A stretch of 33,216 bases of DNA from a virus: positions 1 to 33,216 of the IMG/VR virus record IMGVR_UViG_3300020165_000084, one strand, 5' to 3'. Made by a program: the position numbers and the translations under genes. Position 1 is the stretch's first letter, and every line of letters starts with the position of its first letter. Below the pieces are notes generated by a model. The model worked only from the letters and a program-made list of their open reading frames with translations. It was not told where the DNA came from and did no database searches. Shown in pieces: positions 1-33,216 of the stretch.

Positions 1-674
1 GGATTGCTAAAGCAGAAGCTAATAAAAACGAATTAGTAGATATAGACTACAAATCATTAGATTTAAGAGTTAGAATACCAATAGGTAAGAAACTATCTTT
101 AAGCGTTGGTGGTGTTTATAGAACATATGAGAAAGCTTATGGCGTAAACCCTATACAAAAGTATTTAGAGGAGAATGCTTGGTGGAATTTATCTTACGAT
201 TATTTTAATCATACAGATGCTTTATATAGTTATGAAAACTTAATGACTGGAGAAACTGGTTATGATTACTTTTGGTATAATGCACAAGGAGAATTAATAA
301 GCAACTCTGATTTAGATTATAGAAATAACATATACGGACAATTAGTAAATCAATACAATAAAGAACAACTAGCAATGATAGGTAGTTTTGCAGATTTATC
401 AAGTGTTATAGGTTTAGATTTCTATCACTACAGAAAGAATTTCTGGGTACACGCTTATGGAAACATATTACCTCATCACAAACTACAAAAAGGAGATGAA
501 AGATATTCTTATGGAAACTTCATAGGTAAAGACAACTGGATAGATTATAAATATGGAGGAGTATTTGGTGTAAGACTAAACAAAAAACTAGGACTATTTA
601 GTGAGATAACTATGCAAAGATATTGGGATAGAGAAATAAAAGTAATCAAAGCTGGTATTAACTTTAAGATATAA
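1..674 (+). CDS. Outer-membrane beta-barrel-like protein, 5' end missing
   Basis: The frame is open from base 3 to the TAA at 672-674, so the true start lies outside the window; about 223 residues are visible. The protein is rich in aromatic residues and alternates polar and hydrophobic residues in short strands separated by charged turns, such as LSLSVGGVYRTY, LGLFSEITMQRYW and the very end KVIKAGINFKI. This pattern resembles the last strands of Bacteroidota outer-membrane beta-barrels, where the chain ends in an amphipathic strand. No catalytic motif is seen. It sits 3 bases upstream of the endolysin, in the lysis region. It could be a phage-encoded outer-membrane protein (surface change after infection or help in lysis) or a virion protein with a similar fold; the fold is inferred, the role unknown. 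Confidence 0.6.
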   Translation, partial: IAKAEANKNELVDIDYKSLDLRVRIPIGKKLSLSVGGVYRTYEKAYGVNPIQKYLEENAWWNLSYDYFNHTDALYSYENLMTGETGYDYFWYNAQGELISNSDLDYRNNIYGQLVNQYNKEQLAMIGSFADLSSVIGLDFYHYRKNFWVHAYGNILPHHKLQKGDERYSYGNFIGKDNWIDYKYGGVFGVRLNKKLGLFSEITMQRYWDREIKVIKAGINFKI

Positions 675-677
675 TAG

Positions 678-1058
678 ATGACAAAGAACTTTAGCAAAGA
701 GGAATTTGATTGTAATGATGGTAGCGAGATGCCTATAAATGTTTATCATAATATGGTAAAGGTTGCTAATCAGTTACAGACTTTAAGAGATTATATAGGT
801 AAGCCTATTCAAGTTAACTCTGCATGGAGAAGTGAAGAGTATAATGCTTCTATTGGTGGGGTAAAAAACTCACAGCATATAATGGGTAGAGCAGCAGATA
901 TAGTTATTAAAGGTATGACACCTATAGAAGTGTCTAAGATAATAGAAGAGTTAATTAGTAAGGGAGATATGTTACAAGGAGGTCTTGGAATATATTCTTC
1001 TTTTGTTCATTATGATATACGAGGAACTAAAGCTCGTTGGGATTATTCAAAAAAATAA
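678..1058 (+). CDS. Endolysin, peptidase M15 family
   Basis: Predicted zinc D-Ala-D-Ala-type peptidase cutting peptide bridges of peptidoglycan at the end of infection. The 126-residue protein carries the M15A signature: SAWRSEEYN (residues 48-56), then SQHIMGRAADI with the zinc ligands His67 and Asp74, and the third ligand His111 in FVHYDI with Asp113 beside it. It has no signal peptide, so it needs a holin to reach the wall; a holin-like gene follows at 1198. The length is normal for a one-domain phage M15 enzyme (about 120-150). The ATG is 3 bases after the previous stop. Family assignment is firm; exact bond specificity is not visible. Confidence 0.9.
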   Translation: MTKNFSKEEFDCNDGSEMPINVYHNMVKVANQLQTLRDYIGKPIQVNSAWRSEEYNASIGGVKNSQHIMGRAADIVIKGMTPIEVSKIIEELISKGDMLQGGLGIYSSFVHYDIRGTKARWDYSKK

Positions 1059-1061
1059 GTT

Positions 1062-1214
1062 ATGATAATAGGATTTAGTAATTTAATAGAAAGAGGTTTA
1101 ATGTTTGGTTGGGAATACTATCCAGCATTAGATGAGGAAGACCATACAGAATTAAATGTATATTTAGTATTTATCTGTTTACACTTTAAATGGAACGATG
1201 AAGAAGAAGTTTAA
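1062..1214 (+). CDS. Small protein of lysis cassette, unknown function
   Basis: An unbroken 50-codon frame beginning ATG ATA ATA GGA and ending in TAA. It starts 3 bases after the endolysin stop and overlaps the holin start by 17 bases, which is the tight packing seen for real genes here. The protein has a central hydrophobic stretch (residues 32-41, LNVYLVFICL) flanked by an acidic segment DEEDHTE and an acidic tail NDEEEV. A membrane-touching role, for example helper or regulator of lysis, would fit its position, but no family is recognised. Confidence 0.6.
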   Translation: MIIGFSNLIERGLMFGWEYYPALDEEDHTELNVYLVFICLHFKWNDEEEV

Positions 1215-1641
1215 AGATACTAAGGTAGGACAGTTCTTACTAAACAACGGTTCAGGCATTGTGAACACTATTGGCGATGTATTGCCTAATAACGGTGTTT
1301 TAGGGCTTGTTAAAGGACTTATAGACAAAGACGACTCATTACCACCAGAAGATAAAGAAAAGGCTTTAAAACTGCTTGAAATGGATATGGTAGAGATGCA
1401 AGAGATATCTAAGCGTTGGAGTAGTGATATGTCTAGTGATAGTTGGTTAAGTAAGAACACTAGACCTATGACACTTATATTCTTAACTGTTTCTATGGTA
1501 TGTTTAATATTATTAGATAGCTTTAACATTACCTTTGAAGTAAATACTGGTTGGGTAGATTTACTTAAATCTCTTTTAATAACTGTTTATGTAGCATACT
1601 TCGGTTCTCGAGGTGTAGAAAAATTTAAATCTATCAAGTAA
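1198..1641 (+). CDS. Holin-like protein (GTA_holin_3TM type)
   Basis: A 147-residue membrane protein next to the endolysin. The N-terminal 90 residues are soluble and include an acidic helix (residues 45-70). Then come two hydrophobic spans, about 91-108 and 119-136, separated by a short turn and followed by a basic tail GSRGVEKFKSIK. The sequence around the first span, WLSKNTRPMTL, and the closing YFGSRGVEK are typical of the holin family first described from gene transfer agents. It would oligomerise in the inner membrane and release or activate the endolysin. It is followed by 200 bases without a gene, so it closes the lysis unit. Confidence 0.75.
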   Translation: MKKKFKDTKVGQFLLNNGSGIVNTIGDVLPNNGVLGLVKGLIDKDDSLPPEDKEKALKLLEMDMVEMQEISKRWSSDMSSDSWLSKNTRPMTLIFLTVSMVCLILLDSFNITFEVNTGWVDLLKSLLITVYVAYFGSRGVEKFKSIK

Positions 1642-1842
1642 TAGAACACACTTATCCTGTATTTATAGTAACTTATAAAATATTGTGATTTGTGATTCCA
1701 TTTTTAGATTCCATCACAAACATAAAAAACTTATATACTTCATTATATTGACGAAGTTATATAAAATAAATTAGAAAGTCAAGCTATTTTATTAACAATT
1801 ATTAATATCTTTATTTTAAAGTAACGTTATATATTCTTATAT
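1642..1842. other. Intergenic region with two inverted repeats
   Basis: No gene is visible in this 200-base stretch between the holin and the M15-like gene. It holds a perfect 8-base inverted repeat TTTGTGAT (1689-1696) / ATCACAAA (1713-1720) around a 16-base loop, and a second near-perfect one, TTATATACTTC (1731-1741) / GAAGTTATATAA (1753-1764), with one extra T in the right arm. Neither is followed by a T run. They may be operator sites or a weak terminator for the lysis genes. Confidence 0.45.
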
Positions 1843-1845
1843 TTG
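1838..1845 (+). promoter_or_regulatory. Host-type promoter -7 box TATATTTG
   Basis: TATATTTG fits the Bacteroidota -7 consensus TAnnTTTG. It lies directly at the start of the next gene, with possible starts TTG at 1843 and GTG at 1849, so transcripts from it would be nearly leaderless. No clear TTG/TTTG box is seen 19-20 bases upstream, so the call is tentative. Confidence 0.45.
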
Positions 1846-2229
1846 AATGTGGATAACAATTTAGACATAGAAGGTTTAGATTATTTACAATGGAGTTTAT
1901 TTGATTCTCCTGATGAAATAGGTAGTGGATATAAGTTTATGGAAAGACAACCAGTATATATATTAGATAAGATAGTTAAAAAGACTAGAAGAAACTTTGA
2001 TATATTATTAGGTTATGCTTCGCCAAGTTATGCTAACAAACTATCTTTAGCAACTAACAACTCACATAGAATAGGAAGAGCTATAAAGCTTAGAGTACTA
2101 AATCCTAAGAAAAGAATGGATTTAATAAGATTATTAATATTAGAAGGAGTATCTAGAATAGCTGTATCAAATGATGTAGTTTATTATGATACTGATGACT
2201 TGAAAGAAAGAGGTCTATATCTTTGGTAG
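1843..2229 (+). CDS. Degenerate M15 peptidase-like protein
   Basis: This 128-residue protein reads like an M15 peptidase from end to end: FDSPDEIGSG near the N-terminus (20-29), LLGYASPSYANK (55-66) where active members have SGYRS..YN, NNSHRIGRA (72-80), and a final strand VVYYDTDD (112-119). The first zinc ligand is kept (His75), but the Asp of the HxxGxxxD motif is Lys82 and the last ligand His is Tyr114. It should therefore not bind zinc normally. It may bind peptidoglycan without cutting, act as a virion part, or regulate the endolysin at 678-1058. The start is uncertain: only TTG (1843) or GTG (1849) precede the conserved N-terminal motif. A strong terminator follows, so it is probably a single-gene unit. 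Confidence 0.7.
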   Translation: MNVDNNLDIEGLDYLQWSLFDSPDEIGSGYKFMERQPVYILDKIVKKTRRNFDILLGYASPSYANKLSLATNNSHRIGRAIKLRVLNPKKRMDLIRLLILEGVSRIAVSNDVVYYDTDDLKERGLYLW

Positions 2230-2256
2230 ACCCTTGTTTTGTTTTTTTGTTTTTAG

Positions 2257-2288
2257 AGAGGTAGGATTTTATTCTACCTCTTTTTTTT
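2257..2288 (+). terminator. Rho-independent terminator
   Basis: Perfect 8-bp stem AGAGGTAG (2257-2264) / CTACCTCT (2274-2281), a 9-base loop, and a run of eight T's ending at 2288. It closes the M15-like gene. Confidence 0.9.
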
Positions 2289-2316
2289 GTTTATTCAATA
2301 TTTATATATATATTGC
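2286..2316 (+). promoter_or_regulatory. Early promoter, TTTG-N19-TATATTGC
   Basis: TTTG (2286-2289), 19 bases, then TATATTGC (2309-2316), the Bacteroidota sigma-A-like arrangement. The -33 box lies inside the T run of the preceding terminator. It is the first of three near-identical promoters (see 2860-2891 and 7800-7830) and would start the early gene block at 2344. Confidence 0.7.
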
Positions 2317-2343
2317 ACCATAATAAATAATAAAACATAAAGT

Positions 2344-2469
2344 ATGATAAAACAAAGTAGAAGATTTATTCCCTTTAGATATTGGGATTACAAGTACAAT
2401 CCAATAACAGGATTTAAAACACACAGACAAACAGAATTAGTATATAACAAAGAAAGAGAAAACAGATAA
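2344..2469 (+). CDS. Small basic protein, unknown
   Basis: A 41-codon frame with an ATG 28 bases downstream of the promoter box and a TAA 2 bases before the next ATG. The protein is basic and aromatic (QSRRFIPFRYWDYKYNP), suggesting nucleic-acid contact, but no family is recognised. It is the first gene of the early block. Confidence 0.55.
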   Translation: MIKQSRRFIPFRYWDYKYNPITGFKTHRQTELVYNKERENR

Positions 2470-2471
2470 TT

Positions 2472-2663
2472 ATGAACACAATAAATAGTTTAGTAGATTG
2501 GTTAACACAAAGCAATAGTGTGCTAATGAATAAGAACAAAGAATTAGAACAAGAAATAACAAGATTAACAACTTTTATATTTGAGTTATGTGACAAAGAT
2601 TGTCCAGAAGATTATAAAAGAATTGTTCAACAAGAAATACTTAAGGATAATGCAAGAGATTAA
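2472..2663 (+). CDS. Small helical protein, unknown
   Basis: A 63-residue protein with a likely coiled-coil helix (residues 15-40, MNKNKELEQEITRLTTF) and a short CDKDC motif at 40-44. It starts 2 bases after the preceding stop and overlaps the following gene by 14 bases, as in a translationally coupled early operon. No function can be named. Confidence 0.6.
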   Translation: MNTINSLVDWLTQSNSVLMNKNKELEQEITRLTTFIFELCDKDCPEDYKRIVQQEILKDNARD

Positions 2664-2859
2664 CTTTTATAATAACTTTAATATGTTAGGACAGTTACTA
2701 TTAGAGTTTAGCAAAAGCAAACCTAAAGAATCTGACAAGTATATAAGAGCATTAAATGAAATATACTTTTATGCAAACTCAATGCATATAGAAAACAGAG
2801 AGTTAGAATTAGCTTTATCTAAGATGAGATATGAGACAAACAAGAAAATCTTTATATAA
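2650..2859 (+). CDS. Small helical protein, unknown
   Basis: The frame is open further upstream, but the first ATG in it is at 2650, overlapping the end of the previous gene by 14 bases. That gives 69 residues (MQEINFYNNFNMLGQ...). The protein looks all-helical, with no motif. The next promoter begins 1 base after its stop, so it ends this transcription unit or is read through. Confidence 0.6.
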   Translation: MQEINFYNNFNMLGQLLLEFSKSKPKESDKYIRALNEIYFYANSMHIENRELELALSKMRYETNKKIFI

Positions 2860-2891
2860 TTTGTATAATTAAATATAAATTACTATATTGC
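2860..2891 (+). promoter_or_regulatory. Early promoter, TTTG-N20-TATATTGC
   Basis: TTTG (2860-2863), 20 bases, TATATTGC (2884-2891). It matches the 2286 and 7800 promoters. It drives the recombination genes that start at 2915; a TTG start at 2888 lies inside the -7 box, so ATG 2915 is the better start for the ERF gene. Confidence 0.7.
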
Positions 2892-2914
2892 AACAATTAA
2901 TAAATAAAAACAAT

Positions 2915-3439
2915 ATGATAACACAAAAATTAATTGCTATTCAATCAAAGTTGAAAGCACCAAAGAATCAAAGAAATAACTTCGGTAAGTATAACTACAG
3001 AAGTTGTGAAGACATTTTAGAAGCAGTAAAGCCACACCTTGTAGCTGAAGATGTATCTATTATGGTAACAGACACTATTAAAGAAGTAGCAGGTATTCCT
3101 TATGTGGAAGCTAGAGCTGTATTCTTTGATGGAGAGGGAAAGATAGAAGTAACTGCACAAGCAGGTATTGACCCTAACAGAAAAGGTATGGACATAGCAC
3201 AATCATTTGGTTCGTCAAGTTCTTATGCAAGAAAGTATGCTTTAAATGGCTTACTGCTTATTGACGATACTAAAGATGCAGATGCTACTAACACACATGG
3301 TAAAGACAAGAAATGGCTAAATGTTAACACTCCAGAGTTTAACAAAGCTAAAGACTTTATCAAAGGTGGAGGAAGTGTAGAACAGATAGAAGCTAAATAC
3401 AAATTAGCTAAGGAAACTAAAGAATTATTAATTAAATAA
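2915..3439 (+). CDS. ERF-family single-strand annealing protein
   Basis: Predicted recombinase that anneals complementary single strands during phage recombination and repair. The 174-residue protein shows the ERF-type core: a short N-terminal helix, then GKYNYRSCEDILEAVKPHL (about residues 22-40), the strand-rich segment VSIMVTDTIKEVAGIPYVEA, and QSFGSSSSYARKYALNGLLL (near 95-115), where SSxxYARxYAL is the most conserved part of the family. The C-terminus (from about 130) resembles the variable helical tail. An SSB-like gene follows 13 bases later, the usual partner of annealing proteins. The start ATG 2915 is chosen because it follows the promoter and an A-rich leader. Confidence 0.85.
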   Translation: MITQKLIAIQSKLKAPKNQRNNFGKYNYRSCEDILEAVKPHLVAEDVSIMVTDTIKEVAGIPYVEARAVFFDGEGKIEVTAQAGIDPNRKGMDIAQSFGSSSSYARKYALNGLLLIDDTKDADATNTHGKDKKWLNVNTPEFNKAKDFIKGGGSVEQIEAKYKLAKETKELLIK

Positions 3440-3452
3440 ATATATATATATT

Positions 3453-3761
3453 ATGAGTGCAATTATCAATTTAAGTATAAACTTAGAAAACTTACCTAAG
3501 GAGAAATTCGTAAAAGGTAAAAAAGGAACTTACTATAATTTTACAGTAAGTGTTAACGATGAAACTAACGACTATGGAAGTAACGTGTCAGCTTATGACT
3601 CTCAAACGAAAGAAGAGAGAGAAGCTAAGAAGACTAGAAACTACATAGGAAATGGTAAGGTAGTATGGACAGATGGACAATGTACTGCTGTAGTGAGGGA
3701 TGATGAGCCTAAAAAGGCTCAAAAGGAAGTTGTATCAGCGAGTGACGACTTACCATTTTAA
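3453..3761 (+). CDS. Single-stranded DNA-binding protein-like
   Basis: A 102-residue protein ending in SASDDLPF, the acidic-hydrophobic tip that bacterial and phage SSBs use to recruit partners. The first 80 residues are strand-rich with many Lys and aromatic residues (KFVKGKKGTYYNFTVSVND), compatible with a small OB fold. It is shorter than a typical bacterial SSB but normal for a phage one. It sits between the annealing protein and a RecA-like ATPase and has its own terminator 6 bases after the stop. OB fold is inferred; the SSB tail is seen. Confidence 0.75.
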   Translation: MSAIINLSINLENLPKEKFVKGKKGTYYNFTVSVNDETNDYGSNVSAYDSQTKEEREAKKTRNYIGNGKVVWTDGQCTAVVRDDEPKKAQKEVVSASDDLPF

Positions 3762-3767
3762 TATTTG

Positions 3768-3795
3768 GGGAGGGTGTAAAAGCCCTCCCTTTTTT
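3768..3795 (+). terminator. Rho-independent terminator
   Basis: Perfect 7-bp GC-rich stem GGGAGGG (3768-3774) / CCCTCCC (3783-3789) followed by T's to 3795. It separates the ssDNA-binding genes from the ATPase gene. Confidence 0.9.
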
Positions 3796-3815
3796 ATTAT
3801 AAACAAAAACAAATA

Positions 3816-4682
3816 ATGACAGAACAAGAAACAATTAATAATATGTTCATGCAACAGATTGAAAAGGAATGCTTTGTAGATACTACAGAGATTATTTCTT
3901 ATCCACCTGTAGCATTGTCTTTAGGGGAACATACTATAAACACAAAATCAGGTCTTAAAACGTATCCTATACCTATAGGAACTTATGGGAACTTTAGTTT
4001 TGTACAAGCTCCTCCTAAGACAAAGAAAACATTCTTTATTAGCCTACTAGCATCTGTTTACTTATCAGGTAAAAATAGATTTGGAGGAGATATACAAGGT
4101 CATAAAGAAGATAGATGTTTAATACATTTTGATACAGAACAAGGTAAGTGGCATTCACAAAGAGTATTTAAGCGTGTCTTAGATATGAATGACGGTAAAG
4201 ATGTTGGTTGCTATCATACTTTTGGTTTAAGAACAGTAGGATATAAAACTAGATTAGACTTTATAGAATACTACTTAAGACATAAGATTGAAAAAGGTAA
4301 AGTAGGTTTAGTGGTTATAGATGGTATTGCTGATTTAGTATCTGATGTAAACAACCTAGAGGAAAGTAATAAAGTAGTGCAAAAGATTATGGAATGGAGT
4401 GCTAAGTTTGATTGCCACATAATTACAGTTATACATAGTAACTTTGGAAGTTCTAAGCCGACAGGTCATCTTGGTTCTTTATTAGAGAAAAAATGTGAGA
4501 GCCAGATAGAATTAGAATTAAATACTGTTCATACAGAGCAAGTAACAGTTAAATGTAAAAGAAGTAGAGGTTACTCCTTTGAGACTTTTAGCTTTAAGAT
4601 TAATGACATAGGATTACCAGAAGTAGTTGGTAATGTTTATGACCATTTACAAGGATTAGGAATAAAATATAAAAAGATATAA
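3816..4682 (+). CDS. RecA-like AAA ATPase (RepA/DnaB-type helicase relative)
   Basis: A 288-residue ATPase. The nucleotide loop is VQAPPKTKKTFF (about 63-74): the usual G-x-G of Walker A is replaced by P-K-x-K, with the final Lys-Thr kept. Walker B is GLVVIDGIADL (164-174) and a sensor-like strand is IITVIHSNFGSSKPTGHLGS (about 198-217). This matches the AAA_25/RepA-like hexameric ATPases found in phage replication blocks, which act as helicase or helicase loader. Context agrees: ERF and SSB upstream, resolvase downstream. No separate primase or DNA polymerase is visible in the window, so host enzymes probably join at its fork. Confidence 0.75.
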   Translation: MTEQETINNMFMQQIEKECFVDTTEIISYPPVALSLGEHTINTKSGLKTYPIPIGTYGNFSFVQAPPKTKKTFFISLLASVYLSGKNRFGGDIQGHKEDRCLIHFDTEQGKWHSQRVFKRVLDMNDGKDVGCYHTFGLRTVGYKTRLDFIEYYLRHKIEKGKVGLVVIDGIADLVSDVNNLEESNKVVQKIMEWSAKFDCHIITVIHSNFGSSKPTGHLGSLLEKKCESQIELELNTVHTEQVTVKCKRSRGYSFETFSFKINDIGLPEVVGNVYDHLQGLGIKYKKI

Positions 4683-4683
4683 T

Positions 4684-4833
4684 ATGAATATAGATGTTAA
4701 AATAAAAAGGTTAGAAGACCAAACAGAATACTATAACTTAAAACTCTCTACATACAAAGAAAGTATTGAGGGAAAGTTTAGTAAAGAGGACTTACGTTAC
4801 CTAATACAACAAATAGATAACGAAATAGTGTGA
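4684..4833 (+). CDS. Small helical protein, unknown
   Basis: A 49-codon frame starting 1 base after the ATPase stop and overlapping the GTG start of the resolvase-like gene by 4 bases. It is highly charged and helical (VKIKRLEDQTEYYNLKL) with a second helix FSKEDLRYLIQQIDNEI. The position suggests coupling to the resolvase gene. No family is recognised. Confidence 0.6.
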   Translation: MNIDVKIKRLEDQTEYYNLKLSTYKESIEGKFSKEDLRYLIQQIDNEIV

Positions 4834-5279
4834 TTAAATTAATTTGCCCTTTATATATTGTGTTAGAAAGAAAGACAAAGCCTGATAAAAAGATTTTTGT
4901 TAATATGAACACATATAGAAACTTACACTTTCAGATAAACAATCAAGTTAAAATTAAGTATAAGGAGTTATTAAAGGAGCAGTTAATAGGAGTAAAGATA
5001 AAAACACCAGTAGAGATTACTTATAAGGTTTATAAGGCTAGGAATAATAACCTAGATAAAATGAATGTTGTAAGTATAACATCAAAATATCTTTTAGATG
5101 CAATAACTGAATTAGGTTGTTGGACAGATGATAATGATGACTTTGTAAAAACAGAAACAATAATGCCGACAGAATTAGACAGAAAGAAACCAAGAGTAGA
5201 AGTTTTTATAAAAAGTATAAATGACAGATTTAGAAAAGATAGCCAAGAGTCACAAGCTATGGGTGAAGATGGTAATTAA
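4830..5279 (+). CDS. RusA-like Holliday junction resolvase
   Basis: Predicted endonuclease cutting branched DNA made during replication and recombination. Three acidic positions in the expected order support it: NNNLDKMN (about 71-78), KYLLDAITELG (85-95) and TDDNDDFV (99-106), matching the D-D-D layout of RusA (DlDN, LDal, DDd). The start is GTG at 4830, overlapping the previous stop in the arrangement GTGTGA; no ATG precedes the conserved N-terminal strand. The last 59 bases overlap the sigma-like gene. Length 149, a little above the usual 120. I consider the assignment good but not certain because the overall similarity is only motif-level. Confidence 0.65.
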   Translation: MIKLICPLYIVLERKTKPDKKIFVNMNTYRNLHFQINNQVKIKYKELLKEQLIGVKIKTPVEITYKVYKARNNNLDKMNVVSITSKYLLDAITELGCWTDDNDDFVKTETIMPTELDRKKPRVEVFIKSINDRFRKDSQESQAMGEDGN

Positions 5280-5784
5280 CTTAGGATGTAATCCTAGCAT
5301 AGCAGAAGATATAGTGCAAGAAATGTATCTTAAAGTTCATAGACTTATTGAAGGAGGAAAGAACGTAATGTATAATGATGAATCAGCAAACAGGTTCTAT
5401 ATATATTTAACATTAAAGTCAATGTATTTTGATTATAAAAGAGCTAAAAATAGATATCAGTTCTTCGAGATACTAGAAAATGATGAAGCAAATAATATGT
5501 ATGAGTCTAGTAGTATATATTCTGGCGTTGATTTAGAACAACAAGAAGCGTTTACTAAAATATATAATAAGATACTAGATGAAATAAATAGCTGGGATTT
5601 CTATAACAAGAACCTGTGTATAGCATATTTTACTACAGGTTTATCATTAGATAAGCTAGTTAAAGAACTAGGTATAGGTAGGTCAAGTTTATATAACTCT
5701 ATAAGAAACTATAGAGATATAATAAAAGACAAGTTTATGGAAGATGTAGAAGACTTTTATAATAAAGATTACGATAAAATATAA
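5221..5784 (+). CDS. RNA polymerase sigma-factor-like protein
   Basis: A 187-residue protein with sigma-70-like regions 2 and 4. Region 2: AKSHKLWVKMV, then NPSIAEDIVQEMYLKV (24-39), with the AEDIVQE helix typical of region 2, and LTLKSMYFDYKR (63-74). Region 4: NLCIAYFTTGLSLDKLVKEL, then GIGRSSLYNSIRNYRDIIKD (151-170), a helix-turn-helix whose second helix would read the promoter. It lacks region 1.1 and 3, as in compact (ECF-sized) sigma factors. It is encoded in the middle of the early block, where a late-transcription switch is expected. The start at 5221 overlaps the resolvase gene by 59 bases; a later start would cut region 2. A candidate target, CGTTATCA, is reported separately. Confidence 0.75.
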   Translation: MTDLEKIAKSHKLWVKMVINLGCNPSIAEDIVQEMYLKVHRLIEGGKNVMYNDESANRFYIYLTLKSMYFDYKRAKNRYQFFEILENDEANNMYESSSIYSGVDLEQQEAFTKIYNKILDEINSWDFYNKNLCIAYFTTGLSLDKLVKELGIGRSSLYNSIRNYRDIIKDKFMEDVEDFYNKDYDKI

Positions 5785-5788
5785 TACT

Positions 5789-6229
5789 ATGGAGAGAAAT
5801 AAAGAATATTACGAGAATTTAGACAAGAGAACTAAAGAGTACAAGGCATGGAAAGCATCATTTGATTCTAATAATGGTGTTGGTTTAGGAGATGTAGTAG
5901 AGAAGATAACAGAAGCTACAGGAATAAAGAAAGTAGTTAAGTCTATCTTTGGAGAAGACTGTGGATGTGATGAAAGAAAGGAAGCTTTAAATAAGATAAG
6001 ATTCTTCTCTGAGAGAAACGTAGAATGTTTAACAGAAGAGGAGTACTTTACATTAGAGCATTGGTTTAGTGAAAAAAGAAATGTAGTCACTACAACAGAC
6101 CAAGATTTATTGTTTACTATATATAACAGAGTATATAATATGAGACAAAAAAGAACAGGATGTTCTTCTTGTATCAAAACAGTTATACACGAATTAAAGC
6201 TATTGTTTAACGAGTATCATAATAATTAG
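5789..6229 (+). CDS. Conserved phage protein with paired cysteines, unknown
   Basis: A 146-residue protein with two halves. Residues 30-70 contain GLGDVVEKITEATGIKKVV and EDCGCDERKEALN, a pattern I recall from many Bacteroidota phages and always without a known function. The C-terminal half holds a second pair, TGCSSC (123-128), on a helix. The CxC and CxxC pairs could together bind a metal. It starts 4 bases after the sigma-like gene and ends 1 base before the phosphoesterase gene. Confidence 0.65.
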   Translation: MERNKEYYENLDKRTKEYKAWKASFDSNNGVGLGDVVEKITEATGIKKVVKSIFGEDCGCDERKEALNKIRFFSERNVECLTEEEYFTLEHWFSEKRNVVTTTDQDLLFTIYNRVYNMRQKRTGCSSCIKTVIHELKLLFNEYHNN

Positions 6230-6230
6230 T

Positions 6231-6944
6231 ATGAAAGACTTTAGACCAAGATTAAAAGGTAATAAACTTAAGGCATTCTTAAATATAACTAAGTCAGAAA
6301 CTAGAGTTTTAGTTATAGGAGATTTACACGAGCCATTCTGTTTAGACTCTTACCTTCAACATTGTAAGGATGTTTATTCTAAATATAATTGTAATAGAGT
6401 CGTTTTTATTGGAGATGTTATAGATAATCACTATTCGTCATATCATGAAGCATCAGCAGATGGTATGGGTGGAGGAGATGAACTTGACTTAGCTATAAAG
6501 AGAATAGGCAGGTGGTATAGAGCGTTTCCTAAAGCAGATGTAACTATTGGTAATCACGATAGGATTATAGCAAGAAAAGCTCAGACAGGAGGTATACCTA
6601 GTAGATGGGTAAGAGATTACTCTGAAGTACTTAACACTCCTAAATGGAACTTTATAGAAAGAGTTGTTATTGATAATGTTCAATATATACATGGAGAAGG
6701 AGGAACTGCTAGAACAAAGTCTAAGGCAGATATGATGTCTACTGTACAAGGTCACTTGCATACTCAATGCTACACAGAGTGGACTGTAGGAGCAAAGTTT
6801 AGAGTCTTTGGCACACAGGTAGGTTGTGGTATAGACCACGAGAAATATGCCTTTGCTTATGCTAAAGCTGGGAAGAAACCAGCTATTGGTTGTGGAGTAG
6901 TTATAGGAGGACATACAGCGATTAACGAACTAATGAATTTATAA
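6231..6944 (+). CDS. Calcineurin-like metallophosphoesterase
   Basis: A 237-residue enzyme with the ordered metal-binding motifs of the family: GDLHEP (30-35), GDVIDNH (61-67), GNHDR (107-111), a His at IHGEG (152-156) and QGHLHT (173-178). These coordinate two metal ions that hydrolyse phosphate esters. The substrate cannot be read from the sequence; phage members include nucleotide and nucleic-acid phosphatases. It starts 1 base after the previous stop, within the nucleotide/DNA metabolism run. Confidence 0.85.
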   Translation: MKDFRPRLKGNKLKAFLNITKSETRVLVIGDLHEPFCLDSYLQHCKDVYSKYNCNRVVFIGDVIDNHYSSYHEASADGMGGGDELDLAIKRIGRWYRAFPKADVTIGNHDRIIARKAQTGGIPSRWVRDYSEVLNTPKWNFIERVVIDNVQYIHGEGGTARTKSKADMMSTVQGHLHTQCYTEWTVGAKFRVFGTQVGCGIDHEKYAFAYAKAGKKPAIGCGVVIGGHTAINELMNL

Positions 6945-6945
6945 T

Positions 6946-7095
6946 ATGTTAAAGAATAAGAAGCATACCATTTCACAGAGAATGGGTAGAATGGAAAGAG
7001 TACTAAGTCAGTTGTATTTAACAAACGTAAGTATGACTGAAAGATTAGATAAACTAGAAAAAGAACTATTTAAAGAAGAAGAAAGTAATGAGTGA
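6946..7095 (+). CDS. Small helical protein, unknown
   Basis: A 49-residue basic then acidic helical protein (ISQRMGRMERVLSQL ... ERLDKLEKELFKEEES) likely forming a coiled coil. It starts 1 base after the phosphoesterase stop and overlaps the next gene by 8 bases. No family is recognised. Confidence 0.6.
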   Translation: MLKNKKHTISQRMGRMERVLSQLYLTNVSMTERLDKLEKELFKEEESNE

Positions 7096-7426
7096 TAGTC
7101 TAAAGAAATACGAAGAGTTAGTTGGTAGCTTACCAACAGATAGTCAAGAGAGAAAAAGAATACCTATATATACAGGACTCATTAAATACTTTCCTGATGC
7201 TGTAGCAGAAGTAGCTAGAGTTTCTTTAATAGGAAACCAACAACATCATCCTGATAAGCCTTTACATTGGGATAGAAACAAGAGTACAGATGAATTAGAT
7301 GCTTTAGCGAGACATTTAATAGAAGCAGGTAAGATAGACTCAGATGGTGTTAGGCACTCAGCTAAGGTAGCTTGGAGAGCTTTAGCTAACTTACAAAAAG
7401 AATTAGAAGGTGAAAAGCTTAATTAG
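7088..7426 (+). CDS. dATP/dGTP diphosphohydrolase N-terminal-type domain protein
   Basis: A 112-residue protein almost entirely made of one conserved domain: RIPIYTGLIKYFPDAVAEVA, SLIGNQQHHPDKPLHW (residues 46-61), LARHLIEAG, and DGVRHSAKVAWRALANLQ (84-101). This is the domain described as dATP/dGTP diphosphohydrolase N-terminal (formerly DUF5664) in phages. It is helical, with conserved His and Asp residues that suggest metal-dependent nucleotide binding. It stands alone here without a C-terminal partner. It may change the host dNTP pool or serve a modified-base pathway, but no base-modifying enzyme is seen in this window. Confidence 0.7.
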   Translation: MSDSLKKYEELVGSLPTDSQERKRIPIYTGLIKYFPDAVAEVARVSLIGNQQHHPDKPLHWDRNKSTDELDALARHLIEAGKIDSDGVRHSAKVAWRALANLQKELEGEKLN

Positions 7427-7811
7427 AAATAGCAATCAAACAAAGCAAGGTTTAGACTTTACAGGCGTACAGAATGGTAAGATACACCCTTCTGATATAG
7501 ATGCTGTGTTAGAGTTTGATAACAAGGCTTTAATATTAATGGAAGTTAAAAGAGCTGGTAACTCTATTCCTACAGGACAAAGACTCCTGTTAGAAAGAAT
7601 ATGTGATAGTTGGCATACAGACAAAGGTATTGCTTTATATGTAACGCATAATTACTTAGATGATACCAGAGACATTCCTTTAGTTAAATGTTTTGTTAAT
7701 GGTTGTTATTATAAGGGTAAGTGGTCTAAGGTAGGTAACGAGCCTTTAATTAATGTTTTGAATAAATTAGGCTTTAATTGGAATATAAGTAAATTAATGT
7801 TTGATAATTAA
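7410..7811 (+). CDS. PD-(D/E)XK-like nuclease-fold protein
   Basis: A 133-residue protein. The segment GKIHPSDIDAVLEF (23-36) followed by ALILMEVKRAG (40-50) gives the D...ExK pattern of PD-(D/E)XK nucleases, with the following PTGQRLLLERICDSW as the usual supporting helix. The rest has strands and no other motif. The start is GTG at 7410, overlapping the previous gene by 17 bases; the first in-frame ATG falls inside the active-site region, so GTG is needed. A repair or resolvase-type nuclease is likely. The last codons overlap the next promoter's -33 box. Confidence 0.6.
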   Translation: MKSLIRNSNQTKQGLDFTGVQNGKIHPSDIDAVLEFDNKALILMEVKRAGNSIPTGQRLLLERICDSWHTDKGIALYVTHNYLDDTRDIPLVKCFVNGCYYKGKWSKVGNEPLINVLNKLGFNWNISKLMFDN

Positions 7812-7830
7812 AATAATTATATTATATTGC
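7800..7830 (+). promoter_or_regulatory. Early promoter, TTTG-N19-TATATTGC
   Basis: TTTG (7800-7803), 19 bases, TATATTGC (7823-7830), then an A-rich leader to ATG 7858. It is the third copy of the early promoter pattern and its -33 box overlaps the coding end of the previous gene. Confidence 0.7.
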
Positions 7831-7857
7831 AGACATAAACAATAAAACAAAAGCAAT

Positions 7858-8079
7858 ATGAAAAAAGAAGTAACAGTTGAATACGATGACATAGTATTAG
7901 TTCTTGTAGGAGATTATCAAAAAGGACAAGATGGTAGTTATATGCACCCAGATATTAGTAGTGATTTCAATTGTCATCAAGTGTTTTCTGGAGGACAAGA
8001 CATTATAGATATACTACAACAAAACATTATAGAAGAACTAGAAGAAGAAGCAGTTAAAAACTTAGAAGAAGTATGGTAG
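7858..8079 (+). CDS. Small acidic protein, unknown
   Basis: A 73-residue protein with an N-terminal strand-rich half (EVTVEYDDIVLVLVGDYQKGQDG) and an acidic helical end (IIEELEEEAVKNLEEV). It follows the third early promoter and overlaps the exonuclease gene by 7 bases. No family is recognised. Confidence 0.65.
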   Translation: MKKEVTVEYDDIVLVLVGDYQKGQDGSYMHPDISSDFNCHQVFSGGQDIIDILQQNIIEELEEEAVKNLEEVW

Positions 8080-8759
8080 CATTGTTTGATGCAGATAGTT
8101 TAGTATGGGCATCATCTTATGGTGTTGAAGAGGATATTGATTTAGCTATAGAAAAGTATAATGATTCCTTTACAAACATAATATACGATTTGAATGAAAT
8201 ATATGATATATCAGAAGTAATAACCTTTAACAATAGTAAGGGTAACTTTAGAAAGATATTAGATACCAACTATAAAGCTAATAGAAAGTCTTCAGGAATA
8301 CCTAGTGTTTTAACACATCTTCATGATTATGTAACAGAAACTTATAATAGTGTAAGTAAATATAGTTTAGAGACAGATGACTTAGTTGCTACTTATTGGA
8401 GTAATATAGCAGAAGAAGATGGTAGAGATACTGTGATTATAGTTTCTATAGATAAAGACTATAAGCAACTGCCAGCTTTAATATACAACTATCACTACAA
8501 ACATAGATGTGTATATGATATAGAACCTGTAGAAGCTTTATATAACTTTTATGAGCAAATGATTATAGGAGATAGTATAGACAATGTAAACTACTGTAAA
8601 GGGTATGGTAAGAAGTATGCTGAGAAATTGCTAAAAGATTGTACAAGTCATTATCAATTTACTAAGAAAGTATATGAATTATTCACAACAATATACAAGA
8701 GCAAAGCTAAGTTAAAATACATACAATGTTATAACTTGCTAAAGTTAAGAACTGAATGA
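8073..8759 (+). CDS. 5'-3' exonuclease, FEN/PIN family
   Basis: A 228-residue flap-endonuclease-type nuclease, related to phage 5'-3' exonucleases and the small domain of DNA polymerase I. Acidic metal-binding motifs occur in order: LFDADSL (Asp6, Asp8), ETDDLVA (Glu100, Asp102, Asp103), SIDKDYKQLP (Asp127, Asp129) and GDSIDNV (Asp167, Asp170), followed by the helix-hairpin-helix KGYGKKYAEKLL (176-187). It would remove RNA primers and flaps or make 3' tails for the ERF protein. Length is normal. It overlaps both neighbours by a few bases. Confidence 0.85.
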   Translation: MVALFDADSLVWASSYGVEEDIDLAIEKYNDSFTNIIYDLNEIYDISEVITFNNSKGNFRKILDTNYKANRKSSGIPSVLTHLHDYVTETYNSVSKYSLETDDLVATYWSNIAEEDGRDTVIIVSIDKDYKQLPALIYNYHYKHRCVYDIEPVEALYNFYEQMIIGDSIDNVNYCKGYGKKYAEKLLKDCTSHYQFTKKVYELFTTIYKSKAKLKYIQCYNLLKLRTE

Positions 8760-9025
8760 ATGAAGGTTTATCGAATAAAACTATTAATGAATATTTTATG
8801 CTAACCTTGTATGAGATAGAACAAGGAACTCTATATGAAGATATAGAAAAAATGTTAAAGGAATACGAAGAAAGAGAAATGTATTTAGAGTGTGCTGGAA
8901 TAAATAAAGCAATGGAATATTCTAAATTTAACTCACTAGTTTCAATAACAAAACAATTAAATGAGTACGAACAATTAAACAGAATAAAAATTATAAACGA
9001 AGATGAAAACAACACAAGAGATTAA
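8756..9025 (+). CDS. Acidic helical protein, unknown
   Basis: An 89-residue protein, almost all helix and rich in Glu (EDIEKMLKEYEEREMYLE). It overlaps the exonuclease stop by 4 bases and the DnaA-like gene by 23 bases. No family is recognised; the tight packing shows it is a real gene of the replication operon. Confidence 0.6.
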   Translation: MNEGLSNKTINEYFMLTLYEIEQGTLYEDIEKMLKEYEEREMYLECAGINKAMEYSKFNSLVSITKQLNEYEQLNRIKIINEDENNTRD

Positions 9026-9455
9026 AGACGCAATAGAACAAAGAACAGGATTAAAGCTAGACTTTAAAAGTAGAAGAAGAGAATTTGTTTATTGTAGGGC
9101 AGTTTACTTTAAGTTATGTAGAGAAAACACAGAGCTTAGTTTAGATGAAATATCTAAGACTTTAGGAATGAGTCACGCTAATGTAATACACTCCTTAAGG
9201 AATACATTCCCTTTAATAGCAAAGCATGAAGATAAGTATAATTCAATGTATAAAATACTTAAATCTCCTGACCCTATAGAAGATGTTCAAGAGAAATACA
9301 TAAGACTTAAAGAAGATTATGAAGCTTTACTTGAATCAACAAAAGCTCCTGATGATGCAGAGTTAGTAGATATGATAAGACAAATACCTGAACAACAAAT
9401 AGATGTAGCAAAGCTTAGAATAAATGCTATGGTACAAATGCTAAAAACATATTAA
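9003..9455 (+). CDS. DnaA domain IV-like DNA-binding protein
   Basis: A 150-residue protein whose first 70 residues resemble the DNA-binding domain IV of DnaA: RRREFVYCRAVYFKLCRENTELSL is split here as RRREFVYCRAVYFKLC (24-39) and TELSLDEISKTLGMSHANVIHSLRN (43-67), where SHANVIHSL corresponds to the DnaA signature DHxTVxHA. There is no ATPase domain. The C-terminal half is a long helix. It could bind an origin on the phage genome or DnaA boxes on the host chromosome and so help phage replication or block host initiation. The domain match is clear; the role is inferred. Confidence 0.7.
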   Translation: MKTTQEIKDAIEQRTGLKLDFKSRRREFVYCRAVYFKLCRENTELSLDEISKTLGMSHANVIHSLRNTFPLIAKHEDKYNSMYKILKSPDPIEDVQEKYIRLKEDYEALLESTKAPDDAELVDMIRQIPEQQIDVAKLRINAMVQMLKTY

Positions 9456-9456
9456 G

Positions 9457-9663
9457 ATGAACAAGAAAGAAACAATTAAATTAAGTCTATTAATAGTATT
9501 ATTATGTTACTGTTTTTTTAGATTAGGTCAAGGTAATCCAGAAGTAATAACAAAAGAAGTTATTAAGGAAGTAGAAGTAAGCGACAAAGGATTTTGTGTA
9601 GCTTGTTATAAGAAACATAACTATGATGAGATGTTCTTATTAGTGAATGGTTATACAGATTAA
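9457..9663 (+). CDS. Small membrane-anchored protein, unknown
   Basis: A 68-residue protein with a basic N-terminus, one hydrophobic span (about 8-24, IKLSLLIVLLCYCFFRL), and a polar part with the coil-like ITKEVIKEVEV and a CVAC motif (47-50). It may be an anchored spanin-like or inner-membrane protein; it is not next to the lysis genes, so this is only a guess. It overlaps its downstream neighbour by 1 base. Confidence 0.6.
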   Translation: MNKKETIKLSLLIVLLCYCFFRLGQGNPEVITKEVIKEVEVSDKGFCVACYKKHNYDEMFLLVNGYTD

Positions 9664-9878
9664 TGTACCTAGAGAACCTAAGGCAGAAAGCTTTAAGATG
9701 GTGTTTTAAGAATGACTTTGTTATATACCCTGTAACTAAAAACAATAAGGATTATAATATAGTTATAGAGAAAGGACTAAAGAAAGTATTTATTGAAGAT
9801 GTATATACTAAAACAACTATACATCAAGGTATTACAGATATATACTTAAAGTTATACAAAAAACATAATACTAAATAA
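9663..9878 (+). CDS. Small basic protein, unknown
   Basis: A 71-residue basic protein (YLENLRQKALRWCFKNDF ... YLKLYKKHNTK). Its ATG overlaps the preceding stop and its own stop lies 1 base before the late-type motif in front of the small terminase. It is the last gene of the early block. No family is recognised. Confidence 0.6.
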   Translation: MYLENLRQKALRWCFKNDFVIYPVTKNNKDYNIVIEKGLKKVFIEDVYTKTTIHQGITDIYLKLYKKHNTK

Positions 9879-9879
9879 T

Positions 9880-9894
9880 CGTTATCATATTATG
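9880..9894 (+). promoter_or_regulatory. CGTTATCA motif abutting start codon, site A
   Basis: CGTTATCATATTATG: the octamer CGTTATCA followed by TATT and the ATG of the small terminase gene. The same layout occurs at 14845, 22490 and 25772, each at the head of a late transcription unit. Candidate late promoter element or start-site signal. Confidence 0.6.
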
Positions 9895-10290
9895 GCTAGA
9901 GCAAAAAAGAATAAATCACAAGAGATAAAACCTACAGACGGTAGGAAACATAATAAAAGACTTGCACCTAAACCTATATCTACTACAAATAAATTACCAT
10001 CAGCTAGACAGAATAAAGCTAAGAAAGATAGGATAGCATCTTATGCTACCTCAGCTATGAAAGATGTATTTGGTAGCGAGAAAGAAGCGTTTAAACACCT
10101 AGCAAGTTTAGCTAAGAATAACTTTACTCATATGAAGTTATTACTAGAGTATGCTTATGGTAAACCTTCTGATAGTATTGATGCAGTTAAAAAGTCTGGT
10201 AAGGTTCAAGTTCCTGTAATAAATTTCTTTAACAATAAAGATATACAAAACATAGAAGATACAATAGATGTAACTCCAGACGATGAATAG
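9892..10290 (+). CDS. Terminase small subunit-like
   Basis: A 132-residue protein directly before the large terminase and overlapping it by 8 bases, the usual terS place. The N-terminal 50 residues are very basic, with Lys/Arg clusters (RAKKNKS, DGRKHNKR, RQNKAKKDR). A helical core follows (KDVFGSEKEAFKHLASLAKN, HMKLLLEYAYGKPSD at about 85-99), then an acidic tail EDTIDVTPDDE. The YAYGKP segment is common in small terminases of this kind. It would recognise phage DNA and start packaging. The ATG is fixed by the CGTTATCA motif immediately upstream. Confidence 0.75.
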   Translation: MARAKKNKSQEIKPTDGRKHNKRLAPKPISTTNKLPSARQNKAKKDRIASYATSAMKDVFGSEKEAFKHLASLAKNNFTHMKLLLEYAYGKPSDSIDAVKKSGKVQVPVINFFNNKDIQNIEDTIDVTPDDE

Positions 10291-11497
10291 TAATATAAAT
10301 CTACATAGTAAATACATTCCTTTGTTTCAATCTAAGAGCAGATACTATATTGTAACTGGTGGTAGAGGTTCAGGTAAATCATTTGGTGTAGCTTTGTTTC
10401 TACTTAACCTAACGTATGAAGAAGGGCACAAAGTATTGTTTACTAGATATACTTTAACATCAGCTAACACCTCTATTATTCCTGAGTTTATTGAGAAGAT
10501 AGACCTGATGAATGTACACGCAGACTTTAGGATAACTAAAGATGAGATTATAAATCTTAAGACAGGTAGCTCGATAATGTTTAAAGGGATACGAACATCC
10601 TCTGGTAACCAGACAGCAGCTCTAAAGTCCTTAAATGGCGTTACAACCTTTGTTGTAGATGAAGCAGAAGAGCTTATGGAAGAAGATGTGTTTAACAAGA
10701 TAGACTTTTCTATACGTTCACAGAATAAACAGAATAGATGTATTTTAATATTAAACCCTGCTACAAAAGAGCATTGGATATATCAAAGGTATTTTTTATA
10801 TAAAAGTATAAAAGGTGGTTTTAATGGCATGAAAGATGATGCAACTTATATACATACTACATACGAAGATAATAAAGACAATCTGTCAGACTCATTCTTA
10901 ACACAGTTATATGAGATGAAGAGAAGAAACCCTTCTAAGTTTGAGCACGTTATCTTAGGTGGTTGGATGGAGAAAGCTGAAGGAACAATTATAAGGAATT
11001 GGAAAGTAGGAGAGTTTGCTCAGACAGAATTAACCTGTTATGGTCAAGATTTCGGTTTTTCTATGGATATGACAACACTTGTAAAGGTTTCTATTGATAA
11101 AGAGGTTAGAAAGGTATATGTTAAAGAAATATACGGAAAAACTGGTTTATCTACTTCTGACATAGCATTTAGGAATAGACAGGAATGTGCAGCAGATTTA
11201 ATAATATGTGATAGTGCAGAACCTAGACTTATAAATGAGTTAAGAAACACAGGACTAAACATAAGACCTACTATTAAGAAGAAGGGTAGTATACTATCTG
11301 GCATTGCTTTAATGCAAGACTATGAGATTATAGTAGAGAGAAACTCTAGTGGTATTATACGAGAGCTAAACAACTATGTATGGCATGATAAAGGAGAGAA
11401 ACCAATAGATAAGTACAATCACTTTATAGATGCAATAAGATATTCTTTACAATATTTAATTCAAGGAGTCAATTCTGGAAAATATGTTATCCGATAA
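10283..11497 (+). CDS. terL: Terminase large subunit
   Basis: The 404-residue packaging motor and headful or end-cutting nuclease. ATPase: Walker A GGRGSGKS (26-33), Walker B TTFVVDEAEE (121-130) with the catalytic Glu, coupling motif ILILNPAT (154-161). Nuclease (RNase H-like): Asp256 in GQDFGFS, Asp310 in IICDSAEP, Asp383 in NHFIDAIRY. All key residues are present and the length matches the Terminase_3/PBSX-like group. It ends 3 bases before an unusual repeat array, and unlike most phages the portal gene does not follow; the portal is about 15 kb further on. Confidence 0.95.
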   Translation: MNSNINLHSKYIPLFQSKSRYYIVTGGRGSGKSFGVALFLLNLTYEEGHKVLFTRYTLTSANTSIIPEFIEKIDLMNVHADFRITKDEIINLKTGSSIMFKGIRTSSGNQTAALKSLNGVTTFVVDEAEELMEEDVFNKIDFSIRSQNKQNRCILILNPATKEHWIYQRYFLYKSIKGGFNGMKDDATYIHTTYEDNKDNLSDSFLTQLYEMKRRNPSKFEHVILGGWMEKAEGTIIRNWKVGEFAQTELTCYGQDFGFSMDMTTLVKVSIDKEVRKVYVKEIYGKTGLSTSDIAFRNRQECAADLIICDSAEPRLINELRNTGLNIRPTIKKKGSILSGIALMQDYEIIVERNSSGIIRELNNYVWHDKGEKPIDKYNHFIDAIRYSLQYLIQGVNSGKYVIR

Positions 11498-11500
11498 TTT

Positions 11501-11605
11501 GTTTAACATTAAGGTGTTTAACATTATGGGGTCTGTTTAATATTATGCCTTGTTTAACATTATCCCCTGTTTAACATTATGGGGGTCGTTTAACATTATC
11601 CCCCC
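11501..11605 (+). repeat. Six GTTTAACATTA repeats with alternating G and C runs
   Basis: Six copies of GTTTAACATTA(T), starting at 11501, 11516, 11535 (one mismatch, AATATTA), 11552, 11569 and 11588, spaced 15-19 bases. Copies 2 and 5 are followed by GGGG or GGGGG, copies 4 and 6 by CCCC or CCCCCC, and copy 3 by GCCT. The G and C runs can pair as hairpins, for example 11581-11585 with 11600-11604, or in alternative ways. It starts 3 bases after terL. It may be a packaging site, a protein-binding iteron array, or an RNA switch. Confidence 0.85.
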
Positions 11606-11750
11606 TTCTACTATTTAGATTTATTCTAAATAATATCTGTATTCTTACACAATTATAAAAACAAATTAAGCCAGTAGAAAAGCATAAAATATTTTTGTAG
11701 TGTCAAATATATTTTGTATACACGCACGCACGCAATATTAAAGGTGCATA
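11606..11750. other. Intergenic region with hairpin and ACGC tandem
   Basis: No gene is visible. There is a perfect 8-bp inverted repeat TATTTAGA (11612-11619) / TCTAAATA (11625-11632) with a 5-base loop, and a short tandem of three CACG/ACGC units at 11721-11733, which is striking in DNA this A+T-rich. Neither has an obvious function; the hairpin might end terL transcripts although no T run follows. Confidence 0.4.
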
Positions 11751-11753
11751 AAA

Positions 11754-11822
11754 TTTTAACATAATTTTAACAAAATTTTAACATTTACTTTTCTACTTAT
11801 TTATATTAGTTTTATATATTTG
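11754..11822 (+). promoter_or_regulatory. Phased TTTTAAC repeats with TATATTTG promoter, cassette 1
   Basis: TTTTAAC occurs at 11754, 11765 and 11776, exactly 11 bases apart, and is followed by the promoter box TATATTTG (11815-11822). The leader ends TATTAACTAAAAACAAAAACAATG. The whole arrangement is repeated at 13034-13091. It drives the small-gene block from 11852. The one-turn spacing suggests an activator or bent-DNA element. Confidence 0.6.
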
Positions 11823-11851
11823 ATTATAATTATTAACTAAAAACAAAAACA

Positions 11852-12022
11852 ATGGATAAACAAAAATTAATAAAACAAATAACAATTCAAATTGAAGATT
11901 TACAATCTGACTTGTGCTCTGAGTGGATAAACGAAGACCAAAAAAGAAAAGGACAAACTATAAACGACTTACAAAGCTTGAAAACTGTTTTAGGTCATAT
12001 TATTACTTTACAAACATTATAA
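11852..12022 (+). CDS. Small protein, unknown
   Basis: A 56-codon frame whose ATG follows the cassette 1 leader. The protein is helical and polar (KQKLIKQITIQIEDLQSDL ... NDLQSLKTVLGHIITLQ). It is the first of a run of tiny genes placed between the terminase and the tail genes. A longer frame that overlaps it from 11923 is only an upstream extension of the next gene and lacks a good start. Confidence 0.6.
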   Translation: MDKQKLIKQITIQIEDLQSDLCSEWINEDQKRKGQTINDLQSLKTVLGHIITLQTL

Positions 12023-12036
12023 AACAAAATAAAACT

Positions 12037-12381
12037 ATGAAAGACTTTAATAAATATTTATTCTTAGATAATTTAAAAGAGGATATAAAAGAAGAAATTA
12101 AAAGCGGAAATTTAAACGATGAAAGTGAAATAAATTTATATATATTTGAGGAAATTGACAGAGCTGTAATATATTATTCTCATTGCTTCCAAATAATGAT
12201 AGATTTTAACGCCTATGATTTCGAAGGGTGTAAAAATGTTACTGAGTTAGCTTATCAAGTATTAGAGGACTTTGTTTGGTCTGAAATGACAGATTTAACT
12301 GAGCTACTAGATGAAGCAAAAGAAGAAACAGAAAAAACAATATTAACTATTGAAGAAGTTAAAAGACAATTAAAAAAATAA
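12037..12381 (+). CDS. Acidic protein, unknown
   Basis: A 114-residue strongly acidic protein beginning MKDFNKYLFLDNLKEDI. The frame is open back to 11923, but ATG 12037 is preceded by an A-rich leader and avoids overlap with the gene upstream, so it is chosen. It has a helix around residues 38-56 with aromatic residues (EEIDRAVIYYSHCFQI) and a Glu-rich C-terminus. Acidic small phage proteins are often DNA mimics or inhibitors, but nothing here proves that. Confidence 0.6.
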   Translation: MKDFNKYLFLDNLKEDIKEEIKSGNLNDESEINLYIFEEIDRAVIYYSHCFQIMIDFNAYDFEGCKNVTELAYQVLEDFVWSEMTDLTELLDEAKEETEKTILTIEEVKRQLKK

Positions 12382-12385
12382 AGAT

Positions 12386-12544
12386 ATGGAAAACAAAGAA
12401 GCTATAAAATTATTAGATAATGTATATTCTTTAATAATGCATAAAATTAATAATAAGAATAGTAATAAACTATATAGAATATCACAAGTACAAAATGTAT
12501 TAAATATGATAGATGATTTACAAAACGAAATAGAACAATTATAA
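12386..12544 (+). CDS. Small helical protein, unknown
   Basis: A 52-codon frame, ATG 4 bases after the previous stop. It is Asn/Lys-rich in the middle (INNKNSNKLYR) with a helical end (NVLNMIDDLQNEIEQL). No family is recognised. Confidence 0.55.
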   Translation: MENKEAIKLLDNVYSLIMHKINNKNSNKLYRISQVQNVLNMIDDLQNEIEQL

Positions 12545-12556
12545 AAAAATAATATT

Positions 12557-12736
12557 ATGACAAAAGAAAAACAACAAAGAAATAAATTAATTGATTTTAT
12601 TCTTGACTTTGCAGGTGATGAAATAGAAACAACAAACGATGCTTTAAAACTTGCAAGAATGACAAACGAAGAATTAAAAGAAGATATTAAAAGTATTAAA
12701 GAATATTATAAAAGAGAACATAAAACAACAATATAA
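12557..12736 (+). CDS. Small charged protein, unknown
   Basis: A 59-codon frame. The protein is charged and helical (KLIDFILDFAGDEIETTNDALKLARMTNEELKEDI). The spacing to both neighbours is 12 bases, as expected for a co-transcribed gene. No family is recognised. Confidence 0.55.
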   Translation: MTKEKQQRNKLIDFILDFAGDEIETTNDALKLARMTNEELKEDIKSIKEYYKREHKTTI

Positions 12737-12748
12737 AAACTAAACAAC

Positions 12749-13039
12749 ATGAGAAAAATAACAAAAGAGAGCACAAAAGCTTTTTTTAATAATACTAATT
12801 ATAGTAAATCAAATACATTTATTGTAAATAATAAATTCTATTTGCACAATAATTTAATAGCTGAAATAAAAGATAATAAATTAATATTGTCTAATTGTGG
12901 TTGGTTCAGTAATACCACAAAAGAAAGATTAAACGGAATTTTAGAGTATATTGGTAAACCGTTAATATATCAGAAAAACTTTATCTGGTATTTAAATGGC
13001 AATAAATGGAACGGCAACAGAACAGAAATAAAATTTTAA
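12749..13039 (+). CDS. Conserved phage protein, GWFSNTTKERLN family
   Basis: A 96-residue protein starting MRKITKESTKAF and containing the motif CGWFSNTTKERLNGIL (50-65) and a closing FIWYLNGNKWNG (78-89). I recall this combination from small proteins of many unrelated phages, always of unknown function. The sequence predicts a small strand-rich fold with two conserved Trp-Asn segments near the end. It closes the first small-gene unit; the stop is directly followed by the second phased-repeat cassette. Confidence 0.65.
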   Translation: MRKITKESTKAFFNNTNYSKSNTFIVNNKFYLHNNLIAEIKDNKLILSNCGWFSNTTKERLNGILEYIGKPLIYQKNFIWYLNGNKWNGNRTEIKF

Positions 13040-13091
13040 CATAATTTTAACATTTCTTTAACAGTTAATTAGATATAAGTTTATATATTTG
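13034..13091 (+). promoter_or_regulatory. Phased TTTTAAC repeats with TATATTTG promoter, cassette 2
   Basis: TTTTAAC at 13034 and 13045 and CTTTAAC at 13056, each 11 bases apart, then TATATTTG at 13084-13091 and a leader ending TATTAACTAAAAACAAAACAATG. The first repeat starts in the last codons of the previous gene. Relative to the promoter box the repeats lie at -50, -39 and -28; in cassette 1 they lie at -61, -50 and -39, so they stay on the same face of the helix. Confidence 0.6.
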
Positions 13092-13131
13092 AGTATAACA
13101 AAAACAAATAATATTAACTAAAAACAAAACA

Positions 13132-13257
13132 ATGAACAAACTAAAACAACAAGACAAAACAACCTTGACAGGTTTAGCAATCGTTACAGGTTTAATCCTT
13201 CCAATGATATCATTTATTATAATAGAGATAATCAACGGAACTAAAATATATATCTAA
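13132..13257 (+). CDS. Small membrane protein, unknown
   Basis: A 41-codon frame with ATG at the end of the cassette 2 leader. After a polar start (NKLKQQDKTTL) comes one hydrophobic span (about 13-34, GLAIVTGLILPMISFIIIEI). Its stop overlaps the next start by 1 base. Three consecutive genes here encode single-span peptides, so they may work together at the membrane. Confidence 0.6.
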   Translation: MNKLKQQDKTTLTGLAIVTGLILPMISFIIIEIINGTKIYI

Positions 13258-13445
13258 TGAGTATAAAAGTAACAGATACAAATTTAGTAATTATTGAAAA
13301 GAATAATACTATAAAAGTTTATACATTAAAAGAATATACTAAACTTAAAAGAGATAATAAAATAATTAACCAAATTAACAGAGCATTTAAATATATTACA
13401 ATTACTTTAATTGGTGCGATGTTATATAATATAATTAAACAATGA
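13257..13445 (+). CDS. Small membrane-anchored protein, unknown
   Basis: A 62-residue protein with a strand-rich N-terminal part (IKVTDTNLVIIEKNNTIKVYTL) and a C-terminal membrane span (about 45-59, KYITITLIGAMLYNII). It overlaps the previous stop by 1 base and the next start by 4 bases. No family is recognised. Confidence 0.6.
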   Translation: MSIKVTDTNLVIIEKNNTIKVYTLKEYTKLKRDNKIINQINRAFKYITITLIGAMLYNIIKQ

Positions 13446-13540
13446 TAGAATATATATTAAACCCTTTTATTATAGTTAACTTTGGTTATATGATAACTGC
13501 TATAATAATAACATTAATAATTAAAAAGAAAAACAAATGA
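13442..13540 (+). CDS. Very small membrane peptide, unknown
   Basis: A 32-codon frame overlapping both neighbours by 4 bases (ATGA junctions). The peptide is mostly a single hydrophobic span (ILNPFIIVNFGYMITAIII) with a basic end KKKNK. Tight coupling supports it being translated. Confidence 0.5.
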   Translation: MIEYILNPFIIVNFGYMITAIIITLIIKKKNK

Positions 13541-13713
13541 CAAGAGCAGAAATAAAAGAAGCTTTAATTCATTACTATGAAATAGATTTAAATAATTGTT
13601 TGTTTAATTCTAAAGACTGGGTAAATGAATTGTCTAAAGCTTTAACAGATAAAGAATATTTAAACAACTTTAAAGAAGAATATAAAAACTATACAGAATT
13701 TATTAACCAATAA
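13537..13713 (+). CDS. Small acidic protein, unknown
   Basis: A 58-codon frame. The protein is helical, acidic and aromatic (LIHYYEIDLNNCLFNSKDWVNELSKAL). It overlaps the membrane-peptide gene by 4 bases. No family is recognised. Confidence 0.55.
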   Translation: MTRAEIKEALIHYYEIDLNNCLFNSKDWVNELSKALTDKEYLNNFKEEYKNYTEFINQ

Positions 13714-13725
13714 ACAATTAAACAA

Positions 13726-14004
13726 ATGACAAAGAAAGAATTACAACAAGAAATAAAAGAACTTAAACAACAATTAAAAGAGTCTAAGCCTAAAATACAA
13801 AATGCTTACCTGAGCGATATATATAATATATTTGCTTCAGATGGGGAACTATATATCCAAAGTGAGCACCTACATTTAATTATTAATTGTGAGAGTCTTT
13901 TAGGTGACTTAGACTTAATCAATCACTTTGTATTAAAAGAGAATAAGAAGACACAACAAATGTATTTAGATAACCTAAAAGAAACAATTAATAAATATGC
14001 TTAA
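13726..14004 (+). CDS. Small coiled-coil protein, unknown
   Basis: A 92-residue protein with an N-terminal coiled coil (KELQQEIKELKQQLKES, 4-20), a compact middle (YLSDIYNIFASDGELYIQ) and a C-terminal helix. It overlaps the following gene by 8 bases. No family is recognised. Confidence 0.6.
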   Translation: MTKKELQQEIKELKQQLKESKPKIQNAYLSDIYNIFASDGELYIQSEHLHLIINCESLLGDLDLINHFVLKENKKTQQMYLDNLKETINKYA

Positions 14005-14164
14005 AATAATAGATTATGACAAAGGGATTATATATCTAAATCCTAATAACATTAGTGAACTAGAGCAACAGATAAGAGACTGTAAAATAATAATGAATAA
14101 CGGAAATATATATTTAGCAATGGACAACATTGAAGACATACTAAACAACATTAAAGACATATAA
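13997..14164 (+). CDS. Small protein, unknown
   Basis: A 55-codon frame overlapping the previous gene by 8 bases. The protein starts with a strand pair (KIIDYDKGIIYLNP) and ends in a helix (MDNIEDILNNIKDI). It is the last gene of the small-gene block, 20 bases before a terminator. Confidence 0.55.
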   Translation: MLKIIDYDKGIIYLNPNNISELEQQIRDCKIIMNNGNIYLAMDNIEDILNNIKDI

Positions 14165-14184
14165 AACATTTGTTTTGGTTAGTC

Positions 14185-14223
14185 AAAAGAGGGGTTAAAG
14201 CTTAGGTTTTAGCCCTTTTTTTT
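14185..14223 (+). terminator. Rho-independent terminator of small-gene block
   Basis: AAAAGAGGG (14185-14193) pairs with CCCTTTTTTT (from 14213), allowing one G-T pair, followed by T's to 14223. The inner part GGGTTAAA/TTTTAG adds weaker pairing. It insulates the structured region downstream. Confidence 0.75.
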
Positions 14224-14283
14224 ATACGCTTTATTATATACATTTATTTTTTAATGTTCTGATAATGAGATATTATATATAGT

Positions 14284-14291
14284 GATATTTG
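14284..14291 (+). promoter_or_regulatory. Possible promoter box GATATTTG
   Basis: GATATTTG differs by one base from TAnnTTTG. It lies just upstream of the first structured segment of the gene-free region, so it could start a non-coding transcript at about 14296. No clear -33 box is seen; weak call. Confidence 0.3.
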
Positions 14292-14816
14292 AACAACCTC
14301 ATTTAAGCTCATTTAAGAGCCTCTAATTACCTCATCTATATACATATACATTTATTTAAATATCTTTCTTTAAACATAGCTTAAAACGATTCAGAATATA
14401 TTATTTTAATGCGTTTATATATATAATTAACGTAAATCGGAGATGGCTGAGGTAAGTAGCCCACTCTTATGATTTCATTACAAAAACGAATTATTCTAAA
14501 ACTCATATTCTAAAAATATAAATATAATTTTAAAACGAGTTGAGTAATTAAAAGGTGTATTGATGGAGTTTTATTCGCCCTCCTCTTTATATATGTTACT
14601 TTAAATGTTGTTAGCTAGACAACTGGTTAGCTGATGTACTCGTTGAGTTGAATGATACTAGGGCGTTCACGAAAATAACAAAAGGATTTAGTATCGCAAT
14701 TCTCAAGGAGATTTAGGTTACCTGAACCAATAGGAGTCTATGCCTAAAGTGTAGCAACTTATACAGATTTGCAACTGTCTATATAGATAACGATATTTTT
14801 TATTTTTGTTTTTTTA
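14292..14816 (+). ncRNA. Candidate large structured non-coding RNA
   Basis: This gene-free stretch holds many mutually compatible helices. GCTC/GAGC hairpin (14307-14320); hairpin GGCT (14445-14448)/AGCC (14458-14461), extended by GAG/CTC; its loop with the adjoining T, TGAGGTAA (14448-14455), is perfectly complementary to TTACCTCA (14327-14334), a long-range pseudoknot. AATTATTC (14489-14496)/GAGTAATT (14542-14549) encloses AACTC/GAGTT (14500/14537). CGCCCT (14576-14581)/AGGGCG (14660-14665) crosses GATACTA (14654-14660)/TAGTATC (14689-14695), a second pseudoknot. TTTAGG (14712)/CCTAAA (14743) follows. Imperfect pairs are G-U on the + strand (they would be A-C on the other), which supports + strand RNA. 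T-rich 14793-14816 could end it. Size and phage setting recall GOLLD/ROOL-type RNAs; identity is not shown. Confidence 0.6.
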
Positions 14817-14844
14817 TACTGTTAAAACAAAAAGTAGTGGATTT

Positions 14845-14859
14845 CGTTATCATAGTATG
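14845..14859 (+). promoter_or_regulatory. CGTTATCA motif abutting start codon, site B
   Basis: CGTTATCATAGTATG in front of the tail-chaperone gene. The same spacing to the ATG as at sites A, C and D. An A-rich AAAACAAAA element lies 12 bases upstream. Confidence 0.6.
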
Positions 14860-15579
14860 GTAAAAGAATATAAGTTAGAAGTACCTACTAAGTTAGAGGG
14901 TATAACATTAAGACAGTATCAGGATTATCTAAAAGTGTTAGATAAATGGGATAAGGAAGATGAGGTGTATATTAAGACAAAGATGTTGCAGATATTTTGT
15001 AACCTAGATATAGAGGATACATTTAAAGTACCTATAAACAACTTTGATTTTGCTATTGATACAGTAAATAGATGTTTTGATGAAGAGAAGCCTTTAGTTA
15101 ATAGATTTGAGATGTCTGCTAAAGATGAGTATGGAGATGAGACTATTGTTGAGTTTGGTTTTATACCAAAGTTAGATGATATGTCATTTGGAGAGTTTAT
15201 TGATTTAGATAATAATATATCTGATTGGCAGAATATGCATAAAGCAATGGCTGTCTTATTCAGACCTATTATCTTTAAGAAGAAGGAGTTTTATAGAGTG
15301 ATGGATTATGAAGGGAGTCATAAGTACTCAGATGTAATGTTGGATATGCCAGTTAATGTAGCGATAGGGGCGATGGTTTTTTTTTATCGTTTAGGGAGAA
15401 AATTACCGAGTTATACGGTGGATTATTTAGTGAAGGTGTTGAAGAAACAGGGAGTTCCACCTCAGCTCAAGCAAACTTTGGACAAAAGTGGGGTTGGTAT
15501 CAATCAATATTTACAATCGCTAAAGAAGATGCAGCTAGAATTGATGAAGCAACCAGACTTCCAATACATACCTGTTTAA
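14857..15579 (+). CDS. Tail assembly chaperone-like protein (short, zero-frame product)
   Basis: A 240-residue protein. The conserved middle, FGFIPKLDDMSFGEFIDLDN with WQNMHKAMAVLFRP (about 113-150) and MLDMPVNVAIGAMVFFYRLG (about 157-180), is a pattern common in flavobacterial phages. The start ATG 14857 is fixed by the CGTTATCA motif; the frame is open to 14806 but without support. From 15377 on the codons shift to G/C-ending choices (GTG, AAG, CAG, CTC), because the same bases are also read in the -1 frame. Overlapping frame and position at the head of the tail genes match the gpG/gpGT chaperone pair, which coats the tape measure during tail assembly. Confidence 0.7.
   Translation: MVKEYKLEVPTKLEGITLRQYQDYLKVLDKWDKEDEVYIKTKMLQIFCNLDIEDTFKVPINNFDFAIDTVNRCFDEEKPLVNRFEMSAKDEYGDETIVEFGFIPKLDDMSFGEFIDLDNNISDWQNMHKAMAVLFRPIIFKKKEFYRVMDYEGSHKYSDVMLDMPVNVAIGAMVFFYRLGRKLPSYTVDYLVKVLKKQGVPPQLKQTLDKSGVGINQYLQSLKKMQLELMKQPDFQYIPV
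15377..15385 (+). other. Programmed -1 frameshift site, nine T's
   Basis: A run of nine T's contains the heptamer T TTT TTT in the correct phase for -1 slippage. The -1 frame is closed by TAA at 15354-15356 and has no ATG, GTG or TTG before 15579, so its well-formed protein can only be reached by slipping here. Confidence 0.75.
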
Positions 15580-15650
15580 TGTATTTGGAATATATAAAGG
15601 ATAAAACAAATTTAGAGAATGCTTTAATAAAAAGAGCACATAAAAAATAG
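15384..15650 (+). CDS. Tail assembly chaperone, -1 frame extension (gpGT-like)
   Basis: Continuing from codon 176 of the 14857 gene after a -1 slip gives 88 more residues and a 264-residue fusion. The extension contains QANFGQKWGWYQSIFTIAKED and LPIHTCLMYLEYIKDK (given here in short pieces), which reads as a normal folded protein and resembles separate proteins found at this place in flavobacterial phages. Codons in this frame keep the A/T-ending bias of the genome, unlike the zero frame. An internal ATG at 15579, overlapping the zero-frame stop (TAATG), could also start a 23-residue peptide, but that would omit the conserved part. Confidence 0.7.
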   Translation, partial: LSFREKITELYGGLFSEGVEETGSSTSAQANFGQKWGWYQSIFTIAKEDAARIDEATRLPIHTCLMYLEYIKDKTNLENALIKRAHKK

Positions 15651-15652
15651 AT

Positions 15653-16111
15653 ATGACACAAGTATATGACTTATTAGACAAGTTAAAGGACGAATTAAGA
15701 TTAAATAAGCACGTTAATAGTGTTAGTTTTGGAGATATTACTGAAATTAACCTAAATAAGACAGATATATTCCCTTTAACACACTTAAACATCTCAAATG
15801 CTGTAATAAGCTCAAATACTATCACTTTTACGCTTCAAGTACTATGTGCAGACATATTAGACTACAATAAACAGGATTATAGCTATGATTTGTTCTATGG
15901 CAACGATAATTTACAAGATATAATGAATACACAGTTGCAAGTAGTCAATTTAGTATACTCTAAGCTAAAAAGAGGTACTTTAAGAGAAGAATTACTACAA
16001 GTAGACGATAATATCTCTGTTCAGCCATTTAAAGACAGATTTGAGAATGAATTAGTAGGATGGGGAGCTGATATAGATATAATAATGAGAAACGATATAA
16101 GTATCTGCTAA
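15653..16111 (+). CDS. Tail completion/neck-type protein, putative
   Basis: A 152-residue protein with an N-terminal helix (VYDLLDKLKDELRLN), then alternating strands and a helix (MNTQLQVVNLVYSKLKRG). It lacks catalytic motifs. The order, directly before an HK97 gp10-like gene and after the chaperones, fits a head-tail joining or tail-terminator protein. The start is 2 bases after the -1 frame stop; its stop overlaps the next ATG by 1 base. Assignment is by context. Confidence 0.5.
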   Translation: MTQVYDLLDKLKDELRLNKHVNSVSFGDITEINLNKTDIFPLTHLNISNAVISSNTITFTLQVLCADILDYNKQDYSYDLFYGNDNLQDIMNTQLQVVNLVYSKLKRGTLREELLQVDDNISVQPFKDRFENELVGWGADIDIIMRNDISIC

Positions 16112-16611
16112 TGGACACTAGTTTTATAACAATAGCACTTACCAGACTAGGTAGGAAAACAGTTTCTAGGCTTAAAGAGCAGCTATATATGGATGAAACT
16201 ATAGCTACTGGCAAGTTAGCTAATAATATTAAAGCAAAGGACGTAGTAGGTAATGCTTTAACAATAACTATGGATGCTTATGGTGGAGCTATAGACGAAG
16301 GTATTCGTGCAGGTAAAAGACCACCTAATGGAGATAGAATAGAAGATTGGTTAAGATTCAAAGGTATACGTCTTAGAGACAATACTACTGGCAGATACCT
16401 TAAACATACGGACTATAATTACAATAAGATATCATTTCTTATTAGCAGAAGTATATCTAGAAGAGGTACATTAAAAAAGTTTCAGTTTAAAGGAAGTAAT
16501 TTTATAGACAGAGCAATAAACAACACATTAAGTGAATTTGATGATACTATATTAGAAGCATTTAATAAGGAACTAACAAAAGAATTTGATAAAATAAAAA
16601 CAAATGGCTAA
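16111..16611 (+). CDS. HK97 gp10-like head-tail joining protein
   Basis: A 166-residue protein with the layout of the HK97 gp10 family: an N-terminal helix (TALTRLGRKTVSRLKEQL-like, residues 7-25), a strand-rich middle with GNALTITMDAYGGAIDEGIRAGKRPP (46-72), and a C-terminal basic part ending in a long helix (DTILEAFNKELTKEF). The AYGGAIDEG..AGKRPP segment, where other members have YA.YVEFGT..., is the best evidence. It would sit at the head-tail junction. It overlaps the next gene by 8 bases. Confidence 0.6.
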   Translation: MDTSFITIALTRLGRKTVSRLKEQLYMDETIATGKLANNIKAKDVVGNALTITMDAYGGAIDEGIRAGKRPPNGDRIEDWLRFKGIRLRDNTTGRYLKHTDYNYNKISFLISRSISRRGTLKKFQFKGSNFIDRAINNTLSEFDDTILEAFNKELTKEFDKIKTNG

Positions 16612-17743
16612 AATAAACGTAAGAAGTCCTTACTTCGTAAACATATCATCTAATAACTTGACAAGTGCAACTATTGAAATTTTAATATACACAGGTGCAG
16701 CAAATACAACTTGGCAAGGAAGTCCACAATATAGTTTAAGCTCAACAGCTATAAACGAAAAAGTTAATTTTGATATATCAGAGTTAATAAAGGACTATAT
16801 CCCAGCAGCATTCAACGGAGTATATCCAAACAAGTTAGATGCTACGGATGATTATACTACAATGTATGTTGATTATCAAATTACATTATTTATAACAGGA
16901 GGAAATACACAATCTCTATCTTTAGGAAACAGAGCTTTTTATGGATATGGCTATTTTGAAGATGGTGCAAATCCTCAACTATCACAAGGTTACTTACAAT
17001 CTAATAATGTTATACTAAAAAAAGATGATGCTCCTATAAGAATACCAGTAGATAATGAAAACACTAATTCAGTCGCTTTCTTTTATCAAGGGCAACAAGT
17101 ATATTCATGGGTTCAAGATACTAATCTTAAAATACAAGACCAAATTGTTTATATAAGCAACGGAGTTAATGGAGCAGATAGCTTTGAAGAAAGAGTAGAG
17201 TTAGATGGAGGTACATTTGAAGATAATGCTTGTATTGACCAATTTGAAGATGACTTTGAGTTACATCCTGTAGATACAGTTTATGTGTCAGCAGTAGATG
17301 GTTTAACAATAATTAAAGTAGATAATATAGAAGAGTGTAAATATACTCCTTACAAGGTCACGTTTATCAATAAGTTTGGTGCTTATCAAGATATATGGTT
17401 CTTTAAGAGAAGTAATCTTAGTATGACTAAGAAAGATGAGATGTTTAAGTCAAATATAATAAATAATGGCTCTTATAACACTTATCAGCATCAATATGAG
17501 ACTTTTCACGTTAATGCTAAAGAAACTTTAAGTTTAAACACAGGATTCTACCCAGAATCTTACAATGAAGTATTTAGACAGATGTCTTTAAGCGACAAAA
17601 TATGGATAGAGTACAACGAAAAGACTCTACCAGTTAGATTGACCTCATCTAACCTATCATTCAAGACTAGATTAGATGATAAGCTAATAAATTACACAAT
17701 AGAACTAGAATTTGCATTTGATAAGATAAACAACGTAAGATAA
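16604..17743 (+). CDS. Tail structural protein, unknown
   Basis: A 379-residue, strand-rich protein starting AKINVRSPYFVNISS. Clear features: short beta repeats with Asn/Thr/Tyr, an acidic centre (FEDNACIDQFEDDFELHPVD at about 205-224), and conserved-looking FGAYQDIWFFKRSN near residue 260. It has no enzyme motif. It ends 1 base before the 828-residue tail protein. I recall this pair from flavobacterial siphophages, where they are taken as baseplate or tail-tip parts; the role here is inferred from position. Confidence 0.55.
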   Translation: MAKINVRSPYFVNISSNNLTSATIEILIYTGAANTTWQGSPQYSLSSTAINEKVNFDISELIKDYIPAAFNGVYPNKLDATDDYTTMYVDYQITLFITGGNTQSLSLGNRAFYGYGYFEDGANPQLSQGYLQSNNVILKKDDAPIRIPVDNENTNSVAFFYQGQQVYSWVQDTNLKIQDQIVYISNGVNGADSFEERVELDGGTFEDNACIDQFEDDFELHPVDTVYVSAVDGLTIIKVDNIEECKYTPYKVTFINKFGAYQDIWFFKRSNLSMTKKDEMFKSNIINNGSYNTYQHQYETFHVNAKETLSLNTGFYPESYNEVFRQMSLSDKIWIEYNEKTLPVRLTSSNLSFKTRLDDKLINYTIELEFAFDKINNVR

Positions 17744-17744
17744 T

Positions 17745-20231
17745 ATGCGTAGAGAAGTAGAAATATACATAAATACAGCAGGATTTGGCGAAACTGTAAC
17801 TTATAAGCGATTAGACATCTTTTCAGAAGAATCTATCAACATAACTAACTCAATACAAGATATTAGAGATATAGCTAAGGTATTTACTGACTTTACACAA
17901 CAATTTAGCTTACCTGCTAGTTCTCCTAATAATTTAATATTTAAACACTACTATAATTTTGATATTGTAGGAGGTTATGATGCTAGAGTAAAGAGAGAAG
18001 CATTAATAAAGATAAATGGAGAGGATTATAAGAAAGGATTTCTTAGTTTGAATAGCGTAAGCATGAAAAACGGAGTTGCTTTTGCTTATAAGGCTGTATT
18101 TTATGGTAAAACAGTAAATCTTAACTTACTTTTTGGCGATGACGAGTTAGATAACTTAGCTGTAGATAATACTTCTTATTTATCTAAATTTAATCAAACA
18201 TATACTACTTCTAACGTAGAAACAGGGTTTTCTGATGGATTTAATTTAGTTAATAATGTTTTAGTAACTAATACATCCTCTACAACAGCAGGAGACTTAT
18301 GTTATCCTTTTATAAGTGGTAAAAGTCATTATTATTGGGATTCAACTCACGACAATGGACCTGAGTTAAGAGAAGAGGTTGTTTCAAGAAATGTAAGACA
18401 TCATAACAGCTCTACCTCACACCCTACTGGACTATCTATGATAGACTTAAAACCAGCAATTAGATTATATCACATAATATTAGGCATAGAAGACAGGTAT
18501 GGTATTACATTCTCTAAAAACGGAACAAACGACTTCTTTAGTACGTCTAATGCTTCATTCTATGAGTTATACCTATGGTTGCATAGAGAAAAAGGAGATT
18601 TATCTTCACAAATAGCAATAAGCGAAAGAAAACTTGATTTAGATGACTATCTGTTTATTAACACAACTCCTACAGGTCAAAACGACCCTAGAAGTAATTC
18701 TAATAAAGACTTAGTTACTTCTATTGTAGTTGACGGACCTGATATTACAGAGATTTATTATAATTATCAAATACAAGTAACTCCTACTGGAGCAGGATTA
18801 TATACTTTAGAATTATTTGATGGAGAGTCAGGAGAAATAATAGGAACTTCAGAGCATTCTGGGGGAGGGTCTGTTACTAGAAGCTATACGATACAAAAGG
18901 AATTTGGAAGTGGCGAAGGAACACAAACTTTTACTCCTATATTCAAAGTAAGAACACAAGGAGGTATAACTCAAATAGCTGTAAATAGTTTTAATATAGT
19001 ATACAATGAGGTAGATAATTCAGGCGGTTCTGCTGGTTATACTGCTAACTATACATACAATGGAGGTAACGCTATAGGAGTTTCTTCAGGTATAAATATA
19101 GTAGATAATATGCCTAAGATGAAAGTTATAGACTTTTTAACATCTATATTTAAGATGTTTAATCTAACTGCTTTTTATGATGGAGAAACAATTAAAGTAA
19201 GAACATTAGACAAATTTTATGATGAAGGTACAAGTCACGATGTAAGTCAATATATACACGCTGATAAACATACTGTAGATAAAGCAAACATATATTCTAA
19301 GATAGATTTTGAGTATCAAGACGCATCTACTTTTGCTATAGTAAACAGCAATGAAATAACTAATGATGAATTTGGTAATGAAAGACTTAGTAATAGGTCT
19401 AATGCTATAAGCAACCCTTTAGCATTTGATGGAGGAACGTATTCTGTTAAGTTAGGATTTGAACATCTTATGTATGAGAGAATGACTGACCAAAATGATG
19501 ACACAGATAGAACTACTGTACAATGGGGATGGATGGTTAGTAAGGATGAGAATCCAATACTTGGAAAACCTCTAGTTTTTTATTGTAGAAAAGAAGACAC
19601 TTCTAATTATGTTATATTTAGCACAGATGATACTGATTTTGACCAATATATAAGACCAGCAAATACTTTAACAACAAGTGCAGCTACTAATTTACAGTCA
19701 ATTCATTTTGGCGAAGAAGGAGATGAGTTCTTTGTAGATAATGTAAATACAGAAAGTCTGTTTAACAATTACTACTTTAACTATATAGTTCCTATATATA
19801 ATGAAAAGTCAAGGTTATCTAAGTTTGAAGCTACATTACCTTTGAAATTAGTTACTAAGTTAGAATTAAACGACAAACTAATTATATCAGGTAGAAGCTA
19901 TAAGATAAACAGAATACAGATGAATATAAACACAGGTAAGGCTACATTAGAATTAATAAACTTAGTAGGTCCTGACTTTATATCTACTGTTGTTTCTTAT
20001 CAAAATGTTCCTGTCTCATTATATTTTAGTTCATCTATTAGAACATTACAAAATTTATCAATAGGAGACACAATGTTTACTGATAACGAATTAAACTCTA
20101 CTGCTTCAGCAGGAACATATACTCAATCAGGGTCGTCAAATATCGACACTTATTGCGATAGTGGTTGTATTATGGTTATGGTTTTAGACTCACAAGGAAT
20201 AATCACATCTATAAGTTGTCCGTGTCCATAA
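17745..20231 (+). CDS. Large tail-tip/hub protein, putative
   Basis: An 828-residue protein. N-terminal segment VFTDFTQQFSLPAS..NN..FKHYYNFDI..GYDAR (about 46-82) and GFLSLNSVSMKNGVAFAYK (about 99-117) are conserved in my memory of flavophage tail proteins. The middle carries beta-rich, Gly/Ser/Thr-rich domains (300-450), and the region around 455-500 (MPKMKVIDFLTSIFKMFNLTAFYDG) is hydrophobic and resembles the core of tail-hub proteins that process the membrane contact. The end is Cys-rich: DTYCDSGC ... SISCPCP. Its size and place before the tape measure gene fit a tail tip or baseplate hub. Confidence 0.6.
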   Translation: MRREVEIYINTAGFGETVTYKRLDIFSEESINITNSIQDIRDIAKVFTDFTQQFSLPASSPNNLIFKHYYNFDIVGGYDARVKREALIKINGEDYKKGFLSLNSVSMKNGVAFAYKAVFYGKTVNLNLLFGDDELDNLAVDNTSYLSKFNQTYTTSNVETGFSDGFNLVNNVLVTNTSSTTAGDLCYPFISGKSHYYWDSTHDNGPELREEVVSRNVRHHNSSTSHPTGLSMIDLKPAIRLYHIILGIEDRYGITFSKNGTNDFFSTSNASFYELYLWLHREKGDLSSQIAISERKLDLDDYLFINTTPTGQNDPRSNSNKDLVTSIVVDGPDITEIYYNYQIQVTPTGAGLYTLELFDGESGEIIGTSEHSGGGSVTRSYTIQKEFGSGEGTQTFTPIFKVRTQGGITQIAVNSFNIVYNEVDNSGGSAGYTANYTYNGGNAIGVSSGINIVDNMPKMKVIDFLTSIFKMFNLTAFYDGETIKVRTLDKFYDEGTSHDVSQYIHADKHTVDKANIYSKIDFEYQDASTFAIVNSNEITNDEFGNERLSNRSNAISNPLAFDGGTYSVKLGFEHLMYERMTDQNDDTDRTTVQWGWMVSKDENPILGKPLVFYCRKEDTSNYVIFSTDDTDFDQYIRPANTLTTSAATNLQSIHFGEEGDEFFVDNVNTESLFNNYYFNYIVPIYNEKSRLSKFEATLPLKLVTKLELNDKLIISGRSYKINRIQMNINTGKATLELINLVGPDFISTVVSYQNVPVSLYFSSSIRTLQNLSIGDTMFTDNELNSTASAGTYTQSGSSNIDTYCDSGCIMVMVLDSQGIITSISCPCP

Positions 20232-20241
20232 AAAAAATAAT

Positions 20242-20379
20242 ATGATAAGAGAGATAATAGATTTATTAGGAACATCTGATTGGGATGTTAAAGACGAAGA
20301 TATAAATATAGCTAAAGGTAAATATTTAGCACCTACTAATTGGAAAGAATTTAAAAACGCAATAAAACGAAATAAATAA
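20242..20379 (+). CDS. Small protein before tape measure gene, unknown
   Basis: A 45-codon frame (MIREIIDLLGTSDWDVKDED...), with its stop overlapping the tape measure start in TAATG. It is helical at both ends and contains LAPTNWKEFKNAIKRNK. The coupling suggests it is translated together with the tape measure protein. No family is recognised. Confidence 0.6.
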   Translation: MIREIIDLLGTSDWDVKDEDINIAKGKYLAPTNWKEFKNAIKRNK

Positions 20380-22466
20380 TGGCAACAAGCTCATCAACAA
20401 CAAAAACTATAGTAATAAAAGTAGAAGGTGGTCAAGCGATTGCTTCTATGGACAATGTTACTCTTAGCACTAAACAACTTAACGCTGAACTAGCTAAAGT
20501 TTCTGTGACAGGAGGAAAGGGAAAAGCAGGAGGAGCTTCAGGAGCAACTGGTGGAGCTACTGCAACAGTACTAGAACTTGGTAGGACTATATCAGATTCC
20601 AACTACGGAATTAGAGGTATGGCGAACAACATCTCTCAGTTAGCATCTAACTTCTTGTTTATGACTAGGAAAGTTGATGAAACAACTAAACAAGCTATAG
20701 GTTTTGGAGGGGCTTTAAGACAAGTGGGGTCAACTATATTAGGACCTCTAGGTATTTTATTAGCTATACAAGCTGTTATTGCTGTAATGGAGAAAATATC
20801 AATGACATCTGGAGGTGCTGAGAAAGGATTAGATGATTTTAGAGAATCTGCTTCAAAAGCAGGTACTGATTTAAAAATATTACTAAACCAAGTAGAAAGA
20901 GGTAATATATCTAACGAGGATTTAGCTAAATCTGTAAAAAAAGCTAATGATGAGTACAAAGACTTAAATATATCTATAGATGATAATGGTAAATTAACAG
21001 AGGAGTCTACAAAAGCTATTAAGAAACAAATTTTAGCTTTAGAAGAATTAGCTTTAGCAAATGCAATACAAGATGAAGTTCAGAAATTACAAGCAAAAGT
21101 AGTTAAACAAACTTTAAAAGCTAGAGAACAGTTTTCTAAAGAAATGATAGATAGTGTTTCTGAGATGATTGAAGCAGATGAAAAAGCTAAAGAACAGTTT
21201 TTAGCTGATGGAGGTATTATAGAAATGTTTTATGGAAAACTTGATGAATTTGAACAAGGCTCTCCAGAAGCATTAGCTGCAGCATCAGTTAGAAGTATAA
21301 ATAGAGCTAAAGATGCTGTGTCAGAATTAACAGATATATTTGGAGAAGAGGGTATAGTAAATAAAATATTTGGAGATGATGATGATAGAGATGAACCTAA
21401 AGCAATAAAGTCATTTAAACAAAGATTACTTGATTTATCAAAAATAACACTAAAGTTTCAGAGAGATGAAGAGTTAGCTACTGAGGAAAATGAATTTAAG
21501 AAGTTAGAAATAAAGCAAAAATATGAAAGAGAAGATTTGCAAAATAGACATGACTCTTTTATAGAAAAAGAAAAGCTTAGGTTAAAGAATTTTAAATCAA
21601 CTAGCAAGAATGCTGCTAAAATAGCAGAAGCAGAAGCTCTTTTTAACGAAACGGAGCTACAAGCAGAAAAGGAACATCAAGATGCTTTAACAGAATTAAC
21701 AATGACTCAAGCATCTAAAAGAATAAGCTTTCAATTAGAATTAGCTAGAGAGTTTGCTAAAAAATATCAAGAAGCAGTTGATGCTGGAGAAATACAAGCT
21801 CTGACGTTTGGTATGACTCAAGACGCTGGAGTTGATGCTTTAAATGCAGAAGCTATGTTGCTTCAAGCTCAATACGACCAAAAAGTATACTTTTTCAATC
21901 AAGAGATAGAAGAAAGGAAAAGACAAGGTAAGGCTATAACTGACATAGAAAGAAATAAATTAAATGCAGAAAAGCAATTCCAAAATGAAAGTTTAGTATT
22001 GACTCAAAAAACTGATGAAGCTAAAAGAGCTATAGTTGCTCTAGGTTTTCAAGCTATTGCTCAAATAGCAGAAGAGGGTAGTGCTATAAATAAAGCTGCA
22101 AGTGTTGCTGCTGCCTTAATGAGTACTTATGAAGCTGCCAATGCTGCATTAGGTGCTAAACCTTACGGACCTTGGAATATAGCTCAGGCAGCTATAGTAA
22201 CAGCTATGGGTCTTGCTAATGTTAGTAGTATCTTAAAAACACCTACACCAACAAAAGACGGAGGAACATCCACTTCAGCAGGAGCTGGTGGAGGAAGAAC
22301 ATTTGACTTTAACTTAGTTGGTTCTACAGGCACTAATCAATTAGCTGAAGCAGTAGGTAGTCAATTCCAAGAACCTGTTCAAGCTTATGTAGTAAGTAGT
22401 CAGATGACATCACAACAAGAATTAGACTTACAAATATCAACAGGAGCTTCATTAGGAGGAGACTAA
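20379..22466 (+). CDS. Tail tape measure protein
   Basis: A 695-residue protein with the features of tape measures: a Gly/Ala/Thr-rich N-terminus, a hydrophobic segment (about 119-137, TILGPLGILLAIQAVIAVM), long charged helical stretches without Cys (140-530), and an Ala-rich hydrophobic C-terminal region (about 560-620, ALMSTYEAANAALGAKPYG). It fixes tail length and may enter the host membrane at injection. By the usual rule of about 0.15 nm per residue the tail would be close to 100 nm. The ATG overlaps the preceding small gene. Confidence 0.85.
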   Translation: MATSSSTTKTIVIKVEGGQAIASMDNVTLSTKQLNAELAKVSVTGGKGKAGGASGATGGATATVLELGRTISDSNYGIRGMANNISQLASNFLFMTRKVDETTKQAIGFGGALRQVGSTILGPLGILLAIQAVIAVMEKISMTSGGAEKGLDDFRESASKAGTDLKILLNQVERGNISNEDLAKSVKKANDEYKDLNISIDDNGKLTEESTKAIKKQILALEELALANAIQDEVQKLQAKVVKQTLKAREQFSKEMIDSVSEMIEADEKAKEQFLADGGIIEMFYGKLDEFEQGSPEALAAASVRSINRAKDAVSELTDIFGEEGIVNKIFGDDDDRDEPKAIKSFKQRLLDLSKITLKFQRDEELATEENEFKKLEIKQKYEREDLQNRHDSFIEKEKLRLKNFKSTSKNAAKIAEAEALFNETELQAEKEHQDALTELTMTQASKRISFQLELAREFAKKYQEAVDAGEIQALTFGMTQDAGVDALNAEAMLLQAQYDQKVYFFNQEIEERKRQGKAITDIERNKLNAEKQFQNESLVLTQKTDEAKRAIVALGFQAIAQIAEEGSAINKAASVAAALMSTYEAANAALGAKPYGPWNIAQAAIVTAMGLANVSSILKTPTPTKDGGTSTSAGAGGGRTFDFNLVGSTGTNQLAEAVGSQFQEPVQAYVVSSQMTSQQELDLQISTGASLGGD

Positions 22467-22489
22467 TATAAAACAAAATACATTAAATA

Positions 22490-22504
22490 CGTTATCAAAT
22501 TATG
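22490..22504 (+). promoter_or_regulatory. CGTTATCA motif abutting start codon, site C
   Basis: CGTTATCAAATTATG in front of the prohead protease gene. Same spacing to ATG as the other sites, with AAAACAAAA 11 bases upstream. Confidence 0.6.
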
Positions 22505-23428
22505 GAAGAAAATATTATAGAATTATTTATAGACGAAGAAAATGATTTTGCTGGTATAGAAGCTATATCTATAGTGGAAAACCCTGCAATAGAAGAAGAC
22601 TTCATTGCTTTAAAAGCACAAGAAATTAAGTTAGCTGAAGTAGATGCTGAGAAACGCATACTTATGGGAGCTGCTTTAATACCAGACAAAAAAATATACA
22701 GACATAACGGAGAAGAGGAGTATTATATATTCTTCTCTAAAGAAACTGTAAGAAAAGCTTCTGAGCTGTTTTTGACTAAGGGTAAGCAGAATAACTCAAC
22801 ATTAGAACACGAAGTAGAATTAAACGGACTAAGTGTTGTAGAGAGTTGGATAATAGAAGATGAGAAGAAAGATAAATCAGCTAAATATAATCTTGACTTA
22901 CCATTAGGAACTTGGATGGTTTCTGTAAAAGTAAATAATGACCAGATTTGGGAAGAGTTTGTTAAAGAAGGTAAAGTAAAAGGATTTAGTATAGAAGGAT
23001 TCTTTACAGATAAACTAGACGAAAGACCTAATGAAAGTGTAAAAGAACAAATGGACTATGATGAATTTGAAGCATTAGCTAAATTATTTCAACTAGAGGA
23101 CTTTTTACTTAAGGGAGAAGAAGTAGAATTAGAAACATATAGTGATTATCCACAAGCTGCAAGAAACAATGCTAAAAGAGCATTAAAGTGGAAAGAAGAA
23201 AATGGTAGTGATTGTGGTACTCTAGTAGGATGGACAAGAGCTAATCAACTAGCATCAGGAGAAAATATATCTCGTTCAACAATAGCTAGAATGGCTTCAT
23301 TTAAAAGACATCAACAGAATAAAGATGTTCCTTATAGTGAGGGATGTGGAGGTATTATGTGGGATGCTTGGGGTGGTAGCTCTGGAGTTAACTGGGCAAT
23401 AAACAAATTAAAACAAATAGATAAATGA
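22502..23428 (+). CDS. XkdF-like prohead protease with C-terminal extra domain
   Basis: A 308-residue protein of two parts. Residues 1-200 match the XkdF-like (peptidase S78_2) phage head protease: LFIDEENDFAGIEAISIVENPAI at the start, STLEHEVELNGLSVVESWII (99-118) with His103, LPLGTWMVSVKV (133-144) and KGFSIEGFF (160-168) with a likely catalytic Ser163. It would mature the capsid and scaffold. Residues 214-308 form a separate domain with SDYPQAARNNAKRALKWKEENG, CGTLVGWTRANQLA and YSEGCGGIMWDAWGG, conserved in other phage head proteins but without known function. Scaffold and capsid genes follow, as expected. Confidence 0.75.
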   Translation: MEENIIELFIDEENDFAGIEAISIVENPAIEEDFIALKAQEIKLAEVDAEKRILMGAALIPDKKIYRHNGEEEYYIFFSKETVRKASELFLTKGKQNNSTLEHEVELNGLSVVESWIIEDEKKDKSAKYNLDLPLGTWMVSVKVNNDQIWEEFVKEGKVKGFSIEGFFTDKLDERPNESVKEQMDYDEFEALAKLFQLEDFLLKGEEVELETYSDYPQAARNNAKRALKWKEENGSDCGTLVGWTRANQLASGENISRSTIARMASFKRHQQNKDVPYSEGCGGIMWDAWGGSSGVNWAINKLKQIDK

Positions 23429-23571
23429 AAAAAACACCAAGTAACAATAGTCCAAAGAATAGTAAAAGAGCTTGCTTATGTAAAAACAATACCTATAGCA
23501 CTAAGTGCTGTGATGGTAGTTTACAGGCTCAAGGAATTGGGAGTTTAACTAATCAAAGTAATTCACAATAA
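23425..23571 (+). CDS. Small cysteine-rich protein, unknown
   Basis: A 48-codon frame overlapping the protease stop (ATGA). The protein is Ser/Asn-rich with RACLCKNNTYSTKCCDGSLQ (15-34), a CxC...CC cluster that could bind zinc or form disulphides. I recall similar CLCxxxTYxxxCCDG...QGIG peptides in Bacteroidota phages. It may be a minor head component given its place. Confidence 0.6.
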   Translation: MKKTPSNNSPKNSKRACLCKNNTYSTKCCDGSLQAQGIGSLTNQSNSQ

Positions 23572-23600
23572 TCCGAAAATGAAACAGATTATTTATTAAA

Positions 23601-23614
23601 CGTTAACAAATTAT
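23601..23614 (+). promoter_or_regulatory. Variant CGTTAACA motif, site E
   Basis: CGTTAACAAATTAT differs from site C (CGTTATCAAATTAT) by one base. It lies 25 bases before the scaffold ATG, not abutting it. Possible extra late promoter for scaffold and capsid; weak. Confidence 0.35.
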
Positions 23615-23625
23615 AATAATTATTT

Positions 23626-24105
23626 ATGAAAGCAACAGAAATTATCAACAAATTTAAAAACGTATTACTTTCTGTAGAAGCTGAAGAAGAAACTCCTGTT
23701 CAAGAGGAGCTTTCTGCTGAAGTAGAAACAGAAGTAGTAGAAGAGCAAGTAGAACTTGCTGAAGAAACAGTAGATGAGACTTCTTTAGAAGAAGAGGTAA
23801 TCGAAGAAGACGTGGTTGAAGAAGTAGTAGAAGAAGAAAGCATTTACGCTACCAAAGAAGAATTAAACAAGGTAGTAGCTGAATTTAAAGCTATGTACGA
23901 CCAAATGATGGACAACATGAGTGATGTTGAATCATCTGATGTTCCTGAAGAATTAAGCTCTGACAAAGTAGAGTTATCTGAAGAAGCAGAGTCTATCGCA
24001 CATTCTCCTGAAGCTGAAGTAAGCTCAAACACAATGAACTTATTTTCTCAGAAACAACCAGTAACAACAAAACAAAGAGTATTTAACAAATTATTTAACA
24101 ACTAA
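23626..24105 (+). CDS. Scaffold-like protein
   Basis: A 159-residue, very acidic protein. Residues 15-75 are almost a Glu/Val repeat (EEETPVQEEL, VETEVVEEQVEL, EEEVIEEDVVEEVVEEE). A coiled-coil segment follows (KEELNKVVAEFKAMYDQMMDNM, about 77-98), and a basic C-terminus KQRVFNKLFNN. Acidic, helical, with a basic tail, and 8 bases before the major capsid gene: the classic phage scaffold picture, in which the C-terminus touches the capsid and the protease removes it. Confidence 0.7.
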   Translation: MKATEIINKFKNVLLSVEAEEETPVQEELSAEVETEVVEEQVELAEETVDETSLEEEVIEEDVVEEVVEEESIYATKEELNKVVAEFKAMYDQMMDNMSDVESSDVPEELSSDKVELSEEAESIAHSPEAEVSSNTMNLFSQKQPVTTKQRVFNKLFNN

Positions 24106-24113
24106 TATTAATT

Positions 24114-25037
24114 ATGGCAACTACAACATCAATTACAACTACTTACGCAGGTGAATTTGCAGGGAAATATATTTCTGCTGCTTTATTATCTGCTAATACT
24201 ATCGAAAAAGGTGGTATCGAAGTAAAACCAAACATTAAATTTAAAGAAGTAATCAAGAAATTAGCTACAGGAGCACTTATAGCTAACGGAGGATGTGACT
24301 TCGCTGCAACTTCTTCTGTAACTTTAACAGAAAGAATTATCGAGCCAGAAACATTCCAAGTAAACTTAGAATTATGTAAAGCTGATTTCCGTTCAGATTG
24401 GGAAGCAGTATCTATGGGATATTCTGCATTTGATTCATTACCTAAAACTTTCCAAGACTACTTATTAGCTCACGTTGTAGCTAAAGTAGCTGAAAAGAAT
24501 GAGCAAAACATCTGGAGAGGTGTTAACGCTAACGCTGGAGAGTTTGACGGATTTACTGTACTAGCTGCTGCTGATGCTGACGTTATTGACGTTGCTGCTG
24601 CAACAGTAACTTCTGCTAACGTTATCGCTCAATTAGGAGCTATCGTTGATGCAATTCCTTCTTCATTATACGGAAAAGAAGACTTATACTTATATGTATC
24701 ACAAAACATCGCTAGAGCTTATGTAAGAGCTTTAGGTGGATTTGCTTCTAACATAGGTGGAGCTGGAACAATGAACGAAGGTACTCAATGGTACAACGGA
24801 GGAGAATTATCTTTCGATGGCGTAAGAATCTTTGTTGCTAATGGATTAGCTGACAACACTGCAATGGCTGCTGAAAAGTCTAACTTATATTTCGGTACAG
24901 GTTTATTATCTGACCACAATGAAGTAAAAGTTATCGATATGGCTGACATTGACGGAAGTCAAAACGTAAGAATAGTAATGAGATTTACTGCTGGTGTACA
25001 ATACGGTATCGGTGCTGACATCGTTCTTTATTCTTAA
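24114..25037 (+). CDS. Major capsid protein
   Basis: A 307-residue protein between scaffold-like and tail-tube-like genes, followed by a strong terminator. It begins MATTTSITTTYAGEFAGKYI and contains an N-arm, a strand-rich E-loop-like part (KLATGALIANGGCDFAATSS...LTERIIEPETFQVNLELCKADF) and the spine-like helix FQDYLLAHVVAKVAEKNEQNIW. The fold is taken to be HK97-like. Codons are markedly biased to TTC, AAC, ATC and GGA, unlike other genes here, a sign of very high expression. The assignment rests on order, size and codon bias, not on a fold search. Confidence 0.8.
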   Translation: MATTTSITTTYAGEFAGKYISAALLSANTIEKGGIEVKPNIKFKEVIKKLATGALIANGGCDFAATSSVTLTERIIEPETFQVNLELCKADFRSDWEAVSMGYSAFDSLPKTFQDYLLAHVVAKVAEKNEQNIWRGVNANAGEFDGFTVLAAADADVIDVAAATVTSANVIAQLGAIVDAIPSSLYGKEDLYLYVSQNIARAYVRALGGFASNIGGAGTMNEGTQWYNGGELSFDGVRIFVANGLADNTAMAAEKSNLYFGTGLLSDHNEVKVIDMADIDGSQNVRIVMRFTAGVQYGIGADIVLYS

Positions 25038-25058
25038 TATAAATTAATACTAACATAT

Positions 25059-25095
25059 AAAAGGGGTAGGTGGGATATTCTACCTACCCTTTTTT
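25059..25095 (+). terminator. Rho-independent terminator after capsid gene
   Basis: Perfect 8-bp GGGTAGGT (25064-25071) / ACCTACCC (25082-25089), flanked by AAAA and a run of T's to 25095. The strongest stem in the late region, placed to define the capsid transcript end. Confidence 0.9.
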
Positions 25096-25114
25096 ATTAA
25101 AAAACATATAAAAA

Positions 25115-25693
25115 ATGGCTTGTGATTTATCAAAAGGGAGACTAGAAGCGTGTAAAGAGTCCGTAGGTGGAATTAAAAATCTTTACATTGCTAATTACTC
25201 AGACGCTATGTACGGTGGTATGGCTGACGCTGCTTCTGTTGCACCATCTGGTGCTGCATTTGACGGAACGGTAGCAACTTTAACTGCTGGTGTAGACGTG
25301 CACAAATTCGAACTAAGAGGAGACAATAATACCTTTGAAGAAACTAATGAAAATTCTAGAGATAACGGAACTTCATTCTGGACTCAATCAGGTGCTTTTG
25401 TACTTAAGGCTCAAAATGCCGAAACAATGATGCAATTAAAATTATTGTCTTACGGTAGACCTCATATAATCATTGAAGATTATAATGGGAAATTTAGAAT
25501 TGCTGGAGGGCAAAATGGATGTGAAGTTTCTGTTAACACTTCTACAGGAGGTGCAATGGGAGACTTAAACGGATATAATATTACTTTCGAAGGAAAAGAA
25601 GTATTACCATCTTTATTTGTACTAAGCACACTAGTTGGTGTAGGTGTAACAGCAGGATTCGATGTACAAACAACGAATATGAGTAACGAATAA
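25115..25693 (+). CDS. Major tail (tube) protein-like
   Basis: A 192-residue protein starting MACDLSKGRLEACKES, with KFELRGDNNTFEETNENSRDNGT (about 64-86) and MMQLKLLSYGRPHIIIEDYNG (about 105-125), patterns I recall from Bacteroidota phage structural proteins. It has its own terminator and a codon choice (GACGCT, GGTGCT) somewhat like the capsid gene, as fits a protein needed in many copies. A tube protein is the best guess for an abundant, strand-rich protein of this size in a siphovirus. Confidence 0.65.
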   Translation: MACDLSKGRLEACKESVGGIKNLYIANYSDAMYGGMADAASVAPSGAAFDGTVATLTAGVDVHKFELRGDNNTFEETNENSRDNGTSFWTQSGAFVLKAQNAETMMQLKLLSYGRPHIIIEDYNGKFRIAGGQNGCEVSVNTSTGGAMGDLNGYNITFEGKEVLPSLFVLSTLVGVGVTAGFDVQTTNMSNE

Positions 25694-25713
25694 TAATATT
25701 GTTTATTATTGGT

Positions 25714-25746
25714 AAAAATAGGGTAGGCATTAGCTTACCCTTTTTT
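25714..25746 (+). terminator. Rho-independent terminator after tail tube gene
   Basis: GGGTAGG (25721-25727) / CTTACCC (25734-25740) with one G-T pair and a 6-base loop, flanked by AAAAA and six T's ending at 25746. Related in sequence to the capsid terminator. Confidence 0.9.
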
Positions 25747-25771
25747 ATTATAAAACAAAAAAGAAAAATAT

Positions 25772-25786
25772 CGTTATCATAATATG
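25772..25786 (+). promoter_or_regulatory. CGTTATCA motif abutting start codon, site D
   Basis: CGTTATCATAATATG in front of the gene preceding the portal. It follows a strong terminator, so a new transcript must start here; this is the strongest argument that the motif is a promoter. Confidence 0.65.
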
Positions 25787-26197
25787 ATAATAACAAATAA
25801 TGATAGTGCACAGACGTTTAACATCATTCCTAGAAGTACTTCGGTAACGTATACTACTCTAGGTAATGGAACTGTTGTTGCATCTGCTGGTTCTTTAACA
25901 ATATCGTTTTTAGAAGAAAGTACAAATGATACTTTTAGCTTTACTAACGATGAAAGTACTAAGTATGATAATTATTTGGCATTTCAAGTGAGCACATCAA
26001 ATAAACTAAGAACAAGTTTTGATTATTTTATTACTATATTCAATACTTCAACAAATAAATTAGTTTACAGAGATAAAGTATCTGTTCTGCCAGATGCTAG
26101 TGTTCCTTATAATAACGAAGGAAGATATTCTATAAGTGATTCAGATTACACAGAATATGCAGAGCCTTCTAACGAATATGTGATATTAGATGACTAA
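25784..26197 (+). CDS. Strand-rich protein before portal, unknown
   Basis: A 137-residue beta-rich protein (SVTYTTLGNGTVVASAGSLTIS; SFDYFITIFNTSTNKLVYRDKVSVL is split over about 85-110). It looks like a small immunoglobulin-like or decoration domain. It overlaps the portal gene by 8 bases. A capsid decoration or connector part is possible; no family is recognised. Confidence 0.55.
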   Translation: MIITNNDSAQTFNIIPRSTSVTYTTLGNGTVVASAGSLTISFLEESTNDTFSFTNDESTKYDNYLAFQVSTSNKLRTSFDYFITIFNTSTNKLVYRDKVSVLPDASVPYNNEGRYSISDSDYTEYAEPSNEYVILDD

Positions 26198-28088
26198 CAA
26201 GAACAATTCTATAAGAGTAGTAAACTTATCTGGTTATGAAACACCAGAGGTTAAGGAAGTGTACGGTAAAGATTGGGTTTCTTATGGAGAAAACAATGAT
26301 TACTTTGATAGCCTTATAGAGAAATACTTAGGCTCTCCGACAAACAGTAGATGTATTAACGGTATTGTTGATATGATTTACGGTAGAGGTATAGAAGCTA
26401 CAGATAGCGAGGAATTTCCTGAGATGTATGCTAAATTTAAATTATTAGTTAGACCAAGAGAAGTAAAGAGAGTCTCTAATGATTATAAGATGCTAGGACA
26501 AGCTGCTATGCAAGTAGTATATAACAAAGCTAAGACTAAAATCATTAAGATACTACATTTCCCTATGGAAACTCTAAGGGCTGAGAAATGTGATGCTAAA
26601 GGCGTTATTAGAGCTTATTATTATCATCCTAAGTGGGTAGATATAAAGCCTAGTGATAATCCTAAGAGAATACCTACATTTGGTAACGGTAAAAAGAGTG
26701 AAACAGTAGAGTTATATATATTCAAGCCATATAGAAGTGGATTTTATTATTATGCTCCTGTTGATTATCATGGATGTTTACAATACTGCTCTTTAGAAGA
26801 AGAAGTAAGTAATTATCACATAAATAACATAAAGCAAGGTTTACAACCATCTTTATTAATCAACTTTAACAATGGAGTACCTAATGAGGAGACTCAAGAG
26901 TTAATTGAAAGAAAAATATACGACAAGTTTAGTGGAACTTCTAATGCAGGTAAATTTATACTAGCATTTAACGAGTCTATAGAAACTAAAGCAGATATTG
27001 ACCCTATACATTTACCAGATGCTCACGCTCAGTATCAGTTCTTATCTGATGAGAGTAGAGAGAAGATAATGTTAGGTCACGGTATTGTATCTCCTATATT
27101 ACTAGGGATAAAAGACAATACAGGATTTGGTAATAATGCAGAAGAGCTTAGAACTGCTTCTGTACTTATGGATAACATAGTTATTAGACCATTCCAAGAA
27201 GAAATTATAGAAGGTTTAGAAGATATGCTAAACTTTAACAAGATATACTTAAATCTTTACTTTATTACTCTACAACCAATAGAATTCACACAACTAGATA
27301 ATATATCTACTAAAGTGAAGAGAGAAGAGGAAACAGGAGAGAAAATAAGCTCAAAGACTACTTTCAACGCTAAACTAAAGAAAATAGATGGAGTTGAGGT
27401 TTTTGAAACTATTAAAGAAGCAGAAGATAAAGCGTTAGAACAGGGATGTAAAGGATATCACGAACACGAAATGGACGGTAAAGTATGGTATATGCCTTGC
27501 GAGTCTCACGATAGTGCTGTTTCGTTAAAAGAAAATAATGACTTTAGTGATGAGGACGGAGATGACCTTTTAAGCCAATTAGAGCCTCTAGGAGAGCGTA
27601 TCTCGGATGATTGGGAGTTAATACACTCAGAAGCTGTAAAAGACTCGGAAAAGGACTTTAATTTAGCTAATTTAGCTGAAGCTAATCCAAACAAGTATTC
27701 TAAGCAAGATAAAGGCGTCTTTAAAGTAAGATATGCTTATATGCCAAACAGAAAGTCTCCTAACAGTAGAGACTTCTGTAAAAAGATGGAATTATTTACT
27801 GATAGAAATGTAGTATTCCGTAAGGAAGATATAGGTCTTATGAGTTTTCAAGGTGTAAACAGAAAGTTAGGACATAAAGGTAATAACTATTCTCTGTTTA
27901 AATTTAAGGGAGGAAAGAATTGTCAACATTTCTGGGAGTTAAGAGTATATAAGAAGAGAGTATCTCCTGAAACTGATGTAGACAAGAGTGAAGCATTGAA
28001 AGATGGATTTGTTGAACCGATAAACCCTTCAGAGGTATCTACTAGACCAGCAGATATGGCTAACGGAGGAGCATATCCAAATATTTAA
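26190..28088 (+). CDS. Portal protein with C-terminal extension
   Basis: A 632-residue protein. The first 400 residues are portal-like: DYFDSLIEKYLGSPTNSRCINGIVDMIYGRG (about 38-68), KMLGQAAMQVVYNKAK, EEVSNYHINNIKQGLQPSLLINF, then ESREKIMLGHGIVSPILLGI..GFGNNAEELRTA, the stretch most typical of portals. From about 410 comes an extension with KVWYMPCESH, an acidic linker, and KVRYAYMPNRKSPNSRDFCKKM ... EDIGLMSFQGVNRKLGHKG ... FKGGKNCQHFWELRVYKK, a Cys/His-containing domain seen in other phage head proteins. It forms the DNA gateway at one vertex. Its place after the capsid gene, far from terL, is unusual. Confidence 0.8.
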   Translation: MTNKNNSIRVVNLSGYETPEVKEVYGKDWVSYGENNDYFDSLIEKYLGSPTNSRCINGIVDMIYGRGIEATDSEEFPEMYAKFKLLVRPREVKRVSNDYKMLGQAAMQVVYNKAKTKIIKILHFPMETLRAEKCDAKGVIRAYYYHPKWVDIKPSDNPKRIPTFGNGKKSETVELYIFKPYRSGFYYYAPVDYHGCLQYCSLEEEVSNYHINNIKQGLQPSLLINFNNGVPNEETQELIERKIYDKFSGTSNAGKFILAFNESIETKADIDPIHLPDAHAQYQFLSDESREKIMLGHGIVSPILLGIKDNTGFGNNAEELRTASVLMDNIVIRPFQEEIIEGLEDMLNFNKIYLNLYFITLQPIEFTQLDNISTKVKREEETGEKISSKTTFNAKLKKIDGVEVFETIKEAEDKALEQGCKGYHEHEMDGKVWYMPCESHDSAVSLKENNDFSDEDGDDLLSQLEPLGERISDDWELIHSEAVKDSEKDFNLANLAEANPNKYSKQDKGVFKVRYAYMPNRKSPNSRDFCKKMELFTDRNVVFRKEDIGLMSFQGVNRKLGHKGNNYSLFKFKGGKNCQHFWELRVYKKRVSPETDVDKSEALKDGFVEPINPSEVSTRPADMANGGAYPNI

Positions 28089-28092
28089 TATT

Positions 28093-28605
28093 ATGTCAAA
28101 AGCATTATTTATAAGCGTACTAGATTTAAAGAAGAGGTCTATCTTAGATGGTAACCTAGATTCTGACAAGGTAATTCAGTTTATTGAAGTAGCTCAAGAT
28201 ACGCATATACAAAATTATTTAGGAGGAAAGTTATATCAGAAATTACAAGATATTATTATAGCAGGTACAGTAGACCAACCAGCTAATTCTAATTATAAAT
28301 TATTATTAAACACTTATATAAAGCCAATGCTTATATGGTATGCACAAAGTAACTTTTTACCTTTTGCTATGTATCAGATAAGTAACGGAGGAGTATTTAA
28401 GCATAGAAGTGAGAACTCAGATACGGTTACTTACGATGAAATGGCTATGTTAATAAATAGAGTATCGGAAACTGCTGATTTCTATACAAGAAGGTTTTTA
28501 GATTATATGTCTTATAACAGCACATTATATCCAGAATATACTTCTAATAGTAATGATGATATGTATCCAGACAAAGATGTTAACTTTCATGGATGGGTTT
28601 TATAA
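28093..28605 (+). CDS. Head-tail connector-like (DUF6712-type)
   Basis: A 170-residue mostly helical protein with VIQFIEVAQDTHIQNYLGGKLYQKLQD (about 26-52) and YKLLLNTYIKPMLIWYAQ (about 68-85), which I recognise as the DUF6712 family common in Bacteroidota phages and usually placed as head-tail connector or completion protein. It follows the portal by 4 bases, the standard place for a gp6-like adaptor. Confidence 0.65.
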   Translation: MSKALFISVLDLKKRSILDGNLDSDKVIQFIEVAQDTHIQNYLGGKLYQKLQDIIIAGTVDQPANSNYKLLLNTYIKPMLIWYAQSNFLPFAMYQISNGGVFKHRSENSDTVTYDEMAMLINRVSETADFYTRRFLDYMSYNSTLYPEYTSNSNDDMYPDKDVNFHGWVL

Positions 28606-28606
28606 T

Positions 28607-28726
28607 ATGATAGAGAGAATGTATAAGCCTAAAAAGGTAAATGTTGAGAAACTAAAGCAGTATTTAAAGAAACAAGAAAATGATGTGGACACAAACAAAC
28701 ACGCTGAACGCAAAAGTAAAATATAA
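28607..28726 (+). CDS. Small basic protein, unknown
   Basis: A 39-codon frame starting 1 base after the connector stop. The protein is very basic (MYKPKKVNVEKLKQYLKKQEND). No family is recognised; coupling to the connector gene suggests it is expressed. Confidence 0.5.
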   Translation: MIERMYKPKKVNVEKLKQYLKKQENDVDTNKHAERKSKI

Positions 28727-28744
28727 TTATAAAACAAAAAAGTA

Positions 28745-29293
28745 ATGGCTAACGAAATATATAATACAACTTGGTGGGGCAATGCTTTGGATACTGCAAG
28801 AACTGCTGGTACTGAGCCAGATTTCTTTGGTAGTCAGATGAAACTGCTTACAAGTGAGCAGGATAACTTACTTGTAAACGGAGATTTTAGTAATGGAACT
28901 ACGGATTGGAATTTCACAAGCGGTGCAACTTTAACAGATTTAGGAGCAAAAATAACACATACTCCAACGGCTGGCTCTATAGCACAACCTAATGTTTTAG
29001 TAATAGGTAAGGAATACAAACTTACTTATGAAATTACTGAAAAAATCACGGGAGGGTTAAAATTTAATTCTGCTGTAAATACAACAATGATTACAAGTGT
29101 TGGAGTACACACAAAGTACTTTGAAGCAGATGGTACAACCGTCGTTGTCGCAAGAACAGACGCAAGTAACAATGACGTAACTATAACAAACATATCAGTA
29201 CAAGCAGTTAGATTAGACTTAGACCAAATAGAAGCAAAAAAATGTTTAGCAGACTGGATTCACGTAACTGCATTACAAGACTTAAATAATTAA
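28745..29293 (+). CDS. Tail fibre-type protein with carbohydrate-binding-like domain
   Basis: A 182-residue protein. After an N-terminal segment with TTWWGNALDTARTAG, residues 42-155 contain NLLVNGDFSNGTTDWNFTSG and GKEYKLTYEIT, the usual opening of carbohydrate-binding-like jelly-roll modules. The C-terminal RLDLDQIEAKKCLADWIHV is helical. It starts the adhesin block and likely forms a short fibre or attachment part. Confidence 0.6.
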   Translation: MANEIYNTTWWGNALDTARTAGTEPDFFGSQMKLLTSEQDNLLVNGDFSNGTTDWNFTSGATLTDLGAKITHTPTAGSIAQPNVLVIGKEYKLTYEITEKITGGLKFNSAVNTTMITSVGVHTKYFEADGTTVVVARTDASNNDVTITNISVQAVRLDLDQIEAKKCLADWIHVTALQDLNN

Positions 29294-29296
29294 ACA

Positions 29297-30574
29297 ATGG
29301 CAAAACCAAAATTAGCATTAATACCAGCAGCACAAGGAGACAAGTTTTATTCTGTACTCCCATCAGATGGAGTAGGAGACTTTGACTTTACAAGAGCAAG
29401 TACTGGAACTAGAATAGCACCAACTGGACTAATAGAAGAAGTAGCAAGTGGAGATTCAAGACTAAACTACGACTTATTAAATGGTAAAGTAGTTAATTGT
29501 CCTCATTACCTTTTAGAACCAGCTAGGACTAATCTTATAACTTATTCAGAAGATTTTAGTAATTCTTATTGGATTAAAGGTGATTCGACAGTTAGTATAA
29601 ATCAAGCAATTTCTCCAGATGGTAGTTTAAATGCTGATAAATTAACACCAAACAATATAACTGCAATTGCTTTTATCTACTATCAAGTTACTTTAAGCGC
29701 TTCTAATTATACGTTTTCTTTTTTTGTGAAATATAATGGTAGACAATATTTGCAATTATTATTTGGAAGTAGCGCATCTACTGATTTTTCTAACTTTGAC
29801 TTAATAAATGGCATTGTTACATCTGGAACTGGAGAAATAAAAAATTATGGAAATGATTGGTATAAAATATCTTTAACTGCAAATGTAAACTCTGGAGCAA
29901 CACAAATATATTTATTGAGTATTGACAATGCATCATCTTTAAGGGCAGCATCATCTACTGGTAATGGAATTGATGGATATTACATCTGGGGCGCACAAAT
30001 AGAACAAAGCTCTTACCCAACAAGCTACATTCCTACTAATGGAACAGCAATTACAAGAGCAGCAGAAACTGCTGATGGCTCTGGAGATGCAGCTACGTTT
30101 AACGATTCAGAAGGTGTTTTGATGCTTGAGGGAAGTTTTGTTGATGATACATCTTTTAAAGGAATATCTATTAGTAATGGCTCAAATTCAAATAATATTC
30201 GTATTTATCATTCAGTAACAGATAATCAATTAGTTTTTAGAGTAACTGTAAATAGTGTAGACCAAGCTTTAAGATTATACACATTAAACGATACATCTTT
30301 ATACAATAAAATATCCTTTAAATACAAAGAAAATGATTTTAATGTTTTTATTAATGGATTTAAACTTTTAACAGATGATAGTGGCTCTACTTTTGCAAGT
30401 GGTGTTTTAAATCAATTAAATTTTAATAGAGGAGATGGACTAGACCCTTTTTACGGAAACACTAGAGAAGTACAATACTTTGATTCAGCATTAACAGACG
30501 CACAATTAGAAACACTAACAAGTTGGACATCATTACAAGAAATGATTACATCTCAATTATATACAAATTACTAA
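29297..30574 (+). CDS. Tail adhesin, paralogue 1 of 3
   Basis: A 425-residue protein of two beta-rich domains. Shared landmarks: DFTRASTGTR (29-38), a LLEPARTNLITYSEDF region near 71-87, then jelly-roll-like strands, YGNDWYKIS, YIWGAQIEQSSYPTSYIPT (about 230-248), TRAAET, FNDSEGVLMLEG, and a LamG-like second domain with KYKENDFNVFINGF and ALTDAQLETLTSW at the end. Such proteins bind surface sugars. The N-terminus differs from paralogues 2 and 3, so it may attach elsewhere on the tail. Its stop overlaps the next ATG by 1 base. Confidence 0.7.
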   Translation: MAKPKLALIPAAQGDKFYSVLPSDGVGDFDFTRASTGTRIAPTGLIEEVASGDSRLNYDLLNGKVVNCPHYLLEPARTNLITYSEDFSNSYWIKGDSTVSINQAISPDGSLNADKLTPNNITAIAFIYYQVTLSASNYTFSFFVKYNGRQYLQLLFGSSASTDFSNFDLINGIVTSGTGEIKNYGNDWYKISLTANVNSGATQIYLLSIDNASSLRAASSTGNGIDGYYIWGAQIEQSSYPTSYIPTNGTAITRAAETADGSGDAATFNDSEGVLMLEGSFVDDTSFKGISISNGSNSNNIRIYHSVTDNQLVFRVTVNSVDQALRLYTLNDTSLYNKISFKYKENDFNVFINGFKLLTDDSGSTFASGVLNQLNFNRGDGLDPFYGNTREVQYFDSALTDAQLETLTSWTSLQEMITSQLYTNY

Positions 30575-31884
30575 TGGCACAAACACTAAAATTTGGAAAT
30601 AAAGTATGGGCAGCTAAAGAAGATTCTGTACTGGCATACAACGACATCAATAACAACTATAAGCCTTTGCCTTTCGACTTTGCAAGAGCAAGTATAGGAA
30701 CAAGAGTAAACAAAGATGGTCTAATAGAAACAATGGGGCAAGATATAGCAAGAATAGACTATACAGATAGTGCTGATGGTGTTCTTTTGTTAGAGCCTAG
30801 TTCTACTAATCTTATAACATATTCAGAAGATTTTTCTCAATGGACTACTGATAGAGTAACAGTATCTCAAAACCAAATTGTTTCACCAAATGGAACTTTA
30901 AATGCAGATTTAATTGCTGAAAATTCTGAAAATAACATACATAGAATTTACATAGGTTCAATAACTTTAACTGATAATGTTGATTATACAATTACTGTTT
31001 TTGCAAAGAAAGGAACTTCAAATGCAATTCAACTAACACCAACATCTACATCTGCTATTGGTAGTGGTAGGGCAAACTTTGATTTAGACAATGGAATTTT
31101 AGGGGCTGTCAGTGGGGGCACTGCAGAAATTAAAGATTATGGAAATGGCTGGTATAGATGTTCTTACTCTTTTGAAGCATTGGCAACTGCTACATCAGCA
31201 ATAGCTGTAAATTTAATTAATGATGATTTAAATGCTGTAAGAAATGTTACTTATCTTGGAAATATCAATAATAACGTCTATTTATGGGGCGCACAATTTG
31301 AAGCCTTATCCTACCCTACATCTTACATACCAACATCTGGCTCAACAGTAACAAGAGCAGCAGAGACTTGTAATAACTCTGGTAATAGTGAAGTGTTTAA
31401 TGATAGTGAGGGAGTATTGTTTTTAGATATTAATTATAAAAACATACAATCTACTTGGCAAGGAATTGCAATAACAAATAATAATTCTGCAAGTAATAGA
31501 ATATTTATAGGTACTGCACTTAACACAAAAACTTTAGAAATTTATTTTCAATCTGGTGGAGTTGTTTTATGGCAACCAGACTTTGAATTATCAAAAATTA
31601 ATCAATTTCAAAAAATAGCAGTAAAGTACAAAGCTAATGATTTAGCGTTATTTGTAAATGGTTTTGAGGTAGCTACAGATAATTCAGTAACAACAATGCC
31701 TATTGGCTTATCTCTTTTAGGTTTCTTTGGTTTTCTCACTTCAGAACCTCAATATGGGTGTACAAAAGAAATTGGCTACTACGATACAGCTTTAACAGAT
31801 GCAGAACTAGAAACATTAACATCATACAGAAACTGGGTGTCTATGGTAAACGAATTAAATTTAAACATAATATACAATGGCTAA
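30574..31884 (+). CDS. Tail adhesin, paralogue 2 of 3
   Basis: A 436-residue protein starting MAQTLKFGNKVWA; the frame is open to an ATG at 30523, but 30574 is chosen because its N-terminus matches paralogue 3 (MANTLKFGNGQWA) and overlaps the previous stop as TAATG. It keeps the shared landmarks DFARASIGTR, LLEPSSTNLITYSEDF, YGNGWYR, YLWGAQFEALSYPTSYIPT, FNDSEGVLFLD and ALTDAELETLTSY. It overlaps the third copy by 8 bases. Confidence 0.7.
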   Translation: MAQTLKFGNKVWAAKEDSVLAYNDINNNYKPLPFDFARASIGTRVNKDGLIETMGQDIARIDYTDSADGVLLLEPSSTNLITYSEDFSQWTTDRVTVSQNQIVSPNGTLNADLIAENSENNIHRIYIGSITLTDNVDYTITVFAKKGTSNAIQLTPTSTSAIGSGRANFDLDNGILGAVSGGTAEIKDYGNGWYRCSYSFEALATATSAIAVNLINDDLNAVRNVTYLGNINNNVYLWGAQFEALSYPTSYIPTSGSTVTRAAETCNNSGNSEVFNDSEGVLFLDINYKNIQSTWQGIAITNNNSASNRIFIGTALNTKTLEIYFQSGGVVLWQPDFELSKINQFQKIAVKYKANDLALFVNGFEVATDNSVTTMPIGLSLLGFFGFLTSEPQYGCTKEIGYYDTALTDAELETLTSYRNWVSMVNELNLNIIYNG

Positions 31885-33082
31885 TACATTAAAATTTGGT
31901 AATGGACAATGGGCAACTGGTAACGGACAAGTCCTTGCGTATAATGACGAGAACTCTAACTTTAAACCTCTACCATTTGACTTTACAAGAGCATCAAGTG
32001 GAACAACAGTTAATCAATCTGGTTTAATAGAAACAGTAGGTAGTGGAATACCAAGAATAGACTTTCAAGGAAATACTAAAGGTGCTTTATTATTAGAGCC
32101 TAGTAGGACTAATTTAGTTACTAAATCTGAAAACATCCAAGATTGGAATAGAGCAAGTAACGCTACTGCTGAATTTGGTTATCAAGACCCATTTAAAGGC
32201 AATAAAGCAGTTAAATTAACAAGTTCATCTGGTGCTCAAGCATACCAAGTATATCAATCTTCAAGTGCTTTGTCAGGTGGTACAACATACACATTTAGTA
32301 TGTACGCAAAAAAAGGTTCTGGTTATTTATTTAGATTAGATTTTGCTATTCCAGATAATGGTAATGTTGTTATAGATTTAAGAGATGGTAGTTTAGTTTC
32401 TGAAGGTGGAATTGGTTACATAACTTATGATGTAGAGTCTGTATCAAATGGTTGGTATCGTATATCAATGACGGGTACTTTTAGTTCATCTGCATATTAT
32501 AGAGCTGGTTTATCTAACCAACAAGGGGATTGTTATGTTGCTTTTGCACAACTAGAAGCTGGAAGCTACGCTACTTCTTATATACCAACAAGTGGAAGTG
32601 CTGTAACGAGAGTGGCAGAGACTTGTACTAATGGAGGTAATGAACAGGTAATAAATTCAACAGAGGGAGTTCTATATGCAGAGATAGCTGCTTTAAGTAA
32701 TGACGGAACAAATAGGTTACTTTCTTTAAGCAATGGCACAAGTACAAATAGAATTTTTTTAGGTTTTAATTCTTTATCTAATAGAATAAGGTTTAGAGTT
32801 CAAGTTAATAATGTTTATCAAGCCGAAGATACTTTTATTGTTGCTGATACAACTCAATATTTAAAAATAGCTTTTAAGTTCAAAGAAAATGATTTTGCTT
32901 TATGGATTAACGGAGTAGAAGTAATTGTAGATAATTCTGGTAGCACCTTTTCATCTAATACTCTTAATAAATTAAATTTTGATAGCGCAGTTGGGGGTTC
33001 TCCTCTTTACGGAAACTGCAAAGATTTAAGAGTATATAACGAAGCATTATCAGACGCAGAATTACAAGCATTAACAAGTTAA
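31877..33082 (+). CDS. Tail adhesin, paralogue 3 of 3
   Basis: A 401-residue protein with the same N-terminal tag as paralogue 2 (LKFGNGQWA, VLAYNDENSNFKPLPFDFTRASSG in pieces) and the shared end ALSDAELQALTS. The central strands (YQVYQSSSALSGGTTYTFSMYAKKG) are different from the other copies, as expected where receptors are bound. A small hairpin follows the stop. Confidence 0.7.
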   Translation: MANTLKFGNGQWATGNGQVLAYNDENSNFKPLPFDFTRASSGTTVNQSGLIETVGSGIPRIDFQGNTKGALLLEPSRTNLVTKSENIQDWNRASNATAEFGYQDPFKGNKAVKLTSSSGAQAYQVYQSSSALSGGTTYTFSMYAKKGSGYLFRLDFAIPDNGNVVIDLRDGSLVSEGGIGYITYDVESVSNGWYRISMTGTFSSSAYYRAGLSNQQGDCYVAFAQLEAGSYATSYIPTSGSAVTRVAETCTNGGNEQVINSTEGVLYAEIAALSNDGTNRLLSLSNGTSTNRIFLGFNSLSNRIRFRVQVNNVYQAEDTFIVADTTQYLKIAFKFKENDFALWINGVEVIVDNSGSTFSSNTLNKLNFDSAVGGSPLYGNCKDLRVYNEALSDAELQALTS

Positions 33083-33097
33083 GTGTAAAAATTACAC
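33083..33097 (+). other. Small hairpin after adhesin gene
   Basis: GTGTAA (33083-33088) / TTACAC (33092-33097), a perfect 6-bp inverted repeat with a 3-base loop, right after the stop. No T run follows, so it is not a clear terminator; it may protect the mRNA end or be a binding site. Confidence 0.5.
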
Positions 33098-33124
33098 CTA
33101 TAATAATAACAAAAGTAAATAAAT

Positions 33125-33216
33125 ATGAAAATTAGTAAATACGAATTTGATTCACAAGAAGCAGCAGAATTAAAAATAGCAGCTTTACCTCATTCAACTG
33201 ATGAAGATGGTAATTC
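33125..33216 (+). CDS. Start of an unknown protein, 3' end missing
   Basis: An ATG at 33125 opens a frame that continues off the window: MKISKYEFDSQEAAELKIAA and onward, 30 residues visible. It has A-rich upstream sequence like other starts here. Too short to assign. Confidence 0.6.
   Translation, partial: MKISKYEFDSQEAAELKIAALPHSTDEDGN

Follow-up and report, generated by a model that had tools for sequence, protein, structure and literature searches.

A probable minus-strand structured RNA family in a gene-free gap of uncultured Bacteroidota-type phages

A gene-free gap in the window, the whole 33,216-nucleotide stretch of IMG/VR virus record IMGVR_UViG_3300020165_000084 analysed here, which comes from a marine phage, probably encodes a stand-alone structured RNA that is transcribed from the minus strand by its own promoter and acts in trans (probability about 0.65). 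Judged from sequence comparison, this RNA is under selection as RNA, because its fold is kept in about 100 related sequences despite changes in their letters. Since the fold is kept while the letters change, the molecule itself, and not a protein, must be useful. The occurrence of the RNA in several phage groups, in single copy where searched and with each group's own promoter type, leads to the same view.

The earlier note on this DNA had placed a large structured RNA in a gene-free gap at 14292-14816, and the gap was confirmed: the ORF listing of the window contains no ORF of at least 60 aa between 14004 and 14806, and the longest small ORF inside the gap is 41 aa. No conserved coding frame was found, and one-base insertions and deletions occur in the core among near-identical phages, which therefore disfavours a coding role. 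Groups B and C (defined below) have a short reading frame, KSLEW...SIYV, within the 3' half; it was rejected, since neither the window's group nor L214 keeps it intact. The folding energy of the single sequence lies near that of shuffled sequences for either strand (z of -0.08 for plus and -1.38 for minus). Single-sequence folding was therefore discarded as showing no signal beyond chance, and the case for structure rests on comparison with relatives, which bears out the large structured RNA as well.

Searches against known RNA classes gave no assignment. Rfam cmscan at the gathering cut-off returned no matches in the window and 13 related loci; GOLLD, ROOL, group I intron and tmRNA, the four models that the earlier note had proposed for scanning, together with 6S-Flavo and phage pRNA, all stayed below their cut-offs in the window and its relatives. 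A permissive Rfam scan of 14100-15000 yielded a single chance miRNA match and nothing else, and ARAGORN found neither tRNA nor tmRNA in the whole window. A group I intron, suggested by a P3/P7-like topology, was rejected on the absence of P8 and of any model match. Searches with blastn against INPHARED and PLSDB gave chance matches only, or none, and a literature search for a phage RNA fitting the present description found none.

Relatives were collected by searching IMG/VR with the gene downstream of the gap (14857-15579, PHROG 32199), which gave 77 loci. Groups were defined by identity of the downstream protein, namely A (about 97%), B (about 80%) and C (about 64%). As the earlier note had proposed, the homologous gaps upstream of gene 14857 were compared and tested for covariation; the gap is conserved in groups A-C and its helices covary, and in more distant homologues of the gene the upstream element is absent. 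A pattern built from one end of the element matched 103 stretches in IMG/VR, and a second RNA pattern recovered almost exclusively the same contigs. By these pattern searches the element is present in about 100 IMG/VR contigs. Members in other gene contexts were L218, L211, L240, L222 and L244, L227, L214, and a wide group (L206, L208, L220, L234, L238 and others) in which only the initial 65 bases of the RNA are shared. In the contigs searched, comparison shows one strong copy per genome. No neighbouring protein common to all clades was found.

All of the carrier phages are known from uncultured contigs only, and they belong to several different phage groups. Among cultured phages that have the downstream gene, the nearest are Nonlabens phages P12024L and S, and both are without the element. 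No believable copy was found in 396 Bacteroidota genomes, as would be expected of lytic phages. A weak match in Bacteroidota genome G335 reads as coding and was rejected, as was an R1 match in the L050 contig, which falls in an apparent coding stretch. The suggestion of the earlier note that the RNA is new and belongs to flavobacterial phages thus holds in the form of Bacteroidota-type phages with Nonlabens phages as their nearest cultured relatives, and of an RNA with no Rfam match.

The secondary structure is preserved by compensatory changes. The covariation score was 0.344 against 0.134 in shuffles for alignment A2, 0.495 against 0.166 for alignment A3 and 0.422 against 0.157 for alignment A4, where none of 500 shuffles scored as high. 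By parsimony on a FastTree tree of 32 sequences, at least 24 compensatory double changes were counted, against 0-1 in controls slid by 1-3 columns. Base-pair covariation alone does not separate RNA from single-stranded DNA, so that only the promoters described below argue for RNA and for its strand.

The fold is given here in the minus-strand sense. The 5' domain consists of three hairpins. P1 (14763-14778), the 5'-terminal hairpin ACAG-UUGCAAAU-CUGU, has a covarying stem and a near-invariant loop in 46 sequences. In the same number of sequences, the stem of P2 (14747-14760; AAGU-UGCUAC-ACUU) is invariant and therefore contributes no covariation evidence, and all four pairs of P3 (14731-14746; UAGG...CCUA) change on both sides. 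The hairpins are followed by a conserved UUGGUUCAGGUAA at 14718-14730, with the family form UUGGWNCNNNYA in alignment A3.

Next comes P4, a nine-position outer helix around P5 in which CUC-C-UUGAG (14702-14710) pairs with CUCAA-C-GAG (14639-14647). Six of its eight pairs change on both sides, as found with alignment A4, and in nearly all sequences a lone C stands opposite another C, so that the RNA strand has a C-C mismatch here. Inside it, P5 (S2 in the strand comparisons) joins GAUACUA (14689-14695) to UAGUAUC (14654-14660), with covariation among 11 sequence types, and P6 (S1) joins CGCCC (14661-14665) to GGGCG (14576-14580), with compensatory versions specific to clades. The 3' strand of P6 lies within a G-rich run at 14576-14585 that is present in most clades. 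A hairpin GCUA...UAGC (14614-14631) is dispensable, being absent from L043, L044 and L105 in the alignment.

The crossing of these two helices with directly adjacent strands, reported in the earlier note, is present (14576-14580/14661-14665 and 14654-14660/14689-14695), and both helices covary strongly. A sixth S1 pair that had been counted with them, T14581-A14660, is lost in group B and would use a base of the other helix. In the plus sense of the window, S1 reads CGCCC/GGGCG in the window, TCGCCC/GGGCGA in group B, TTCTGCC/GGCAGAA in L160, TGATGCCC/GGGCATCA in L043, GCACCC/GGGTGC in L044, AGCACCC/GGGTGCT in L218, GTCCCC/GGGGAC in L227 and GCACCCC/GGGGTGC in L214. The versions of S2, in the same sense, are GATACTA/TAGTATC, AGTACTA/TAGTACT, AATGCTA/TAGCATT, ACTACTT/AAGTAGT, GATATT/AATATC, AATATC/GATATT, GTTAT/ATAAC and GATGT/ACATC. 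Within their own clades 71 of 71 S1 and 70 of 71 S2 pairs form (141/142 in total), against 69% and 47% for strands exchanged from one clade to another; the strand table was picked by eye, and the swap control is a measure of specificity, not of discovery. In group C the S1 strand is itself a GTTTAATATnnnGGGG module, with CCCCCC. Group C members (L102, L114, L130 and L138) carry such modules in tandem, in one to three copies, between the pseudoknot and the hypervariable segment of the 3' half.

This hypervariable, C/A-rich segment (14438-14460 on the minus strand) corresponds to the hairpin loop region of the earlier note. It is preceded by a conserved GAAAUCAU (14469-14476; DNA form GAAATCAT), which is found also in L214 and L050, and followed by a conserved UUUACGU (14430-14436; DNA form TTTACGT), an alignment anchor found also in the divergent L214. 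From anchor to anchor, the window's group measures 33 and all other sequences with both anchors measure 34, and the sequence between the anchors is variable. Even in the window's own group, the segment and its flank are among the most variable stretches of the RNA. Further on lies a conserved UGAGGU (14329-14334; DNA form TGAGGT), the TTACCTCA of the earlier note, which is also found in L214. The pairing proposed there between the loop and TTACCTCA did not withstand comparison: own pairs averaged -7.30 kcal/mol against -7.45 kcal/mol for swapped ones, and 1519 of 2000 permutations were at least as good. Pairing of the segment with the G-run or with UUGG..AA was weak (95 and 78 of 2000 permutations, uncorrected for relatedness) and is not claimed.

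The ends of contig G001 break at the hypervariable segment. In the contig behind L014 (ends L198/L199, classed as linear), the two ends share an overlap of about 165 bases, and their divergence falls exactly at this segment, which suggests that the site differs within one population. Because of this overlap and divergence, the contig end was rejected as a genome terminus at 14291. The L014 contig is probably a complete genome that was missed as such owing to population variation.

The RNA is estimated from its sequence features at about 450-590 nt. A hairpin at 14215-14191, which belongs to the terminator behind the upstream plus-strand genes and has a weak U run on the minus strand, could stop the minus-strand transcript and would then limit the RNA to at most about 590 nt; a terminator scan of the minus strand reported none. 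Upstream of the RNA region in L043, L044 and L100 (plus strand), short direct repeats like CTTAAAACAGC lie between the terminator and an ACGTAAA motif.

The earlier note had read the RNA on the plus strand. The promoters instead place it on the minus strand, with a start near 14780. A -35-like AAACAAA and a -10-like CGTTATC (14786-14811, minus strand) form a putative promoter of the type that serves the structural genes, and it is conserved in relatives. The pattern AAACAAAN{10,15}CGTTATC has four matches in the window, where 0.00 are expected; three precede plus-strand genes 14857, 22502 and 25784, and the fourth is the minus-strand match at 14811-14786. The likely late promoter AAACAAA-N10-15-CGTTATC thus lies on the plus strand at 14825-14851, 22471-22496 and 25753-25778, with an ATG six bases beyond, and for gene 9892 the CGTTATC part alone fits, at 9880-9886 (plus strand). 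An ATG directly behind the late promoter suggests leaderless mRNAs. The predicted transcription start of the RNA, 14780 on the minus strand, is where the spacing from CGTTATC equals that to the A of the ATG in genes 9892, 14857, 22502 and 25784, and it falls two bases ahead of P1. In group C phages, AAATGA-N-TTGTTATAATACT-ATG stands in place of the window's late promoter. Nonlabens phage P12024L has an annotated sigma-70 region 2 protein (L196 3457-3936) that may be the factor serving the unusual late promoter.

Comparison shows a promoter-like motif at this fixed place, ahead of P1, in most of 67 distinct loci, and its type varies by phage group: CGTTATC in groups A and B, TTGTTATAA in group C, and TATATTTG or a near form in most of the L206 group. 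AAATGA-N-TTGTTATAA is common to the RNA promoter and the gene promoters of group C. The motif type of the L206 group is that of the hosts, the Bacteroidetes -7 element TANNTTTG, whose G occupies position -5 in Flavobacterium (PMC6847099). This spacing sets +1 in the L206 group at P1 or within about two bases of it, as in L206 itself (TATATTTG-TTAA-ACAG). Exact TANNTTTG occurs in 11 of the 67 upstream stretches on the RNA strand and in three on the opposite strand, and the rest of the L206 group has one-mismatch forms such as TATATTTA. The statement that imperfect pairs are all G-U on the plus strand leaves the strand unsettled, as in 32 sequences the minus strand has 13 G-U against 11 A-C cells, and neither strand is clearly favoured. 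The result is a clean strand-specific prediction that can be checked in existing metatranscriptomes.

According to the proposed working, the RNA would be transcribed from the minus strand by its own promoter at about 14811-14786, starting near 14780. Its 5' end would fold into P1-P3, then P4 around the P5/P6 pseudoknot, followed by the G-rich run, and in its 3' half conserved anchors would flank the hypervariable C/A-rich segment. Within the window's group, RNA and structural genes would be made together, because they have a promoter type in common. A protein of the phage or of the host may be bound by the invariant 5' hairpins together with the pseudoknot, and the hypervariable segment may determine which partner is recognized, a partner that would vary from phage to phage; this last step is a guess and rather doubtful. 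A functionally new class of RNA, in which marine Bacteroidota phages combine a constant pseudoknotted scaffold and a 5' hairpin platform with the hypervariable C/A-rich segment, of almost constant length, as an exchangeable specificity element directed towards nucleic acids or proteins of hosts or competitors, is unlikely.

Action in trans is the simplest reading of the gene context, since in three clades (the window group, L227 and L214) no co-directional gene is seen beside the RNA, the neighbours there lie on the other strand, and an obvious target for regulation in cis is thus missing. A co-directional 77-aa gene and a NinG gene follow the RNA in the L206 group, and in the wide L206 group it stands between lysis genes and the NinG-bearing operon. 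These downstream genes, together with the three hairpins at the 5' end behind a promoter, would suit a cis-acting leader: its 5' domain would open the transcript of an operon, or an early transcript, and would influence either RNA polymerase or how the following gene is translated, after the manner of the put RNAs of phage HK022. The opposite orientation of the neighbours on that side in the three clades, and a pseudoknot core and 3' half that far exceed a leader, make this quite unlikely. A replication pre-primer or R-loop RNA comparable to ColE1 RNA II, with the G-run hybridizing to the template near an origin, is distinctly improbable too: the G-run occurs in most clades, and the L206-group RNA adjoins replication-type genes (NinG and a weak DnaB-like match) and is followed by mirror-symmetric polypurine/polypyrimidine tracts, but the window RNA sits between the terminase region and the structural genes, and some members have GTAGGC only and no G-run. 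These mirror repeats, between the RNA and the 77-aa gene in L208, L219, L220, L234 and L238 (for example AAAGAAAGAAAAAAGAAAA-gtaacc-AAAAGAAAAAAGAAAGAAA), stay symmetrical while their pattern changes from phage to phage, which is what a triplex would require.

A packaging RNA working like phi29 pRNA would account for the late-type promoters common to the RNA and the structural genes in the window group, and a terminase gene lies within a few kb in the window, L227 and the L218 group. It is nevertheless very unlikely, given that no nearby terminase was seen among the L206-group loci examined and that Rfam, including the phage pRNA model, gave no match. Conservation of base pairs would fit single-stranded DNA as well as RNA, so the region might be a DNA element (an origin, or a packaging or recombination site) whose hairpins act as folded DNA, and the GTTTAATATnnnGGGG repeats of group C are in keeping with this. 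A DNA site, however, has no need of differing promoter-like motif types at the same place before P1, which renders it highly improbable. A promoter-driven, trans-acting RNA from the minus strand is thus the preferred reading.

Several known systems bear comparison with this RNA. The put RNAs of HK022 are hairpins at the very 5' end of a phage transcript. The present RNA has three 5' hairpins and, in addition, a long pseudoknotted body, and several of its clades have no downstream gene to antiterminate. ColE1 RNA II is likewise structured, is driven by a promoter, contains a G-run and measures about 550 nt; the likeness is in size, promoter and G-run, without sequence relation. With phi29 pRNA it shares the character of a phage-encoded structural RNA, and the window copy has the promoter type of the structural genes, but its helices are different and it has no Rfam match. 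The 6S-Flavo, Flavo-1 and other RNA motifs of Bacteroidota are structured non-coding RNAs (Weinberg 2010, PMC2864571) that have Rfam models, none of which matches the present RNA.

GOLLD and ROOL, large structured and pseudoknotted RNAs of phages and prophages that contain no gene (PMC12286853), are the kind to which the earlier note had likened the gap RNA. What stands of this is a large pseudoknotted phage RNA in a gene-free stretch. The present RNA is smaller and matches neither covariance model, so that the likeness is one of size only, with no homology found; GOLLD and ROOL are also often, though not always, near tRNA islands, and the window is without tRNA by ARAGORN. On its sequence, the gap RNA may be classed outside GOLLD and ROOL, as a new family of its own in the loose assemblage of large non-coding RNAs from phages. 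Its recurrence in different phage groups, behind each group's own promoter type and in single copy where searched, makes it worth testing. The large non-coding RNAs of phages, a short list so far, would gain a family whose strand is defined, whose 5' end is predicted and whose pseudoknot is backed by covariation.
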